A DNA stretch of 64,000 bases from Gracilibacillus suaedae (GTDB lineage: Bacteria; Bacillota; Bacilli; Bacillales; Amphibacillaceae): assembly GCF_017599345.1 (NCBI RefSeq), contig NZ_JAGFVL010000023.1:1-64000 (forward strand). The letters run 5' to 3'. The stretch's first letter is position 1; the number at the start of each line of letters is the position of its first letter. Position numbers and translations under genes: made by a program. A model generated the notes under the pieces. That model did no database searches, was not told the DNA's origin, and was given only the letters and a program-made list of their open reading frames with translations. Shown here piece by piece: positions 1-64,000 of this stretch.

Positions 1-29
1 GGATTAGTGTTGTGGAGCATATCTTAACG

Positions 30-276
30 AAGGCCGCCCACTTCCACTCCTGTGGGACCTGTTTGGCCTGAAGATCCACTTTTTCGAGCGGTTTTGGCTC
101 GAAAAAGTTAGCTGAAGGGCAAACCCCACGGAAAGGGAAGTGGGCAGCCGGAGTGGCGGTTATGATCACGATATATGCCAAAATTACTTCATAGGTGACT
201 GTGCATTTAGTTTCGAACAAACAGTATTTTCATTACTTCGCAATATGTATCTACTTTGAATAAAGAAGTGACCTTT
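30..276. repeat. Structured interspersed repeat, copy A
   Basis: Non-coding stretch upstream of the transporter. It has an outer 10-bp perfect stem (36-45 with 136-145, GCCCACTTCC/GGAAGTGGGC) and an apical 12-bp stem (78-89 with 97-108). The apical stem is flanked by GAAGATCCACT and AGTTAGCTGA. A conserved tail near 229-260 reads ATTTTCATTACTTCGCA then TATGTATCTACT. The flanking motifs and tail recur at 23334-23547 with different but still complementary stems. No ORF is supported here; its function is unknown. Confidence 0.75.
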
Positions 277-302
277 AAAAAACTATAAGGGAGGTAAACT
301 AC

Positions 303-1817
303 TTGTCTGAACAACAACCGAGATTAATTATGGAAAATATCGTGAAAGAGTTTCCGGGTGTTAAAGCTCTTTCTAATGTGCAATTTTCACTTTATCCAGG
401 TGAAATACACGCCTTAATGGGTGAAAATGGTGCAGGGAAATCAACATTAATAAAAGTGTTAACAGGTGTTTATTCGATTGATCAGGGTTCTGTAACACTG
501 GAAGGAAATCCTGTCTATATTAATAGTCCATTAGCGGCGCAGGAACATGGGATAAGCACTGTATATCAGGAAATTAATCTTTGTTCCAATTTATCCGTAA
601 CAGAGAATATATTTATCGGTCGAGAAATAAAAAAATACGGTAGATTAGCTTGGAAAGAAATGCATCAACGTGCAGAGAAGTTATTAGCGCAATTACAGCT
701 TAAGATAGACGTTACGAAACTATTATCCTCTTATTCAGTAGCGATTCAACAGATGGTAGCGATCGCACGTGCTCTAAATGTATCGGCTAAAATACTTATC
801 TTAGATGAGCCAACATCTAGTTTAGACCGCGATGAAGTACAGCAGTTGTTTGCAGTAATGAGACAATTGAAAAAAGAAGGTCTTGCAATTATATTTGTTA
901 GTCATTTTTTAGATCAAATCTATCAGATTACCGATCGCTTAACAGTATTACGAAACGGTGAATGGATTGGTGAATATAAAACCAATGAAATAGATCGTAT
1001 GGAGCTTGTTTCCAAAATGATTGGTAAAGAATTAGAGGAAATGGAATCAATTGCTTCCAAAAGTACTGGGAATCAATCAGAGATGAAAGAATCTTTTCTG
1101 AAGGCTGATGAGATTGAACGAAAGGGAAAAATTGATCCATTTGATTTGGAAATTCGTAAAGGCGAAATCGTAGGACTTGCAGGATTATTAGGTTCCGGAC
1201 GAACAGAAATGGTCCGTGTTTTATTTGGAGCAGATAAAGCTGATAAAGGAAAAATCAGAATAAACGGTAAGGAAGTCCACTTTTCCTCACCAAGAAGTGC
1301 TATTTTAAATAAAATTGGCTTTTGTTCAGAAAATCGAAAATCTGAAGGGATTATTCCAGAGTTAACGGTACGGGAAAATATGATTTTAGCTATTCAAAGT
1401 GTTTATGGTTGGTTTCGTTATTTATCAAAAGCTAAACAAATGGAAATTGCGAATGAATATATTCAATTATTAAATATTAACCCAGCTAATCCAGAGCATT
1501 TAATTAAAAATCTTAGTGGTGGGAATCAGCAAAAAGTAATGCTTGCGAGATGGTTGGTAACAAATCCTGATTTGTTAATTCTGGATGAACCTACACGTGG
1601 TATTGACATCGGTGCCAAAACAGAAATTATGAAATTAATGACAAAGCTAAGTGAAGACAACAAGTCTATTTTATTCATTTCATCTGAAATAGACGAGATA
1701 ATGAGAATGTGTAACAGAATAGCTGTACTTCGAGATAGAAAGAAAGTAAATGAGTTTAATAACGATACAGCATTAACACAGCAAGATTTAATGAAAGAAA
1801 TGGCCGGAGGAATGTAA
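303..1817 (+). CDS. ytfR: Sugar ABC transporter ATP-binding protein, YtfR-like (504 aa)
   Basis: Cytoplasmic ATPase of a CUT2-family sugar importer with two fused nucleotide-binding domains. The first (about residues 8-240) has Walker A GENGAGKST and Walker B LILDEPT. The second (about 265-500) has the usual degenerate P-loop (GLLGSGRTE), the signature LSGGNQQK and LILDEPTRGID. Sequence blocks such as VYQEINL and NIFIGRE fit YtfR of the galactofuranose importer better than RbsA or AraG. The start is a TTG 8 bases after GGGAGG. Two permease genes follow without a gap, so it opens a transport operon. Given the downstream GH43 enzymes, arabinofuranose or arabino-oligosaccharide is the likely substrate (inference). 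Confidence 0.9.
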   Translation: MSEQQPRLIMENIVKEFPGVKALSNVQFSLYPGEIHALMGENGAGKSTLIKVLTGVYSIDQGSVTLEGNPVYINSPLAAQEHGISTVYQEINLCSNLSVTENIFIGREIKKYGRLAWKEMHQRAEKLLAQLQLKIDVTKLLSSYSVAIQQMVAIARALNVSAKILILDEPTSSLDRDEVQQLFAVMRQLKKEGLAIIFVSHFLDQIYQITDRLTVLRNGEWIGEYKTNEIDRMELVSKMIGKELEEMESIASKSTGNQSEMKESFLKADEIERKGKIDPFDLEIRKGEIVGLAGLLGSGRTEMVRVLFGADKADKGKIRINGKEVHFSSPRSAILNKIGFCSENRKSEGIIPELTVRENMILAIQSVYGWFRYLSKAKQMEIANEYIQLLNINPANPEHLIKNLSGGNQQKVMLARWLVTNPDLLILDEPTRGIDIGAKTEIMKLMTKLSEDNKSILFISSEIDEIMRMCNRIAVLRDRKKVNEFNNDTALTQQDLMKEMAGGM

Positions 1818-1818
1818 A

Positions 1819-2862
1819 ATGTTCAAATCTATGATGAAATCAAGACTATTTTGGCCAATATTAGTATTATTGCTTATTTTGATAATCAATTTATTTTTTG
1901 ATCGCAGCTTCCTATCGATAGAAATGCGAAATGGCCATTTAACAGGAAGTCTTATTGATATTTTAAATCGTGGTGCCCCATTAATATTGATTTCAATTGG
2001 GATGACATTAGTGATTGCAACAAAAGGAATCGATTTAAGTGTAGGTTCTGTAATTGCGATGTCCGGGGCAATTGGTGCGATGACAGTTGCAAGTACGGAA
2101 GGCACAGGGTTAGGTCCGTTATTTATGGCAATCGGATTGTCATTATTGATTTGTGCGTTAGTAGGTGGCTGGAATGGCCTGCTCGTTTCAAGGGTTGGTG
2201 TACAGCCGATTGTAGCTACATTAATCTTAATGGTCGCCGGAAGAGGGATCGCTCAACTGATAACAGGGGGACAAATCACAACCGTATATTATGATCCGTA
2301 TTCCTTTATTGGTGGTGGTTACTTATTATCCTTACCATTTTCCGTTTTTATTGTAACATTTGTGTTTCTTGTTGCTGTTTTGTTAACACGAAAAACAGCA
2401 CTCGGGCTGTTTATAGAATCAGTTGGCTCTAATCCTGATGCGAGTCGATTAGCCGGGATAAATTCAAAAAATATTATGTTAATGGTTTACCTGTTTTCCG
2501 GTTTTTGCGCTGGAGTGGGTGGCTTGATTTTATCATCCAACGTGATGAGTGCTGATGGAAACAATGCAGGATTATGGTTTGAGCTAGATGCTATTTTAGC
2601 TGTGGTAATTGGCGGCACCTCCTTAATGGGCGGACGTTTCTATCTGATGGGAACCGTTATTGGAGCATTAATCATTCAAAGCTTAACCACTACGATTTAT
2701 TCAATTGGTGTTCCGGCAGAAACAAATTTAGTAGTAAAAGCGATAGTAGTACTGATTGTTTGTTTATTACAATCTCCGGAATTCCGCCGGAAAGTATTTG
2801 GTTTTGGTAAGGTAAAACGAACAGGAGAACAGAAAGAAAGAGAGGGTGTGTCATTATCATGA
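1819..2862 (+). CDS. ytfT: Sugar ABC transporter permease, YtfT-like (347 aa)
   Basis: Integral membrane permease of the BPD_transp_2 family. An N-terminal hydrophobic segment (about 10-27) is followed by further membrane spans. Family motifs ATKGIDLSVGS and GLWFELDAILAVVIGGTSLMGG are present, the latter nearly as in E. coli YtfT. The ATG has GGAGG upstream, inside the end of the ATPase gene, and the last codons overlap the second permease by 4 bases (ATGA), which indicates translational coupling. Length is normal for the family. It should form a heterodimeric channel with the next protein. Confidence 0.88.
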   Translation: MFKSMMKSRLFWPILVLLLILIINLFFDRSFLSIEMRNGHLTGSLIDILNRGAPLILISIGMTLVIATKGIDLSVGSVIAMSGAIGAMTVASTEGTGLGPLFMAIGLSLLICALVGGWNGLLVSRVGVQPIVATLILMVAGRGIAQLITGGQITTVYYDPYSFIGGGYLLSLPFSVFIVTFVFLVAVLLTRKTALGLFIESVGSNPDASRLAGINSKNIMLMVYLFSGFCAGVGGLILSSNVMSADGNNAGLWFELDAILAVVIGGTSLMGGRFYLMGTVIGALIIQSLTTTIYSIGVPAETNLVVKAIVVLIVCLLQSPEFRRKVFGFGKVKRTGEQKEREGVSLS

Positions 2863-3845
2863 TTAATCGATTATCACTAGATTATAAACAACTTCCATTA
2901 GTAGCAACAATTACCCTGTTTGTTCTCATGTTTAGTTTTGGTTCTTTGCGTTATACAGGATTTTTATCTACGCAGGTTTTTCTCAATCTATTTATTGATA
3001 ATGCATTTCTTATTGTAATAGCCGTCGGCATGACTTTCGTTATTTTATCTGGTGGGATTGACCTGTCTGTTGGATCAGTGATAGCTCTGACAAGTATGGT
3101 TGCAGCAAGCTTAACCATGGAGGCGCAACTGTCACCATGGATTGTGATACCCATAAGCTTGTTAGTTGGTACCGTTTTAGGTGTTATGCAAGGTGCTTTG
3201 ATTCATTTTTATAATTTGCAACCATTCATTGTAACATTAGCCGGAATGTTTCTAGCACGCGGACTTAGCTATGTCATTAGTGTCGAAACGATTTCCATTG
3301 ATCATCCTTTTTTTAGCTATATGGCAAACTCACGAATCCCTTTACCGGGAGATAATTTTATTTCGATTAGTGTAGTAATCGCTTTAACTGTTGTGGTCAT
3401 TGCTATATTTCTTGCTCATTTCACCAATTTTGGCAGAACTGTGTACGCAATTGGTGGTAGTGAACAATCGGCAATGTTGATGGGCTTACCAGTTGCCAGG
3501 ACGAAAATATTAATTTATACATTAAGTGGTTTCTGTGCTTCTTTAGCAGGTCTAATCTTTACCTTCTATATGCTTTCAGGTTACGGCTTGCATGCAAATG
3601 GTATGGAATTAGACACCATTGCAGCTGTTGTTATTGGTGGCACACTTTTAACAGGAGGTGCTGGATATGTAGCTGGCAGTGTTGTCGGCGTGCTAATTCT
3701 AGGAGTTATTCAAACGATTATTGTTTTTGAAGGAACACTTAGCTCATGGTGGACCAAAATCGCAATCGGAGTATTGTTGTTGTTATTTATCGTATTACAA
3801 CGTGTCATTGTAATGAGAAGTGAGAAAAAGCAAGGTAATGGTTGA
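2859..3845 (+). CDS. yjfF: Sugar ABC transporter permease, YjfF-like (328 aa)
   Basis: Second permease of the same importer. Characteristic blocks are GMTFVILSGGIDLSVGSVIA, a central ITLAGMF-type segment (here VTLAGMFLARGLSYV) and GTLSSWWTKIAIG near the C-terminus, all as in YjfF. Two different permeases beside one double ATPase is the layout of the YtfQ-YtfR-YtfT-YjfF importer. The periplasmic-type binding protein (YtfQ) is not downstream and would have to lie before position 1 or elsewhere. The gene ends 28 bases before the giant GH43 gene. Confidence 0.88.
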   Translation: MINRLSLDYKQLPLVATITLFVLMFSFGSLRYTGFLSTQVFLNLFIDNAFLIVIAVGMTFVILSGGIDLSVGSVIALTSMVAASLTMEAQLSPWIVIPISLLVGTVLGVMQGALIHFYNLQPFIVTLAGMFLARGLSYVISVETISIDHPFFSYMANSRIPLPGDNFISISVVIALTVVVIAIFLAHFTNFGRTVYAIGGSEQSAMLMGLPVARTKILIYTLSGFCASLAGLIFTFYMLSGYGLHANGMELDTIAAVVIGGTLLTGGAGYVAGSVVGVLILGVIQTIIVFEGTLSSWWTKIAIGVLLLLFIVLQRVIVMRSEKKQGNG

Positions 3846-3873
3846 AAAATGTGATAAGGGAGTTTGAAACTGG

Positions 3874-6800
3874 ATGAAAAATAATCGAAACCTTTCTCTT
3901 TTTATAATTTCGTTATTATTGTTTCAGGTAGTAGCAGGAAGTATTCCCATCACAGTAATTGCAGAAGACAATAAATCAAATCAAGAAAGTAATACAATCG
4001 TTCATTATGATATGAAAGAGACAGAAGAGCTCGAAGATAAAACAGTTTTCGAAAATTTGGCAGACGAAGCTTTTGATGGTATTTATCAAAATATGGATAA
4101 AAGTCGCCTGATAGCAAATGATGAGGTCGGTTTCGTGGAATTAGATGGTGGTTCTGCAAATGATACTAACGCTTATATTGAACTTCCCAAGACTGATGAT
4201 GGAAAAGATGTTTTATCGGATTTAGAGAACGTTAGTATCACCGCATTAGTGAACTGGACAAATGATGGTACGAACCGTTGGATTTATGGATTTGGAAGAG
4301 TCGATGATGACGTTGCAAATGGAAACAGTTATCTATTCACAACACCGCTACACGGTAGTAATAATAGTGCTGCTACGGGGATATCAGAGGCAGGCTGGCA
4401 AAATGAAGCACTGGTTACCGCTAATGAAGCGATGACGGCAAATCAATGGAATGTCGTAACATCTGTTTTTAACAATGAAGAGGAAACGATGTCGTTGTAC
4501 GTGAATGGAAAAGAGGCGGCGCAGGGTTCTACTAACGGTTTACAGCTAGTTAATATCATTGATTCTAAAAGCTCTTTTTCAGGGTTTATCGGTAGATCTA
4601 TTTTTCAAAATGATGATTACTTTAAGGGGATGATTGCTGATTTCCGTATTCATGGTGCTGCATTATCAGCTACAGAAGTTGCCAACCTATCGTCTGAATT
4701 GCAAACGAAAATCAACCCTTTAAATCAACTTTTGTTAGACGATCAAAAAGGACAATTATCAATCGAATCTTACTTAGATCAGGAAGATACTGTTGATCAG
4801 GTAACTCGTGATCTAAACTTACCGACAAGAGGTCGAAACGGTGTCAAAATATCATGGGATTCGAGTTATCCCGATGTGGTTGCTAATGATGGTACTGTTC
4901 AACGTCCAGGAGTGGAGGAAGGAGATACGGTTGTTGAACTGACTGCCAACTTATCTATCAAGGAGATAACAACAACCAAAACGTTTGAGATAACCGTATT
5001 AAAAGAATTTTCAGATCAGGAAAGAGTAGGCCTTGATGCTGCTGGCATTTCTATCTATAATCCTGACAATGTCAAAGGTAATCTCTACCTACCAACAGTT
5101 GGTGAACATGGGTCTGAAATTAGTTGGAAATCCTCACATCCTACAATTATTAAAGGTTCAGATGATATAGCAGATCAACCACATCAGTTGGGGTGGGTAG
5201 ATCGTCCAGATGCAGATACCGATGTGACTTTAACGGCTAACGTCCAATATAACGATGCAACTATCACACAGGACTTTCAGGTTACCGTCAAAAAAGACCC
5301 AGGCGATAAAGAATATGATGCCTATTTCTTTAGTTATTTTACAGGAGAATATGAAGGTGGAGAAGAAATCTCGTTTGCAGTCGCAGAAGACCCATTGCAT
5401 TGGCGAGCTTTAAATAATGGTCAGTCCGTGATCCAATCGAATATGGGGGAGGAAGGATTACGTGATCCCTTTGTAATTCGAGCTCCAGAAGGTGATAAAT
5501 TTTACATGATTGCGACCGACTTAAAAATGGGTGAAAGTACTAATTTTGATCAAGCACAAATTACGGGGAGTCACTCGATTATGGTTTGGGAATCAGATGA
5601 TCTGGTCAATTGGAGTGAACAACGGATGGTAGAAGTTGCTCCAAAAAATGGAGGTAACACATGGGCACCAGAAGCCTTTTATCATAAACCGACTGGTGAA
5701 TATGTAGTATTTTGGGCATCGTCTATACCGAATGAAGAGACATATGGGGACTATCCAAATGGGCGTCCGAATGGACAATATAATGTGATGTATTATGCGA
5801 CAACAAGAGACTTCCAAACATTTTCCGAACCAAAGGTATATATTGATGATAGCTTCCCGACGATCGATACGACGTTTATTGAACACGATGAAACACTATA
5901 CCGTTTTACTAAATCTGAAGTGAATTACAAAGTCTATTATGAAAAAGCACAAACTATTTTTGATGATTTAGATGGAACAGAAGAAAATGGCTATCAATTT
6001 GAAGAAATACCCGGAACAAAGGATGGCAATCAAGGCTTAATTGGACATGGTGGGAATAATGAGGGGCAAACCATTTTTAAAGCAATTGATGAAGAAAAAT
6101 GGTATCTTTTCTTAGATTCCTGGCCGTATCACGTGCGCTGGACGACTGATTTAGAAGATGGATCTCAACTTGTAGACAATGTACTTGATCCAACGGAATA
6201 TGCTCTGCCACCTGGTCCACGCCATGGAACGGTTATACCTATTACAAGTGAAGAGTATCAAGCATTAACCGATCATTATCTTCCAGATGGTCCAGCGCCA
6301 AGTGATGATCCTGTTGTTCATTATTCCTTTGATGAGGAAGTGGATGGGGTTATTACTGATCACAGTGGAAATGGCTATGATGCAACACTTCAAGGTAATG
6401 GTTCGATAGTGACTGATCAAGCAATCGGAGATTCTCAAGGGTTTGTTCAATTAGATGGGGAATCAGGCTTTGTAGAAATGCCAGAAAATTTAATTAAACA
6501 AGAAAATTTGGAAAAAATGACACTATCGACCTGGGTAAAGGTAGACCAGAATCAAGCAGATCAACGAATTTTTGACTTTGGTTCTGATACGGGTAGAGAA
6601 GCAAACCGTAATAGTATGTATCTAAGTACACAAGGCGACTCTGGAGAATTAGAGTTTGCAATGGTAACACCTTATACAGAGAAGTTTGCAAATACATCTA
6701 CAGACTTACCATCTGATTATAAGTATCGCTTAGCTTCAAGTCGTCTGCAATTAAACCAATGGCAACATGTTGCAGTCACGATTGACGGATTTAATGCTAA

Positions 6801-9800
6801 ACTATTCGTTAACGGGAAAGAAGTTTCCTCCAGTGCTACTTTTAATGTAGAACCTCGAATGCTGATGGAAACAACCATGAATTATCTAGGAAGATCAACT
6901 CGCAACAATCAATCATATTTTGCAGGTGGGTTTGATGAATTTAAACTATTTAATCGTGAACTGACTGCTTCCGAAATTGAAGAGTTAGCGGATGAGCTGA
7001 CAATTGAAGCACCTGAAGAACCACAGACAGAGCCATCTTTACTTTTGGAATACGATATGAAAAATATCGAAAACAATATACTTCAAGACCAATCTGGTAA
7101 CTTTGATGGAACACTTGTTAATCTTGATGAAAACAATCTGATTACTACCGATCAAGTCGGTGTCATTGAGTTAACAGGTGAGGAGTCCTATATTGAGATT
7201 CCAGAAGGTGTCTTAGATGATAAAGAAAGTATTACTGTTTCTACGTTGGTGAATTGGAATGGTGAAAATTCAGCAGAATGGCTCTATACATTTGGACAAA
7301 ATGATCAGCGCTACCTATATTTCACACCAAGCTATAATGCAGATGGTTCAGCCCGTTTCGGTGTTGCAACGAATGGCTGGCAAAATGAAATATCGACTAA
7401 AACAGATGGATTGAAAGAAAATGAGTGGAAGCTTGTAACTACTGTTTTTGATGGTGATGCAAATACATTGGAACTATATATCGATGGAGAATTGGCAGCA
7501 AGCAGTGAGGCAGGCGACTATACATTAGCTGATATTGCCAACATGGAAGGTTTAAGTGGGTATATTGGTCGCTCCTTCTATCATGCAGATCCAGATTTTA
7601 AAGGAGTTCTAGCCGATTTTAAAGTTTACGATGGAGTATTAACAGCAGCTGATATAGGAGAACTCAAGAACGAAGCTGATGAAAAAATAGCAGCAATTGA
7701 ATCAATCTTAGTAGAAGACGCGAAGGCACAATTAATCATTGATGACTTGTTGGGAAATAATCAATCAGCCGATGAAGTAATAACAGGTTTAGATCTCCCT
7801 GCCAAAGGAAGTAATAACACAGCGATAAGCTGGGAATCGTCCCATCCAGATATTATTTCGGAGGGTGGACAGGTGGTTAGACCAGTCAATGGAGCAGGTA
7901 ATCAGATTGTTACATTGACAGCTACCTTGACTGATGGTGAAGTATCAACATCAAAAGAGTTCACATTTACCGTGTTAGAAGAGGATGCAGCGGTCATAAG
8001 GCTAAAAGAAGCCATTCAATCATTAATAGTGCACAATATTCATGATGTAAGAGGAAATCTGACATTACCTACTGAAGTAGGTGAAAATATCGAGGTCACA
8101 TGGGAATCTACTGATCCAGAAATGATTACAACTACCGGAGAAGTAACGAGACCAGAACCTGGTGAAGGCGACTCGGAAGTTATATTAATTGCTACATTAG
8201 AGTTAGATGGTGAAAAATTGCGTAAAGCATTTAAAGCTAAGGTGAAAGAATTACCAGAAGAACAGGATTATGAAGGATATGTATTCCCTTATTTTACAGG
8301 TGAAGGATATGAGAACGGTGAACAAATCTATTTTGCTTTAAGTGAAGGAAATAATCCATTAAAGTGGCAGCAATTAAATGATGAAAAGCCCGTATTTACT
8401 TCAGAGTTAGGAGAAGAAGGATTACGTGATCCATTCATTATTCGCTCACCTGAAGGCGATAAGTTTTATATGATTGCGACAGATCTGAAGATTTATGGTA
8501 ATGGTGATTGGAATCGAGCACAAACGGAAGGCAGCCGATCGATTATGGTTTGGGAATCCAATGACCTTGTTAATTGGTCTGAACAACGAATGGTAGAAGT
8601 AGCACCAAAAGAAGCAGGAAATACATGGGCACCTGAAATTTACTATGACGATACGACTGGTGAGTATATCGTTTTTTGGGCATCGAAATTATATGAAGAC
8701 GAGAAAAATAGAAATAATGGTGACAGCTATCAACGGATGATGTACAGCAAAACCCGTGACTTCTACACTTTTACAGAACCTGAAGTGTACATGGACTACG
8801 GCTATTCGATTATTGATACGACGATGATGGAGCATGATGGTAAGATCTATCGTTTTACAAAAGATGAGCGAGGCAATCACCCAGAAGATTCGCCGAATGG
8901 TAAATTCATTTTCCAAGAAGTTGGTGATTCGGTATTAGATCCAAACTTTGAAATGATTAAAGAAGGGGTAGGGAAAGAACAAATTAGTAGAGGAGAAGGT
9001 CCAGCTATCTTTAAATCGAACTCAGAGGAGAAATGGTACCTTTTTATCGATGAATTTGGTGGAAGAGGCTATGTTCCTTTTGAAACTACAGATCTTGATT
9101 CGGGTGAATGGACGATTCCAGAAGAATACGATTTACCAGATCGTCCACGTCATGGTACGGTTTTACCGATCACAGCAGACGAATATCAAGCATTATCACA
9201 ACAAGTACCACAAGAGGAGAAAGGTGAAGAGGACGAGGTAACATCGATTTCGCTTGAAGAAAATGATATTAATTTACAAGTTAATGAGACAAAACAGCTT
9301 GCAGTAAATGTAACACCGGATCAGTCAGTCGACTTATTATGGACTTCGACTAATGAAGAAGTGGCAGAAGTTGATTCAAATGGTGAAGTAAAGGCTGTTA
9401 GTAGCGGGGAAGCATATATAACTGTTTCTACGGCTGATGGTCTTCATGCAGATATTGCAAGAGTGGTAGTAACTGAACAAGATGCAGAGAAACCGTCTAA
9501 TCAGTTAGAAATAGAGCAGCAAAAAGAAGTAAATCCTGGTGAAACTTATTATCTCGAAGGAACAAAGGTAAAAATAAAGATGCCGGGGGATTTACCTGAA
9601 GGAACTTTATTGATGATAAAAGAAGTCGATGAAGAAGCATTGCTGAGTGATCAAAGCTTGGAAATAGCAGGAGATGTCTTGGACTTTAAGATTGTTTATC
9701 CAGAAGGAACAGAGGAACCTAAGAGTCCATTTGGATTAACATTAGGAATAGATGAGAAGTATCGAGAGGCAGAAACAGCTATTTACTTTTACAATAATTC

Positions 9801-10176
9801 CCAACATAAGTTGAAAAAACAAGTAAGTGACATTGATGTTGAAGCGGGAACAGTGACAGCCGATGTTTCTCATTTCTCAGTCTATGGGGTACTAAAGACT
9901 ATAGGTCAGCAAAACGAAACCCCGGATGATGATAATGATCAAAGTGCTCAACCGCCATCTGATAAAGATGAGGAAACATCAAATACAGATGATAATCAAA
10001 GTGGAAAGAGCGCAGACGGTACGAAACAACAACAGGAGTCAGATCAGCAAACTGACCAAAACAACAAAAACTTACCAAATACGGCAACCATGCTGTTTAA
10101 TTGGCTGCTGTTCGGTACTATATTACTTGCCATCGGTTTAGGATTGTATTTCAAGCGGAAGAGAAATGTAATGTGA
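3874..10176 (+). CDS. Giant wall-anchored double GH43 protein with LamG and Ig-like domains (2100 aa)
   Basis: Secreted surface glycosidase, probably acting on arabinose-containing polysaccharides. Order seen: signal peptide (1-30, ending near IAED), LamG (about 42-277), two atrophied Ig-like domains (284-478), GH43 five-blade propeller (482-805, putative base Asp531 in LRDPF), LamG (812-1045), LamG (1055-1270), two more atrophied Ig domains (1272-1465), a second GH43 (1466-1785, Asp1519 in LRDPF, putative acid Glu in GEGPAIFK), a Big_2 Ig domain (1789-1868), a beta-rich region to about 2010, a polar linker and LPNTA (2067-2071) with membrane span and KRKRN tail. The two halves are an internal duplication. 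The sorting signal fits a class D sortase. Exact substrate is unknown. Confidence 0.88.
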   Translation: MKNNRNLSLFIISLLLFQVVAGSIPITVIAEDNKSNQESNTIVHYDMKETEELEDKTVFENLADEAFDGIYQNMDKSRLIANDEVGFVELDGGSANDTNAYIELPKTDDGKDVLSDLENVSITALVNWTNDGTNRWIYGFGRVDDDVANGNSYLFTTPLHGSNNSAATGISEAGWQNEALVTANEAMTANQWNVVTSVFNNEEETMSLYVNGKEAAQGSTNGLQLVNIIDSKSSFSGFIGRSIFQNDDYFKGMIADFRIHGAALSATEVANLSSELQTKINPLNQLLLDDQKGQLSIESYLDQEDTVDQVTRDLNLPTRGRNGVKISWDSSYPDVVANDGTVQRPGVEEGDTVVELTANLSIKEITTTKTFEITVLKEFSDQERVGLDAAGISIYNPDNVKGNLYLPTVGEHGSEISWKSSHPTIIKGSDDIADQPHQLGWVDRPDADTDVTLTANVQYNDATITQDFQVTVKKDPGDKEYDAYFFSYFTGEYEGGEEISFAVAEDPLHWRALNNGQSVIQSNMGEEGLRDPFVIRAPEGDKFYMIATDLKMGESTNFDQAQITGSHSIMVWESDDLVNWSEQRMVEVAPKNGGNTWAPEAFYHKPTGEYVVFWASSIPNEETYGDYPNGRPNGQYNVMYYATTRDFQTFSEPKVYIDDSFPTIDTTFIEHDETLYRFTKSEVNYKVYYEKAQTIFDDLDGTEENGYQFEEIPGTKDGNQGLIGHGGNNEGQTIFKAIDEEKWYLFLDSWPYHVRWTTDLEDGSQLVDNVLDPTEYALPPGPRHGTVIPITSEEYQALTDHYLPDGPAPSDDPVVHYSFDEEVDGVITDHSGNGYDATLQGNGSIVTDQAIGDSQGFVQLDGESGFVEMPENLIKQENLEKMTLSTWVKVDQNQADQRIFDFGSDTGREANRNSMYLSTQGDSGELEFAMVTPYTEKFANTSTDLPSDYKYRLASSRLQLNQWQHVAVTIDGFNAKLFVNGKEVSSSATFNVEPRMLMETTMNYLGRSTRNNQSYFAGGFDEFKLFNRELTASEIEELADELTIEAPEEPQTEPSLLLEYDMKNIENNILQDQSGNFDGTLVNLDENNLITTDQVGVIELTGEESYIEIPEGVLDDKESITVSTLVNWNGENSAEWLYTFGQNDQRYLYFTPSYNADGSARFGVATNGWQNEISTKTDGLKENEWKLVTTVFDGDANTLELYIDGELAASSEAGDYTLADIANMEGLSGYIGRSFYHADPDFKGVLADFKVYDGVLTAADIGELKNEADEKIAAIESILVEDAKAQLIIDDLLGNNQSADEVITGLDLPAKGSNNTAISWESSHPDIISEGGQVVRPVNGAGNQIVTLTATLTDGEVSTSKEFTFTVLEEDAAVIRLKEAIQSLIVHNIHDVRGNLTLPTEVGENIEVTWESTDPEMITTTGEVTRPEPGEGDSEVILIATLELDGEKLRKAFKAKVKELPEEQDYEGYVFPYFTGEGYENGEQIYFALSEGNNPLKWQQLNDEKPVFTSELGEEGLRDPFIIRSPEGDKFYMIATDLKIYGNGDWNRAQTEGSRSIMVWESNDLVNWSEQRMVEVAPKEAGNTWAPEIYYDDTTGEYIVFWASKLYEDEKNRNNGDSYQRMMYSKTRDFYTFTEPEVYMDYGYSIIDTTMMEHDGKIYRFTKDERGNHPEDSPNGKFIFQEVGDSVLDPNFEMIKEGVGKEQISRGEGPAIFKSNSEEKWYLFIDEFGGRGYVPFETTDLDSGEWTIPEEYDLPDRPRHGTVLPITADEYQALSQQVPQEEKGEEDEVTSISLEENDINLQVNETKQLAVNVTPDQSVDLLWTSTNEEVAEVDSNGEVKAVSSGEAYITVSTADGLHADIARVVVTEQDAEKPSNQLEIEQQKEVNPGETYYLEGTKVKIKMPGDLPEGTLLMIKEVDEEALLSDQSLEIAGDVLDFKIVYPEGTEEPKSPFGLTLGIDEKYREAETAIYFYNNSQHKLKKQVSDIDVEAGTVTADVSHFSVYGVLKTIGQQNETPDDDNDQSAQPPSDKDEETSNTDDNQSGKSADGTKQQQESDQQTDQNNKNLPNTATMLFNWLLFGTILLAIGLGLYFKRKRNVM

Positions 10177-10224
10177 CAGAAAGTTCGCTATAAAAATTCT
10201 TGCAAAAAGACTCCACGTAACATC

Positions 10225-10269
10225 AGGTAGAACATGCTCAGAGAAAGTCTTACATGTTCTACCTTTTTT
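10225..10269 (+). terminator. Rho-independent terminator after the giant GH43 gene
   Basis: A perfect 12-bp stem (10225-10236 AGGTAGAACATG with 10253-10264) and a 16-base loop are followed by a run of six T. It separates the transporter/giant-GH43 unit from the next GH43 genes, so those either have their own promoter or depend on read-through. Confidence 0.88.
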
Positions 10270-10324
10270 AATCTAGGAAAGTAGTCTTTATCTTTCAATC
10301 TACAAAAAGAAGGGGAGAAGAACT

Positions 10325-12511
10325 ATGGTTAATAAAATCATAGGTTTATGCTTAATGCTGACGTTTATCAGCTTGGTCACAGCTACATATGTGCAAGCAG
10401 ATAATCCTATTATTAAAGATGAATTTTCGGCAGATCCGGCAGCCATTACACATGAAGGGAAAGTGTACCTTTATACCGGACATGATGAAGCAAACACTAG
10501 TGATAGTGACTATGTACTCAAAGAGTGGAGTATCTATTCTTCTGAGGATTTAAAAGATTGGAAATTAGAGGGGAGGGTGCCTCGTGATATTTTTGAGTGG
10601 GCAATAAATGATACCGCTTGGGCTTCGCAAACTATTGAGAAAGATGGCAAATTCTATTGGTACACAACTGTTGAGAATGGCGATAGTGCAGCTCCCGGAA
10701 TGGCGCTTGGGGTTGCGGTATCAGATCATCCGGTTACAGGTTGGGAAGATGCAATTGGTGCTCCATTAGTAAAGAGTACTGATACCGAAAACCCTGATAA
10801 TATGGGGGCTTGGTCTTGGGATGATATTGATCCAACTGTATTTATTGATGATGACGGTCAAGCCTATCTATATTGGGGGAATACCCACGTATATTATGCT
10901 AAATTAAAAGATAATATGATTGAATTGGAAGATGATATCCATCGTTTTGACATTGAAAATATGCCGGGGACTTTTACAGAAGCACCATGGCTTCATAAAC
11001 AAAACGGTATTTACTATCTACTTTTTGCGATGAATTTCCCTGAAGAATTGGCATATGCGACAAGTGATAGTCCAGAAGGTCCATGGGAATACGGTGGTAA
11101 ATTGATGGATGCATTACCGTATACAGGGACTAGTCATCCTGCTGTATTAGAATTGGAAGGGGAAACCTACATGATCTATCATAATGCAGCATTACCAACA
11201 GGTGGAGATTATAGAAGGTCAGTTGCGATTGACAAATTACACTTTACACCTGAAGGGAAAATAAGAAAAGTAATCCCTACTGCTTCTGGTATTACACATG
11301 ACAGTTATGCGATAGAATTATATGATGAATCTCGCTATGTTCGTCATTTAAATAATAGTTTAAGAGTCGATCCACTCGAAGGGGATACGTATGAATTTAA
11401 ATGGCATATCGTTGATGGATTAGCCAGTGATGATGAAGGTTTCCTTTCTTTTCAATCTGAAAATAATCCAGGTTTTTATCTGGTCAGGGATGGTTCTTCT
11501 CTAAGCTTAGCAAAACATGATGGTACAGCTAGCTTTGAAGAAGGAGCCACTTTCAAGGAAGTTCCAGGATTGGCAGATGACTCTTGGAGTTCCTATAAAA
11601 CATTTCATGATTCTTTGTATCTTTCAAAGGCAAGTGATAACACGTTACAGCTAGTAGCGAAAAATAGTTTAGAGAATGAGGGAAATGCCACGTTTCGGTT
11701 AAGCAATGCAGATGCAAAAGAAGTAAGCGTTTCTGAGGATGCGCTAGTTATGTTAGAGAACTCTACTGCAACCGTTTCTGCAACCGTTTGGCCAGAAGAG
11801 ACATTAAGAAAAGAACTAGAGGTATTTGTGGAAGATGAAGATATTATTGACGTAACAACCGATTATCCAAATCAAACAGATGAAACGAAGCTAACGATTA
11901 AAGGAAAACAAGAAGGTATGACAACCATTACATTATCGACGTTAGATGGCAATCATCAGACGACAATAGATGTAGAAGTTAAGTCGATCGATACTACTCC
12001 TGCTTCACTAGAGGATATCCTTGTCTCTGCCAGTTCTGAAACAAAAAACGTTCAGATAACTGGAACACTTGGAGAGACAGCAGGTAAAAACGTAACATTA
12101 AAAGTAGAAAATCCAAATGGTGAAGTGGATTATCTGGATCAAGTTGCATCCAATGATGCCGGAGAATTTAGCTTTAACTTTAGGTTGCAAAGTAAGCTAA
12201 CTGGAGATTATCACGTATTTTTAGGAGCTAATGGAAATGATCCCTATGAAACTACCTTTACGATAAAAAAACAAGATTCAGCAGATAAAGATAAGCAAAA
12301 AGATAAGGACAATGATCATAACGAATCTTCATCATCTAGTGATCAGGAATCTGATCCAGGACAAAAAAATGATAGCGAAAAGCAAGGGAATCAAGACTTA
12401 CCAGATACAGCAACCAATCTATTTAATTGGATGTTGATTGGTGGGCTCCTTATCATAATAGGACTTATTGCCATATTTGTTGTCAGAAAAAGAAAGGAGG
12501 AAGCGAGATGA
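10325..12511 (+). CDS. Wall-anchored GH43 arabinofuranosidase-like enzyme with AbfB domain (728 aa)
   Basis: Secreted GH43 enzyme. Signal peptide about 1-25. The GH43 domain (28-325) carries putative base Asp37 in SADPA, a pKa-modulating Asp in DDIDPTVFIDDDG and acid Glu in FTEAPW. An arabinose-binding AbfB-type (CBM42) domain follows at about 328-462, then two Ig-like segments (465-550 and 555-645), an acidic/polar linker and LPDTA (692-696) with membrane span and RKRK tail. The AbfB domain is the best evidence in the locus for arabinofuranose as target. The start has AAGGGGAG upstream. The stop overlaps the next gene by 4 bases (ATGA), so the two are co-translated. Confidence 0.87.
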   Translation: MVNKIIGLCLMLTFISLVTATYVQADNPIIKDEFSADPAAITHEGKVYLYTGHDEANTSDSDYVLKEWSIYSSEDLKDWKLEGRVPRDIFEWAINDTAWASQTIEKDGKFYWYTTVENGDSAAPGMALGVAVSDHPVTGWEDAIGAPLVKSTDTENPDNMGAWSWDDIDPTVFIDDDGQAYLYWGNTHVYYAKLKDNMIELEDDIHRFDIENMPGTFTEAPWLHKQNGIYYLLFAMNFPEELAYATSDSPEGPWEYGGKLMDALPYTGTSHPAVLELEGETYMIYHNAALPTGGDYRRSVAIDKLHFTPEGKIRKVIPTASGITHDSYAIELYDESRYVRHLNNSLRVDPLEGDTYEFKWHIVDGLASDDEGFLSFQSENNPGFYLVRDGSSLSLAKHDGTASFEEGATFKEVPGLADDSWSSYKTFHDSLYLSKASDNTLQLVAKNSLENEGNATFRLSNADAKEVSVSEDALVMLENSTATVSATVWPEETLRKELEVFVEDEDIIDVTTDYPNQTDETKLTIKGKQEGMTTITLSTLDGNHQTTIDVEVKSIDTTPASLEDILVSASSETKNVQITGTLGETAGKNVTLKVENPNGEVDYLDQVASNDAGEFSFNFRLQSKLTGDYHVFLGANGNDPYETTFTIKKQDSADKDKQKDKDNDHNESSSSSDQESDPGQKNDSEKQGNQDLPDTATNLFNWMLIGGLLIIIGLIAIFVVRKRKEEAR

Positions 12512-15500
12512 TACAAGTCTTGAAAAGAATCACCATTTCACTGATGATTATGACTTTGGTTATCAGTCCTTTTCCAATAACAGAATCTTACAATGTGATA
12601 GCGGAAGAGATGCAGTTGGAGGATGGACTGTTATTACATTATGATTTTGAAAACGAATCGGGAAATGGTATAGAAGATAAGAGTGGGAACGGCTATGATG
12701 GTGAGTTAATCAATGATGCCACACTTGTTGAAGATGAGAAAGGCGGTGCCCTATCATTAGATGGTGATCAGGACTATGCATTACTACCTACCAACCTTTT
12801 TGATGGCTTAGAGGATATGACGATTAGTACTTGGGTCAAGATTGACAATCATAAAGATTGGGCAACGATTTATTCGTTAGGTAACTTTGATGAAGAGAAT
12901 GGTGATTATGCGATTAACTATGCTGCAAAAACAGCAGATTCTGAAAATGGAGCACTCGGATTGTTTGGACCATGGCCATTTCCAGCTGTCGAGACAGGAC
13001 CTGTTGCTGAAGGGGAATGGGTTCATGTTGCAACCATGATTCAAGATCAGAAACTACATCATTATATGAATGGCATACATCAAGGATCAGTTGAAATTGA
13101 CATGGATGCAGGAGACATTCAGGTGGTAGAAAATCGTTTTATTGGATATCATGCAATGCCTCATGAACAAGGTGAAGGTAAGGGACTGCAAGGGCTAATT
13201 TCTGACTTTCGTATGTACGATCGGGCTTTGTCATTAACAGAATTACGTACATTAGCTGATTTTAATTTTGATATATCGGAGATTGAGGCAGTGAATGTTA
13301 ATATAAGCGTAGGTTCTCTTCCGGTATTACCTGATCAAGTAACCGTCCTTTACCCTAATGGAATGACAGAGAGCGTGACTGTTACATGGGATGAAATGAA
13401 CCCAGACGACTTCCAGACTCCAGGCGAAGTGACAGTGGAAGGTACGGTTGCAGGAACAACTATGAAGGCAATTGCGAATATTACGGTGGTGGAAGACAGA
13501 ACAATAAAGGAAATAGAACCTATTATCCTTTACACAGATGCTAGCTCACAGCCGGAATTACCTAAACAAATTCAAGTAACATACGCCGATAATGAAGAGG
13601 AGCAAGTATCTGTAGAATGGGAAGAAATACCGGCAGAACAATTAGAAAGGGCAGGCGTTCATTTTACAGTCGAAGGCAGGATTGAAAATACAGAAGAAAC
13701 TGCAATGGCTAAGGTGTATGTGACATCAGATGTAGCGGCTGATTTCATTACATGGTATAGCTTTGATGAGACACAAAGCGATAATGTATTTGATATTTCA
13801 GGCAATGAACAACATGCAACACTTGTAAATGATGCAGCCTTAGCCGATTCAGATAAAGGCGGTGCGGTTGACTTAGATGGAGATCGAGATTATGTTCAAA
13901 TGCCGACTGACCTTTTTGAAGGGACTGCCAATATGACAATTAGCAGCTGGGTCAAACTAGATACAGCTAAAGATTGGGCATCTTTGTATGCCTTAGGAAA
14001 TTGGGATCAAGGTAATGCGATAAACTTTGCTTTAAAACAAGCAGGTACGGATGAAGGCATGCTTGAATTATTTCGGCCTGATCAATCTTTCTACCAATTA
14101 ACAACCGAACCAATTGTGGAAAGTGAATGGGCACATGTTGCTACAACTATTAAAAATCAGCAAATGACACATTATATTAATGGAGTTTCTCAAGGTACTG
14201 TAGACATAGGAATGGACGCCAGTGATATTGAAGTAAATGAAAATCGATTTATTGGTTTTCATGCAATGGAACATGAACAAGTGGAAGGTAAAGGGCTAGA
14301 TGGACAAGTTGCAGATTTTCGTATATATAACAACAGTTTAAGTGAAGAGGATCTGCAAAAAGTGATCAATGAATCATTAACAGATCAAGAAGCGGTTGAA
14401 AGAGCTGCTGCCACGTTCGAATTAGGAGATTTGTCAGAAGTAATTACTGACATTGAATTACCAAGTTCAACTGGAAATGGTGTAGAGATCACATGGGAAT
14501 CCAGCCATTCAGAGATTATTAACGCTTCGGGTGAAGTGTCAAGACCTGGACAAGATCAACAAGACACAGTCGTCACGTTAACTGCAACCTTTGCAAGAGG
14601 AGAAAGTAGTCAAACAAAATCATTTGAAGTAAACGTCTTGGCAGATAATATCGAAATAGTAGATGAGATCAGTGTGGTTACCCCACCACATCATCCGCCA
14701 GCATTACCGGAGAAGGTAGAAGTGACCTATTTTGATGGTAGTACTGGCACGCGAAAAGTAGATTGGGAGAATATAAATAGTGACGAATTATCAGAAGCTC
14801 GATCTCCGTATACCGTGAATGGTGAAGTTTATGGCACAGACATTCCAGCAAAAGCGGTAATTCATGTAGCTGAGTTGGACTATGTTGATGAAGTACATGT
14901 CAAGACAGAAGTAGGAGTAGAGCCTGAATTGCCAACTACCGTTACTGCCCATTATACCAATGGTATGTCAGATGAAATTGCGGTTGATTGGAATGACATA
15001 GATCCGAATCACTATAGAGAAACTGGGTCCTTCACCGTCAATGGAAAAGCAGCAACATATCATTATACAAATCCATTAATTGAACAACGAGCAGATCCTA
15101 ACATTTATAAACATACCGATGGCAATTATTACTTTACCGCTTCTGTGCCAGAGTATAATCGTATTATTATGAGAAAGGCTAAAACCATCCAGGGTTTAAG
15201 AGAAGCCGAAGAGAAAGTCATATGGGAAGCTCATGAATCAGGAGATCAAGCGGCTCATATCTGGGCACCAGAAATTCATTATGTTGATAACAAGTGGTAT
15301 ATTCATTATGCAGCAGGTGCTTCTGATAATGTTTGGAGGATTCGTCCATATGCATTGGAAAATACGAGTTCAGATCCGCTGGAAGGTGAATGGGTAGAGA
15401 AAGGTATCATCCAAAAGTCTCCGGAAGATACTTTTTCATTCACAGACTTTTCATTAGATGCAACGATTTTTGAGCATAATGGTAAGAATTATTATATTTG

Positions 15501-16377
15501 GGCACAAAAAGTTAACAATATCTCTAATTTATATATGGCAGAGATGGAAAACGGTTATACGATAAAAGGAGAGCCGATGCTATTATCAACACCAGATTAT
15601 GAATGGGAACGAAATGGTTTTTGGGTAAATGAAGGGCCTGACGTGATTAAGCGTAATGGACAAATATTCGTTTCTTATTCCGCAAGTGCGACAGATGATA
15701 ATTATAAAATCGGTTTGTTAACAGCAGATAAAGACAGTGATATCATGGACCCATCCTCTTGGACAAAATCACCAGACCCTGTGATGGAAAGTAATGATGC
15801 TACCGGTCAATATGGTCCTGGCCACAGTACTTTTACCGTTGCTGAAGATGGAGAAACGGATATATTAGTCTATCATGCCCGTTCTTATAAAGAAATTGAA
15901 GGAGATCCATTATATGATCCTAACCGTCATGCTCGAGTAAAAGTATTGAATTGGAAGGAAGATGGTACACCAGATTTCGGTGTTCCGAATGGAGACGGTT
16001 TAGTCAACGGTCCAACCGTGGAAGTTAGTGCAACTGTAGAAGTGAAAGAAGCAACAAACTTTAAAGTGAGTCAACAGTTCAGTCACGATCAGCTTGTAGC
16101 AAATGAAACACTAGCAAGCGAATTGGTGATAGTAAACCAATCGGAATCAGATGAAACGGTAACCGCGATGATCACGCTATATAATCAAGATAAGCAAATG
16201 GTGGAATGGAAGGAAGAACCAATTAGGATTAAAGCAGGTGAAGAGGCATCAACAGAACTCATCCTAGATTTGCCAGATGATGTTACAGATCATTTAGTAA
16301 AAGTAATGATTTGGCACGGTGAAGGAATTGGTAATACATCTATGCAGCCTTTTTCTGAAGTTTTTTCACTAGAATAA
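12508..16377 (+). CDS. Secreted GH43 protein with LamG and Ig-like domains, not sortase-anchored (1289 aa)
   Basis: Extracellular GH43 enzyme. The ATG at 12508 is preceded by AAAGGAGG and gives a good signal peptide (about 1-33); the frame stays open 81 bases further upstream, but inside the previous gene. Order: LamG (41-250), two Big_4-like Ig domains (262-410), LamG (413-620), atrophied Ig (625-712), two Big_4-like domains (714-850), GH43 (855-1165; base Asp863 in RADPN, Asp in SLDATIF, acid Glu in NEGPDVIK, resembling exo-arabinofuranosidase types) and a C-terminal beta domain (1171-1289). Unlike its two neighbours it has no LPxTA tail, so it is probably released or held non-covalently. 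Confidence 0.87.
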   Translation: MIQVLKRITISLMIMTLVISPFPITESYNVIAEEMQLEDGLLLHYDFENESGNGIEDKSGNGYDGELINDATLVEDEKGGALSLDGDQDYALLPTNLFDGLEDMTISTWVKIDNHKDWATIYSLGNFDEENGDYAINYAAKTADSENGALGLFGPWPFPAVETGPVAEGEWVHVATMIQDQKLHHYMNGIHQGSVEIDMDAGDIQVVENRFIGYHAMPHEQGEGKGLQGLISDFRMYDRALSLTELRTLADFNFDISEIEAVNVNISVGSLPVLPDQVTVLYPNGMTESVTVTWDEMNPDDFQTPGEVTVEGTVAGTTMKAIANITVVEDRTIKEIEPIILYTDASSQPELPKQIQVTYADNEEEQVSVEWEEIPAEQLERAGVHFTVEGRIENTEETAMAKVYVTSDVAADFITWYSFDETQSDNVFDISGNEQHATLVNDAALADSDKGGAVDLDGDRDYVQMPTDLFEGTANMTISSWVKLDTAKDWASLYALGNWDQGNAINFALKQAGTDEGMLELFRPDQSFYQLTTEPIVESEWAHVATTIKNQQMTHYINGVSQGTVDIGMDASDIEVNENRFIGFHAMEHEQVEGKGLDGQVADFRIYNNSLSEEDLQKVINESLTDQEAVERAAATFELGDLSEVITDIELPSSTGNGVEITWESSHSEIINASGEVSRPGQDQQDTVVTLTATFARGESSQTKSFEVNVLADNIEIVDEISVVTPPHHPPALPEKVEVTYFDGSTGTRKVDWENINSDELSEARSPYTVNGEVYGTDIPAKAVIHVAELDYVDEVHVKTEVGVEPELPTTVTAHYTNGMSDEIAVDWNDIDPNHYRETGSFTVNGKAATYHYTNPLIEQRADPNIYKHTDGNYYFTASVPEYNRIIMRKAKTIQGLREAEEKVIWEAHESGDQAAHIWAPEIHYVDNKWYIHYAAGASDNVWRIRPYALENTSSDPLEGEWVEKGIIQKSPEDTFSFTDFSLDATIFEHNGKNYYIWAQKVNNISNLYMAEMENGYTIKGEPMLLSTPDYEWERNGFWVNEGPDVIKRNGQIFVSYSASATDDNYKIGLLTADKDSDIMDPSSWTKSPDPVMESNDATGQYGPGHSTFTVAEDGETDILVYHARSYKEIEGDPLYDPNRHARVKVLNWKEDGTPDFGVPNGDGLVNGPTVEVSATVEVKEATNFKVSQQFSHDQLVANETLASELVIVNQSESDETVTAMITLYNQDKQMVEWKEEPIRIKAGEEASTELILDLPDDVTDHLVKVMIWHGEGIGNTSMQPFSEVFSLE

Positions 16378-16380
16378 AAA

Positions 16381-16428
16381 AAGAGACTGTCTCAAAAATC
16401 AGTTTGCTGACGATTGAGACAGTCTCTT
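16381..16428. terminator. Bidirectional terminator between GH43 and pxpA
   Basis: A 14-bp stem (16381-16394 AAGAGACTGTCTCA with 16415-16428) lies between convergent genes. It is followed by CGTTTT on the plus strand and by a T run on the minus strand (AAAAAAA at 16375-16381). Confidence 0.85.
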
Positions 16429-16439
16429 CGTTTTACTAC

Positions 16440-16491
16440 TGTCCAGATTATCGTTAAAAGTGTCCAGAAAACTACCAGAAGTGTCCAGATC
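16440..16491. repeat. 21-bp-period repeat, GTGTCCAGA unit (3 copies)
   Basis: GTCCAGA occurs at 16441, 16462 and 16483, exactly 21 bases apart, with unrelated sequence between copies. It lies between convergent genes, just after the terminator and just before the pxpA stop. Arrays with the same period but other units occur at 28235, 39236 and 59411. Confidence 0.7.
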
Positions 16492-16498
16492 CACTTAC

Positions 16499-17227
16499 TT
16501 ATCCAATTATTTCTCGAATTTTCTGCACAAAGTGTAATGCTGCTGTTGAATCGCCATGCACACAAATAGTATCTGCTTTGATATTGATGTTGTCTCCGTT
16601 CATTGTAGTGACCTTTCCTGATGTGACGATTTCATTAACTTGTTTCATAGCTTGTTCTATATCACGAATAACTGCATTTGGTTCACTTCTGGGTGTTAAG
16701 CTGCCATCTGGCTGATAAGTTCTATCAGCGAATACTTCATTGGCTACTTGTAATCCAAGCTCTTCTCCAGCATTAATTAACTCACTATTTGCAAGCCCGA
16801 CTAATACCAAGTTCGGATCGACATCATGTACTGCTTGAGCAATAGCAATTGCAAGCTCACGTTCTTTACAAGCCGTATTGTATAAAGCACCATGTGGTTT
16901 CACATGAGCTAAATGCATATCATGTACAGTCACAAATCCTTGCAAAGCACCTAACTGATAAACAACCAAGTCATAGGCATGTTCCGGAAGAATATCGATA
17001 TTTCGTCTACCAAAACCTTGTAAATCTTGAAATCCAGGGTGTGCCCCAATATTAACCTGATACTGTTTAGCTAACTGTACCGTTTTATTCATCGTATGTG
17101 GGTCACCAGCATGAAAACCACATGCTATATTAACTGCATCAACTAATGGAATAATTGCTTCATCATTACCGATTTGATACATACCAAAACTTTCACCTAA
17201 ATCACAATTCAATGTTATTCTTGCCAC
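16499..17227 (-). CDS. pxpA: 5-oxoprolinase subunit A, LamB/YcsF family (242 aa)
   Basis: Subunit of the ATP-dependent 5-oxoprolinase PxpABC, which opens 5-oxoproline to glutamate. The N-terminal NCDLGESFG and [13 protein letters not shown] blocks are diagnostic of the LamB/YcsF family, with VHGD near the C-terminus. A GTG start at 17227 is chosen: GGGGAGG lies 8 bases before it and the family normally begins at [10 protein letters not shown]. An ATG 30 bases upstream would place that Shine-Dalgarno inside the gene. It overlaps the end of pxpC and is last in a three-gene operon. Confidence 0.93.
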
Positions 17228-18186
17228 AGCTTGATACCTCCCCATTTTTCCTGACAAAATCGTTGAATAGTTCGAATTAAGCGCTCACGACTTTGTAAAA
17301 GGGTGATTGCTTCATCAACCGTTATCTTTTGAAATCTGAAAGGCTGGCCAGGTCTTAATTGACTTACTTTACTCAAATCAACTCGCGCAACCTGTCCGAT
17401 TTTTGGATAACCTCCTGTTGGTTGGCCATCTGCCATTAATATAATTGGTTGCCCATTCGGTGGTACTTGAATTGAACCAAATGTTGTAGCCTCTGTTAAA
17501 AGCTGTTCATCTTTCCTTTTTTTAATCGGGAGTCCTTCCAAGCGATATCCCATTCGGTTGGATCGTGTAGAAGCAGTCCACTCTGTTTGTGCAAATGTGT
17601 CGGAGTCAAACCAATCATACTGTGGACCTTCGATATAACGTATTATCTTTGCCGGTTGTTCAATATAATTAAAAAGGGCAGGGATAATGCCCCAATGTAG
17701 CTGATTTTCGGTGTTATAGAAGTGAGAATAGGAAATCGTGTCACCCACAGCTAATTTTCCTCTTAAAACGCCTTCTACCTCCGCTCTCACAACTGTGCTT
17801 TGACTTCCAAGGATTTTGGGTATGTCCAAGCCTCCTTTTATAGCCATATAGCCAAAGCCACCTGTTTTCACCGTGCGAAACTGTAAGATATCGTCCTTTT
17901 TGACTTGAATAGGCTGGGCAAGTGGAGTCGGTTTGTCATTTAAATTAGCAGACATATTTCCGCCGGTTATCGCAATAATCGCGTGCTGATGGAATTTGAT
18001 CGTCGGACCAATGAAGCTCATCTCTAGTACTGCTTCGTCTGTATCATTATTAACGAGAATATTCGCCATTTTGGCGGCAAACTCATCCATCGGACCACTG
18101 ACTGAGAACCCATAGGATTGATAGCCAAGGCGTCCCTGGTCTTGGATGGTGGTATGTAATCCTTCTTCTATTATTTCAATTGTCAT
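17215..18186 (-). CDS. pxpC: 5-oxoprolinase subunit C, KipA family (323 aa)
   Basis: Biotin-dependent-carboxylase-like (AHS2) domain protein. N-terminal [20 protein letters not shown] and [12 protein letters not shown], internal [11 protein letters not shown] and C-terminal [15 protein letters not shown] are typical of KipA/PxpC. It overlaps pxpB by 11 bases and pxpA by 13, so the three subunits are translationally coupled. With PxpB it should form the catalytic module. In B. subtilis the homologue KipA was first described through KipI and sporulation control; metabolic 5-oxoprolinase is the general role. Confidence 0.93.
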
Positions 18187-18859
18187 TTTTTATACGCTCC
18201 TCTTTCTGAAGCTGTTCAAATGCCGTTTTTGTAATTGGGTAAAATCTAACTTGATCCCCTGGTGCCAATAATGTCGGTCTGTCATCAGTTAATAGTAATA
18301 AATTTACGGGTGTACGCCCAATGATTTGCCATCCACCTGGGGAGCTGCTAGGGTAAATACCTGTTTGGCCGCCAGCTATTCCGACTGATCCCTTTGGTAC
18401 TTCCAGTCTGGGGCTGTCTTTCCTAGGTGTAGCAAGTTCTTGATCCATTCCTGTTAAAAACGGGAACCCCGGTGAGAATCCTAAAAAGGAGACGTTATAA
18501 GTAGGGGTAGTATGTAATGAAATGACTCTCTGCAATGTCATTTTTTTCTTTTTTATTACGTATTCCATATCGATACCAAACCTTTGGTCATAACAAACGG
18601 GAATGTGATGCAATCTACGGTTTATTTTGTCTGTTTGTTTCTGTTCATCAGCAGCAGTGATTACTTTTTTCATCTCTTGGTGAGTAATGCGTAGAGGATC
18701 AAAGTATACGGTTAACGTTCTGTAACCAACTACTGTTTCAACGATAAACCATTGATTATCCAGCTGTTGTTTGACTTTAATCAAATAAGCAGATAAATCG
18801 GGTGTATAAGGTAATGTCATCATGATGGCATTTTCCGAAATAGATTGAAGACGCATCAT
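18176..18859 (-). CDS. pxpB: 5-oxoprolinase subunit B, KipI family (227 aa)
   Basis: AHS1-domain protein. Motifs FLGFSPGFPFLTGM, PRLEVPKGSVGIAG and SPGGWQIIGRTP are highly conserved in KipI/PxpB. The start is ambiguous among TTG 18865, ATG 18859 and ATG 18856; ATG 18859 is preferred because AAGAAGG lies 6 bases upstream. First gene of the pxpBCA operon. No regulator gene (KipR type) accompanies it here. Confidence 0.92.
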   Translation of the reverse strand: MMRLQSISENAIMMTLPYTPDLSAYLIKVKQQLDNQWFIVETVVGYRTLTVYFDPLRITHQEMKKVITAADEQKQTDKINRRLHHIPVCYDQRFGIDMEYVIKKKKMTLQRVISLHTTPTYNVSFLGFSPGFPFLTGMDQELATPRKDSPRLEVPKGSVGIAGGQTGIYPSSSPGGWQIIGRTPVNLLLLTDDRPTLLAPGDQVRFYPITKTAFEQLQKEERIKNDN

Positions 18860-19158
18860 CAGCAACCTTCTTTCTTTTTGTTATCTATCATTATTATTGT
18901 AACATAAAGAAACCAACTCTTTATGATGTGACAATAGACTTGATAGAGCAAAAGATCTATGCATAGTGGTAAATAATATTGCTGTCGTTACAAAACATTT
19001 TCAAATGAAATATTCAAGTCTAAAGTAATGAAAATTGACAAATAATAGTATAAAAAAGGGTTAAAAAGACTATGAAACAAAATGTAGTATTGTTAATATA
19101 GTCATGCTAAAATAGTTTGTATGCGCATCAAGTATTCTACATCGTTGGAGGGATGGTA

Positions 19159-20880
19159 ATGAAAAATGTTTTTCATTTAAAAAATTTACGGTTCAAGAAT
19201 GTAAAGATTGGTACAAAGTATGGTCTTATCCTTAGTGTTGTTCTAAGTCTTTTTGTGATTTCTGCTGTGTTAGTTTCCTTTTTCTTGCAAAATGTTCAAT
19301 CGCAAATTGAAGCAATGGAAAGAAGGGGAGATAGAGCAGTTGATGTCACAGAGATGGGGTCATTAATCAGAGCTAAAGGGATCCGCGTGTTTCAATATAT
19401 GGAAGATCCTACATCTGAAGTAGTAAATGATTTCAATCAGCGTAAAGATTTATTCAAAAATTTAGAGGATAATTTAGCCGAAGAATTGAACGGTACAGAG
19501 GCAATAACGCTAGTTGAAAAGATCATTGAATTAGATGAAGCATTTAACCTCGAGTTTAATGAAGTGATAAGTTATGTTGGACAAGGAGATATGGAAATGG
19601 CTTCCCAACATGCAAGTCAGGCACATACCACTCAGCGGGAAGTTGTACAGGCATTAGAGGAATTAACAGAAATGGTCAATGCAGATAGAGCAAATGCTGT
19701 GAAAGAGGCAAAAACAAGTCAAACAATGGCCATCGTAGCACTAGTTATCGCGATTGCAGTATCACTGATTATTAGTATCATTTTAATTATCATCGTTAAT
19801 CGAACTGTTTCCAAAAACTTAAATAAAGTAGTTGATGTAAGTAATAGCATTGCCGATGGTAATCTACTGGTTAAAAATATAGAATATAAAGGAAATGACG
19901 AAATAGGACAACTTTCTAGTTCAATAAATAAGATGAGTACGAACTTAAGAAAGATCATTCAACAAGTTTCAACTGTTTCGGATACAGTGACTGCTCAAAG
20001 CGAAGAATTAAATCAATCAGCAAATGAAGTGAAGTCTGGAACGGAGCAAATAGCTTCAACTATGCAGGAATTAGCATCAGGTGCTGAAACTCAAGCGAAT
20101 CATGCCGGCGATGTCGCTTCCAAGATGAGTGATTTCTCTCAAAAAGTACATGAAGCGGATCAAAATGGGGAGAAAATTGAAGGTGCATCAGCTAATGTAT
20201 TAAGTATGGCTGAAAATGGTAATGAATTGATGAGCTCCTCTGTTGCACAAATGGGTCGAATCCATACGATTGTACAAGAAGCAGTGGAAAAGGTACGTGG
20301 TTTAGATAATCAATCAAAAGAAATTACAAAACTAGTAGCCGTGATTAAAGATATCGCGGAACAAACCAATTTATTAGCATTAAATGCAGCCATCGAATCA
20401 GCTCGTGCTGGCGAACATGGCAAAGGTTTTGCGGTCGTAGCAGATGAAGTTCGTAAATTAGCGGAACAGGTAGCAGAGTCCGTTAATGATATCACTGGAA
20501 TTGTTACGAATATTCAAAGTGAGTCTTCTAATGTAACGCAATCTTTAGAAGAAGGTTACGGTGAAGTAGAAGCAGGGTCTGAACAAATTGAAAAGACAGG
20601 AGAGACTTTCGAACAAATTAATCATGCCGTAACAGAAATGGTTTCTAGTATCACTACTGTAACAACTAATTTGTCTGACATGAGGACAAGTAGTGAAGAG
20701 ATTAATAGTTTTGTCGAAGAAATTGCATCGATTTCGGAAGAATCAGCAGCCGGTGTTGAACAGACGTCAGCATCTGCTCAACAAGCCAGCAGTGCGATGG
20801 AAGAAGTATCTTCAAATTCAGAAGATTTGGCAAAACTGGCAGAAGAATTAAATGGTTTAGTAAGACAATTTAAGATTTAA
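19159..20880 (+). CDS. Methyl-accepting chemotaxis protein (573 aa)
   Basis: Membrane chemoreceptor. Membrane span about 20-45, an extracellular four-helix-bundle-type sensor to about 185, a second span near 190-215, HAMP about 216-270, then the signalling domain. The hairpin tip that contacts CheA/CheW ([21 protein letters not shown]) is intact, and the protein ends in [12 protein letters not shown]. The ATG at 19159 follows GGAGGG with 6-base spacing and fits better than an upstream in-frame ATG. The gene downstream is a close paralogue whose cytoplasmic half is nearly identical while the sensor half is diverged. Ligand unknown. Confidence 0.93.
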
Positions 20881-20914
20881 CCCACGCCTGAGGAAGTAGC
20901 ATTCGATATACGAT

Positions 20915-20948
20915 AAAAACACGAACATATCAAGTTGTTCGTGTTTTT
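20915..20948 (+). terminator. Terminator between the two chemoreceptor genes
   Basis: A 12-bp stem (20915-20926 AAAAACACGAAC with 20937-20948) ends in a T run. The same stem arms (AAAACACGAAC/GTTCGTGTTTT) are reused after rsgI at 59361-59387. Confidence 0.87.
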
Positions 20949-21140
20949 GTTTGGAGAAAAGTATATTTCCAAGTAAGAGTGTTTATGGTGTAATTGGATA
21001 ATTTTTGAATAAAATAAGGTTAAAATAACTAGTACGGACGTGTAGAAATAATCATTTGGTAATGGTACAATAGATTTATACAAATATAAGCGATGTATTT
21101 ATACGTACAACATTCATTTGTTTCATACGGGGGGAAGAAG

Positions 21141-22871
21141 ATGAAAAATTTTTTGAGAAAATTAAAATGGAGAAACTTACAGCTTAAGGATGTGAAAATC
21201 GGTAACAAGTATGGATTAATATTAAGTATTGTCCTAGCATTATTTGTAGTTTCTTCTATTATTGTTAGTATTTTTATGCAAAATGGCAAGGATGAAATCG
21301 AAGTCATGGAACGAAGAAGCGAACGTGCAGTGCTCGTAACGGAAATGGGGTCACTTTTGCGTGCGCAAAGTATTAGGGTGTTTCAATATATGAATGATCC
21401 TTCTGAAAACATAGCAGAAGAATTTAATCAGCGCAAGCAACGTTTTCTTAATTTAGCGCAAGAATTAACGGGAAAAATGAACGATGAAAATGAACAAGAA
21501 CTGCTTGATTCTATTATTCTTGAGGTACTAGAGTTTAATACTTCTTTCGATGAAATCGTTATCAATCATGCGGAAGGGAATCATGATTCTGTTGAACACC
21601 ATGCAAATAGGGCCCAACGAATTCAGTCAGAGACTGTAATCGCTTTAGATGAATTAAAAGAACTAATGGATGAACAGCGTGTAACAGCAGCAGATGAAGC
21701 AAAACATAGTCAAACAATAGCTCTATTTGCCCTTATCATTGCCGTTATTGTTTCATTTATTATTAGTATTTTCTTAATTATTCTCGTCAATCGTATTATT
21801 TCTAAAAACCTTTCGAAAGTCGTGGATGTAAGTAATGAAATAGCTGACGGTAATTTACAAGTAGAGGCAATTGATTATGATGGTAAAGATGAGATCGGCC
21901 AACTAGCTCACTCTGTTAATACAATGAGTACTAACTTAAAGGACATTATTCAGCAAGTTTCGAAAGTTTCTGAAACTGTGAGTGCCCAAAGTGAAGAATT
22001 AAACCAATCGGCAAACGAAGTGAAATCAGGAACCGAACAAATTGCATCCACCATGCAGGAATTATCTTCAGGAGCAGAGACACAAGCTAACCATGCTAGT
22101 GACGTCTCCATGATGATCGGGGACTTCTCGAAAAAGGTAAAAGAGGCAAATGAAAACGGGACAAACGTAGCAAAGGCATCTACAAATGTATTGGATATGA
22201 CAGGTAGCGGTCGTGAAATGATGGAATCCTCTGTTGCACAAATGGGACGAATACATACGATCGTACGAGATGCTGTAGATAAAGTACGTGGCTTAGATGG
22301 ACAAACGAAAGAAATTTCAAAACTAGTAGCAGTTATTAAAGATATTGCAGAACAAACGAATCTTTTAGCACTAAATGCGGCGATAGAATCAGCACGTGCA
22401 GGTGAACACGGTAAAGGTTTTGCTGTTGTGGCAGATGAAGTTCGGAAATTAGCAGAACAAGTTGGAGAATCAGTTTCAGATATTACAGGAATTGTTGTAA
22501 ATATTCAAAACGAATCTTCTAATGTCTCGCAGTCACTTGAGGAAGGGTACGAAGAAGTTGAAGAAGGTTCATCACAAATCGAAAAGACGGGAGAAACGTT
22601 TGGACGAATTAATAATGCGGTTAACGATATGGTATCAAGCATTAAAACTGTTACATCTAACTTATCAGAAATGGCATCAAGCAGTGATGAAATAAATGGC
22701 TCTGTAGAAGAGATTGCTTCGATTTCGGAAGAATCAGCTGCCGGTGTTGAGCAAACATCTGCATCTGCTCAACAAGCAAGCAGTTCAATGGAAGAAGTAT
22801 CTTCAAATTCAGAAGATCTGGCAAAACTGGCAGAAGAATTAAATGACTTAGTAAGACAATTTAAGATTTAA
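21141..22871 (+). CDS. Methyl-accepting chemotaxis protein, tandem paralogue (576 aa)
   Basis: Same architecture as the preceding receptor: short cytoplasmic start, membrane span about 25-50, extracellular helical sensor, second span near 195-220, HAMP and signalling domain with an identical CheA-contact tip. The ATG at 21141 follows a strong GGGGGAAG element. The two genes end in virtually the same residues, so they arose by duplication. Sensor regions differ (this one carries more His and Asn around residues 130-170), suggesting different stimuli. A terminator lies between them, so they are separately transcribed. Confidence 0.93.
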
Positions 22872-22915
22872 AGAAACAAAGGAGCTGGGACACAAGTATC
22901 TAAGTTAAATAAAGC

Positions 22916-22957
22916 CCCGAACTTTCCATAACAAATGGAGTAGTTCGGGTCTTTTTA
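22916..22957 (+). terminator. Terminator after second chemoreceptor gene
   Basis: An 8-bp stem CCCGAACT (22916-22923) with AGTTCGGG (22942-22949), followed by TCTTTTT. It lies 45 bases after the chemoreceptor stop. Confidence 0.8.
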
Positions 22958-23059
22958 AATGCAAGCTCAGGATTTTTATAACGTCTTAAACGTAAACTGT
23001 GCAGTAACTGGACATGGATTTGCTCTCTTCCATTCTGCATTTTGATGAGTGCTGCCATA

Positions 23060-23245
23060 CGCTCCGGCAGAATACTGCGCTTTCCATGGGAACAGCCTCA
23101 GCTAGGGAACTACGTTGAAATATCTTCTTTGCTCCCTTGTGCCGAGGAAGCTTACTTCGAATCGTTAGTAGAAGACGTAGGTGCATCACAGGGTCTTCGG
23201 ACTCGCGTGAGTTCCCATAGGAGTCTCCGTATTCTGCCTCCGCTA
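23060..23245. repeat. Folded interspersed repeat (GGCAGAATAC type)
   Basis: A large imperfect palindrome. GGCAGAATAC (23066-23075) pairs with GTATTCTGCC (23229-23238), and ATGGGAAC (23086-23093) pairs with GTTCCCAT (23211-23218). The CTTTCC-ATGGGAAC-AGCCTC and CCATAGGAGTCTCCG blocks resemble a repeat I associate with Bacillaceae intergenic regions; a genome search is needed to confirm copy number. Confidence 0.6.
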
Positions 23246-23333
23246 AGCGTAGTGTTCTGATTTTCGAAAGAAGAGAACTTTTGGTAAATATATTCTGTGA
23301 ATATCTTCTTACTTGATTAGAAATACACACTAA

Positions 23334-23547
23334 GCTGCGGAAAAATGCGACACTCCTGGGGGAACAGCGCGAGCCGAAGATCCACTTGCTGAAGTGATTT
23401 TCTTCAGCAAGTTAGCTGAGGCCGTGCCCCCGGAAAGGGAGTATTTTTCCGCAGCGACGAATGAGCACTTAACTTCAGAGAATGGAAGAAAGCCACTAAA
23501 CAGAATTTTCATTACTTCGCAGTATGTATCTACTATGAACAAATAAG
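23334..23547. repeat. Structured interspersed repeat, copy B
   Basis: Same element as at 30-276. A perfect 13-bp outer stem (23334-23346 GCTGCGGAAAAAT with 23443-23455) and a 10-bp apical stem (23385-23394 CTTGCTGAAG with 23402-23411) surround the invariant GAAGATCCACT and AGTTAGCTGA. The tail ATTTTCATTACTTCGCA plus TATGTATCTACT begins near 23503. Stem sequences differ from copy A but remain complementary. Confidence 0.75.
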
Positions 23548-23623
23548 CAACATTTGAATAAGTTAGATCTTGTCAACGTTCTTCTTAAGCTTGAAATGTG
23601 TTAAGTGTGTCCCAGTTTCTTTG

Positions 23624-24664
23624 TTATTTCTTTAGTTCATTTTCACTAATTAATATCTTTTCTACGATATTATAAATAGACAATACTTCATATAAGATAA
23701 TAACTTCTGGTGTGAAAAGGGTAGTATTTTGATCCTTGCTTGGCTTTTTACTCTCCCAGAATTGATTCATTAATTTTTTAACCTGTTGTCGATAGGCACT
23801 TGCCTTATAATGATCGGGATATTTCATGAAATCAACTAATGTTTCCACCATTTCGATAATGTCTTCGCATTCTTGCTTCGACCAACAGATATTCTGGATT
23901 GGTGTATTAATTAAGTTACCAATATGATAATGAATCAATCGTAATCTCGTCAGGTTTTTTCTTTCGTAATCAAATAAACTTTTCGTATGCTCGTCCAGTC
24001 GATGGTATTTCGACTCATCTGCTTGAAAGTTCAACAATTTATCCGTCTGATCCAAAGTCATTTTTAATGTTAGAAAACGCTTGTCTATCTCTGTTTTTTG
24101 ATTGGATAGTTCACTTTTTCCAACTAATTGCTTCAATATAATCTCTAATTCTTCTCCTGTCTGTTTCAATAGATCATGGATATTAGTCATTATTTTCTTT
24201 GTATAATTAGGCGGTAAAATAAACATATTGACTAAGGTTGATACTAATAGTCCAACTGTTGTGGTGCCAAGTCGAATAATAAAAGAGATAAATAAATTAG
24301 TATGAATTACTTCGATCATGGCAACTGATGTCAAGGTTGCCACTAGCAGTCCTGCATGTAAACCTAATCGATAACACGTGATAATCGTAAACAATGCGGA
24401 CAATGTATAGGTTATGGGTGAGTTCCCAAACAAGTAAATAAATAAAACGGCATAGGCTGAACCTATTGCCGAAGCAGGAAAACGGACGATCCCTTTTTTT
24501 ATCGAATCAGCAACAGTTGGTTCGACCGTGACAATCGCAGTGATGACAGCAAATACTGGTGGCCAGCCGATCCATTCACATAACAGTGATGTTAAAAAGA
24601 CAGCTAATGCTGTTTTGATTATTCGTCTACCAAAAAAACGGTAGCGTAACTTTGACCATTTCAT
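23624..24664 (-). CDS. Aromatic acid exporter family (FUSC/ArAE) membrane protein (346 aa)
   Basis: Integral membrane protein of the ArAE_1 (UPF0421, YqjA-like) family. Hydrophobic N-terminal half (about residues 15-140) contains GWPPVFAVITAIVTVEPTV and LGLHAGLLVATLTSVA, typical of the FUSC fold. The soluble C-terminal half is helical (ArAE_1_C type). The ATG at 24664 is chosen because AAGGAG sits about 11 bases before it; a longer frame would contain that site. Its stop lies inside the right end of the repeat island. Substrate unknown. Confidence 0.82.
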   Translation of the reverse strand: MKWSKLRYRFFGRRIIKTALAVFLTSLLCEWIGWPPVFAVITAIVTVEPTVADSIKKGIVRFPASAIGSAYAVLFIYLFGNSPITYTLSALFTIITCYRLGLHAGLLVATLTSVAMIEVIHTNLFISFIIRLGTTTVGLLVSTLVNMFILPPNYTKKIMTNIHDLLKQTGEELEIILKQLVGKSELSNQKTEIDKRFLTLKMTLDQTDKLLNFQADESKYHRLDEHTKSLFDYERKNLTRLRLIHYHIGNLINTPIQNICWSKQECEDIIEMVETLVDFMKYPDHYKASAYRQQVKKLMNQFWESKKPSKDQNTTLFTPEVIILYEVLSIYNIVEKILISENELKK

Positions 24665-24791
24665 TAGAAAGAATTCTCCTTCGAACATTCTATTGCTTAG
24701 TATACCGCAGAAATCTTTAGCTTACCATGATGAATCTTGCTTAAATGGAAAGATAATGTTTACTGGGCAAAAATTTCTTTTTGGGAATTAG

Positions 24792-24807
24792 TTGTAAACG
24801 CTTTCTT
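24792..24807 (+). promoter_or_regulatory. Candidate CcpA cre site
   Basis: TTGTAAACGCTTTCTT matches the catabolite-responsive element WTGNAARCGNWWWCAW at all but one position. It lies about 20 bases before a plausible -10 (TAAAAT 24825-24830) for the IDEAL-domain gene and between two divergent genes, so carbon-catabolite repression is plausible. Confidence 0.55.
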
Positions 24808-24885
24808 ATTCCGTGCATATGATGTAAAATAAGAATATATCTCAAGCAGATTAGTGCGTTGTGAATTTTTGAGGAGGTGTTGAAA

Positions 24886-25329
24886 TTGCTTTCCGTAAAA
24901 ATGTTAAAACCGTATTATGTAAAAGAAGAAGGCAAACACATTCGGGTGGTACTCGCTTATCAATATTTTTCTTTATTAATGGATGATGAAGTATATCATT
25001 TTGTGCCGCTCGAAGCTCGAGAAATTCGAATTAACCGTGATACACAACAAATTCAAAATAAAAATGACGTTTTTGTTTTTCAAAAAGGAAAAAAATATAA
25101 CCGGATAACATTATCAGATCTGATAAAAGTAAAGGATTTTCAGGAGCATCTATCCACTATTTTAAGTCCGTATATGATCATGTCCCAAACTGATGATAAT
25201 ACAGATAATATTGACCATGTGATTATGGAATTAGAGAAAAGTAATTTATTAAGACTTATCGATCGAGCTTTGGATGATAAGAATCCAGAAAGCTTCCATT
25301 TATATACAACAAAGTTAAATGAAATGTAG
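24886..25329 (+). CDS. IDEAL-domain protein (147 aa)
   Basis: Small cytoplasmic protein. The N-terminal part (KPYYVKEEGKHIRVVLAYQY) belongs to a Bacillaceae family of unknown role, and the C-terminus (LIDRALDDKNPESF) matches the IDEAL domain named from Bacillus proteins. GAGGAGG at 24871-24877 sits 8 bases before TTG 24886, which is chosen; a GTG at 24877 would overlap the ribosome site. It may be catabolite-controlled through the cre site upstream. Function unknown. Confidence 0.75.
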   Translation: MLSVKMLKPYYVKEEGKHIRVVLAYQYFSLLMDDEVYHFVPLEAREIRINRDTQQIQNKNDVFVFQKGKKYNRITLSDLIKVKDFQEHLSTILSPYMIMSQTDDNTDNIDHVIMELEKSNLLRLIDRALDDKNPESFHLYTTKLNEM

Positions 25330-25354
25330 CAGTTGCTTAGGGCAGCTGTTTTTT
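25330..25354 (+). terminator. Terminator after IDEAL-domain gene
   Basis: A short stem CAGTTGC (25330-25336) with GCAGCTG (25342-25348), one G-U pair, followed by six T. Confidence 0.7.
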
Positions 25355-25434
25355 CTTTTATGAATCTCCTACAAGCCCCTTGTTGCTTGCTATTGTAATC
25401 GCATCCCTTTTAAAATAGAGACAGGAGGTGTGTC

Positions 25435-26208
25435 ATGGATTTAGGGGTGAAGAACAAAAAGGTTCTTGTTACAGCAGCAAGCAAAGGTTTAGGTAAGGCA
25501 TGTGCCAAAGCATATGCTGAAGAGGGTGCACATGTTGTTATCTCAAGTAGAAGTAAAGCACAACTAGAGGAAGCAGTAGCTGAGATCGTTGAAAAAACAG
25601 GGAATGTTAATGTAGAAGCAATAGTCTGTGACCTTACCAAAAGTCAGGACATTGAAAACCTAATGCAGACAATTGGTCGTGTTGATATTTTAATCAATAA
25701 TGCCGGAGGACCACCTGCAGGTAAGTTTAATGACTTTGATGATCAGGATTGGCAGCATGCTTTTGAATTGTTGCTCATGAATATTATTCGTACTGTTAGA
25801 GCCGTAACACCTGGAATGAAAGAACAGCAATTCGGACGCATTGTTAATATTACATCAAGTTCGATGAAACAAGCACTAGACGGACTATTACTATCGAATA
25901 CATTCCGTCCTGCTATTGTTGGCTTATCCAAGAGCTTATCCCAAGAATTAGCTTCTGATCAAATTTTGATTAATTCAGTTGGTCCCGGCACAATGGAAAC
26001 AGATCGGATTCGAGATATATACAAACACCAATCTTCAGATGAATCTGTTGAAGAACGTATTCAAAAAGCGGGAGCAAATATCCCGATTGGTCGAATTGGA
26101 CAACCAGAAGAATTCGCAAAGGCAATCCTTTTTTTAGGATCAGCTGCTAATACATATATTACTGGTCAAACCTTAATTGTAGATGGTGGAGCAATGAAAA
26201 CATTATAA
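25435..26208 (+). CDS. Atypical SDR protein, degenerate catalytic site (257 aa)
   Basis: Rossmann-fold protein of the short-chain dehydrogenase superfamily, close to FabG-like proteins in overall sequence (NNAGG, NITSSS, SVGPGTMETDR, TGQTLIVDGG). The cofactor motif is TAASKGLG in place of TGxxxGxG. Aligned with classical enzymes, the catalytic Tyr and Lys positions read Ser154 and Arg158 (LSNTFRPAIVGLSK). This matches a known subgroup of BKR-like SDRs with imperfect motifs. Start has ACAGGAGGTG. It is followed after 12 bases by an oxidoreductase gene, probably co-transcribed. Reaction unknown; not a standard ketoacyl reductase. Confidence 0.85.
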   Translation: MDLGVKNKKVLVTAASKGLGKACAKAYAEEGAHVVISSRSKAQLEEAVAEIVEKTGNVNVEAIVCDLTKSQDIENLMQTIGRVDILINNAGGPPAGKFNDFDDQDWQHAFELLLMNIIRTVRAVTPGMKEQQFGRIVNITSSSMKQALDGLLLSNTFRPAIVGLSKSLSQELASDQILINSVGPGTMETDRIRDIYKHQSSDESVEERIQKAGANIPIGRIGQPEEFAKAILFLGSAANTYITGQTLIVDGGAMKTL

Positions 26209-26220
26209 AGGAGAGATAAC

Positions 26221-27213
26221 ATGGCAAGATTAAAATGGGGAATACTAAGCACAGCAAAAATCGGAAGAACACAAGTGATACCAGCAATTCAGAGATCCAA
26301 TAATGGGGAAGTAGTCGCGATCGCAAGTAGAAATCAACAAACAGCAAAAGAAGTAGCTGAAGAGCTCCAAATTCCACGTGCGTTTGATAGCTATGAGGCA
26401 TTATTAGACGATCCAGAAATCGATGCAGTCTATATTCCACTGCCAAACGCCTTACATAAAGAATGGGTGATCAAAGCAGCCGAAAAGAACAAACATGTAC
26501 TTTGTGAAAAACCTGTTGCAGTCACTAACGAAGAATTAGAGGAAATGATTACTGCGTGTAAAAGAAATAATGTGGTATTCATGGAAGCATTTATGTATCA
26601 ATTCCATCCCCAGCATCAAAAAGTCAAGCAATTGATTGATGACGGTGTGATTGGCGATGTAGCCTTTATGCGCGCAAGCTTCTCTTTTTATTTGGAAGAC
26701 CGTTCCAACATTCGCTTGATTAATGAGCTTGGTGGTGGATCAATGTTTGACGTCGGATGTTACACATTACATGCGATTCGTAATATCCTAGAACAAGAAC
26801 CTGTATCCGTTCACGCAAGTGCATACTATCATCCAGAATTAAAAGTGGATACAACGATGGCGGGTACAATGACCTTTGGAAATGGCATTGTTACATCTTT
26901 TGATTCCAGTTTCGATAGTACAGCACGTGAACAATACGAAGTGGTCGGTTCAAAGGGAAGCATTACGGTAACATCTGCATTTCGACCAGACACGAATGAA
27001 GGAATGACAGGTGAAATCCATGTAAAAACAGATGAAGGTACAGAAGTATTGCAAGAAGCGGGTGACCAGTACACATTAATGGCAGAACACTTCGCTCATG
27101 CAGTATTGAACAATCAACCGTTATTTTATGATACGAGCAAAATGCGCAACCAAATGAAAGTACTTGATGCCGTATATGAGAGTAGTAAAACAGGACAGGT
27201 AATTTCATTATAA
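26221..27213 (+). CDS. Gfo/Idh/MocA family oxidoreductase (330 aa)
   Basis: NAD(P)-dependent oxidoreductase. N-terminal Rossmann start WGILSTAKIGRTQVIPAI, the family motif CEKPVAVT with the conserved Lys, and GGGSMFDVGCYTLHAIR in the C-terminal domain. Length is standard. Ribosome site AAGGAGAG. It forms a two-gene unit with the atypical SDR upstream and is closed by a terminator. Substrate is probably a polyol or sugar; nothing in the sequence fixes it. Confidence 0.88.
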   Translation: MARLKWGILSTAKIGRTQVIPAIQRSNNGEVVAIASRNQQTAKEVAEELQIPRAFDSYEALLDDPEIDAVYIPLPNALHKEWVIKAAEKNKHVLCEKPVAVTNEELEEMITACKRNNVVFMEAFMYQFHPQHQKVKQLIDDGVIGDVAFMRASFSFYLEDRSNIRLINELGGGSMFDVGCYTLHAIRNILEQEPVSVHASAYYHPELKVDTTMAGTMTFGNGIVTSFDSSFDSTAREQYEVVGSKGSITVTSAFRPDTNEGMTGEIHVKTDEGTEVLQEAGDQYTLMAEHFAHAVLNNQPLFYDTSKMRNQMKVLDAVYESSKTGQVISL

Positions 27214-27218
27214 AAGAG

Positions 27219-27247
27219 AAGCACAGTAGATTTCTGCTGTGCTTTTT
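27219..27247 (+). terminator. Terminator after Gfo/Idh/MocA gene
   Basis: AAGCACAG (27219-27226) pairs with CTGTGCTT (27237-27244), followed by TTTG. Confidence 0.8.
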
Positions 27248-27276
27248 GTTACTATATATTGGAAAGGAGAGGAGAA

Positions 27277-28233
27277 ATGATACCAATAACATCGTTAAAA
27301 CTATTGAAGCACAAAGCACTACTTGATCGACTACCGAAAGATCATCCTCAATATCGCTACATCTATGACAAGTGGCGGCAATTTGAATCAGGACAAGTAG
27401 GAGAAGCAAACCTTGAATATTACCTGAAGCGAGCCTACCTTGATTCACCCCAATTCCTTAACGGCCTCCGCTTTGAGCACCAATCCGCATTCCAGATCGA
27501 CTGGCTCCTTTTAGATCTAGGCTATCGCATCATACTAGAAATCAAGAATTACACCGCGCCCATCTACTTTGATCCACATTCCCGACAGCTAATACGAACG
27601 AAAGCAGGAGAAAAAGAAGTATTTCCAGATCCATTATTGCAAGTAGATCTACAATATGCACAATTACGCCGTTTTCTGGATGAGCATAACATCGAACAGC
27701 TTCCGACCTTTACTGCAGCGGTATTCGTCAATCGTAATGCAATTCTAGAACTTCAGGATTACCCAAATAGGCACCGGATCCTCACAGCACAAGCACTTCC
27801 ATCTTTTTTAGAAAAAATAGCACGAAAACACCCGGCGAAAATATCACCTTCTCGAAATCAGGAGATTGTATCCTTTTTACGTAATCACCACCAGGAAGCG
27901 CATTTTCCGGTACTTGACCGGTATGGTATCAAGTGGAGTGACCTTATTAAAGGTGTACCATGTCCGGCATGTACAAGATTTGCGATGAATAGAATACGCC
28001 AGCGTTGGCAATGTCCTTTTTGTAATGAACGCAGCTCTGATGCCCATTTGCCAGTATTGTTTGATTTAGCGTTGTTGTCGGAGAATAGAATAACAAATAA
28101 ACTAGCTAGAGAATTTTTAGGAACAGCTTCCCCAGAAGTGATTAAAAAATTATTTCAGAGAGCTCCATTAATCCGAAAAGGAAATAATAAAGGTGCCTAT
28201 TATAAGCATGTTGATTTGATTAAGTATTTGTAA
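27277..28233 (+). CDS. NERD-domain protein with C-terminal zinc ribbon (318 aa)
   Basis: Nuclease-related (NERD) domain, about residues 35-150, including the restriction-endonuclease-like core IDWLLLDLGYRIILEIKNY. A CPAC...CPFC pair near residues 228-250 suggests a zinc ribbon. The ATG at 27277 is chosen because AAAGGAGAGG lies just upstream; a TTG 18 bases earlier would contain it. NERD proteins are thought to act on nucleic acids, but their role in Bacillaceae is poorly defined. The stop is directly followed by a 21-bp-period repeat array. Confidence 0.8.
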   Translation: MIPITSLKLLKHKALLDRLPKDHPQYRYIYDKWRQFESGQVGEANLEYYLKRAYLDSPQFLNGLRFEHQSAFQIDWLLLDLGYRIILEIKNYTAPIYFDPHSRQLIRTKAGEKEVFPDPLLQVDLQYAQLRRFLDEHNIEQLPTFTAAVFVNRNAILELQDYPNRHRILTAQALPSFLEKIARKHPAKISPSRNQEIVSFLRNHHQEAHFPVLDRYGIKWSDLIKGVPCPACTRFAMNRIRQRWQCPFCNERSSDAHLPVLFDLALLSENRITNKLAREFLGTASPEVIKKLFQRAPLIRKGNNKGAYYKHVDLIKYL

Positions 28234-28310
28234 AGTGCCCGATAAATGACTAAAAGTGCCCGATATCATAAGGAAAGTGCCCGATATAACGTAAAAAGTG
28301 CCCGATATCA
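28234..28310. repeat. 21-bp-period repeat, AGTGCCCGATA unit (4 copies)
   Basis: GTGCCCGATA begins at 28235, 28256, 28277 and 28298, exactly 21 bases apart, with A-rich variable spacers. It starts at the NERD stop codon and runs to the convergent terminator. No CRISPR features: units are short and spacers are 11 bases. Confidence 0.8.
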
Positions 28311-28316
28311 AAAAAA

Positions 28317-28344
28317 GAGCTAGCCCGATCCCTCGGGCTAGCTC
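28317..28344. terminator. Bidirectional terminator between NERD and pbpC genes
   Basis: A perfect 12-bp stem (28317-28328 GAGCTAGCCCGA with 28333-28344) and 4-base loop. On the minus strand it is followed by a run of seven T, so it mainly ends the PBP transcript. Confidence 0.88.
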
Positions 28345-28351
28345 TCGATTC

Positions 28352-30373
28352 TTATTTTATCTCAGAAAATACGTTTCCGACTTTTTCAGCGACATATCCA
28401 CTGCCATTCGATTTGTCTTCGATGTTTTCAACCATCATAGCGATGATTACACTGCCGTCTTCCGGATAGCCGACAAACCAGCCATTCTCAGCAGCATCTT
28501 CTTCATCAAGTGATTGCTTCAGTTCTGCAGTTCCAGTTTTTCCAGCTATCCCAAATCCACTAACGTTTGCTTCACTTCCGGTACCATCTGTTACTACGCC
28601 ACGTAATGCATCGCGAATGATGTCAGTATTTTCACTGGAAAGCACTCCTTCTTTCCATGTCTGTCCGTCTTCTTCATCCATCAACAAGGTTGGTTGGACA
28701 ATGTTTCCGTCATTTTGGAAAATGGAATAGCTCGTTGCTAGTTGCAGTGCACTCATTTCGAGTTGACCTTGACCATAACTCGTATCAGCTAATAGTACTT
28801 CTTCACTTAATGTACCATCAGAAGAAATAGAGCTTGCTTCGATTGGGTAAGTGAAAGGGAACTCTTCCTCACCAATACCGAATGCTTCTAAGCCAGATAC
28901 AAAAGCATCTTCACCCATTTCCAATGCTTGCATGGCAAAATAGATATTGTCGGAGCGGACGAGTGCATCTCTTAAGTCAACCGGACCATTTGATTCAGAA
29001 ACACGTCGAACGGAGTAATTACCCCATCCTTCTTTTTGCCAGGTCAGTCCTTCGATGGTGTAGCCTTCATTTGGGTCAATGGATCCATTTTCCAAGCCAA
29101 TAGCACTTGTAATTGGTTTAAAGGATGATCCAGGTGCAAAGGTTGCGCTAAATCGATTTAATAATGGATTCTTCGGATCTTCTTGCCACTCATTCCATTG
29201 ATCACCACTAAGTCCATATAGAAAAGCGTGCGGGTCAAAAGCTGGACTGCTTACTAATGCTAATGTTTCACCAGTCGAAGGATCAATTGCTGTAGCAGTT
29301 CCGGCGTCTCCGTCTAATGAATCAAAGATGCTTTGCTGTACCTTGGCATCAATAGTGAGGGTGATGGTCTCTCCATCTTTCATCTCAGTTTCAGCGATTA
29401 CGATAGGCTCCTGATCTTCTTTATCGACATAAATCTGGACACCTTCTTCACCGCGGAGTTCTTCTTCAAATAGCTCTTCTAGTCCTCGATAACCAATTAA
29501 ATCACTTTCCGAATAAACATTAGAATCGACTTCTTCTAATTTTTCAGCTGTAATTGGTGCGATATACCCTACTAAATGAGCAGCAGCTTCACCTAAAGGG
29601 TAGATACGCCCTGTCGTCGTTTGTTTGGTAAATGGTTCAATCGATTGTAAAGCTTCTTCTAATCCATTTTCACTAATGCTAGGAGTTACTTTTAATGGAA
29701 CAAACACATCTGGTGTTACCCAGTCAGCACTTAAAGCTTGATCAATATCTTCCACTGTAATATCTAGTATTTCTGCAATTTCTTCTTTTTCCTGCTCTTC
29801 ATCCTCAGTAAACCAATCTTCTACTACACCCAATTCATAAATGCTTTCATTGACAGCAAGTGCTTCGCGATTTCGGTCATAAATTTCCCCGCGAACTGGT
29901 TCTACTATATTAATTCCAACTGTTCCGCCATCTTCCAACTCGGGGAAAATAAATCCAGGGTGCCAGTTAACGAGCCAATCAATTTCTTCTTCACCTTCGA
30001 CCGTTTCGATCGTTTTTACCATTTCAATTTCCGTATCAAAAGAAATGGGGCCTGCCATTGTGTTCATGCTTACACTGAGTGGGAATGACATTGATTCAAT
30101 CTCTTCCAAGTCAACTTCTTCCTCATCTTCATCTGGTACTTCGTATTCGACTGATAGTTCTGATACTTCCAAGTCTTCATATATCTTTGGATAACGATCA
30201 AATTCTTCTTTATCCGTATCTTCTTCGACCATTTGATACATACTTTCGAAGTCTTCTGCCATCCAATAGTCTACATATTCCTGCAGGCGGTCTTCAGGCT
30301 GGACTTGCTCGTCTTCTTGACAGGCAGCTAAAAATGCTAACAAACTTATCAATACAATTAATAACCGTTTCAT
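28352..30373 (-). CDS. pbpC: Class B penicillin-binding lipoprotein, PbpC/MecA-like (673 aa)
   Basis: Peptidoglycan transpeptidase. Lipobox LAFLAAC at about residues 12-18 predicts lipid anchoring. An NTF2-like MecA_N domain (about 24-145) is followed by the PBP dimerisation domain (150-320) and transpeptidase (350-665). Catalytic SSFK is near Ser416, the second motif is SDN, and KTGT is at about 612-615. Length and order match B. subtilis PBP3 (PbpC). Ribosome site AGGGGG precedes the ATG. It is next to the sortase gene, 55 bases downstream of it, so both wall enzymes may be co-transcribed. Confidence 0.92.
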   Translation of the reverse strand: MKRLLIVLISLLAFLAACQEDEQVQPEDRLQEYVDYWMAEDFESMYQMVEEDTDKEEFDRYPKIYEDLEVSELSVEYEVPDEDEEEVDLEEIESMSFPLSVSMNTMAGPISFDTEIEMVKTIETVEGEEEIDWLVNWHPGFIFPELEDGGTVGINIVEPVRGEIYDRNREALAVNESIYELGVVEDWFTEDEEQEKEEIAEILDITVEDIDQALSADWVTPDVFVPLKVTPSISENGLEEALQSIEPFTKQTTTGRIYPLGEAAAHLVGYIAPITAEKLEEVDSNVYSESDLIGYRGLEELFEEELRGEEGVQIYVDKEDQEPIVIAETEMKDGETITLTIDAKVQQSIFDSLDGDAGTATAIDPSTGETLALVSSPAFDPHAFLYGLSGDQWNEWQEDPKNPLLNRFSATFAPGSSFKPITSAIGLENGSIDPNEGYTIEGLTWQKEGWGNYSVRRVSESNGPVDLRDALVRSDNIYFAMQALEMGEDAFVSGLEAFGIGEEEFPFTYPIEASSISSDGTLSEEVLLADTSYGQGQLEMSALQLATSYSIFQNDGNIVQPTLLMDEEDGQTWKEGVLSSENTDIIRDALRGVVTDGTGSEANVSGFGIAGKTGTAELKQSLDEEDAAENGWFVGYPEDGSVIIAMMVENIEDKSNGSGYVAEKVGNVFSEIK

Positions 30374-30427
30374 TTAATTTACCCCCTCTAAACAAGTGAA
30401 AAAGCGTATTGCTAACAGACAATACGC

Positions 30428-31009
30428 TTAATAAATTGGTTTTGCATAGATAATATATCTTTCAGGTGCGTTTCCTACATAGGAAAATGGATAGCAAGTC
30501 GTGATAACCAATTCTTCTTCAGGCGCTGTTGATTTAATAATGGTTGTATCGTCTGCATCAACAATCTTGGAATCAACCATTTCATATTCAAATTCTCCGT
30601 ATTCCAATTCTATTGTAAAGGTATCTCCGACCTCTACTTCTCCTAGTTCGCGAAATACAGTATCACGATGGCCCGACAGCACAATTTGATCGTTTTGTTG
30701 TGGATAGGCTGAACCGCGATAATGGCCGACTCCTTTGTCTAATTCATCTGGGTCAGTACCTTCGACGATAGGCAATTGAGCATCAAGTGTTGGAATATGC
30801 AAAAAACCAACTGCTTCTCCCATATCTGGAAAAAAGTCCTCCGGTGCTCGTTTTGTTGACTCACCTGTTTCTTTAGAAGATTGCTCAAGTAATTCGTTTA
30901 CTTCAGTGACAGCCTGTTTTTCAGCAGCTTGTATTTGGAAGTAACGATAACCGCCAATACTTAGAAGCACGATTCCTGCCAATATAAAAAGTAGTGCTAA
31001 CTTCTTCAT
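30428..31009 (-). CDS. Class D sortase (193 aa)
   Basis: Membrane-bound cysteine transpeptidase that joins LPxTA-type proteins to peptidoglycan. One N-terminal membrane span (about 5-25) precedes the extracellular sortase barrel. Catalytic His114 (LSGHRDT), Cys172 (TTCYPF) and Arg184 (APERYI) are all present. Size and the short N-terminal anchor fit class D (B. subtilis YhcS, B. anthracis SrtC), whose known signals include LPNTA and LPDTA. Exactly such signals occur in three proteins of this window. The ATG at 31009 is preferred over a GTG four codons upstream; AGAGG precedes both. Divergent from sinR. Confidence 0.9.
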   Translation of the reverse strand: MKKLALLFILAGIVLLSIGGYRYFQIQAAEKQAVTEVNELLEQSSKETGESTKRAPEDFFPDMGEAVGFLHIPTLDAQLPIVEGTDPDELDKGVGHYRGSAYPQQNDQIVLSGHRDTVFRELGEVEVGDTFTIELEYGEFEYEMVDSKIVDADDTTIIKSTAPEEELVITTCYPFSYVGNAPERYIIYAKPIY

Positions 31010-31045
31010 AGTATTCCACACCTCTTTAGTCTATGTATTATCCAT

Positions 31046-31069
31046 ATTATACTAATAATAATGGTAAAT
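31046..31069 (-). promoter_or_regulatory. Candidate sigma-A -10 of the sortase gene
   Basis: A perfect TATAAT reads on the minus strand at 31046-31051, about 37 bases before the ATG, with a weak GTGCAA -35 at 17 bases spacing. Confidence 0.5.
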
Positions 31070-31275
31070 TGCACGTGTTTATTAACGGAAAATAGTTGCA
31101 ACTCTTCGACAAATGAACTAATTTCCTATTTGGACAAACTAAAATATTACGTTTTAACGAATGTTTCTACAGGACTTTAGTCTTGATTTTTTGCATAATA
31201 CGCAAAAATAGTCATAAACCCTTGCATAATTCGACAAAAAGACGTACCTTTATATAGAACGAACTAAACTATTTA

Positions 31276-31284
31276 TGTTATAAT
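31276..31284 (+). promoter_or_regulatory. Candidate extended -10 of sinR
   Basis: TGTTATAAT, an extended -10, lies 33 bases before the sinR start codon. No good -35 is visible, as expected for extended -10 promoters. Confidence 0.5.
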
Positions 31285-31317
31285 AATCATGGTTAGCAGG
31301 AAAGTGGGTGAATTGTT

Positions 31318-31644
31318 GTGATAGGGCAAAAAATTCAAGAATTAAGGAAACAAAAAAGAATGTCATTATCTGAAGTTGCCGAGCAAGCTGGGATTGCCAA
31401 GTCCTATTTAAGCTCTATTGAACGTGGAATCCAATCTAATCCATCGATTCAATTTATGGAGAAGGTAGGTAAGGTCCTTGGTGTAACTGTTAATGAATTA
31501 TTAATGTCTCAATCTGATGAAGCAATTAAAGAACAACTAGATGAAGAATGGTTAAAGCTTGCAGAAGAGGCAATGCATTCTGGTGTCTCTAAGCAAGAAT
31601 TCAAAGAATTTTTAGAATTCAACAAATGGAAGCAAAATCATTAA
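31318..31644 (+). CDS. sinR: Biofilm master repressor SinR (108 aa)
   Basis: DNA-binding repressor of matrix genes. Helix-turn-helix domain about 1-66 with the near-invariant block AKSYLSSIERGIQSNPSIQF, and a C-terminal SinI-interaction hook about 73-105 (LDEEWLKLAEEAMHSGVSKQ, KEFLEFNKWK) as in B. subtilis SinR. Start is GTG. No sinI gene is adjacent, unlike B. subtilis. A 16-bp inverted repeat with GTTCTTT, the SinR recognition heptamer, sits at the tasA promoter at 63623-63638, so the window contains both repressor and probable target. Confidence 0.93.
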   Translation: MIGQKIQELRKQKRMSLSEVAEQAGIAKSYLSSIERGIQSNPSIQFMEKVGKVLGVTVNELLMSQSDEAIKEQLDEEWLKLAEEAMHSGVSKQEFKEFLEFNKWKQNH

Positions 31645-31655
31645 TTAAACAGACA

Positions 31656-31691
31656 AGTCAGCCACTTAGATGAGTAGCTGACTATTTTTTT
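31656..31691 (+). terminator. Terminator after sinR
   Basis: AGTCAGC (31656-31662) pairs with GCTGACT (31677-31683), followed by A and seven T. Confidence 0.82.
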
Positions 31692-31919
31692 ATCACGGTA
31701 CTAAACGTCTATAAGCTCCCACAACAAGCTTCAAGTTACCAAGAAAGCTAAGCTAGCTCCTTGATAGGTACTAGTAGGGGGCAAAACGGCTGATCATAGT
31801 CTCACTTTATCTCCTTAGTGAACAAGAATGTAATCGACGGTCAAAAATAGTGGTATAATTCACAAAGTATTATAGTAGAAAAAAAGAGGAGTTTAAGGAA
31901 AGTTAATATATTGGTTTTT

Positions 31920-32180
31920 CTTTATATGATGAAAGGAAGTCATATATAACGCATCAAATCCATCACACGAGGAAAAAGACATTAAGCCATATCTTTCTAA
32001 ACATTTGACTTATCAACTTCATGGAAGTATAAAAAGCAATTCTATTATCTTTCTTTGCATTTTTTGTTACTTTAGTGTACGCTATTTTTGATGAATGGCA
32101 TCAAGGAACCGTACACCACCTGCAGGTGATGTCGTCTCGATGAAATAAGAACTGTGATAGTGCTTTTGGTTGTTTTCATA
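31920..32180 (+). pseudogene. VanZ-family gene remnant
   Basis: Two pieces of a VanZ-like protein survive in different frames. One near 31966-32026 reads HEEKDIKPYLSKHL, like the N-terminal loop of Bacillus VanZ-family proteins. Another at 32063-32130 reads FVTLVYAIFDEWHQGTV, matching the conserved YAxxDExHQ signature. The segment that should lie between them is deleted, and stops follow soon after. No intact start-to-stop frame exists, so this is a decayed gene. The rest of 31692-31919 contains nothing I can call. Confidence 0.6.
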
Positions 32181-32249
32181 GTAAACAAGTTACGAAAATA
32201 GAAGTACAAACATATTGTATAATTAGGATGGGTAAAGGGGTTGAGTCGT

Positions 32250-32396
32250 TTGACGGAGCAAGAGGTGTATCGATCAATATTACAAAAAATGCTAGACCAA
32301 ACCGAAAGCCAACAAATCGATAATTCACAGGAATTTATAAAAAAACTGACGAATGAACTTAAGCAGGCAAATCTATTAACATTTCATAAAAAATAA
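32250..32396 (+). CDS. Small protein of unknown function (48 aa)
   Basis: A short frame starting at TTG 32250 (MTEQEVYRSILQKMLDQTES), with AAAGGGG 9 bases upstream, ending at TAA 32394-32396. The product is charged and probably helical. It lies alone between the VanZ remnant and the convergent yvyE gene. A start three codons earlier (TTG 32241) would touch the ribosome site. I do not recognise the family; coding status rests on the ribosome site and codon use. Confidence 0.5.
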   Translation: MTEQEVYRSILQKMLDQTESQQIDNSQEFIKKLTNELKQANLLTFHKK

Positions 32397-32405
32397 TAAA
32401 AAACA

Positions 32406-32428
32406 GAGTGTGAACCTGATTCACACTC
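32406..32428 (-). terminator. Terminator of yvyE
   Basis: A perfect 9-bp stem GAGTGTGAA (32406-32414) with TTCACACTC (32420-32428); on the minus strand it is followed by TGTTTTTTATT. Confidence 0.85.
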
Positions 32429-32449
32429 AAATTATTTCCAGGGAAATAG

Positions 32450-33091
32450 TCATTCGGTCGATATGTCTACCTCGATATAAGAATCCTCTCCTTCCTTTAG
32501 TTCAGCATTTCCACTAGTCAATTCTGTTATCCAGTTCGTGAAACCAGTTTCTTCACCAACCAAAGTACGGACGTGAAAGGTTACTTTATCCAAATATTCC
32601 GTTTCTTCTAATAAATATTCAGATTGGCGTAATTCATTTTCCAATTTTCCTAACAGAGTATAATCAACTGTTACAAAAAACATCTTCATTCGTTTTCGTT
32701 CGACAACACCTGTCGTATTGATCGCTAATGAGGTTGTACTGGAATATGCACGAATCAACCCACCTGCCCCAAGCTTAATCCCGCCAAAATATCTGGTAAC
32801 CACGACTGCCGTGTCTTTTAATTGCCGTTTCTTTAAAACTTCTAAGATGGGAACACCAGCAGTACCACTCGGTTCGCCGTCATCATTAGCTTTCTGAATT
32901 TGATCATGTTCACCAATCATATAGGCAGAGCAGTTATGTGTAGCATCAGCATGTTTCTTTTTGATTGCTTGAATGAATTGCTGGGCTTCATTTTCACTTA
33001 TAACGCGTTTCACATATCCGATAAACCTTGATTTTTGAATGACTCGCTCATCAGATCCTTCTAGCTTCACTGTAAAATAGTGGTTAAGCAT
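32450..33091 (-). CDS. yvyE: YigZ/IMPACT family protein YvyE (213 aa)
   Basis: Cytoplasmic two-domain protein of the UPF0029/IMPACT family. The N-terminal domain has KSRFIGYVKRV, the DDGEPSGTAG signature and VVTRYFGGIKLGAGGLIRAY. The ferredoxin-like C-terminal domain follows (about 140-210). The family is linked to translation factor or ribosome control but the bacterial role is not settled. AGGAGG precedes the ATG. Its position divergent from degS matches B. subtilis. Confidence 0.93.
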   Translation of the reverse strand: MLNHYFTVKLEGSDERVIQKSRFIGYVKRVISENEAQQFIQAIKKKHADATHNCSAYMIGEHDQIQKANDDGEPSGTAGVPILEVLKKRQLKDTAVVVTRYFGGIKLGAGGLIRAYSSTTSLAINTTGVVERKRMKMFFVTVDYTLLGKLENELRQSEYLLEETEYLDKVTFHVRTLVGEETGFTNWITELTSGNAELKEGEDSYIEVDISTE

Positions 33092-33247
33092 CTATAAATC
33101 CTCCTAAATACAAATAAATTTGTGTTCATGAAATGAATGCGTGTAAAATAATTGTAATAGGGAATAAAGAATATTATGATAACCCCCTAAAAAAGAACTA
33201 TATATTTCGTATGGTATAAAATGAAACTAGGTGGTGAGGTTTTGTAT

Positions 33248-34393
33248 ATGAAACATACAGATCGTACATTAGATTATATAATAGACGAGATGATAGATAC
33301 AGTAAAAAACAGCAAGGATGAAATCTTTGAAATCGCCGAAGATTCTCGTAAGGAATATCAAACGTTAGAGCAAGAACTAGCAGTGTTAAAAGAAGATGTA
33401 ACGGTGGTAATTGATGAAGGAGATGCCCTTGAAAAGAAAGTAAAACTAGCCAGAAAAAAACTAGCTGAAGTCAGTAAAAACTTCAAAGAATATTCAGAGG
33501 ATAAAATTAGGGAAGTATACGACCAAGCCCATCAGCTTCAAACAGATTTAGTGGTAACACGTGATAAGGAAAAAGTACTTAGAGAAAGACGGGATGAAAT
33601 TGAGTTACGGCTAAAATCAATCGAACAAATGGTCGAACGAGCAGAAGGATTAGTAGGAAAAGTTTCGATCGTCTTGAATTATTTAAATGAGGACTTTCAA
33701 GAAGTCTCTGATTTAATTAGTGATGCCTATGAAAAACAAGAATTTGGTTTGAAAATTATCGAAGCACAAGAAGAAGAACGTCGCCGACTTTCGAGAGAAA
33801 TGCATGATGGCCCAGCACAGATGTTAGCGAATATTATGCTGCGTTCAGAAATAGTCGACCGTACCTTTAAGAAAGGTGATGTAGATAGCGCAGTCCAAGA
33901 AATGCGTAATGTTAGAGTTATGATTCGTGAATCTTTACATGAAGTAAGGCGGATTATCTATGACTTACGCCCAATGGCACTGGATGATTTAGGGTTAATA
34001 CCGACTATTAAAAAGTACATAAGTACATTAGAGGATCAACATCCTAATATTCGCTTCAAATATCAGTCGTCTGACGAGCGATTACATAGTCATTACGAAG
34101 TAGCTTTATTTCGTTTAATACAAGAATCGATACAAAACGCAATAAAACATGCGGAGGCTGAACTTATTTTGGTGGAGTTAGACATTTCTTGTGATAGAGT
34201 AGTTGCTACAATCACTGATAATGGCAAGGGTTTCGAACAATCCGAGAAAAAAGATAAATCTTTTGGTATAATAGGCATGCACGAGCGAGTCGATATTCTT
34301 GGAGGAGACTTAGACCTTACCAGTAAAAAAGGAGCTGGCACAAGAGTTAACATCACAATCCCTCTGGAACTTGACGATAATACTGCAAATTAA
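33248..34393 (+). CDS. degS: Sensor histidine kinase DegS (381 aa)
   Basis: Cytoplasmic kinase/phosphatase for DegU. No membrane spans. A long coiled-coil sensor region (about 25-175) leads into HisKA_3 with His186 in LSREMHDGPAQ, then the ATPase domain with NAIKHAE (N box) and DNGKGF and GTR (G boxes). ATG 33248 is chosen because GGTGGTGAGG lies 8 bases upstream; a frame-extending ATG at 33221 would contain it. Length is near the B. subtilis 385 residues. It is followed by degU. Confidence 0.95.
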   Translation: MKHTDRTLDYIIDEMIDTVKNSKDEIFEIAEDSRKEYQTLEQELAVLKEDVTVVIDEGDALEKKVKLARKKLAEVSKNFKEYSEDKIREVYDQAHQLQTDLVVTRDKEKVLRERRDEIELRLKSIEQMVERAEGLVGKVSIVLNYLNEDFQEVSDLISDAYEKQEFGLKIIEAQEEERRRLSREMHDGPAQMLANIMLRSEIVDRTFKKGDVDSAVQEMRNVRVMIRESLHEVRRIIYDLRPMALDDLGLIPTIKKYISTLEDQHPNIRFKYQSSDERLHSHYEVALFRLIQESIQNAIKHAEAELILVELDISCDRVVATITDNGKGFEQSEKKDKSFGIIGMHERVDILGGDLDLTSKKGAGTRVNITIPLELDDNTAN

Positions 34394-34500
34394 TCTGAAT
34401 CAGGTATAATGGTAGGGATAGGAATTAATCGCACTAATACAACGATGAACTTATCAAAAAATAAATAAAATAGTATATAGGAACTTGAGGAGGAGTAATC

Positions 34501-35202
34501 ATGTCAACTAACATTGTATTAATCGATGATCACAAACTGTTTCGCGAAGGGGTTAAAAGGATATTAGAATTGGAGAATGGTTTTAATGTTTTAGCAGAAG
34601 GTGACGATGGTTCCATGGCAGCAGAGCTTGTAAAAAAATACAAGCCTGATGTGGTACTGATGGATATCAACATGCCTGGTGTTAACGGTGTAGAGGCAAC
34701 TGCTGAGTTGTTGGAACGTTACCCTGGCGTAAAAGTCATTATTCTTTCGATTCATGATGATGAAAATTATGTAACCCACGCTTTAAAATCTGGTGCACAA
34801 GGTTACCTACTAAAAGAAATGGATTCTGACGCGCTGATTGATGCTATTTCCGTTGTGTCAGAAGGTGGCTCTTACTTACACCCGAAAGTAACCCATAATT
34901 TAGTCAAAGAATATCGCAGGTTAGTAACAGAAGAAGACGCATTATATGATTCTGACACTTCCCTTTCAAAATTGAAAGAAGTAGAGCACCGAAAACCACT
35001 TCACTTACTGACTCGACGTGAATGCCAAGTGTTGCAATTACTTGCAGAAGGTAAAAGTAACAAAGGGATTTCAGAATCACTTTATATAAGTGAAAAAACC
35101 GTAAAAAACCACGTAAGCAGTATTTTGCAAAAAATGAAAGTAAAAGACCGTACGCAAGCTGTTGTTATTGCTATCAAAAAAGGCTGGGTAGAAATCTTAT
35201 AA
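34501..35202 (+). CDS. degU: Response regulator DegU (233 aa)
   Basis: NarL/FixJ-type regulator of degradative enzymes, competence, motility and biofilm. The receiver domain holds the acidic pocket DD near residues 9-10 and the phospho-acceptor Asp55 (VLMDINMPG). The LuxR-type helix-turn-helix (about 165-230) includes [18 protein letters not shown] and [14 protein letters not shown]. Ribosome site GAGGAGG. It shares the 106-base gap and orientation with degS, the usual operon. Confidence 0.96.
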
Positions 35203-35230
35203 GTATTATCCATGTGTATGCGTTGAAAGA

Positions 35231-35412
35231 AGCGGACATTTGTTCCTCTATTTTGTATTAAAACGATATTTTTTTGGAGCTGACGGACATTCAATCCCCT
35301 ATTTCGCCTATTTTATGCTCATTAATGAGAAATGGCATGAAATAAGGGAATGGATGTCCGCGAAAGCCACGAAGAAATCGTTTTTGATGCTAATAACGGA
35401 ATAAATGTCCGT
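35231..35412. repeat. Long inverted repeat built from CGGACAT units
   Basis: The 370-base degU-degV gap holds an A-B-B'-A' palindrome. CGGACAT starts near 35232 and 35284; reverse copies (ATGTCCG) lie near 35354 and 35405. Arms B (CGGACATTCAATCCCCTATTT) and B' mirror each other around CTCATTAATGAG at 35319-35330. Unit spacing is about 52 bases. Nothing else is recognisable in the gap apart from the AT-rich degV promoter region. Confidence 0.65.
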
Positions 35413-35571
35413 TCGTTTTTGGTGATGCTGTTTTGCGAACAGTAATCATCATGATCAGGGCTTGTACTTCTTTCCAAATACCTTTCTCAACTTAAGACTA
35501 TGCAACAAACATAATATTAGGTAAAATAAAATATAGTAAACTATAAATTAGTAGAAAGGTTCGATATAAAT

Positions 35572-36429
35572 ATGAGAGTTGCTGTCATTACCGATAGTAC
35601 GGCATATATTCCAGTTTCGTATAGAAAAGAAAAAAATATACATATGGTCCCTCTGAATGTGGTAATTGGGAACGACTCCTACCAGGAAGAAATCGATATC
35701 TCCACAGAAGAATTTTATCAGAAAGTAAGAGAGGTAGAGGATTTCCCCAAAACTTCACAACCTTCTATCGGCCTCATAACGGAAAAATTAAACGAACTCG
35801 CCAAAGATTATGATCAAGCCATTTTTATTACATTATCCAGCGGTATTAGTGGTACTTTTCAATCCATTGTTACAGCCCAATCAATGGTAGAAGGAATGGA
35901 AGTCTTTCCATTTGATTCGGAAATCAGTTGTATGGCGCAAGGATTCTATGTGCTCGAAGCAGCAGACATGGCTCAGAATGGCGAAGATTCTCAAACAATT
36001 ATGGCACGCTTGCATGAGATAAAGGAATCACTTCGCGCTTATTTCATGGTAGACGATTTAAGTCACCTTCACCGTGGCGGCAGATTGAATGGTGCTCAAG
36101 CTCTAATTGGTAGCATGCTTCAAGTCAAACCAATTCTGCATTTTGAAGATGCTAAGATCGTGCCATATGAAAAGATTCGTACCAAGAAAAAGGCATTAAA
36201 GCGAATCTTCGAATTATTCGAAGAAGATGCTTCAACAGGAGTACCGATTCGAGCAACTGTTATACATGCAAATCGTGAGGCTGAGGCTGAAGAAATTAAA
36301 AAGGAATTAGAAACACGTTTTGACAACGTAGATGTATCAGTAAGTTACTTTGGTCCTGTTATCGGTACACATCTCGGTGAAGGATCACTAGGGATGGGAT
36401 GGTATAAGAAAGGTGGAAGCGCCCGGTAA
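35572..36429 (+). CDS. DegV family fatty-acid-binding protein (285 aa)
   Basis: DegV proteins bind fatty acids and serve as FakB subunits of fatty acid kinase. Seen here: VITDSTAYIP start, FPKTSQPSIG, FITLSSGISGTFQS, HLHRGGRLNGAQALIGSMLQ and the C-terminal IGTHLGEGSLGMGW. The position between degU and comFA is that of B. subtilis yviA. The last five codons and the stop come from the inserted element at 36411, so the natural C-terminus has been replaced by GGSAR. This should not disturb the fold. Confidence 0.9.
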   Translation: MRVAVITDSTAYIPVSYRKEKNIHMVPLNVVIGNDSYQEEIDISTEEFYQKVREVEDFPKTSQPSIGLITEKLNELAKDYDQAIFITLSSGISGTFQSIVTAQSMVEGMEVFPFDSEISCMAQGFYVLEAADMAQNGEDSQTIMARLHEIKESLRAYFMVDDLSHLHRGGRLNGAQALIGSMLQVKPILHFEDAKIVPYEKIRTKKKALKRIFELFEEDASTGVPIRATVIHANREAEAEEIKKELETRFDNVDVSVSYFGPVIGTHLGEGSLGMGWYKKGGSAR

Positions 36430-36649
36430 GCGACGTATGGACTGCGCTCGTGAAACACGAGTGGATCGATATTGTCACGCAAAGTGACGGTCTTTACGAT
36501 CATACTTTCGTAGGAGATAAAGGAAACTCTTTGGGAGCTAGAAGCGACTCGATGTTGACTTTAAACTCAAGGGCATAAGGGTGACTAAGCCTCTGGTTTT
36601 ACCAATCGGCAAGGTACGAAGATCACACTAGTTGTTGGGCGCTGGACCT
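36411..36649. mobile_element. MITE-like element with inverted ends, inserted at the degV 3' end
   Basis: The left end AGGTGGAAGCGCCC (36411-36424) is an imperfect inverted copy of the right end GGGCGCTGGACCT (36637-36649). The 239-base interior is more GC-rich than its surroundings and has several short palindromes (CTCGTGAAACACGAG, GTCACGCAAAGTGAC). No ORF. The ends resemble repeats seen in other Bacillaceae, but I cannot search for copies. Confidence 0.6.
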
Positions 36650-36667
36650 GGACATAAAAATATAATA

Positions 36668-36690
36668 TTGGTGGGGCTTGTCCCCACCAA
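36668..36690 (+). other. Stem-loop in the comFA leader
   Basis: TTGGTGGGG (36668-36676) pairs with TCCCCACCAA (36681-36690) around a 4-base loop. It lies just before the AGGAGG of comFA and lacks a T run, so it may influence translation or be a remnant terminator without a U-tract. Confidence 0.4.
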
Positions 36691-36708
36691 ACATATAGGA
36701 GGTTTGCC

Positions 36709-38046
36709 ATGAATTTTTCTAAAACCCTCGCAGGAAAGCTTTTGTTAACCTCAGAACTTCCACTTACAAAGCCAACAATTGATTATTTAATCCGCACTGA
36801 CCAATTAAAACAACTCCCAAGTATAACAACCAAATATGGACGGTACCAATGTAACCGTTGTGGCAATAAAAATAAACAGTTGTTTGCCAATATACCATGC
36901 GCAAGGTGTAACCACACTCATCTTTACTGCCGTAATTGTGTCCAAACAGGCAGAGTTCTTCAATGTGATACACTGATTACGTGGAATGGAACAGTTCCGT
37001 CTTGGTCACTTCAAGCACAACCATGTTACTGGACAGGCACATTAACCCCACCTCAACAAAAAGCAGCACAGTCAATTACACAAGCGATCAGCACTCATCA
37101 AAATGAACTATTGATCTGGGCTGTATGTGGATCTGGTAAAACAGAAATGCTATTTCCAGCAATAACGAAATCAATTAAGGAAAGAAAACGAATCTGCATT
37201 GCCACACCAAGAGCAGATGTAGTAAGAGAACTATTTCCTCGTCTTCAGCATGCTTTCCCACATACGGAAATCGAAGCGTTGTATGCAGATTCTCCAGATC
37301 GAACCGATAAAGGACAGCTGATCATCAGCACTACTCATCAACTAATCCGTTATCACGAAGCTTTCGATGTCATGATTATTGATGAGATTGACGCTTTCCC
37401 TTTTCATCATGATCAAACATTACCCTATTTAACAGATCGAGCTTGCAAATTGGATGCCACATCGATTTATTTAACAGCAACTCCTAGACCAGAGCATAAA
37501 CGAAAAATCCGTCAAAGGAAATTGCCTGTGCAATTTGTCCCGATTCGCTTTCATGGTTACCCACTGCCAATTCCTACCCTTAAAATCGAAATAAACCTAC
37601 GAAAAAAGCTCAAACAAGGAACAGAACCAAAAGCTCTGCAGCAATTTCTCGTTACAAGATCAACTTCCCGCCAATTATTAATTTTTGTCCCAACGATAGA
37701 ATTACTAAAAAAAGTAGCCGATCACTATCAGGAAGTTGCTGTACATGCCGAAGATCCTGCCAGAAAAGAAAAAGTCGATCAATTCCGACAAAAAAAGATC
37801 AAAACCCTCGTTACCACAACGATTCTTGAACGAGGGGTAACCTTTCCTTCTGTAGATGTCGTGGTTCTCGATGCGGGACACCATGTCTTCGACGAAGCAG
37901 CATTAGTACAAATTGCTGGAAGAGCAGGAAGAAGCCCGGGTGATCCTACTGGGGATGTCCTGTTTATTCACCAAGGCAAAACCAATGCCATGGAAGATGC
38001 AATTGCACAAATTAAAATGATGAATAAGAAAGGAAAAAAACGATGA
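36709..38046 (+). CDS. comFA: DNA uptake helicase ComFA (445 aa)
   Basis: Membrane-associated ATPase that drives single-stranded DNA import in competence. A four-to-six Cys zinc site (Cys48, 51, 64, 67, 74, 77) precedes a DEAD-like helicase core with Walker A CGSGKTE (about 140-146), Walker B MIIDEID, YLTATPRP and C-terminal LVTTTILERGVTFPSVDV and IAGRAGRS. Length matches the family. AGGAGG precedes the ATG. It overlaps comFC by 4 bases. Confidence 0.95.
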   Translation: MNFSKTLAGKLLLTSELPLTKPTIDYLIRTDQLKQLPSITTKYGRYQCNRCGNKNKQLFANIPCARCNHTHLYCRNCVQTGRVLQCDTLITWNGTVPSWSLQAQPCYWTGTLTPPQQKAAQSITQAISTHQNELLIWAVCGSGKTEMLFPAITKSIKERKRICIATPRADVVRELFPRLQHAFPHTEIEALYADSPDRTDKGQLIISTTHQLIRYHEAFDVMIIDEIDAFPFHHDQTLPYLTDRACKLDATSIYLTATPRPEHKRKIRQRKLPVQFVPIRFHGYPLPIPTLKIEINLRKKLKQGTEPKALQQFLVTRSTSRQLLIFVPTIELLKKVADHYQEVAVHAEDPARKEKVDQFRQKKIKTLVTTTILERGVTFPSVDVVVLDAGHHVFDEAALVQIAGRAGRSPGDPTGDVLFIHQGKTNAMEDAIAQIKMMNKKGKKR

Positions 38047-38741
38047 CATATTGTTTAAAGTGTCAGGATTGGATTAGTCAGTCAGTTACTTGGAGTACAC
38101 TTTTTTTACCAAGCCAACAGACGAGCTTATGTGATAGCTGTAATTCACAATTAGTTAGAATTAATGGTGCTATTTGTGAAAAGTGTGGCAGACAAATGCC
38201 GTCTAGAATGATATGTGATGACTGCAAGAAGTGGCAAACAAATGATAAATATCGTGATGTATTACAGTTTAATCGACCGCTTTTTCCGTACACTCCATTT
38301 ATGCAAGAAATCATAACTCAGTGGAAATATCGTGGTGATTATCAACTTAAAGAAATATTTACGCCTTACATCAAAAAAGAGATACGAAACTTTTATCCGA
38401 CCAAATCCTTCACGATCGTACCAATTCCACTAACAGATGAAAGACATCAGGAAAGAGCATTTAATCAGGCAACAGCCATTGCAGAAGTGATTGCTACGCA
38501 CTATGAAAATTCGATCATAACTGCACTTTCAAGAAAGTCAAGTCATTCGGAAAAACAATCAAAAAAATCAAGGCAACAGCGAATTAAAACAAAAAATCCA
38601 TTTTTCTTAACTAAATCACTTGAAACTGATGTCTTACTTGTCGATGATATATATACAACAGGTATGACAATTCATCATGCTGCAAAATTACTTAAAGAAG
38701 CAGGATCCCCTAATATTTACAGTTTTACACTCGCTAGATAA
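38043..38741 (+). CDS. comFC: Competence protein ComFC (232 aa)
   Basis: Phosphoribosyltransferase-like protein required for transformation. The N-terminal cysteine cluster (CLKCQ, CDSC, CEKCGRQ, CDDC) is followed by the PRTase domain with PIPLTDERHQERAFNQA and the PRPP loop VLLVDDIYTTGMT. It starts within the comFA stop (ATGA). The small comFB gene found between comFA and comFC in B. subtilis is missing. Confidence 0.93.
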   Translation: MTYCLKCQDWISQSVTWSTLFLPSQQTSLCDSCNSQLVRINGAICEKCGRQMPSRMICDDCKKWQTNDKYRDVLQFNRPLFPYTPFMQEIITQWKYRGDYQLKEIFTPYIKKEIRNFYPTKSFTIVPIPLTDERHQERAFNQATAIAEVIATHYENSIITALSRKSSHSEKQSKKSRQQRIKTKNPFFLTKSLETDVLLVDDIYTTGMTIHHAAKLLKEAGSPNIYSFTLAR

Positions 38742-38772
38742 TCAACTAAATATAGAGAAAGAGGTGCTAGAA

Positions 38773-39195
38773 ATGGGAGAATTAGCAAATTGCGCAAGGT
38801 GTGATAAAGTTTTTGTCAAAATTACCAAATCCATTTGTCCTGATTGTGTGAAAGAGGATGAAAAATTATTTCAAATTGTTTATGACTTTCTCAAAAAACG
38901 TGAAAATAGACGAGCTACTATCCCTGAAATCGTTGAAGCAACAGGAGTAAAGGAGGATATAATCTTACAATTTGTAAAAGATAAACGACTTCGATCTACT
39001 CAGTTCCCTAACATAAGTTTTCCGTGTGAACGGTGCGGAGAACCGATTGCCAGTGGGAAAATTTGCGAGAACTGTCAAAATGAATTATCTTCGGATTTAC
39101 GCTATCAACAGGAAATTGAACAGGTGAAACAGCGAAACGAACAGCATGAAAAAGAAAGAACTCAAACCTACTACACTAGAAGCAAGGAAGATTAA
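38773..39195 (+). CDS. yvyF: Flagellar operon protein YvyF (140 aa)
   Basis: Small protein of the YvyF family, whose gene regularly precedes flgM. Two CxxC pairs (CARC, CPDC) at the N-terminus and two (CERC, CENC) in the C-terminal half suggest zinc knuckles; the middle part is helix-turn-helix-like. ATG 38773 is chosen over an upstream start inside comFC, as GAGGTG lies 7 bases before it. Function is not established. Confidence 0.88.
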   Translation: MGELANCARCDKVFVKITKSICPDCVKEDEKLFQIVYDFLKKRENRRATIPEIVEATGVKEDIILQFVKDKRLRSTQFPNISFPCERCGEPIASGKICENCQNELSSDLRYQQEIEQVKQRNEQHEKERTQTYYTRSKED

Positions 39196-39218
39196 AACCT
39201 TAACGATAGGAGGTTTTT
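39194..39218 (+). terminator. Terminator after yvyF
   Basis: AAAACCT (39194-39200) pairs with AGGTTTT (39211-39217) and runs into TT. It separates the comF-yvyF unit from the sigma-D flgM promoter. Confidence 0.6.
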
Positions 39219-39234
39219 TATGAAGGGTTGATCT

Positions 39235-39330
39235 GTTCCTTTGATAAAGGCTTTTCTTCCTTGGAAAAGTTCTTCTGTTCCTTGGATAAAACCTCCTCTT
39301 CCTTGGAAAAGACTTCTCCTCCTTGGATAT
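39235..39330. repeat. 21-bp-period repeat, TTCCTTGGATAAA unit (about 5 copies)
   Basis: TTCC starts at 39236, 39257, 39278 and 39299, each 21 bases apart; a fifth copy follows with one base less. Consensus is TTCCTTGGAWAA with a variable 8-9 base tail. The same unit family occurs at 59411-59549. Confidence 0.75.
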
Positions 39331-39375
39331 ACCCCCTTCCCAAACCACTCTCAAATCGATATACTAAAAGAATAT

Positions 39376-39403
39376 TAAACATTTCGAAGAACCGTCCGAT
39401 ATA
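39376..39403 (+). promoter_or_regulatory. Sigma-D promoter of flgM
   Basis: TAAA (39376-39379), exactly 16 bases, then CCGATATA (39396-39403), matching the B. subtilis sigma-D consensus. It lies 47 bases before the flgM start. Confidence 0.85.
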
Positions 39404-39449
39404 GATAATAAATACATATGTACGAGAAAAAGGAAAGAGGTGAAAGGTC

Positions 39450-39704
39450 TTGAAAATTCATGGACCCAACCATACAAATATGAATCCCTACCAAAAACAA
39501 CAACATATCCAGCAAAAAGTAGCATCCAAGTCCCGTTCACTGAAACCCGATCAATTAGAAATTTCAGATAAAGCAATAAAAATGCAACAAAAAGATTCTC
39601 GCCAAGCTTATGTGAATGAAATTAAACAGCAAGTAGATAATGGTGAATATCAAATAAACAACAAAGAAACAGCCAAGAAGCTAATAAACTATTGGAAAGC
39701 CTAA
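39450..39704 (+). CDS. flgM: Anti-sigma-28 factor FlgM (84 aa)
   Basis: Small inhibitor of sigma-D that is relieved on hook completion. The C-terminal half carries the sigma-binding helices (SRQAYVNEIKQQVDNGEYQI, ETAKKLINYW). Start is TTG after AGAGGTGAAAGG. It is the first gene of flgM-flgN-flgK-flgL and is itself behind a sigma-D promoter, which gives the usual feedback. Confidence 0.93.
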   Translation: MKIHGPNHTNMNPYQKQQHIQQKVASKSRSLKPDQLEISDKAIKMQQKDSRQAYVNEIKQQVDNGEYQINNKETAKKLINYWKA

Positions 39705-39734
39705 TATTACGTAAGAAAAAGGAGCAGACCATTT

Positions 39735-40232
39735 ATGTCCGTTCAGCCTATTATCCAACACCTAAATAAATTGATTGAGTTACATGACAGTTTACTGCAC
39801 GTATCGAAACAAAAAACAGAAATTTTAAAAGAAAATCAGACAGATGCCTTGCAGAAGTTACTAGTCAAAGAACAGAAACATGTACAGGCAATCAACCAAA
39901 TCGAGCAAAAACGAATCGATACAGTAGCCGACTGGGCAACCGAGCAAAAACTAGACCCTACAACTGTCACAGTATCGACAATTATTGAAGAATATACAAC
40001 TGGAGCGGAACAACAACAATTGGAAGAAGTAACATTACGTTTAGCAGAACAATTAGTAGAATTGCGTCGTCAAGAGGATTTAAACAAACAGTTAACCCAA
40101 CAGTCTTTACAATTTGTTCAGCTGTCATTAAACATGATGCAGCCAACCATAAAAAATTTAAATTATGGAAATAACAAACATCAATCAAAGCCGTCCGCAC
40201 CGAGACGTTCGGCATTTGATTCGAAAGCGTAA
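39735..40232 (+). CDS. flgN: Flagellar chaperone FlgN (165 aa)
   Basis: Cytoplasmic helical chaperone for the hook-filament junction proteins FlgK and FlgL. The protein is almost wholly helical with Gln/Glu-rich heptads (LNKLIELHDSLLHVSKQKTE), and its C-terminal tail is basic and unstructured. AAAGGAG precedes the ATG; it lies directly before flgK. Confidence 0.88.
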   Translation: MSVQPIIQHLNKLIELHDSLLHVSKQKTEILKENQTDALQKLLVKEQKHVQAINQIEQKRIDTVADWATEQKLDPTTVTVSTIIEEYTTGAEQQQLEEVTLRLAEQLVELRRQEDLNKQLTQQSLQFVQLSLNMMQPTIKNLNYGNNKHQSKPSAPRRSAFDSKA

Positions 40233-40247
40233 GTAGGAGGAACAAAA

Positions 40248-41894
40248 ATGTCATCAACTTTTAATGGATTAGAAGTAGCAAAACGAGCACTTCATACGCA
40301 ACAGTCAGCATTATATACAACTGGACATAATATCGCCAACGCCAATACAGAAGGCTATACAAGGCAACGAGTGAATATGACACAAACAGGTGCCTATCCT
40401 GCACCAGGAAGAAATAGACCAGAAATACCTGGACAAATTGGGAGTGGTGTTGAAGCAGGGTCTATTCAAAGAATTAGAGATAGTTTTGTAGACAAGCAGT
40501 TTAGACAAGAAAATAATAAGGTGGGTTACTATGAATCAAAGGCTGACATGATGAGTCAAATGGAAGCGATCATGAATGAACCAACGGATGAAGGTCTAGC
40601 TAATACCATGAATAAATTCTGGGAATCATTACAGGACTTATCAGTGAACCCAGATGATGCCGGTGCAAGATCTGTTGTGCGTCAACGTGGAATAGCAGTA
40701 ACGGAAGCTTTCCAATATGCACATAATTCTCTGCAAGATGTTCGGAATAATTTAAAAAAAGAAATTGATGTAGATAATTCAGAGGTTAATTCTCTAATTG
40801 ATCAAATTAATGGTGTTAATAGGCAAATATCTGAGATTGAACCACACGGACATGTACCTAATGATTTATATGACGAAAGAGATCGGTTAATTGATGACTT
40901 GTCTGAATATGTTGATATAACAGTAGACTATAGGGAAAGTACCGGTCAACCAAGTTCGATCGCAGAGGGTATCGCAACAATTACGTTAAATGCAGATGCT
41001 GATGACGTAGATGGTGGTGAAACGATCACTTTGGTAGACGGTAGTGTAGATGTTGAACTAGGTAGTGATGAAGCAGTTAACCATATCTACGTTGGGTTTG
41101 ATGACAATAACAATGCTCAACAGTTCTTTTTCGCATCACCTGATCGCGACAGAGAAACGGAAGATGTAGTGAATGATTTAATGGATGGTACTATAACTGC
41201 TGACAGACAGATTGCTGCACATTCCTATGATGTACAAGGAAAATTAAAAGCATTGATGGAAGGAGCAGGATATGTTACCGATGAACTGGATGACGACGGT
41301 AATCCGATCGTTGCTGGTGAGTTTAACAATATGCTCGCAGACTTGGATGAAATGGTTGAAAACTTAGTAAACGAATTTAATGCTGTCCATCAACAAGGAT
41401 TTACTTTAAATGGCGAGGATGGTTTTGATTTCTTTGATCCGAATGGTGTGTCAGCAGCAACAATGGCGGTTCACGATGATATTCTTGATGATAAAGATAA
41501 TATTGCTGCAAGTAATTCAGCTGATGGAGTCGCTGGTAATGGTGAAAATGCGATAGATTTAGCTGACGTTTATACAAAACGAGCAGAAGAATATGATACT
41601 AATGATTTCGAACCAACTTTAGGTGATAAAACATCTTTAAAAAGCTTCTTTGAATCTACAATTGGTGAAATGGGTGTTATAGCAGAAGAAGCAAATAGAA
41701 TGAGTAGTAATTCAAGTATCCTAAGAAATCAAGTAGAAGAAAACCGTCAATCCATTAGTTCTGTATCGCTAGATGAAGAAATGTCGAATTTGATTCAATT
41801 TCAGCATGCTTATAACGCTGCTGCTCGAAATATGACTGCAGTCGACGAAATGTTAGATAGAATTATTAACAATATGGGATTAGTAGGGAGGTAA
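40248..41894 (+). CDS. flgK: Hook-filament junction protein FlgK (548 aa)
   Basis: First hook-associated protein, exported by the flagellar system. The N-terminal D0 motif TGHNIANANTEGYTRQ and C-terminal LDEEMSNLIQFQHAYNAAARN are diagnostic. The middle domain is acidic. Length is ordinary. Strong AGGAGG site; followed 9 bases later by flgL. Confidence 0.95.
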   Translation: MSSTFNGLEVAKRALHTQQSALYTTGHNIANANTEGYTRQRVNMTQTGAYPAPGRNRPEIPGQIGSGVEAGSIQRIRDSFVDKQFRQENNKVGYYESKADMMSQMEAIMNEPTDEGLANTMNKFWESLQDLSVNPDDAGARSVVRQRGIAVTEAFQYAHNSLQDVRNNLKKEIDVDNSEVNSLIDQINGVNRQISEIEPHGHVPNDLYDERDRLIDDLSEYVDITVDYRESTGQPSSIAEGIATITLNADADDVDGGETITLVDGSVDVELGSDEAVNHIYVGFDDNNNAQQFFFASPDRDRETEDVVNDLMDGTITADRQIAAHSYDVQGKLKALMEGAGYVTDELDDDGNPIVAGEFNNMLADLDEMVENLVNEFNAVHQQGFTLNGEDGFDFFDPNGVSAATMAVHDDILDDKDNIAASNSADGVAGNGENAIDLADVYTKRAEEYDTNDFEPTLGDKTSLKSFFESTIGEMGVIAEEANRMSSNSSILRNQVEENRQSISSVSLDEEMSNLIQFQHAYNAAARNMTAVDEMLDRIINNMGLVGR

Positions 41895-41903
41895 GTAAAA
41901 TAA

Positions 41904-42800
41904 ATGAGAGTAACTCAAGGAATGTTAAGTGGGAATATGCTTCGTAACTTAAGTAATAGTTACAACAGTCTTGGGAAATATATGGATCAATTATCTACAG
42001 GGAAAAAGATTAACCGCCCTTCAGATGATCCGGTTGTCGCAATGAAAGGTATGGATTATCGATCACAAGTGAAACAAGTAGAGCAATTTGAACGGAATAT
42101 TGGTGAAGTTCATAACTGGATGGATAATACTGACTCTGCTTTAGATAAAAATCAAAAAGCTTTAGAACGGTTACGTGAACTAGCAGTGCAAGCAAGTAAC
42201 GGAACATATGAAGAAGGTCAACGTAGCAATATTGCTTCTGAAGTTGATGAATTAAAAGAACATATATTGGAAATAGCAAATACGAAAGTAAATAACAAAT
42301 ATATTTTTAGTGGGACTAAAACAGATGGTGACGGTGGAGATAAACCTTATACAGTAGATGAGAACGGAAATTTTAATTTTGAAGGAAACCAAGAAACAGT
42401 TAACATTGAAGTTTCCTCAGGTTCAAAAATAACGGTTAATATGCAACCAGATGAGGTGTTTACGGAAGAATTATTTAATGACCTAACTGATTTTGCGGAT
42501 GCACTTCGTCAAGGTGATGATGATGAAGCAATTGGAGAGTATATTGGCAAATTAGATACGCATATCAATAACAACGTCGATGCCAGAGCTGACTTGGGAG
42601 CGCGCCAAAATCGAATAGATTTAATTGAAAATCGTGTGCAAGAGCAAGCTGTAACAGCTAAGGATATGATGTCCAAAAACGAAGACGCTGATATGGAAGA
42701 AGTTATTATGAATCTAACTTCACAAGAAGCAATTCACCGAGCAGCATTAAGTGCTGGTTCCCGAGTTATTCAACCAACATTATTAGATTTCCTACGTTAA
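41904..42800 (+). CDS. flgL: Hook-filament junction protein FlgL (298 aa)
   Basis: Second hook-associated protein. The flagellin-like N-terminus (MLSGNMLRNLSNSYNSL, QLSTGKKINRPSDDPV) and the C-terminal DADMEEVIMNLTSQEAIHRA identify it. GGGAGG precedes the start. A terminator follows, closing the flgM operon. Confidence 0.94.
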   Translation: MRVTQGMLSGNMLRNLSNSYNSLGKYMDQLSTGKKINRPSDDPVVAMKGMDYRSQVKQVEQFERNIGEVHNWMDNTDSALDKNQKALERLRELAVQASNGTYEEGQRSNIASEVDELKEHILEIANTKVNNKYIFSGTKTDGDGGDKPYTVDENGNFNFEGNQETVNIEVSSGSKITVNMQPDEVFTEELFNDLTDFADALRQGDDDEAIGEYIGKLDTHINNNVDARADLGARQNRIDLIENRVQEQAVTAKDMMSKNEDADMEEVIMNLTSQEAIHRAALSAGSRVIQPTLLDFLR

Positions 42801-42804
42801 CTAT

Positions 42805-42838
42805 AAAGCCTTGCCTTTGAGAAAAGGTGAGGCTTTTT
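42805..42838 (+). terminator. Terminator after flgL
   Basis: AAAGCCTTGCCTTT pairs imperfectly with AAAGGTGAGGCTTT and is followed by a T run. Confidence 0.85.
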
Positions 42839-42859
42839 ATCAAAAGGAGGGAATAATAT

Positions 42860-43450
42860 ATGAAATTACCCCAAATACGAATACAATCACAAAACGCTCT
42901 ATTAGGAATACAAACAAAGAACGCACAGTTAACGATAGAATCCGGACCAGCAAAACAAACGATACAACAACCTCATGCTGACATTCAAATTAAAACTACA
43001 CCTGGCAAGCTAACAATCGACCAATCAAAAGCACTTGCAGATGTTGGTATTATACCTACAGAACAATCAGTAAAACAACATGCTAATGAGGCAATGAAAA
43101 CTGCAGTAGAAGGGTCAAAGAAAAGACGTCGACAAGGTGATATGTTAATGAAGATCGAAGCTGGTGGAGAGCCTTTAGCAGAAATCGCAAAACAAAATGG
43201 TCATAAACCGATAAAGGACTTCAATATCGGCTGGATACCATCTGGTGACGGCGTGAAGTTTGACTATGAGCCAGCGAAAGTAGAAATAAATAATAGAGCG
43301 AATAAACCCATCATAAATGCAGAACCGACAGAAAATGAATTCTATTATCAACGTGGTGATGTCGAAACATATATAGAACAAAAAAATTGGATCGACATTG
43401 ATTTTGTAGATGTAAAATATGTTGGCAATAATTTTGAAATGGAAATATAG
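42860..43450 (+). CDS. yviE: Flagellar-locus protein YviE (196 aa)
   Basis: DUF6470-type protein encoded between flgL and fliW in Bacillus. It starts with KLPQIRIQSQNALLGI and has beta-rich repeats (LTIESGPAKQ, ADIQIKTTPGKL), a central Lys/Arg stretch (GSKKRRRQGD) and an acidic end. No catalytic motif is visible. AAGGAGGG precedes the ATG, and fliW follows after 12 bases. Function unknown. Confidence 0.88.
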   Translation: MKLPQIRIQSQNALLGIQTKNAQLTIESGPAKQTIQQPHADIQIKTTPGKLTIDQSKALADVGIIPTEQSVKQHANEAMKTAVEGSKKRRRQGDMLMKIEAGGEPLAEIAKQNGHKPIKDFNIGWIPSGDGVKFDYEPAKVEINNRANKPIINAEPTENEFYYQRGDVETYIEQKNWIDIDFVDVKYVGNNFEMEI

Positions 43451-43462
43451 AAGGGTGAAATT

Positions 43463-43909
43463 ATGCAAATAGAAACGAAATATTTTGGTGAGATAGATGT
43501 AAAAGACGAAGCGATTATCCATTTTCCGCAAGGTATTCCAGGATTTATAGATGAAAAGAACTTTGTATTATTAAGCTTTGAGGAAAGCGGTTTGTTTCAA
43601 GTACTTCAATCAACGAATGGAATCGACCCAGCGTTTGTTGTAGTAGACCCATTTCTTTTTGTGAAAGATTATCAGTTTGAATTAGATGATCCAACATTAG
43701 AACAATTAAAAATCAAAAAAGAAAAAGATGTCTTGGTTTTAGCAATTATTACAGTTAAAGAACCTTTAACAACAAGTACTGCCAATTTACATGCTCCTGT
43801 TGTAATTAATCAAACAACTAAACTAGCTAAGCAGTATATTACCAAAAATCAAACTTACACAACTAAAGAATCAATATTTAAAGCAACCTCGAAGGAAGAG
43901 GTGGAGTAG
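43463..43909 (+). CDS. fliW: Flagellar assembly factor FliW (148 aa)
   Basis: Binds either flagellin (Hag) or CsrA, releasing CsrA when cytoplasmic flagellin is high. Motifs [19 protein letters not shown] and FVVVDPFLF are typical. It is followed 1 base later by csrA and then hag, so all three partners of the partner-switch are adjacent. Confidence 0.95.
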
Positions 43910-43910
43910 T

Positions 43911-44141
43911 ATGTTAGTGCTGACACGAAAAGTCAATGAAGCCATCCAAATTGGTGATGAGATTGAAGTGAAAGTGATAGCAGTCGATGGTGATCAAATC
44001 AAGTTGGGAATAAATGCCCCAAAAAATGTCGAGGTGCATAGAAAGGAAATTTATCAAGCGATTCAAGAAGAAAATAGCCAAGCGGCAAACCTATCAGAAA
44101 ACTTATTAGATTTAATTAAAAAAAATAATAAAAAATATTAA
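43911..44141 (+). CDS. csrA: RNA-binding translational regulator CsrA (76 aa)
   Basis: Homodimeric repressor of hag translation. [20 protein letters not shown] and [16 protein letters not shown] are conserved, including the RNA-contact residues. The tail is slightly extended and Asn/Lys-rich. A matching hairpin-loop target is present in the hag leader at 44222-44235. Confidence 0.96.
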
Positions 44142-44166
44142 ACATCTAATAAAATTGACCGATAGT
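44139..44166 (+). promoter_or_regulatory. Sigma-D promoter of hag
   Basis: TAAA (44139-44142), 16 bases, then CCGATAGT (44159-44166). It lies about 100 bases before hag and its -35 overlaps the csrA stop, giving a long leader. Confidence 0.85.
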
Positions 44167-44176
44167 ATTAATAGGA

Positions 44177-44262
44177 ACTAATTAAGGTGATTGGCGGCCG
44201 CTCTCACCAATTAGTATACAACCACAAGGATGTGGAAATTTTACAATTCTCAAGGAGGAACT
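44177..44262 (+). promoter_or_regulatory. hag leader with CsrA-binding sites
   Basis: A first stem-loop (CTAATT-AAGGTGA with TCACC-AATTAG, about 44177-44214) is followed by CCAC-AAGGAT-GTGG (44222-44235), which displays the CsrA core ACAAGGATGT in a hairpin loop. A second CAAGGAGG overlaps the ribosome site near 44251-44258. This reproduces the two-site arrangement described for B. subtilis hag. Confidence 0.8.
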
Positions 44263-44268
44263 ATACTT

Positions 44269-45102
44269 ATGATTATCAACAATAATATTCCAGCGATGAA
44301 TACTCATCGTCAACTAGGAATCAACCAAGGAAACATGCAATCTTCAATGGAGAAATTATCTTCTGGTTTACGTATTAACCGTGCTGGAGATGACGCTGCT
44401 GGTCTTTCTATTTCAGAAAAAATGCGTTCTCAAATCCGTGGTTTAGATCAAGCAAGCCGTAACTCTCAAGACGGTATTTCAATGATTCAAACTGCAGAAG
44501 GTGCACTTGACGAAACACACTCAATCCTTCAACGTATGCGTGAATTGGCTGTACAATCTTCTAATGATACTAACGTTGACCAAGATCGTGAAGCACTACA
44601 AAATGAGTTTGATGAATTAGGAAAAGAATTAGGAAGAATTAAAGACAACACTCAGTTTAACAAGCAAAATCTATTAGATGGTTCTACAGGTCAGTCTGGT
44701 ACAGTAAGTATTCAAGTTGGTGCAAACGAAGGTGAATTAACTAATATTGATTTCACAACTTCTGGTGTAGATTTAACTTCAGTAGTTTCTGGAGCACAAG
44801 GAGAAGATATTTCAACATTCTCTGGTGCACAATCTGCAGTTACAGAAATTGAAAATCAAATCAAAACGGTTTCTGAAGGTCGTTCATATCTAGGTGCGAT
44901 GCAAAACCGTCTTGAGCACACTATCGCTAACTTAGATAACTCATCTGAAAACTTATCTGCTGCTGAATCTCGTATTCGTGACGTAGATATGGCGAAAGAA
45001 ATGATGGAGATGACTAAATCTAACATTCTTTCTCAAGCATCACAATCAATGCTAGCTCAAGCAAATCAACAACCGCAATCAGTGTTACAATTATTAGGTT
45101 AA
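44269..45102 (+). CDS. hag: Flagellin Hag (277 aa)
   Basis: Major filament protein. The N-terminus IINNNIPAMNTHRQLGINQG and C-terminus LSQASQSMLAQANQQPQSVL are the conserved D0 segments, with LSSGLRINRAGDDAAGLSIS in D1. At 277 residues it has a minimal central domain, so few exposed loops are available for glycosylation. ATG 44269 follows AAGGAGGA. The downstream Maf-NeuBCA genes suggest that it is glycosylated. Confidence 0.96.
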   Translation: MIINNNIPAMNTHRQLGINQGNMQSSMEKLSSGLRINRAGDDAAGLSISEKMRSQIRGLDQASRNSQDGISMIQTAEGALDETHSILQRMRELAVQSSNDTNVDQDREALQNEFDELGKELGRIKDNTQFNKQNLLDGSTGQSGTVSIQVGANEGELTNIDFTTSGVDLTSVVSGAQGEDISTFSGAQSAVTEIENQIKTVSEGRSYLGAMQNRLEHTIANLDNSSENLSAAESRIRDVDMAKEMMEMTKSNILSQASQSMLAQANQQPQSVLQLLG

Positions 45103-45122
45103 TACTTATTTTTAGAAAAAGG

Positions 45123-45152
45123 GTTCCGGATAATATTTCCGGAACTTTTTTT
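45123..45152 (+). terminator. Terminator after hag
   Basis: GTTCCGGA (45123-45130) pairs with TCCGGAAC (45138-45145), followed by seven T. Confidence 0.9.
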
Positions 45153-45162
45153 GTGTGTTAGG

Positions 45163-45190
45163 TTGAAAAAAAACAGAATTTGTCGATATT
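45163..45190 (+). promoter_or_regulatory. Possible sigma-D-like promoter of the glycosylation island
   Basis: TCGATATT (45183-45190) resembles the sigma-D -10, with a poor TTGA -35 exactly 16 bases upstream, 36 bases before the next gene. Confidence 0.35.
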
Positions 45191-45225
45191 AATAGTATTA
45201 GCAATTATTTTGTTGGAGGATAAAT

Positions 45226-45831
45226 ATGATACTAACATTAAATAAGAATGAAAAAGTAGTAGAAAAAGATATTGAAGTTTACTCTAATGTAAAAGAACAT
45301 ATTAATGCTTTTCTGGATGAAAAATATATATTTAGTCACTTAGTAATAGATGGACATGAAGTATATACGGATTACGAAGAATTTATCGATAAACATATAG
45401 AAAATATAGAACATATTGAAATTGTTGCAAAAACAAAAACAGAATTTATTAATGAAACTCTTTTGACAGCAGAAAGTTATTTGAACAGTGCATTACCTGA
45501 ACTTAAAGTTGTTGTCGATGATTTTTACCAAAAGCCATCTTCAGAAAGTTGGGATCAATTCATCCATTTTACAGAGGGATTAAAATGGATTAGTGATATG
45601 ATGCAGAGTATTGATCCTCTCAGGGAACGTCCTAGTAACTGGGAAAAATATGTTTCAATTTATCATGAGTTAGAAAATATAGTTCGTGCACTAGCAGAAA
45701 CACTTGGAAGTCAAGATGAAATATTACTAGCAGATATTATTAATTATGAGGTTATTCCAACTTACGAAAGGTTAAAGGAGCTTGTTACTGACACTATTGA
45801 TTCAGAAGGATGTAGGCAAAATGTTAATTAA
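45226..45831 (+). CDS. Unknown protein at head of flagellin glycosylation island (201 aa)
   Basis: Mostly helical acidic protein. The first 70 residues look like a small alpha/beta domain (MILTLNKNEKVVEKDIEVY), the rest helical (WKYI-type repeats absent; conserved-looking ISDMMQSIDPLRERPSNWEKY). No signal peptide or membrane span. Similar-sized genes occur next to maf genes in other Firmicutes, so a helper role in flagellin glycosylation is likely but unproven. It overlaps the next gene by 11 bases. GGAGG precedes the ATG. Confidence 0.7.
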   Translation: MILTLNKNEKVVEKDIEVYSNVKEHINAFLDEKYIFSHLVIDGHEVYTDYEEFIDKHIENIEHIEIVAKTKTEFINETLLTAESYLNSALPELKVVVDDFYQKPSSESWDQFIHFTEGLKWISDMMQSIDPLRERPSNWEKYVSIYHELENIVRALAETLGSQDEILLADIINYEVIPTYERLKELVTDTIDSEGCRQNVN

Positions 45832-47638
45832 TAACAGAGATTTTTTAAGAACAAAGGATCGAGACTTGCTTAATGAATTAACTAATGTATTATCTACAGA
45901 CTTAGATATGATTACAATTGAAAATTCTAAAAAAGATCTTCCAACACTAAAGATAAAACAAAATTCAACACATAGATATATTCATAGTAAGTATGATCCA
46001 GAATCTGAAGCAAGGCGTGTAGTTGATGCATTTCATTTGGAAGATGGAAAAAAACATGTAATATTATTTGGTTTTGGTTTGGGTTATCATTATGAAGTAT
46101 TAAAGGAAAGGTATCTAAATATTAGTTTCACTATCTATGAACCAGATATTAATATACTAATGGTTATGTTAAATACAAGATCTTTAAGTGAAATCTTTAA
46201 GAAAGATTCGACAAATATTATTATTAAAAAACGATTGGACGAACAAATTAATCAGTTACAAGGAGTTTATCATAAAGATATACAGGTTTTTGCTTTGCCT
46301 TTCTATGAAAAATTCTATCAGCAAGAATTAAATGAATTGTACCAATTACTTGTATCCAATCTAAAAAATAAAAAGAATCAATTAGTGACCAATATTTCAT
46401 TTCAAAAAAGGTGGACATTTAATGTAATTAAAAATCTTCCGAAAATAATTAATACACCAAATATTTTAAAAGATGTAGATGAACATCAATTCAAAAAAAG
46501 AACTGCCGTAATAGTATCTGCTGGGCCAAGTTTAGATGATGAATATAACAATTTACATTATATAAAAGAAAATGGATTAGCTTATATTTTTTCCGTTGGA
46601 TCTGCTATAAATGCGTTGTTAGAAAAAAATATATATCCTGATGCTATTTTATCCTATGATCCAAAAAAAGGTAATCAAAAAGTTTTAAAAAAATTAAAAG
46701 ATAGTCAGGTTTCTAGCATCCCTTTAATATTTGGTACAACAGTCGGTTATGAAACTTTAGCTAACTACCCAGGCCCAACAATGCATATGGTCATCAATCA
46801 AGATACTGTTACTGAAACTTTAATAAGTGAAAATCTTGAAGTATTAAAAGATGCTTCTTCAATTGCTGTAGTAACTTATCAGTTACTTAGTTTGTTAGGA
46901 TTTGAGAAGGTTATACTAGTTGGACAAGACTTAGCAGTAAATAAGGGAAAAGGATATGCTTCAGGTATAGAATATAGGGAAAATATGGAGTTTTCTGACT
47001 TGATATCTGTTAAAGGTGTTAGCAATAATAGTGTTTTAACTAATGAGTCTTTTAATTCAATGAGAGAGCAATTAGAAGCATATATAAAAGCAACTAAAGA
47101 GATTAAGGTAATTAATACTAGTAAATATGGTGCGAATATTGAAGGCACAACCTTCATTCCGCTTGAAGAAGTGATTACAAACTATTTAGATGAATCAAAT
47201 ATAGTTTCGAATAATTGGTGGGAAATAAGCAATAGCTATAATCTATCGAAAGTTAAAGAGAATATACGCGAAATCGAAAGTGCCAGAAAAGTTTTTAACA
47301 GCTATCACTTAGAGTTAGAGAATATAATTGAAAACATTAATAAAAACAAAGGAAATCTTACTTCTGTTAAATTAGAGAAAAAATTAAAGAAATTTGATAG
47401 TTTATTTAAGAAATTAAAAAGAAATCATTATTACAAAGCATTTCTTGCACCAGTTATACGTGTTCAAATTGAAAATTTAGCAGAAAAATCACAACATATC
47501 AAATTTGAACAAACTGTTTCTAAAAAAATTAATCAAATAAATGCATCATTTGGTGAATTCTTGAAGTTGATAAAAATTGAAGATTCTGAATTAAATAGAC
47601 ATTTAAAAGATAGTTTTGATCAATTACTAGATTTTTAA
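45821..47638 (+). CDS. Motility-associated factor (Maf) glycosyltransferase, DUF115 (605 aa)
   Basis: Cytoplasmic glycosyltransferase that places nonulosonic acids on flagellin. The central MptE-like domain carries IVSAGPSLDDEYNNL (nucleotide-sugar loop), YPDAILSYDP and GFEKVILVGQDLAVNKGKGYAS. The helical C-terminus (about 470-600) is typical of Maf proteins. ATG 45821 is chosen because AGAAGGA precedes it; the frame continues upstream only inside the previous gene. Its neighbours NeuB, NeuC and NeuA make the activated donor. Confidence 0.88.
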   Translation: MLINNRDFLRTKDRDLLNELTNVLSTDLDMITIENSKKDLPTLKIKQNSTHRYIHSKYDPESEARRVVDAFHLEDGKKHVILFGFGLGYHYEVLKERYLNISFTIYEPDINILMVMLNTRSLSEIFKKDSTNIIIKKRLDEQINQLQGVYHKDIQVFALPFYEKFYQQELNELYQLLVSNLKNKKNQLVTNISFQKRWTFNVIKNLPKIINTPNILKDVDEHQFKKRTAVIVSAGPSLDDEYNNLHYIKENGLAYIFSVGSAINALLEKNIYPDAILSYDPKKGNQKVLKKLKDSQVSSIPLIFGTTVGYETLANYPGPTMHMVINQDTVTETLISENLEVLKDASSIAVVTYQLLSLLGFEKVILVGQDLAVNKGKGYASGIEYRENMEFSDLISVKGVSNNSVLTNESFNSMREQLEAYIKATKEIKVINTSKYGANIEGTTFIPLEEVITNYLDESNIVSNNWWEISNSYNLSKVKENIREIESARKVFNSYHLELENIIENINKNKGNLTSVKLEKKLKKFDSLFKKLKRNHYYKAFLAPVIRVQIENLAEKSQHIKFEQTVSKKINQINASFGEFLKLIKIEDSELNRHLKDSFDQLLDF

Positions 47639-47659
47639 TGGATGGAAAGGAAAAGTGTT

Positions 47660-48865
47660 ATGCATGATATTTGGATTAAATGGCAAGACTTACAACATAT
47701 ATTAACCAAGCGAAAAGTTGTATTGTTTGGTGCAGGACTTGAATTAGTAGAGAATACGATTAAAAAATTGAAAATGGATCCATTATATGTAGTGGATAGT
47801 AGTCCTACAATGCAAAATACAAATTTATTTGGCTATTTATCAGTTATTTCTCCAGATGAAATACAGCAAATTAATGAAGAATTCATTATATTAATTACGA
47901 CAACTTCATATGAGAGTGTTGCTAAACAGTTAGACGCAATGGGGTATGTAGGTGGAGACGATTATTACTGTTCTCCAGTATTATATCAATTAAAAATTGA
48001 AAATGATCTAAAACACAATAATCAAACTATTTTATTCTCATGTTCAGATGGTAATAGTCCAGAAACATTAAATAAAGGTGGTGGATTATATACCTATAAT
48101 TTTGTAACGAACGAATTAACAAAACATTATGATGGCAGATGTAGACAAATATGTGAAACTGAAAATTATTATTATGTTGCAGATGCACTTGTAGGAATTG
48201 TAGTTTTCGATAAAAACCTTAAGCATATTAATACCATTGAAACCTTAGAGAGATCAAACGTTCATGGTTTAACTTATAATAAAGAAGATAAAAATTTATA
48301 TATAGCGAACACTGGCCGTGACTCTATATCTGTCGTTGATGTTGAAACAGGAAGATTTATAGATGAAGTATTTATATCAAAAAAAGCTCTTAATATACCA
48401 GACAGACATCACATTAACGACCTATGTATAAAAAATGGCATGCTATATGTTTCTATGTTTTCTATAAGTGGATTATGGAAACAAGGTTGCTATGATGGTG
48501 GTGTTGCACAAATTGATCTCGAAACAATGGAAATATTAAATTACCCGATACAAGATTTGTGGATGCCTCATTCCATAAACTTTATTCAGAATGAAATTAC
48601 AATAATTGATAGCATGAGTGGAAATGTATACCAAACAAATAATAAGAAATTAGTAAATATTAATGGTTTTGTAAGAGGGTTAGCTTTTGATGGAAAGTTC
48701 TATTATATAGGACAGAGTGAACACCGCCATATTGAAAGGTTACAGGATTTAACATCTAACATTCACATGAATTGTGGTATTCATATTTATGATAAGGAAA
48801 ATAAAATGAGCCGTTTCTTTTCCTTTGATAATCTTTCCAATATCCATTCTGTTCAAATTTACTAG
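47660..48865 (+). CDS. Two-domain protein: Rossmann-like N-terminus and beta-propeller, TIGR03032/DUF4915-like (401 aa)
   Basis: The first 110 residues (KRKVVLFGAGLELVENTI, LFGYLSVISPDEI) resemble the small nucleotide-binding domain often fused to sugar-modifying enzymes. The rest is a repeated beta-propeller (NVHGLTYNKEDKNLYIANTG, RHHINDLCIKNGMLYVSMFS, MPHSINFI) like TIGR03032/DUF4915 proteins. ATG 47660 has GGAAAGG 9 bases upstream. It sits between Maf and NeuB, so a role in glycan decoration is likely. Activity unknown. Confidence 0.7.
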   Translation: MHDIWIKWQDLQHILTKRKVVLFGAGLELVENTIKKLKMDPLYVVDSSPTMQNTNLFGYLSVISPDEIQQINEEFIILITTTSYESVAKQLDAMGYVGGDDYYCSPVLYQLKIENDLKHNNQTILFSCSDGNSPETLNKGGGLYTYNFVTNELTKHYDGRCRQICETENYYYVADALVGIVVFDKNLKHINTIETLERSNVHGLTYNKEDKNLYIANTGRDSISVVDVETGRFIDEVFISKKALNIPDRHHINDLCIKNGMLYVSMFSISGLWKQGCYDGGVAQIDLETMEILNYPIQDLWMPHSINFIQNEITIIDSMSGNVYQTNNKKLVNINGFVRGLAFDGKFYYIGQSEHRHIERLQDLTSNIHMNCGIHIYDKENKMSRFFSFDNLSNIHSVQIY

Positions 48866-48901
48866 ATAGATATTTATTACACTAGATGGGAGTGTTTTTC
48901 C

Positions 48902-49948
48902 TTGTCAACATACTTTACAATAGGTAACAGACATATTGGTAACGATTATCCACCTTTGGTTATTGCTGAGATAGGTATTAATCATGGGGGGAACTTATCT
49001 GTAGCAAAGGAAATGGTCGATGCAGCTTATAAAGCAGGTGCCGAAATTATTAAACATCAAACGCATGTCATTGATGATGAAATGACTGAGTCTGCGAAAA
49101 AAGTTATCCCTGGAAATGCTAAAGATTCCATTTATCATATAATGGAAAGAAGCGCACTGAATGAAAAAGACGAATTTGAGTTAAAACAATATGTAGAAGA
49201 GAAAGGTATGATATTTTTAAGTACACCTTTTTCTAGAGAGGCTGCTAATCGTTTGGAAAAAATGGACGTATTAGCATATAAGATTGGTTCAGGTGAATGT
49301 AATAATTATCCTTTAATAGAGCATGTTGCTTCTTTCAGAAAGCCGATGATTGTTTCTACTGGTATGAATACTATTATCAGTATTAAAAAAACAGTACAAA
49401 TATTAGAAGAATATAAAGTACCATATGCCTTATTACATTGTACAAACCTTTATCCAACTCCTCCTGAATTAGTAAGGTTGGGAGGTTTTCAAGAATTACA
49501 AAAACAATTTCCTAATACTGTAATTGGGTTATCTGACCACACAGTTAATAACAATGCGGCCATAGCAGCTACTGCCTTAGGAGCATCAATATTAGAACGT
49601 CATTTTACAGATTCTTATGATCGCAATGGACCTGATATTGAATGTTCTATGGACCCGCAGGCTTTAAAATCACTAATTAAAGATAGTAAAGAAGTTGCTA
49701 GAATGCGTGGTGGAACAAAGGAACCCGCAAAAGAGGAAAAAGTAACAATGGATTTTGCCTTTTCTACAGTAGTAACAACAAAAAACATAAAAAAAGGTGA
49801 TCGGTTTACTAAAGATAATGTGTGGGTAAAGAGACCAGGAATTGGAGAAATATATGCAGAAGATTATAATAATATTTTAGGGAAAATAGCAACACAAGAT
49901 TTGAACAGCGGATATCATTTGAATTGGAATAATGTTTCATCCAAATGA
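48902..49948 (+). CDS. neuB: Nonulosonic acid synthase NeuB (348 aa)
   Basis: Condenses phosphoenolpyruvate with an N-acetyl-mannosamine-type sugar to sialic or legionaminic acid. Barrel motifs [35 protein letters not shown] and [11 protein letters not shown] are present, with the C-terminal antifreeze-like SAF domain at about 285-345 ([17 protein letters not shown]). Start is TTG after TGGGAGTG. It precedes neuC and neuA. Which nonulosonic acid is made cannot be fixed from this gene alone. Confidence 0.93.
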
Positions 49949-49966
49949 TAAATGGAGGAAAGTTTA

Positions 49967-51100
49967 ATGAAAAAAATTCTGTTTATCACAGGTACTAGAG
50001 CAGACTATGGAAAAATGAAATCTTTATTAAGGCTATTACAAAATAATAAAAATTTTGAAGTTGAAATATTTGCTACTGGAATGCATGTGTTATCTCAGTA
50101 CGGTTTAACGTGGAAAGAAATAGAGAAAGATAGATTTAGGAATATATACCAATATATCAATCAGCAACTGGGTACAGAAATGGATATCATCTTAAGTAAT
50201 ACTATTATGGGGTTAAGTAACTATGTAATAGAAAAAAAACCAGATCTTATTGTAGTTCATGGTGATAGGATTGAAGCCCTTTCTGGTGCAATTGTAGGAG
50301 CTCTTAATAACATTAGGGTAGCACATATTGAAGGTGGTGAAGTATCAGGAACAATAGATGAATCCATAAGGCACGCGATAACGAAATTTGCTCATATACA
50401 TTTTGTATGTAATGAAGATGCCAAAAGAAGGGTAATACAACTTGGGGAAAAAGAGGAGTCAATTTTTACAATTGGTTCTCCAGATATTGATATTATGCTA
50501 TCAGAAAACCTTCCTTCATACAATATAGTAAAGAACAGGTATGATATTTCTTTTGATAAACAAGATTATGCCATTTTTATGTATCATCCAGTTACGACAG
50601 AATATCATTTGTTAGAGAAAAATATAAAAGAGATTAAAGATGCTTTAGTTGAATCTGAGGAAAATTTTGTTATGATTTATCCTAATAATGATAAAGGTAG
50701 CGCCATTATTATAAATGAAATTGAAGCGTTAAAGGAAAATAATAATATTAAAATATATCCCTCAATAAGGTTTGAGTACTTTTTAACCTTATTAAAACAT
50801 GCAAAGTACATCATCGGTAATTCCAGTTCAGGTATTAGAGAAGCTGAAGTATATGGTATACCAACGATTGATATTGGGAATCGTCAAATGAATCGATATA
50901 GTGAGCAACAAAAGAATATTATTCACACGATAGAAGATAGACACGAAATTTTAAAAGCAATCAATGAAGTCAATGCATTTGATCGCAGATATGCGCAAAG
51001 ATTTGGCAAAGGTAATAGTGATGTAGAATTTTTAAAAGTATTAGAGGATAATAAAATATGGAATATAGAAATCCAAAAAAACTTTAATGATCTAAACTAA
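49967..51100 (+). CDS. neuC: UDP-sugar 2-epimerase (hydrolysing), NeuC/LegG type (377 aa)
   Basis: Converts UDP-GlcNAc, or UDP-diNAcBac in legionaminic acid pathways, to the free mannosamine-type sugar. Motifs ITGTRADYGKMKSLL, VVHGDRIEALSGAIVG, AHIEGGEVSGTIDESIRHA and IIGNSSSGIREAEVYGIPTI are characteristic. ATG 49967 lies downstream of TGGAGG. The extra enzymes for UDP-diNAcBac (LegB, LegC, LegH) are absent here, so either Neu5Ac is made or those genes lie elsewhere. Confidence 0.92.
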   Translation: MKKILFITGTRADYGKMKSLLRLLQNNKNFEVEIFATGMHVLSQYGLTWKEIEKDRFRNIYQYINQQLGTEMDIILSNTIMGLSNYVIEKKPDLIVVHGDRIEALSGAIVGALNNIRVAHIEGGEVSGTIDESIRHAITKFAHIHFVCNEDAKRRVIQLGEKEESIFTIGSPDIDIMLSENLPSYNIVKNRYDISFDKQDYAIFMYHPVTTEYHLLEKNIKEIKDALVESEENFVMIYPNNDKGSAIIINEIEALKENNNIKIYPSIRFEYFLTLLKHAKYIIGNSSSGIREAEVYGIPTIDIGNRQMNRYSEQQKNIIHTIEDRHEILKAINEVNAFDRRYAQRFGKGNSDVEFLKVLEDNKIWNIEIQKNFNDLN

Positions 51101-51121
51101 TTATAAAAAAGGAATGAAAAG

Positions 51122-51835
51122 ATGTATAAAGGAAATACATTCTTAGCAATTATACCTGCTAGGGCAGGTAGTAAAGGTATTCCCAATAAGAATATTAAAC
51201 AAGTTTCTGGAAAACCTTTAATACAATATACGATAGATGAAGCGAAAAAATCAAAATATTTAGATAGGATCATTGTGTCAACTGATTCCAGTGAAATTGC
51301 TTCTATTTCAAGCGAATTAGGTGCAGAAATACCATTTCTGAGACCTAAGGAATATGCTACAGATAAAGCAAAAACCATCGATGTGCTATTACATACTATA
51401 AATAATTTTAAGCAAAAGAATAATCATTATGATTATGTTGTTCTACTTCAGCCAACACAACCTTTAAGGAAATTTTGGCACATTGATGATGCTATACAAT
51501 TATTAATATCAAATAAGAAAAATAGTTTAGTCAGTATAAATGAAGTTAATGAACATCCGATTTTTATGCGTTCAATAGACGAGAATAATTTGCTAGTTCC
51601 CATTCTATTAGAAGATAGCACAGTCAGAAGGCAAGATTTAAAAAAATACTATAAAGTTAACGGTGCTGTATATATTAATAAGATAGATGATACATTGGGT
51701 TATGAAACAAGTTTAAACGATAATGAAGTAGGTTATATCATGGATCAGATTTATGACATTGATATTGACACTGAAGAAGATTTAATCAAATTCGAAGAAA
51801 CGATAACAAAAATAAAAAATTATAATAACATGTAG
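51122..51835 (+). CDS. neuA: CMP-nonulosonate cytidylyltransferase NeuA (237 aa)
   Basis: Activates sialic/legionaminic acid with CTP. The N-terminal nucleotide-binding motif AIIPARAGSKGIPNKNI and RIIVSTDSSEIASIS, then LLQPTQPLR, mark the family. Length is standard for the single-domain type. It supplies the donor for the Maf transferase. Ribosome site AAAAGGAATG is weak but well spaced. Confidence 0.92.
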   Translation: MYKGNTFLAIIPARAGSKGIPNKNIKQVSGKPLIQYTIDEAKKSKYLDRIIVSTDSSEIASISSELGAEIPFLRPKEYATDKAKTIDVLLHTINNFKQKNNHYDYVVLLQPTQPLRKFWHIDDAIQLLISNKKNSLVSINEVNEHPIFMRSIDENNLLVPILLEDSTVRRQDLKKYYKVNGAVYINKIDDTLGYETSLNDNEVGYIMDQIYDIDIDTEEDLIKFEETITKIKNYNNM

Positions 51836-51860
51836 GTTGTGTTGAATGGATGGTGTTGTA

Positions 51861-52859
51861 ATGAACTATAAGTTTATCCATATTGGTATGCTTAAAACCG
51901 CTACTACATATATGCAAAATATTTGGTTGAAAGATCCTCACTATAACCTCGCGTGTCAAGGGAGTATGGACTTTTTATTAAATGCAAAACAAAATGTAGC
52001 GAAAAGAAAAATGAAAAACTCTATTAAATCAGAAATCCTTCCTGATAGACAAGATTACAATAATAAAGTATCTGTTATAAGTAATGAAGGATTCTCAACA
52101 TCATACTTAAATGAGATTCCATTTCAAGAATTAATTCCTGATTTCATAAAATATACTAGTAAAAATCTAAACAATATTGTAAAGACAGATAATTTATTAA
52201 TAACAATTAGAGAACCTGTTTCATGGATAAAATCCGTTTATATTCAAGCAGTTAAACAAGGATGGTCTGGATCAGCTCAAGAATTTGTGAATGAACAAGA
52301 AACATTCCTAATACATTCTCTTAATCTGAAGATGATTATTCAAAATTATCAAAAGAACTTTGGAAATATTTTAATACTTCCATTAGAATTTTTAAAAGAA
52401 AATGAAGTGTTATTCTGGCAAGTTATTGCTGATGCATTTAACGTTCCTGTTGTAGAAACAAGGATTGATAAAAAATTTAATACTTCACTAGATATAGAAA
52501 GGACTTATATACTTTCACAAATGAATAAGATGTCCAAGATATTGATAACTGCTTTGGCTAATAAACATCATTTCCAGAGTATAAAGGAAAAAAATAATTT
52601 AATTCACACACATCTTCAGAACGAAAAATGGATATATAGACGCTTTGTAGAAAATGCAACAGATCAGGAAGTTAGTGAGATGTATGAATTATTTAATATA
52701 AATAAGGTAGAATCAGCTTTTTTCAACTTTAAAATTTCTGATCGACTAAGACAATCAATTCAAAGTAACTATATTGATTTTTTAAGAGACAATACTATTC
52801 CACAAATTGCTGAAGAATATCAGAAAATATTTGATGATTACTTAAAATCTTATGAATAA
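51861..52859 (+). CDS. Sulfotransferase-like protein (332 aa)
   Basis: Probable PAPS-dependent sulfotransferase. The N-terminal HIGMLKTATTYMQNIW corresponds to the 5'-phosphosulfate loop (GxxKTGTT), and TIREPVSWIKSVYIQ to the 3'-phosphate-binding motif. The C-terminal third is helical and diverged. Start is either ATG 51861 (used) or ATG 51846; both have weak ribosome sites. It closes the flagellin-sugar island, so sulfation of the flagellar glycan is a testable idea. Confidence 0.7.
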   Translation: MNYKFIHIGMLKTATTYMQNIWLKDPHYNLACQGSMDFLLNAKQNVAKRKMKNSIKSEILPDRQDYNNKVSVISNEGFSTSYLNEIPFQELIPDFIKYTSKNLNNIVKTDNLLITIREPVSWIKSVYIQAVKQGWSGSAQEFVNEQETFLIHSLNLKMIIQNYQKNFGNILILPLEFLKENEVLFWQVIADAFNVPVVETRIDKKFNTSLDIERTYILSQMNKMSKILITALANKHHFQSIKEKNNLIHTHLQNEKWIYRRFVENATDQEVSEMYELFNINKVESAFFNFKISDRLRQSIQSNYIDFLRDNTIPQIAEEYQKIFDDYLKSYE

Positions 52860-52877
52860 TATACTAATTTCATATAA

Positions 52878-52910
52878 CAACCTGAGTTTTGACAATAAGA
52901 ACTCAGGTTG
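52878..52910. terminator. Stem-loop after the glycosylation island
   Basis: A perfect 11-bp stem CAACCTGAGTT (52878-52888) with AACTCAGGTTG (52900-52910). There is no clear T run, so termination strength is uncertain. The sequence from here to 53095 is AT-rich with nothing else I can call. Confidence 0.5.
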
Positions 52911-53095
52911 CTACACCGAATTGATGATAAATGGACTACACCTATCTATAGTGAGAAAGAGCAAGGACACTAATTCTTATTAAATATTCTTTCTTCTATT
53001 CCCAGACTATTTTTTTCTAACCTTTCCTTTTTAAGGTCTTAGAAATAATTTTACAATTTAATACTAAAAATGTACGCACGCTTGTTGTAAAATGT

Positions 53096-53212
53096 TTATC
53101 TTTTAACCATCCTATTCAATATTCTCTTACCTTCAGGTGTTAAATAAACTTTATTATCTGAAAGTAATTGTCTAGCTAAATTCGCTGACATCGGTTTTGA
53201 TTTTTTTGCCAA
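53096..53212 (-). CDS. Small basic protein (38 aa)
   Basis: Frame from TTG 53212 (MAKKSKPMSANLARQLLSDN) to TAA 53096-53098. It is preceded by a very strong AAAGGAGG with 6-base spacing. The product is basic and probably helical, with the middle part KVYLTPEGKRIL conserved-looking. It stands alone in a 600-base gap. The family is not recognised; the ribosome site and clean codon use make it a real small gene candidate. The stretch 53213-53445 holds only an imperfect CTCGGCA/TGCCGAAG inverted repeat. Confidence 0.55.
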   Translation of the reverse strand: MAKKSKPMSANLARQLLSDNKVYLTPEGKRILNRMVKR

Positions 53213-53445
53213 TCGTTTTCCTCCTTTCTGTTACATATCCATATAATATGTACAAGTTAAACAATCTGTAAGAGAAAGATATACTAATATAAATGTGGAT
53301 TTTGAACCTAATCTATTCATTAGAAAAACTCGGCATTCGCCTCGACTTTTAGCAAGTGCCGAAGTTTACTTATACTTTGAGAATTCAAAACTTTCACTTC
53401 GGTAGAGTTACTTCATCACTAATATCCTATGCTTTCCTAAACTGC

Positions 53446-53475
53446 TAAAAAGCAAGGGGCAATCCCCCCTTGCTT
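53446..53475 (-). terminator. Terminator of the surface lipoprotein gene
   Basis: AAGCAAGGGG (53450-53459) pairs with CCCCTTGCTT (53466-53475); on the minus strand it is followed by a T run. The stem overlaps the stop codon of the gene. Confidence 0.85.
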
Positions 53476-54556
53476 AAAGCCCGTTTATCACTTCGAAATC
53501 ATACAAAAACTGCTCACTAATTCCAGAAAACGCATCATTTTTCAATTTTAGCTGATCTTCCAACTCCATCTCCATTAAATCTATCTTTTTTACCGAAGAA
53601 GTCTCAGTCATTTCAAAGACATACAAATCATTTCCCAACCAAGATGGGAAGATATACATACTTTCATCACTAACGTTAGGGATGTCATATGTTGTTTCTA
53701 ACTCACCATCTTTGTTAAATTGATACAAGTTACCTTGTCCATCTAAGAAAAATAACTGATCATCTATCCAATGAATGCTATTGTAGACGGAATGGGGTAA
53801 ATAGGTAGACATATTCTCATTGGAATTGAATGATAAAAAGTTATTTTCATTGACTTCACCAGTATCTTTCTCGATCACCAAGACTGAATATTCCTGCTCT
53901 ATATCAACGATACAATAAATGTATTCTTCCGTAACGATCATATCAGTTAATGGGACAAGCTCGTCGGTTTGATAATCTAATGGTAAGAATGGATTGTCTA
54001 CTGCGGTCTCATCCAACACAATTTCATGCAGTACCATGTGTTCATCTGTTTCTTTTTCTTCTAAAACATAGAGCGAATCTTCATAAATGCCTGCGGTTGT
54101 TATAAAATAGGGTAGATCTTGATACAGCATCGTGCCGTCATGTTGCCAATATAGCTGAGAATGATATGTTCCATTTTCATCATAACCACTGTTGTATAAT
54201 TCAACCCGTTTATCATCCATATAATCAGCGAAAATCGCGGTATATTCTTTATGTTCTCGCGTTTCTTCACTGATATCTTCATCGATCAGATAACTGCGTG
54301 ATACATCATTGACGATCACTGTATCGTTTTGATGATATATTTCTCCTAACTCCAAGCCTTCTGTTTCTAATACATTGGAAACATTACCGGATGAATCGAT
54401 TGTATAGAGACTACCTTTTCCATTACTTTTATCTATAGAGGTGGAAAAATATAACAGACCGATTGATTCATGAATACTTTCATATTGTGTATTTCCACAT
54501 GCGCCTATCAAAACAAGCAATACTAGTAAAATGATATAGTGTAGAAATTTTTTCAT
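53474..54556 (-). CDS. Lipoprotein with predicted beta-propeller (360 aa)
   Basis: The signal peptide ends in the lipobox LIGAC (Cys20), so the protein is anchored outside the membrane. The rest has repeated beta strands with aromatic ends (SLYTIDSSGNVSNVL, NSIHWIDDQLFFLDGQGNLY, IFPSWLGNDLYVFE), suggesting a propeller. Strongly acidic, as expected for a salt-exposed protein. The gene lies 14 bases downstream of the YiiX-like gene, in the same operon. No enzymatic motif is seen; function unknown. Confidence 0.7.
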   Translation of the reverse strand: MKKFLHYIILLVLLVLIGACGNTQYESIHESIGLLYFSTSIDKSNGKGSLYTIDSSGNVSNVLETEGLELGEIYHQNDTVIVNDVSRSYLIDEDISEETREHKEYTAIFADYMDDKRVELYNSGYDENGTYHSQLYWQHDGTMLYQDLPYFITTAGIYEDSLYVLEEKETDEHMVLHEIVLDETAVDNPFLPLDYQTDELVPLTDMIVTEEYIYCIVDIEQEYSVLVIEKDTGEVNENNFLSFNSNENMSTYLPHSVYNSIHWIDDQLFFLDGQGNLYQFNKDGELETTYDIPNVSDESMYIFPSWLGNDLYVFEMTETSSVKKIDLMEMELEDQLKLKNDAFSGISEQFLYDFEVINGL

Positions 54557-54570
54557 AGACTCTCCTAAGC

Positions 54571-55326
54571 TTATTGAATCGTGTTATACGTGACAGTATA
54601 GGAGCTATCTCGAATGTCTGTAGGATAGACACCGAATCCTTGATTTTTGTCTAAGTCAATATTTGCCTCTAACATATAAGCACTCCATACTAATTTTGAG
54701 CAATTTTTATCACCATATTTACTCGTATGGCGGTTTGTTGCAAAGTTATAAGAATAGGCATCAATCCCTACCCTTGAATTAGCCCAGTCAGCAGCTTGGT
54801 CTCGGTTCGCTTGCGATGACTGTACATACTGCATAACAGCATCTTTTTCGACGTTTCTGGCATTGTATTTAATTTTTCTAACACCTGTGTCAGGGATTGA
54901 TTCTACGATATTAGTAGTGGTGTGATAGATTCCATTATGTCCGTGCTGGATACCTAATGTTGAGGAAGGAGTATAGAATAAGTCCCCTTTACTTCTGGCA
55001 GGTTCTAATTTATAGGCACCGGAACTTCCACCCATAACGGAAATGGAGGTATCTTTTTCAACATTTTCCTGTTTGATCGCTTGGTTTAGTTCATTTAAAG
55101 CTTGTTTGGCAATAACCATTTCTGGTTTTTGGGTTTCTTCTGCAGCTAAAGCAATAGCTTCTTTCACTTCTTCAGTAGTTATGCCAGGTTGCTTTTGGAC
55201 AAGTTCTGCAACATAGTCATCATACTTTTCTTCTTTCGGGTGAAAATGAACACTAGCGGCAAGGGAAGGGGAGGTAACCAACATAACAACCACCAACAAC
55301 GTAACAACAGAAACAAACTTCTTCAT
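54571..55326 (-). CDS. Secreted YiiX-like permuted papain/NlpC-P60 hydrolase (251 aa)
   Basis: A signal peptide (about 1-24, ending SLAA) is followed by a helical prodomain-like region to about residue 100 and a catalytic domain. GDLFYTPSSTLG...HGHNGIYH carries the candidate catalytic His, and NCSKLVWSAY the candidate Cys, in the His-before-Cys order of permuted papain folds (YiiX/YaeF type). ATG 55326 is used, 8 bases after TGGAGG. Likely a wall amidase or lipid-modifying enzyme; substrate unknown. Confidence 0.7.
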   Translation of the reverse strand: MKKFVSVVTLLVVVMLVTSPSLAASVHFHPKEEKYDDYVAELVQKQPGITTEEVKEAIALAAEETQKPEMVIAKQALNELNQAIKQENVEKDTSISVMGGSSGAYKLEPARSKGDLFYTPSSTLGIQHGHNGIYHTTTNIVESIPDTGVRKIKYNARNVEKDAVMQYVQSSQANRDQAADWANSRVGIDAYSYNFATNRHTSKYGDKNCSKLVWSAYMLEANIDLDKNQGFGVYPTDIRDSSYTVTYNTIQ

Positions 55327-55495
55327 TTCATCCATTCCTCCAATCTATTATTTTACAAGTCTAGTGTAGCACCATACATTGTAAAAAGTGTTAATGTTCT
55401 ATTAAAAATAATAGATATAATGTTAATTAAGTTTTAAAAAAATTTCAGTTTCCCCCCTGTTTTGATTAGATTCTTTCGTATAGGTAGTAGAAAAG

Positions 55496-55570
55496 GGAGA
55501 AAGGCAAAACTGTTGAAAAACAGTGACGCAAAGCTATAGGGGCTAATCATGTCAGCCAGCTGCCAAGAGT
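55496..55570 (+). ncRNA. Cyclic di-GMP-I (GEMM) riboswitch
   Basis: The GEMM-I core is clear: AAGGCAAAAC, an apical stem CTGTTGAAAAACAG with a GAAA-type loop, the diagnostic GACGCAAAGC, then GGGGCTAA and the closing AGCCAGCTGCC. It lies 28 bases before a lipoprotein start codon. No terminator hairpin follows, so control is probably through the GGAGGT ribosome site or by an unrecognised switch. It links the following genes to c-di-GMP. Confidence 0.92.
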
Positions 55571-55597
55571 GAGAAAAAACAAGATGGAGGTGAGACG

Positions 55598-56083
55598 TTG
55601 AAACGAGCAATGATGATCACCTGTTTGTTCTTGTTATGTGCTTGTGGTCAAGGTGAAGATGCTACAAATGATGATAACAATTCTGGACAAACAGAAGCAG
55701 TGTTGTATGAAAATGATGTTTTCCAAATAGAAGAAATAGATGGTTGGTCAGTTGATCAAGAAGCAACTGCTGAGCAAGAGCAAAACGTCATTTTTTCTAA
55801 TGGGACAACCAGATTAATTGTCTCGATCGTAAGTAAAGAACAAACGATTGATACCTTGAAAAAGGATGTTCAATCGTCATTTTCTAAAAAAGTAGAATTA
55901 ATAGAAGACGATGAGAATTACATAGCACTGCTTACGAACCGAAAAGAAAATATTCGTGGGGATGTTTACTTTCATCAAGGTTCGGAACATCAATTAATTT
56001 TTACTTTTATGACACCTGAACAACATTATCAGGAAAGCAAGAATCAAATAAATGCATTCAATGAAGGCATTACTATATTTTAA
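55598..56083 (+). CDS. Small surface lipoprotein under c-di-GMP riboswitch (161 aa)
   Basis: Short signal peptide with lipobox LLCAC (Cys15). The mature part (about 40-160) looks like a compact beta/alpha domain (FQIEEIDGWSVDQ, TTRLIVSIVSKEQT, RGDVYFHQGSEHQLIFTFMT), comparable with PsbP-like lipoprotein domains, but I cannot assign it. Start is TTG with GGAGGTGAG upstream. It is the first gene after the riboswitch and is followed almost directly by a coiled-coil gene. Confidence 0.75.
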   Translation: MKRAMMITCLFLLCACGQGEDATNDDNNSGQTEAVLYENDVFQIEEIDGWSVDQEATAEQEQNVIFSNGTTRLIVSIVSKEQTIDTLKKDVQSSFSKKVELIEDDENYIALLTNRKENIRGDVYFHQGSEHQLIFTFMTPEQHYQESKNQINAFNEGITIF

Positions 56084-56101
56084 ATGGAGGGAATATTAGA
56101 T

Positions 56102-57175
56102 ATGAAATTAAAAATATGGTTATCACTAGCAACTATTAGTGTATTTTTTGTAGGGAATACGGCGTTTGCAAATGAAGCAGAGGAAACGGTAACTCCTGAT
56201 GAGGAATTATATGATACATCGATATTAATTGAGGAAACAGAGCTTGCACTAACAGAGGAACAAATGGAGAGAGCGTTATTATTAGATGAGTTTGCTAATG
56301 ATCGATTAAGTGAAATTGAAGCGACCATTGAAGAAGGTAATATCGAGGAAGCAGAACAGTTAATTGAACAATATGAGGAATATTTGGAGCGTTTAGAAAG
56401 TGAATTAGAAGAATCAGAGGAAGAACAGGAAGCATCAGAAGAAGAAACAAATGAAGAGGATAACGAAGTAGAAAGAGTAGAATTACCTGATAGTGACGAT
56501 AATGATGAAAATGAGCAAGGAGAAGACTCCGATGAAGAAAATCAAGAAGAAAGTGCGGAGGATCAAGATAAATCAGAAGAAGAATTAAGAGAAAGCGCCA
56601 AACAACGTACAATCATACTTCAAGCTTTATTAGAGCGTGAAGATTTACCAGAACAAGCAAAAGCAGGTATCGCAAAAGCGCTTGAAAATCAAAAGCGTGC
56701 AGAAGAAAACTATCTAAGAGCGAAAACGGAAAAAGCTGTATCAGACGAAGACGAAGATGAACAAGAGCAAGAAAAAGAAGAAGAGGAAACAGAATTACAA
56801 GAGGAACGTGAAGAAGAGGCTGCAGAACAAGTTGAGGAAGAAAATGATAATGAAGCTGTTGTGAAAGCAGAACAAAAACAGAACAAAGCTGAAAAGAAAC
56901 AACAAAAGGCAGAAGAAAAGGCTGAAAAGAAACAACAAAAGGCTGCTGAAAAAGCTGAGAAAGCTGAACGAAAAGCGGAAGAAAAAATAGAAAAAGCAGA
57001 AGAGAAAGCTAATAAAGCAAAAGAAAAAGCTCAAGAAAAGCAGAAAAAAGCAGAAGAAAAGGCTCAAGAAGAGCAAGAGAAAGCAGAAGAAAAAAACGAA
57101 AAAAAGCAAGCTAAAAAAGCCCAAGAAAATCGTCAAAAGGAAGAAAAGAAAAATGGTAAACCGAATCATCAATAA
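56102..57175 (+). CDS. Secreted highly charged coiled-coil protein, DUF5667-like (357 aa)
   Basis: Signal peptide 1-24 (ending AFANEA). A helical domain (about 40-100) with LTEEQMERALLLDEFANDRL resembles DUF5667. A Glu/Asp-rich segment (100-180) and a second helical block (AKQRTIILQALLEREDLPEQ) follow, then a 110-residue Lys/Glu/Ala repeat tail (AEKKQQKAEEKAEKKQQKA type) that should form a long charged coil. ATG 56102 is preferred, 11 bases after GGAGGG. Possibly co-expressed with the lipoprotein under the riboswitch. May be a matrix or wall-associated spacer; unproven. Confidence 0.72.
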   Translation: MKLKIWLSLATISVFFVGNTAFANEAEETVTPDEELYDTSILIEETELALTEEQMERALLLDEFANDRLSEIEATIEEGNIEEAEQLIEQYEEYLERLESELEESEEEQEASEEETNEEDNEVERVELPDSDDNDENEQGEDSDEENQEESAEDQDKSEEELRESAKQRTIILQALLEREDLPEQAKAGIAKALENQKRAEENYLRAKTEKAVSDEDEDEQEQEKEEEETELQEEREEEAAEQVEEENDNEAVVKAEQKQNKAEKKQQKAEEKAEKKQQKAAEKAEKAERKAEEKIEKAEEKANKAKEKAQEKQKKAEEKAQEEQEKAEEKNEKKQAKKAQENRQKEEKKNGKPNHQ

Positions 57176-57353
57176 ATGGGGACTTCAATAGTTGTTGCGA
57201 AATAAATCAAATTTCGACAAAATTCTCAAAAATATCTTTACCCGTCGCTATTTATAGCTTACATTAAATATAGAAATGCTTTATCTTTCTACATATTTTA
57301 GACTGTTGAGAGGTAAAGCTTTCTTTTTTAGTAGTGATAAGGGAGAGGGGCAG

Positions 57354-58064
57354 ATGAAGCAAGAAGACATCGAGCATATCATCAATGAGATACAGGCAGG
57401 CAATGAATTACAAAGAGAACAGTTGATTCAATATTACCAGCCATATATATTGAGTGTGGTTGGAAAAGTATGTAACAAATTTAAAACGTGGAATGATGAC
57501 GAGGCGAGCATTGCCTTAATTGCCTTTAATCGTGCCATTGACACCTATGATCCTCAAAAAGGTAGAACATTTTTAAACTATGTCTATTTAATCATTCATC
57601 GGGAATTGATTGATTTTTTTAGAAAAGAAAATCATTATCAAAGTCTTATGAAAAAAGGGGATAAGCTTTTAGAAGCAAACCATGTAAAAAAGTCGGTAAA
57701 ACAGTATCATCAAGAACAACGAATTAGCAATATGGCTGCTGAAATTATTGATTTAAATGATCAATTGTCGCAATTTTACATACGTTTTGAAGAATTAGAA
57801 GCACATAGTCCAAAACAGAAGCGAACAAGAAAGAAAGTACTGGATATTGCAGAAGAATTTATTCAAAGAGAGACACTTGTCGAACAATTATTTAGCCGAA
57901 AGCAATTTCCGGTGAAGGAATTTTTAACGGTAGCCAATTACCGTGTCAAAACAATCGAAAAGTATCGAAAGTATATTATCGCCATTATTATTATTTTATT
58001 ACATCCTGAATGGGAAAATTTACATGCTTTTTTGCGTAATAAGGTAAGGGGGGAGAAAAAGTGA
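57354..58064 (+). CDS. sigI: RNA polymerase sigma factor SigI (236 aa)
   Basis: Alternative sigma factor of the SigI family. The region-2-like block ALIAFNRAIDTYDPQKGRTF and FLNYVYLIIHRELIDFFRKE are conserved, with a C-terminal domain FLTVANYRVKTIEKYRKYI in place of a classical region 4. ATG 57354 follows GGGAGAGGGG. It overlaps rsgI by 4 bases. SigI responds to heat in B. subtilis and, in clostridia, to polysaccharides through RsgI sensors. Confidence 0.93.
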   Translation: MKQEDIEHIINEIQAGNELQREQLIQYYQPYILSVVGKVCNKFKTWNDDEASIALIAFNRAIDTYDPQKGRTFLNYVYLIIHRELIDFFRKENHYQSLMKKGDKLLEANHVKKSVKQYHQEQRISNMAAEIIDLNDQLSQFYIRFEELEAHSPKQKRTRKKVLDIAEEFIQRETLVEQLFSRKQFPVKEFLTVANYRVKTIEKYRKYIIAIIIILLHPEWENLHAFLRNKVRGEKK

Positions 58065-59305
58065 AGCAAAAAATCAAAGGCGTAGTCATGGAGGTTCAAG
58101 AACACCAGATTGTTCTAATGTGTGATGATGGTACATTTTGTAATGTTCCTCATGATCAACATGACATTCCAGCTATTGGTGAGTATGTTACATATCGAGT
58201 AAAGAAATCCCCTTTACTGTTAGGAAATAGAAAGCAAGTATTACCATTAGTAGCTCTAGCTGCAATATTACTGTTTGCGATTATGAGTGTTTCTCTTTTT
58301 CAACCGCAACAACCAGCTTATCTGCTTGCTGTGGATATTAATCCAAGTATGGAAATATCACTGGACGAAGATTTACATGTGATAGATATAACTGGATTAA
58401 ATGAAGACGCAAACCTTGTCATGAAAGGATTGGACGTGAAAGGTAAAGATATCGAAAAGGTGATTAATGAGATCGTTGTTCGACTAAAAAATGATAAATA
58501 TTTATCCGCTGATACGCCTGCCATCATTACTGCGACGTGGATTGAGTTACAGGACCATTCCATATCAAATGATTCACGTTCAGTAGAAGAAATATTCAAT
58601 CATTCTCTTGGGGAGAATCATGTTGAAGCAGAAATGGAAGTTTATGTTGAAAATGAACATTATTATAAGAAGGCAAAAGAGGTTGACCTGTCCGTCAATT
58701 CTTATCGAATGTACCAAGAAATGAGTAACGGCGAAGAGGAAGTTGATATCAAAGATGTTCAAAATAAGTCGTTAAAAGAACTTCGGCAAATCGCTGAAAA
58801 AGAAGCTGAAAAGGCTAGTGAAAGCAAAAACTCAGAACGCGCTAAGTCATCACCTTCCCCAGATAAAGAGGAAGCATCCAAAAATAAAAAAGAGGAAACC
58901 GAAAACTCATCGTCAAAGCACAATTCTAGTATAAGTGTTCCAAAAAAAGGGCAGACAAAACAGCCTAAAAAAGAGAAGAACGGTGAAGGAAACAAGCAAA
59001 ATGACGAGCAAGCTCCATCTAAGGAAGAAAAGCATAATAGTGATAAAGAACGTAATAATGAAAAATCTGCACCTAAAAAATCGAATCCACCATCAAATGA
59101 TCAAAATAAGGAAAAGAAAATGGAGAAGCCTCCATCAAATGAAAAACCTGAAAAAAAGCCCGATAATCAAGAGCAAAGTGATCCTAAACCACCAATGAAT
59201 GCTGAGGAAAAAGCAGCAGATAAAGGCAAACAAGAAGAAAAATCAACTGAGAAAGTCCCTAAAGATCAAGGTAAAGGGAATGATAGTAACAAGAGGGAAG
59301 ATTAA
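58061..59305 (+). CDS. rsgI: Anti-sigma-I factor RsgI (414 aa)
   Basis: Membrane anti-sigma factor for SigI. Cytoplasmic anti-sigma domain about 1-50, one membrane span about 59-80, then an extracellular domain starting AYLLAVDINPSMEISL (NPS at 94-96, the region where RsgI proteins are reported to self-cleave between Asn and Pro). The last 150 residues are a Lys/Glu/Pro/Ser-rich disordered tail without any carbohydrate-binding domain. Start is GTG within the sigI stop, after a strong GGGGGG-AG site. Confidence 0.92.
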   Translation: MKQKIKGVVMEVQEHQIVLMCDDGTFCNVPHDQHDIPAIGEYVTYRVKKSPLLLGNRKQVLPLVALAAILLFAIMSVSLFQPQQPAYLLAVDINPSMEISLDEDLHVIDITGLNEDANLVMKGLDVKGKDIEKVINEIVVRLKNDKYLSADTPAIITATWIELQDHSISNDSRSVEEIFNHSLGENHVEAEMEVYVENEHYYKKAKEVDLSVNSYRMYQEMSNGEEEVDIKDVQNKSLKELRQIAEKEAEKASESKNSERAKSSPSPDKEEASKNKKEETENSSSKHNSSISVPKKGQTKQPKKEKNGEGNKQNDEQAPSKEEKHNSDKERNNEKSAPKKSNPPSNDQNKEKKMEKPPSNEKPEKKPDNQEQSDPKPPMNAEEKAADKGKQEEKSTEKVPKDQGKGNDSNKRED

Positions 59306-59360
59306 TTATATCAGAATAGATTATCATTAAGGAATGAAATAGAAGAACTTGCTTTACGAC

Positions 59361-59389
59361 AAAACACGAACATCAAGTTCGTGTTTTTT
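59361..59389 (+). terminator. Terminator after rsgI
   Basis: AAAACACGAAC (59361-59371) pairs with GTTCGTGTTTT (59377-59387), followed by TT. Its arms match the terminator at 20915-20948. Confidence 0.87.
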
Positions 59390-59410
59390 AGTCGTTGTAT
59401 AAGTATTTCT

Positions 59411-59549
59411 GTTCCATGGATAAGTTTCATTGTTCCGGGGATAAAGGCATATATCCCCGGAACAAAACGGGATATCCAAGGAAGAGCGAGAGATATCCCC
59501 GGAACAAAACGAAATATCCAGGGAAGAGAACCAGCTATCCACGGAAGAG
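59411..59549. repeat. 21-bp-period repeat, inverted array (2 + 5 units)
   Basis: Two forward units (GTTCC..GGATAA at 59411 and 59432) face five reverse units starting at 59451, 59472, 59493, 59514 and 59535 (ATATCCNNGGAA). All within-orientation spacings are exactly 21 bases. The unit is the same as at 39236. The array lies between convergent rsgI and the EAL gene. Because 21 is divisible by 3, long reading frames with heptad repeats appear on the minus strand; I treat these as artefacts. Confidence 0.78.
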
Positions 59550-59569
59550 TGGTAATTGATTCATTCTGT

Positions 59570-60343
59570 TTACTTCGCTGCAAAGCCGTTATCTTTAGAA
59601 TCATCCATTTCATATTTTCTGATTACTTCTAATGGTTCTGGGCGAGCTAATAAAAACCCCTGAACAGTAGAGACGCCAATTGCTTTTGCCATCTCTAAAT
59701 CTTCCATAATTTCAATGCCTTCCAGCACAAATTTGGTATCCGTGTTTAAACAATAAGTTACAATCGACTTTACCATTTCCTGTTTTCGACTTGACTTTGC
59801 TAGATGCTTGGCAAAATATCGATCCATTTTAACAAAATCGGGTTGCAATTCAACAATTGCCTGAAGGGAGGAAACTCCTTTCCCGACATCGTCTATGGCA
59901 ATCAAATAGCCTTCTGCCTGTAACTCATTCACTGTCTTGCTAAAATAATCAACGCTTTCAATGATTTCGGATTCGTTAATTTCAATCATAATTTGATTCG
60001 CGGTCAGTGTTGTTTCTTCTAATACTTTATTCAATTGACCTAAAAAATCAGGATCAGCTAGGTTAGAAGGAAAAACATTGATCAGAACTTTTTTATTGTT
60101 ATATGTACACTGATTAATCTTATCATATGAATGAAGCGCTTTTTTTATCGAGCGCATTTCTAACTCAAAAAATCTATTGGTATGGCTTGCTTTTTCGAAG
60201 AGAATTTCGGGATTCGTAAATAAATCAGTCCTCAATAATGCTTCATATCCAATAGGAGTTAAAGTATGCAAGTCATAGAGCGCTTGGAAATGGTGCTCAA
60301 ATTTCTCGTTAACAATTAAATCATTGATTTTTGCAATAGACAT
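59570..60343 (-). CDS. EAL-domain c-di-GMP phosphodiesterase (257 aa)
   Basis: Single-domain cytoplasmic EAL protein that should hydrolyse c-di-GMP to pGpG. The substrate and metal motifs are present: YEALLR, INVFPSNL, IEINESE, AIDDVGKGVSSL, VKMDR, EGIE and VQGFLLARP, so activity is expected. No sensor domain or membrane span. ATG 60343 is chosen, 7 bases after GGGGAGGA; the longer frame contains that site. It lies 190 bases downstream of the biofilm operon on the same strand and separated from it by a terminator. Confidence 0.9.
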   Translation of the reverse strand: MSIAKINDLIVNEKFEHHFQALYDLHTLTPIGYEALLRTDLFTNPEILFEKASHTNRFFELEMRSIKKALHSYDKINQCTYNNKKVLINVFPSNLADPDFLGQLNKVLEETTLTANQIMIEINESEIIESVDYFSKTVNELQAEGYLIAIDDVGKGVSSLQAIVELQPDFVKMDRYFAKHLAKSSRKQEMVKSIVTYCLNTDTKFVLEGIEIMEDLEMAKAIGVSTVQGFLLARPEPLEVIRKYEMDDSKDNGFAAK

Positions 60344-60509
60344 CCGTCCATCCTCCCCGAACACACCAAATGATGTCATTACTGTTGATCATAAAGTCTA
60401 ATATACACACCTGTTACAATGTACCTATCATTTTACAACAATATCTATTTATTTTCTATACTATTTTCAGATTTCTTTGGCTAACTATCTCACACTTTCT
60501 TAACACGCC

Positions 60510-60539
60510 AAAAAAAGAATAGGTGATAGAACCTATTCT
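60510..60539 (-). terminator. Terminator at end of biofilm operon
   Basis: AGAATAGGT (60516-60524) pairs with ACCTATTCT (60531-60539), and on the minus strand a run of seven T follows. The stem includes the stop codon of the anchored TasA-like gene. Confidence 0.85.
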
Positions 60540-61168
60540 CCAGCAAATTTATTCCTTTTATGAGAGAGTAAGATAAGTGATCCTACCAATAATAGAGCTC
60601 CACCAATTAATAGGATGTTAAACATAACCGTAGCAGTGCTTGGAAGTGATGAGCCACTTGTTGGTTGACTATCAGTAGCGATCGGAAAGCTAGATGTTTC
60701 GCTCTCGGTGTCATCGAAAGCTGTCACAATAATTTCTGCGGTCGTCGTTAATCCCTGATATTCATTTCCTGATTCAGGTGGAAAGGTCAGAGTAAAATCT
60801 AGCTTTTCTTCGCTATTAGTTTGTAAAGGCAAATCAGCTAGTAATGAAAAATTGGCTAATTTATTATCAAATAAAACATGATCACCCTGTATGATTTCCA
60901 ATGACAATTGATTATAGAGCATCTCTGACCCATCTATATAACGAACATCAATATCATAGGTAATGTCGTGATCTGTTTGATTACTGATTGTGATTTCACG
61001 TTCAGCCCAATCACCGGGTTTAAGATTATCCAGATTAAACAAATTACCATTTTCACTGAATGTACCATCTAGATCGATAATATTAGTATTATTAGTTGCC
61101 TGTAGAATCGGAACGAATAATAGGAAAAACAGGAGGATAGCACTGAAAATTATTTTCGATTTGCCCAA
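60533..61168 (-). CDS. TasA/CalY-like protein with LPSTA wall-anchor signal (211 aa)
   Basis: Secreted protein with a signal peptide (about 1-25) and a TasA-like beta domain (about 30-150). The block NLDNLKPGDWAEREITISNQ aligns with NLKPGDWMNRSFELINDGS in TasA of the same operon. A Ser/Thr linker leads to LPSTA (175-179), a membrane span and the HKRNK tail, so it should be joined to peptidoglycan by the class D sortase at 30428. Start is TTG. A 200-base gap separates it from sipW. Probable wall anchor or nucleator for TasA fibres (inference). Confidence 0.82.
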   Translation of the reverse strand: MGKSKIIFSAILLFFLLFVPILQATNNTNIIDLDGTFSENGNLFNLDNLKPGDWAEREITISNQTDHDITYDIDVRYIDGSEMLYNQLSLEIIQGDHVLFDNKLANFSLLADLPLQTNSEEKLDFTLTFPPESGNEYQGLTTTAEIIVTAFDDTESETSSFPIATDSQPTSGSSLPSTATVMFNILLIGGALLLVGSLILLSHKRNKFAGE

Positions 61169-61371
61169 TTTAATTCACCCGCCTTTTAAAAGGAGCTATA
61201 CGAAAGGAGCATATAGCGTAAGTTTTCTAAGTTTCTTAATCGTTTGTAATTTCCTTATTTCAATCTTCCTAGTAACACAAGGATAAGTTTAGGGATATAA
61301 CAGACACTAACATTCTGATAAATTTCGCTAATGATCAGTGGAGGAGGTCAAAACTCTCACTTTATAAAGTA

Positions 61372-61968
61372 TTACTTCTGCTCAATTGTTTCCTTGACTT
61401 TGGTCTCTGCAGATTGTTTGACTTCTAATCGAGATATCACTTGCCAGATAGTAAATGCTGCGTAACCTAGTAGTAAAATGCCAGGTACGATTAATAAAAG
61501 TGCACTGCCCGCTTGTGAATGAGCAAAATTGACGACATATCCCACATAAGGGATGGTAAACCCTTTATATTCGGCTACAACATTATCAGACAGAACTGGG
61601 CTTGAATCAGGTGCGTTATTGTTATCGCCTTTTGTTTCATACATGATATTCTCACCGCTTTGAGTGACATCGACAACACGGTGGGTGATCAAATTTTCGT
61701 CCTCGTTTATAAAGGTAATGACATCCCCTTCATTAAACCTTGTCATATCACCACCTGGTTTTACGGCAATGATCGATCCAGTTTGAATGTCGGGTTCCAT
61801 TGATCCTGATAGCACGGCTTTAAGCTGGTATCCCATAATTTCCGGTTCGCCACCTGAGGCTTTTGATGAGATCGTGATAAACACGGTAAATACTAATGTT
61901 ATAAAAAGTACAGTGGTAATAAGTAAGCTAACCAAACGTCTAATTTTTTTCCATATGTTTATTTTCAT
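61372..61968 (-). CDS. sipW: Signal peptidase I, SipW type (198 aa)
   Basis: ER-type signal peptidase dedicated to TasA and TapA. An N-terminal membrane span (about 12-33), catalytic Ser in VLSGSMEP and His in ITHRVVDV (Ser-His type instead of Ser-Lys), YETKGDNNNAPD, and a second span near 155-180. Its ATG overlaps the tapA stop (ATGA), so it is coupled to tapA. Confidence 0.95.
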   Translation of the reverse strand: MKINIWKKIRRLVSLLITTVLFITLVFTVFITISSKASGGEPEIMGYQLKAVLSGSMEPDIQTGSIIAVKPGGDMTRFNEGDVITFINEDENLITHRVVDVTQSGENIMYETKGDNNNAPDSSPVLSDNVVAEYKGFTIPYVGYVVNFAHSQAGSALLLIVPGILLLGYAAFTIWQVISRLEVKQSAETKVKETIEQK

Positions 61969-62867
61969 TCTTGTTCACCTTCTTTTTCAGTTTGAGAATT
62001 TTCTTGTTCTTCTGCATCAACAGTTTTTTCTTTTTCTATTTTTTTAGTTTTCATTTGCTTAGGTTTGTCAGTTGATCCCTTATCAGGCTCACTTAAAATT
62101 GCTTGTTTATCTTCTTGCTCAGGTTTCGTTGTTTCCTTTTCATTATCCGATGGTTTCTCCAACTTATCTGATTTATCTTCTGCTTCTTTGGTTGATTGCT
62201 CTTTATTCTGTTCATCACTATTTTTTTCTGGCGCCTCTTTGGTTTCTTCTGATTCTTCTAAATCCTCTTCATTTGATTCATTATCTAGATCTTCCTCCTC
62301 TAATGAATTTACCTTATCAGCTTGTTTTTCTTTCTCTTTCTGTTTATCTTTCTCCGGACATTTCACTTTTATCTTTTCGCTCCAAATAGCTTTCTCTGAT
62401 TCCCCTTCATAATCAGGGCGCTGATAGGCTTTTACTACATAAAACCCCTCTTTTTCGGCTTGATAAGATATCGTGGTAACTTCCCCAGCTTGCATAGCGT
62501 CTAATGTACCTTCTGATATTTTTTTACCATTTTTTGGATTGCTGTTCTCGGTATAAAAGATTTCATAGTTGGTTGGGCCGATCATGCTGTAACCATTGTT
62601 TTTAATTTCTGCTGAAAATCCTACCGGAGGACAAGCACCATTTAGATTTTGATTTCCTTTTCCAACAAAAAGCAACTCACTTCCGTCCCACCACGACCCA
62701 GTCGGTATCGAAATATTTACTGCATTCGAATGATTAAAAAAAGCACTAGTATTGGAGGTCAGTTGAGATATAGAGAATAAAGCGGCATATAAAATAAATA
62801 ATATTTGCACCACTTTGCTTACCTTTTTATATTTCTTTCGATATTTCATGATTCGTGTACTTCTCAT
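61965..62867 (-). CDS. tapA: TasA fibre assembly/anchoring protein TapA (300 aa)
   Basis: Minor fibre component needed for TasA assembly. The N-terminus (about 1-45) is a long signal/hydrophobic region (VVQILFILYAALFSISQL) followed by TSAFFNH. The TapA domain (about 50-170) contains GSWWDGSELLFVGKGNQNL and two Cys near 78 and 170. The remaining 130 residues are a highly charged Glu/Lys repeat tail, longer than in B. subtilis. ATG 62867 has GGAGGA 6 bases upstream. Confidence 0.9.
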   Translation of the reverse strand: MRSTRIMKYRKKYKKVSKVVQILFILYAALFSISQLTSNTSAFFNHSNAVNISIPTGSWWDGSELLFVGKGNQNLNGACPPVGFSAEIKNNGYSMIGPTNYEIFYTENSNPKNGKKISEGTLDAMQAGEVTTISYQAEKEGFYVVKAYQRPDYEGESEKAIWSEKIKVKCPEKDKQKEKEKQADKVNSLEEEDLDNESNEEDLEESEETKEAPEKNSDEQNKEQSTKEAEDKSDKLEKPSDNEKETTKPEQEDKQAILSEPDKGSTDKPKQMKTKKIEKEKTVDAEEQENSQTEKEGEQE

Positions 62868-62941
62868 AGCCATTCCTCCATCTTGGAAAAGATTTATTTA
62901 CTTTCGTAAACATACAAACTGGCTATACATTTACGGTAATA

Positions 62942-62980
62942 AATAAAAGGTTGGAAAGATGAGGGGAATCTCATCTTTCC
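62942..62980 (-). terminator. Intercistronic stem-loop between tasA and tapA
   Basis: A perfect 11-bp stem GGAAAGATGAG (62953-62963) with CTCATCTTTCC (62970-62980); on the minus strand it is followed by AACCTTTTATTT. It lies 7 bases after the tasA stop and probably ends most transcripts, giving TasA in excess over TapA and SipW. Confidence 0.75.
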
Positions 62981-62987
62981 AGAAAAA

Positions 62988-63599
62988 TTATCTAGCTTCG
63001 CCTGCTTCTTGGTTAGCTGTGAATGTCCATTCAAGTTCTAATGAGTCACCTTGGAATTCGTTTTGGTCCTCGCCATTATCAACAAACTCGAATTGAACGT
63101 AAAGGGTGTCACTATCCCCAGCTTCTAATCCACCTCTTTCTTCAATCCATGGTACAAAGACATTATTTGCTACTGTGTCAGGAGACATATCTTTTAGTTC
63201 GGAAAGAGTCGTAAAGAATACGATCTGATCAGGAGATACAGGGCCTAAAGTAGTTTTATCAGCATTCCAGAAGAAATTAACACGAATGTGATCACCGAAA
63301 TCCTCTACATTGTTGCCATTTGCATCAGTTACTGTATAATCCGTGTCAAGAAGCACCTCTGAAATATCTAATGAACCATCATTAATAAGCTCAAAAGAAC
63401 GGTTCATCCAATCACCTGGCTTTAGATTGTCTACATCGATAATAGTAGTAGGATCAACTGATAAATCTAATGTACCTGCTGCGAATGTATTGTTCGTAAC
63501 TTCAGTATCATTGAAATACGCATATGTACCTCCTCCCACTAACGCAAGACCAAGTGCCGCTGACGCCACGCCCATACCTAATTTCTTTTTTAAAGACAT
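62988..63599 (-). CDS. tasA: Biofilm matrix fibre protein TasA (203 aa)
   Basis: Major amyloid-like fibre subunit, TasA/camelysin family. The N-terminus KKKLGMGVASAALGLALVGG followed by GTYAYFNDTEVTNNTFAAGT is the SipW-processed signal and mature start. The domain continues to about 195 with NLKPGDWMNRSFELINDG and FFWNADKTTLG. ATG 63599 follows AAAGGAGGA; a longer frame exists upstream but lacks a ribosome site. In B. subtilis tasA is last in its operon; here it is first and followed by a stem-loop. Confidence 0.94.
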   Translation of the reverse strand: MSLKKKLGMGVASAALGLALVGGGTYAYFNDTEVTNNTFAAGTLDLSVDPTTIIDVDNLKPGDWMNRSFELINDGSLDISEVLLDTDYTVTDANGNNVEDFGDHIRVNFFWNADKTTLGPVSPDQIVFFTTLSELKDMSPDTVANNVFVPWIEERGGLEAGDSDTLYVQFEFVDNGEDQNEFQGDSLELEWTFTANQEAGEAR

Positions 63600-63622
63600 A
63601 AATGATTCCTCCTTTGTTTTTT

Positions 63623-63638
63623 GTTCTTTATTAAGAAC
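63623..63638. promoter_or_regulatory. Candidate SinR operator at tasA
   Basis: The 16-bp palindrome GTTCTTTATTAAGAAC has the same half-site spacing as the SinR site described in B. subtilis (GTTCTC, 4 bases, GAGAAC), and its left arm GTTCTTT is an exact match to the GTTCTYT heptamer. It sits 10 bases downstream of the probable tasA -10 and 24 bases before the start codon, well placed for repression. Confidence 0.7.
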
Positions 63639-63647
63639 TACAAGTGC

Positions 63648-63676
63648 ATTGTACATCGAGATATACTTTTTTAAAA
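63648..63676 (-). promoter_or_regulatory. Probable tasA promoter
   Basis: TACAAT reads on the minus strand at 63648-63653, with only a weak TTTTAA at the -35 position (63671-63676). The start of transcription would fall in or next to the SinR palindrome. Confidence 0.45.
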
Positions 63677-63774
63677 GTCCGAAAAAAGGGTAAAACGGGC
63701 CTTTATGATCGTTATAAAGAACTAATGCTTTAAAATGCTTTGAATTTCAACAAGTTTTAAAGTATTTTATTAAT

Positions 63775-63798
63775 AGCTGTTCTTCAGAAAGAACAGCT
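63775..63798. other. Palindromic hairpin upstream of tasA
   Basis: AGCTGTTCTT (63775-63784) and AAGAACAGCT (63789-63798) form a 10-bp stem with a 4-base loop. It contains GTTCTT/AAGAAC arms and could be a second SinR-type site or a structural hairpin; there is no T run. Confidence 0.4.
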
Positions 63799-63804
63799 GA
63801 CGCT

Positions 63805-63839
63805 AAAAACAGACATGCTATGCAACATGTCTGCTTTTT
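63805..63839. terminator. Terminator of the gene entering from the right edge
   Basis: CAGACATG (63810-63817) pairs with CATGTCTG (63826-63833), flanked by AAAAA and TTTTT, so it can work on both strands. It lies just after the stop of the minus-strand gene at the window end. Confidence 0.82.
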
Positions 63840-63841
63840 CT

Positions 63842-64000
63842 TTAATGTCGTTTATTTAACCAAAGAACACCGGATTTTGCCAAGCGTGGTAAAAGTCCTG
63901 TTACTGGCTGACGGTACATATTTCCGAACCCGTCTGATTTACCTAATGAACCGAGCTGCCCTTTCAGTTTAATTTCACGAGGTTTACGTGGTTCATTGCC
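63842..64000 (-). CDS. C-terminal end of an oxidoreductase-like protein (partial, 52 aa)
   Basis: An open minus-strand frame enters from the right edge and stops at TAA 63842-63844. The visible end contains LKGQLGSLGKSDGFGNMYR and GLLPRLAKSGVLW. The SLGKxxGxG pattern recalls the C-terminal part of type II NADH dehydrogenase-like flavoproteins, but the fragment is too short for a firm call. The terminator right after it supports a real gene end. Confidence 0.5.
   Translation of the reverse strand, partial: GNEPRKPREIKLKGQLGSLGKSDGFGNMYRQPVTGLLPRLAKSGVLWLNKRH

Follow-up and report, generated by a model that had tools for sequence, protein, structure and literature searches.

The tas gene cluster of Gracilibacillus suaedae ends in a gene for a distant paralogue of TasA that bears a predicted sortase signal of its own. 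That this sortase-anchored paralogue belongs to the tas system is close to certain, and there is roughly an even chance, judging from its sequence, that it forms the end of the TasA fibre at the cell wall, acting as an acceptor cap. The gene lies at 60533..61168 on the minus strand of the window, by which we mean the whole stretch of 64,000 nucleotides analysed, and its product of 211 aa is composed of a signal peptide, a TasA-type domain, a short linker and a sorting signal. We label it AncX because no NCBIfam family beyond sorting-signal models reached its cut-off. The open reading frame starts with TTG, which is preceded by the Shine-Dalgarno-like stretch AAAGGCGGGTG, and the closest named orthologue, from G. 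lacisalsi, is 90% identical. Transcribed in the same direction on the minus strand come tasA (62988..63656; PF12389, 305 bits), which is the sole PF12389 match in a search of this genome, then tapA (61965..62873; TIGR04087, 160 bits against a cut-off of 80), then sipW for the dedicated signal peptidase (61372..61968; NF046067, 294.5 bits against a cut-off of 190), and ancX as the fourth gene. A preliminary description had pointed to the last gene of this tasA-tapA-sipW cluster as coding for an NLKPGDW module, an LPSTA motif, a membrane span and a basic tail, and all of these are indeed present in 60533..61168.

Several other elements surround the cluster. The next gene past ancX, likewise on the minus strand at 59570-60379, codes for an EAL-domain protein, with a possible c-di-GMP link to matrix genes. 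Between two genes, at 59410-59560, units resembling CCGGGGATAT were seen by eye to be repeated in a cluster in both orientations. Further away, 57276-59305 on the plus strand encodes a sigma factor and then an anti-sigma factor of the RsgI type whose tail is long and charged (Pfam Sigma70_r2, RsgI_N and RsgI_M). Upstream of tasA, at 63774-63797, there is a perfect inverted repeat, AGCTGTTCTTTCTGAAGAACAGCT, which resembles a SinR operator but may be a terminator.

How far does the likeness of AncX to TasA go? The TasA-type beta-sandwich domain occupies residues 28-155 (60704..61087, minus strand), and hhalign aligns AncX with TasA over 123 columns at a probability of 99.0 and an E value of 4.4e-18, so that the likeness exceeds the short NLKPGDW module and the paralogy proposed in the preliminary description holds. 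Homology of the domain to the TasA/camelysin family (PF12389) was thus found, with the window AncX itself scoring 17.5 bits, under the Pfam gathering cut-off of 22.5, and some orthologues passing it (for example G043 with 26.2 and G039 with 24.6 bits). The TapA model TIGR04087 gave no match to the window AncX up to an E value of 1. A structure model of AncX also aligns to the TasA fibre (PDB 8AUR), only from TasA residue 43 onward; between them, hhalign and this alignment leave no sign of a fold unrelated to TasA.

The two ends of the protein are what set it apart. At the N-terminus, a Sec signal peptide is predicted for residues 1-24 (61097..61168, minus strand) from the sequence and from a helix at residues 3-23 of the structure model, the cleavage site being estimated. 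This signal peptide has no SipW-type or donor motif, and TIGR04088, which matches TasA, is absent among the NCBIfam matches of AncX. At the C-terminus, the LPSTA motif at residues 175-179 precedes a membrane span and a basic tail (60554..60646, minus strand), and this sorting signal scores above the cut-off with both NF058670, sorting_LPXTATN (40.7 bits; cut-off 32), and Gram_pos_anchor (24.1; cut-off 20). AncX proteins have a short linker from the domain to LPxT (median 23 residues), and therefore the TasA-type domain may sit inside the wall. Longer forms exist. The AncX of L069 (7350-10274) has 974 aa, in which a row of repeated modules separates the TasA-type domain from an LPQTG tail like a spacer through the wall, and that of L144 (6971 onward) has 492 aa. 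In the genome of G. suaedae, 24 LPxTATN signals score above the cut-off, so that this type of signal seems to be used regularly here; two further ones lie in the window, at 10072-10164 and 12398-12493 on the plus strand, in open frames of 2102 and 744 aa.

A matching enzyme is at hand. The genome has two sortase matches, one of class B and the other of class D, and the latter is encoded in the same window as AncX, at 30428..31021 on the minus strand. It is of the LPxTATN-specific type (NF058671, 240.5 bits; cut-off 140) and is the likely enzyme for AncX, which we infer to be linked covalently to peptidoglycan by it. The suggestion of a sortase-linked protein is thus borne out as far as the tail and the presence of a matching sortase are concerned. 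With a model grown from this sortase, a class D-type sortase gene was found at 34 of 80 named AncX loci, these being the best 80 of 180 relatives: 20 lie divergently upstream of AncX, 12 on the same strand directly downstream, and two convergently downstream; L130, where the two genes overlap by 4 bp, was assigned by hand. Genomes contain one to a few class D-type sortases, and by our estimate less than one sortase-adjacent AncX locus in 80 would be expected by chance. Among the 11 AncX proteins ending in LPxTGE, nine have a same-strand sortase gene starting from -4 to +255 bp past the AncX gene, and no such downstream sortase was seen in the remaining two, L102 and L134. In a tree of 38 sortases whose bootstrap had not settled, the 11 LPxTGE-linked sortases (the nine downstream ones together with those of L059 and L069) are set apart from the rest by a branch supported at 100/100, and three LPxTS-linked sortases, all from Sporosarcina, split off at 100/99. 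The predicted tail type of AncX and its sortase are thereby shown to travel together. This match of motif and sortase may be a single co-inherited change, because 10 of 13 LPxTGE-type AncX proteins group in one fork of the AncX domain tree and the three LPxTS-linked sortases are all from Sporosarcina. An AncX beside a class D-type sortase, with no tas genes in the stretch read, was observed at L130, L146, L147 and L161-L163.

A survey of tas operons for tailed paralogues, as the preliminary description had proposed, found AncX to be widespread. Of the 80 named loci, 77 have a tas gene upstream in the same orientation, at a distance of up to 264 bp in 74 of these, and most of the 80 also have TapA. 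The nearest upstream tas gene, with the window included, is sipW in 64 cases, tasA in 13 and tapA in one. Two gene orders are seen, tasA-tapA-sipW-ancX and tapA-sipW-tasA-ancX, and AncX comes last in both. One locus, L067, has two complete tas sets in tandem, each with its own AncX. It might be argued that AncX is an unrelated wall protein that came to lie beside the operon by chance, as the 203-bp gap between sipW and ancX in the window would allow, the median upstream gap over 78 loci being 33.5 bp. Such an accident is hardly credible against upstream tas genes at 77 of the 80 loci in many genera, an AncX in both sets of L067 and homology to TasA itself; conservation contradicts it. Second tas-like sets adjoin the first in L095 (AncX-SipW) and L110 (TapA-SipW-TasA-TasA). 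The record of L149, titled Roseburia sp. 1XD42-34, has a Bacillaceae-type tas operon with AncX, and this assembly is probably mislabelled or contaminated.

Co-occurrence with TapA gives the same picture of a linked system. Among 61 relatives, AncX was found in 23 (E below 1e-20) and TapA in 26, all 23 being within the 26; a looser AncX count of 39 of 61 (E 0.001) takes in matches restricted largely to the sorting tail. In a sample of 199 genomes from the order, AncX was found in 65 (E 1e-12), TapA in 51 (E 1e-8) and both in 43, the pair lying within 8 kb in 40 of the 43 (Fisher p 2.6e-19 for the co-occurrence, phylogeny ignored). The 65 include at least one tailless TasA-like protein (G053, L073), and L174 and L178 score low in our own model. 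Eight genomes have TapA without AncX. Three of these have tapA-sipW-tasA loci that resemble that of Bacillus subtilis, as judged from TapA and TasA lengths (L155, L159 and L160), and G037 also has tapA-sipW-tasA; L156-L158 show a lone TapA-like gene in the stretch read, and the TapA-like protein of G054 bears a sorting signal of its own. At five AncX-less tas loci (L070, L071, L155, L159 and L160) no sortase gene was found within 12 kb, so that the three B. subtilis-like loci have neither AncX nor a sortase gene in that distance. The G054 protein (L072, 3716-5523) combines a TapA-like part, a long stalk of DPVDP-type repeats and an LPNTAS sorting signal; a class D-type sortase gene begins 20 bp past it, and no TasA, SipW or AncX match was found in 10 kb. 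This is apparently a second, separate way of tying a tas-type domain to the wall.

If AncX is part of the tas system, which part of the fibre interface does it carry? Each subunit of a TasA fibre inserts its residues 28-38 into the sheet of the following subunit and so completes it, with F29 as a key contact (PMC9674648), and a conserved "proline box" between subunits has been described that consists of P62, F29, F200 and Q232 (PMC10151520). By the alignment to 8AUR, P62 corresponds to the KPGD proline, and Q232 is found 14 residues past the glutamine of NxxQG. Features of the acceptor side are largely kept in AncX. Its KPGD motif (61010..61021, minus strand), within the NLKPGDW of residues 48-54, is invariant in alignment A2, the proline being found in 80 of 80 parsed proteins; phenylalanine stands at the place of F200 in 69 of 81, and the NxxQG leading into the acceptor strand is retained. 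The counterpart of Q232 is kept in one of 80 AncX proteins against 79 of 85 TasA proteins, a loss which may point to a groove that has ceased to bind donor strands. The donor-strand start is missing: a TasA-type start, namely a SipW-type signal followed by the N-terminal donor strand, was found in none of 81 AncX proteins against 82 of 87 TasA proteins. AncX thus seems to carry half an interface and to receive a strand without giving one, because acceptor-side features are kept, the donor start is absent and the model aligns only from residue 43.

It might be possible that this TasA-type fold is used for something else, and that AncX is a wall-anchored receptor or adhesin which binds peptidoglycan, a polysaccharide or TasA fibres from the side, and not a fibre end. 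The linkage of AncX to tasA and sipW in several gene orders and the presence of TasA protomer-interface motifs among its conserved residues make this somewhat unlikely. A second alternative comes from the structure model of the window AncX, in which strand 142-151 is followed by a turn of four residues and strand 156-164. This hairpin would occupy the place of the TasA donor strand, so that the protein's own linker may close the groove. AncX might then be a closed, self-complemented domain at the wall, a checkpoint or chaperone that holds TasA monomers in transit and does not stay on the fibre; the short linker and the loss of the Q232 counterpart would suit such a role as well. A covalent anchor together with the spacer-extended forms of L069 and L144 suits a fixed docking point better, so we regard the closed domain as improbable. 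In other AncX proteins our script found no clear rule for a strand like 156-164. For AncX as an acceptor, the groove would have to be opened, because its own linker strand may close it.

The preliminary description had left it between fibres nucleated from AncX and fibres tethered to it. Of these, tethering is plausible and the more likely; nucleation, with AncX donating a strand to the first TasA in the place of TapA, is not supported. Donor-strand nucleation needs a donor strand, and a TasA-type donor start was found in none of 81 AncX proteins; the stretch ahead of the first core strand is polar in most of the examples viewed, and TapA accompanies AncX at most named loci. Two structural reports name TapA as the supplier of the first donor strand and consider it unlikely in the filament beyond initiation (PMC9674648; PMC10151520). 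A TasA-like start was found in 4 of 67 TapA proteins by a strict pattern and in 32 of 67 by a loose one. What speaks for nucleation by AncX is that 22 of the 65 AncX genomes of the order have no TIGR04087 match. In 20 regions read from these, sipW and tasA are both beside AncX in 13, and our own TapA model detects a weak TapA in five; it is negative in nine of the 13, so that sipW-tasA-ancX units without TapA do exist, six of the nine having a sortase in the stretch (one region, L177, is the same contig as the named locus L144). Even so, we find nucleation from AncX rather improbable.

Under the acceptor-cap reading, AncX would be matured by ordinary signal peptidase and not by SipW, and the class D sortase would cut its LPxT^A site and join it to a peptidoglycan precursor. 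The domain would then offer an acceptor groove with the conserved KPGD proline and no donor strand. TapA would start a fibre with its donor strand and TasA would extend it, until the exposed TasA donor strand at the end is captured by AncX; growth at that end would stop because AncX donates nothing onward, and the fibre would be tied covalently to the wall of the same or a neighbouring cell through one terminal AncX. Thus, TapA would be donor only, TasA both donor and acceptor, and AncX acceptor only with an anchor, whereby the polarity of the fibre would be set. What was computed agrees with this at several points: the signal peptide, the TasA beta-sandwich, the class D sorting signal, and the linkage to tasA, tapA and sipW across many genera, often with an own class D-type sortase. 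Several points count against this reading. TapA, a minor fibre accessory that is called an anchor as is proposed here for AncX, has been reported mainly from the cell wall and as a requirement for anchoring (PMC4551309), and small tip subunits have been placed near the cell surface (PMC9674648). Fibres begun by TapA at the wall would have their free donor end on the side away from the cell, which speaks against the simplest polarity; AncX could then work only on fibres that have been released, on cells nearby, or if subunits joined the fibre at its base. Further points are the groove that its own linker may close, the short linker, the loss of the Q232 counterpart and the AncX loci with no tas genes in the stretch read.

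The placement of hairpins fits a system with one major subunit. In the window, a terminator-like hairpin of 12 pairs lies directly after tasA (62952..62981, minus strand); our stricter script did not score this one and did score related loci, finding a hairpin 3' of tasA in either gene order (in 27 of 60 and in 9 of 13 gaps), in 2 of 65 sipW-ancX gaps and in none of 72 tapA-sipW gaps. Such a pattern agrees with TasA as the major subunit and rarer end pieces, in a comparison that is weak because scoring requires a longer gap than is left by the overlapping tapA-sipW pairs and by about half of the sipW-ancX pairs.

Among known systems, the TasA/TapA/SipW fibre of B. subtilis (PDB 8AUR, 5OF1/5OF2), which is built by donor-strand exchange, shares gene cluster, fold family and the KPGD and NxxQG motifs with AncX; AncX differs from its TasA in lacking a SipW-type signal and a donor strand and in having a sortase tail. 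Likewise, TapA donates its N-terminus and has a complete Ig fold (PMC10151520), whereas AncX seems to hold the other half of the interface and ends in a sortase tail. Synteny of the tapA operon has been divided into two classes by the presence of tapA (PMC6334530). In B. cereus, the CapP-CalY-TasA system also combines TasA-family filaments with a wall-associated accessory protein, but its authors call it sortase-independent, a disordered C-domain keeping CapP at the wall (PMC13082335). BsaA of Clostridium perfringens forms a TasA-like polymer that depends on SipW, and here too a sortase gene lies near, upstream of sipW; srtB deletion had no effect, and the authors state that they found no LPXTG-like motif in BsaA (PMC7395162). 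As for the tail, substrates of class D sortases, with the motifs LPNTA (B. anthracis SrtC), LPDTS (B. subtilis YhcR) and LPXTA (B. cellulosilyticus) (PMC12445088), resemble AncX in signal and sortase type. These substrates have been predicted to be mainly enzymes (PMC3617157), whereas AncX is a paralogue of a fibre subunit, many copies of which have a linked sortase. The basal pilin EbpB (9LR7) appears among the Foldseek matches listed for AncX. In sortase-assembled pili, a terminal basal pilin is fixed to the wall by sortase. The shaft of such pili is itself covalent, whereas TasA fibres are held by donor strands, so that only their base would be covalent. In a search of the open-access literature, we found no description of a sortase-tailed TasA paralogue.

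How TasA fibres are attached to the cell is unsettled in B. subtilis, where TapA is credited with attachment and yet structural work sees in it a strand donor that is unlikely beyond initiation. For a large part of the Bacillales, it is conceivable, at a little less than even chance, that TapA, TasA and AncX form a three-part donor-acceptor set, with AncX welded to peptidoglycan by a class D sortase often encoded beside it, and that one interface logic governs how a fibre starts, which way it points, where it ends and how it is bound covalently to the same cell or a neighbour, the anchor being absent in the lineage of B. subtilis. Should AncX truly be missing from B. subtilis, this would explain why work on its operon never met it. 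A covalent, sortase-linked subunit that only accepts a strand would answer the question of fibre attachment for many genera, would make fibre polarity testable and would join the fields of sortases and donor strands. Class D sortases would then gain a structural role in biofilms, beyond the enzymes that are predicted to make up most of their substrates.
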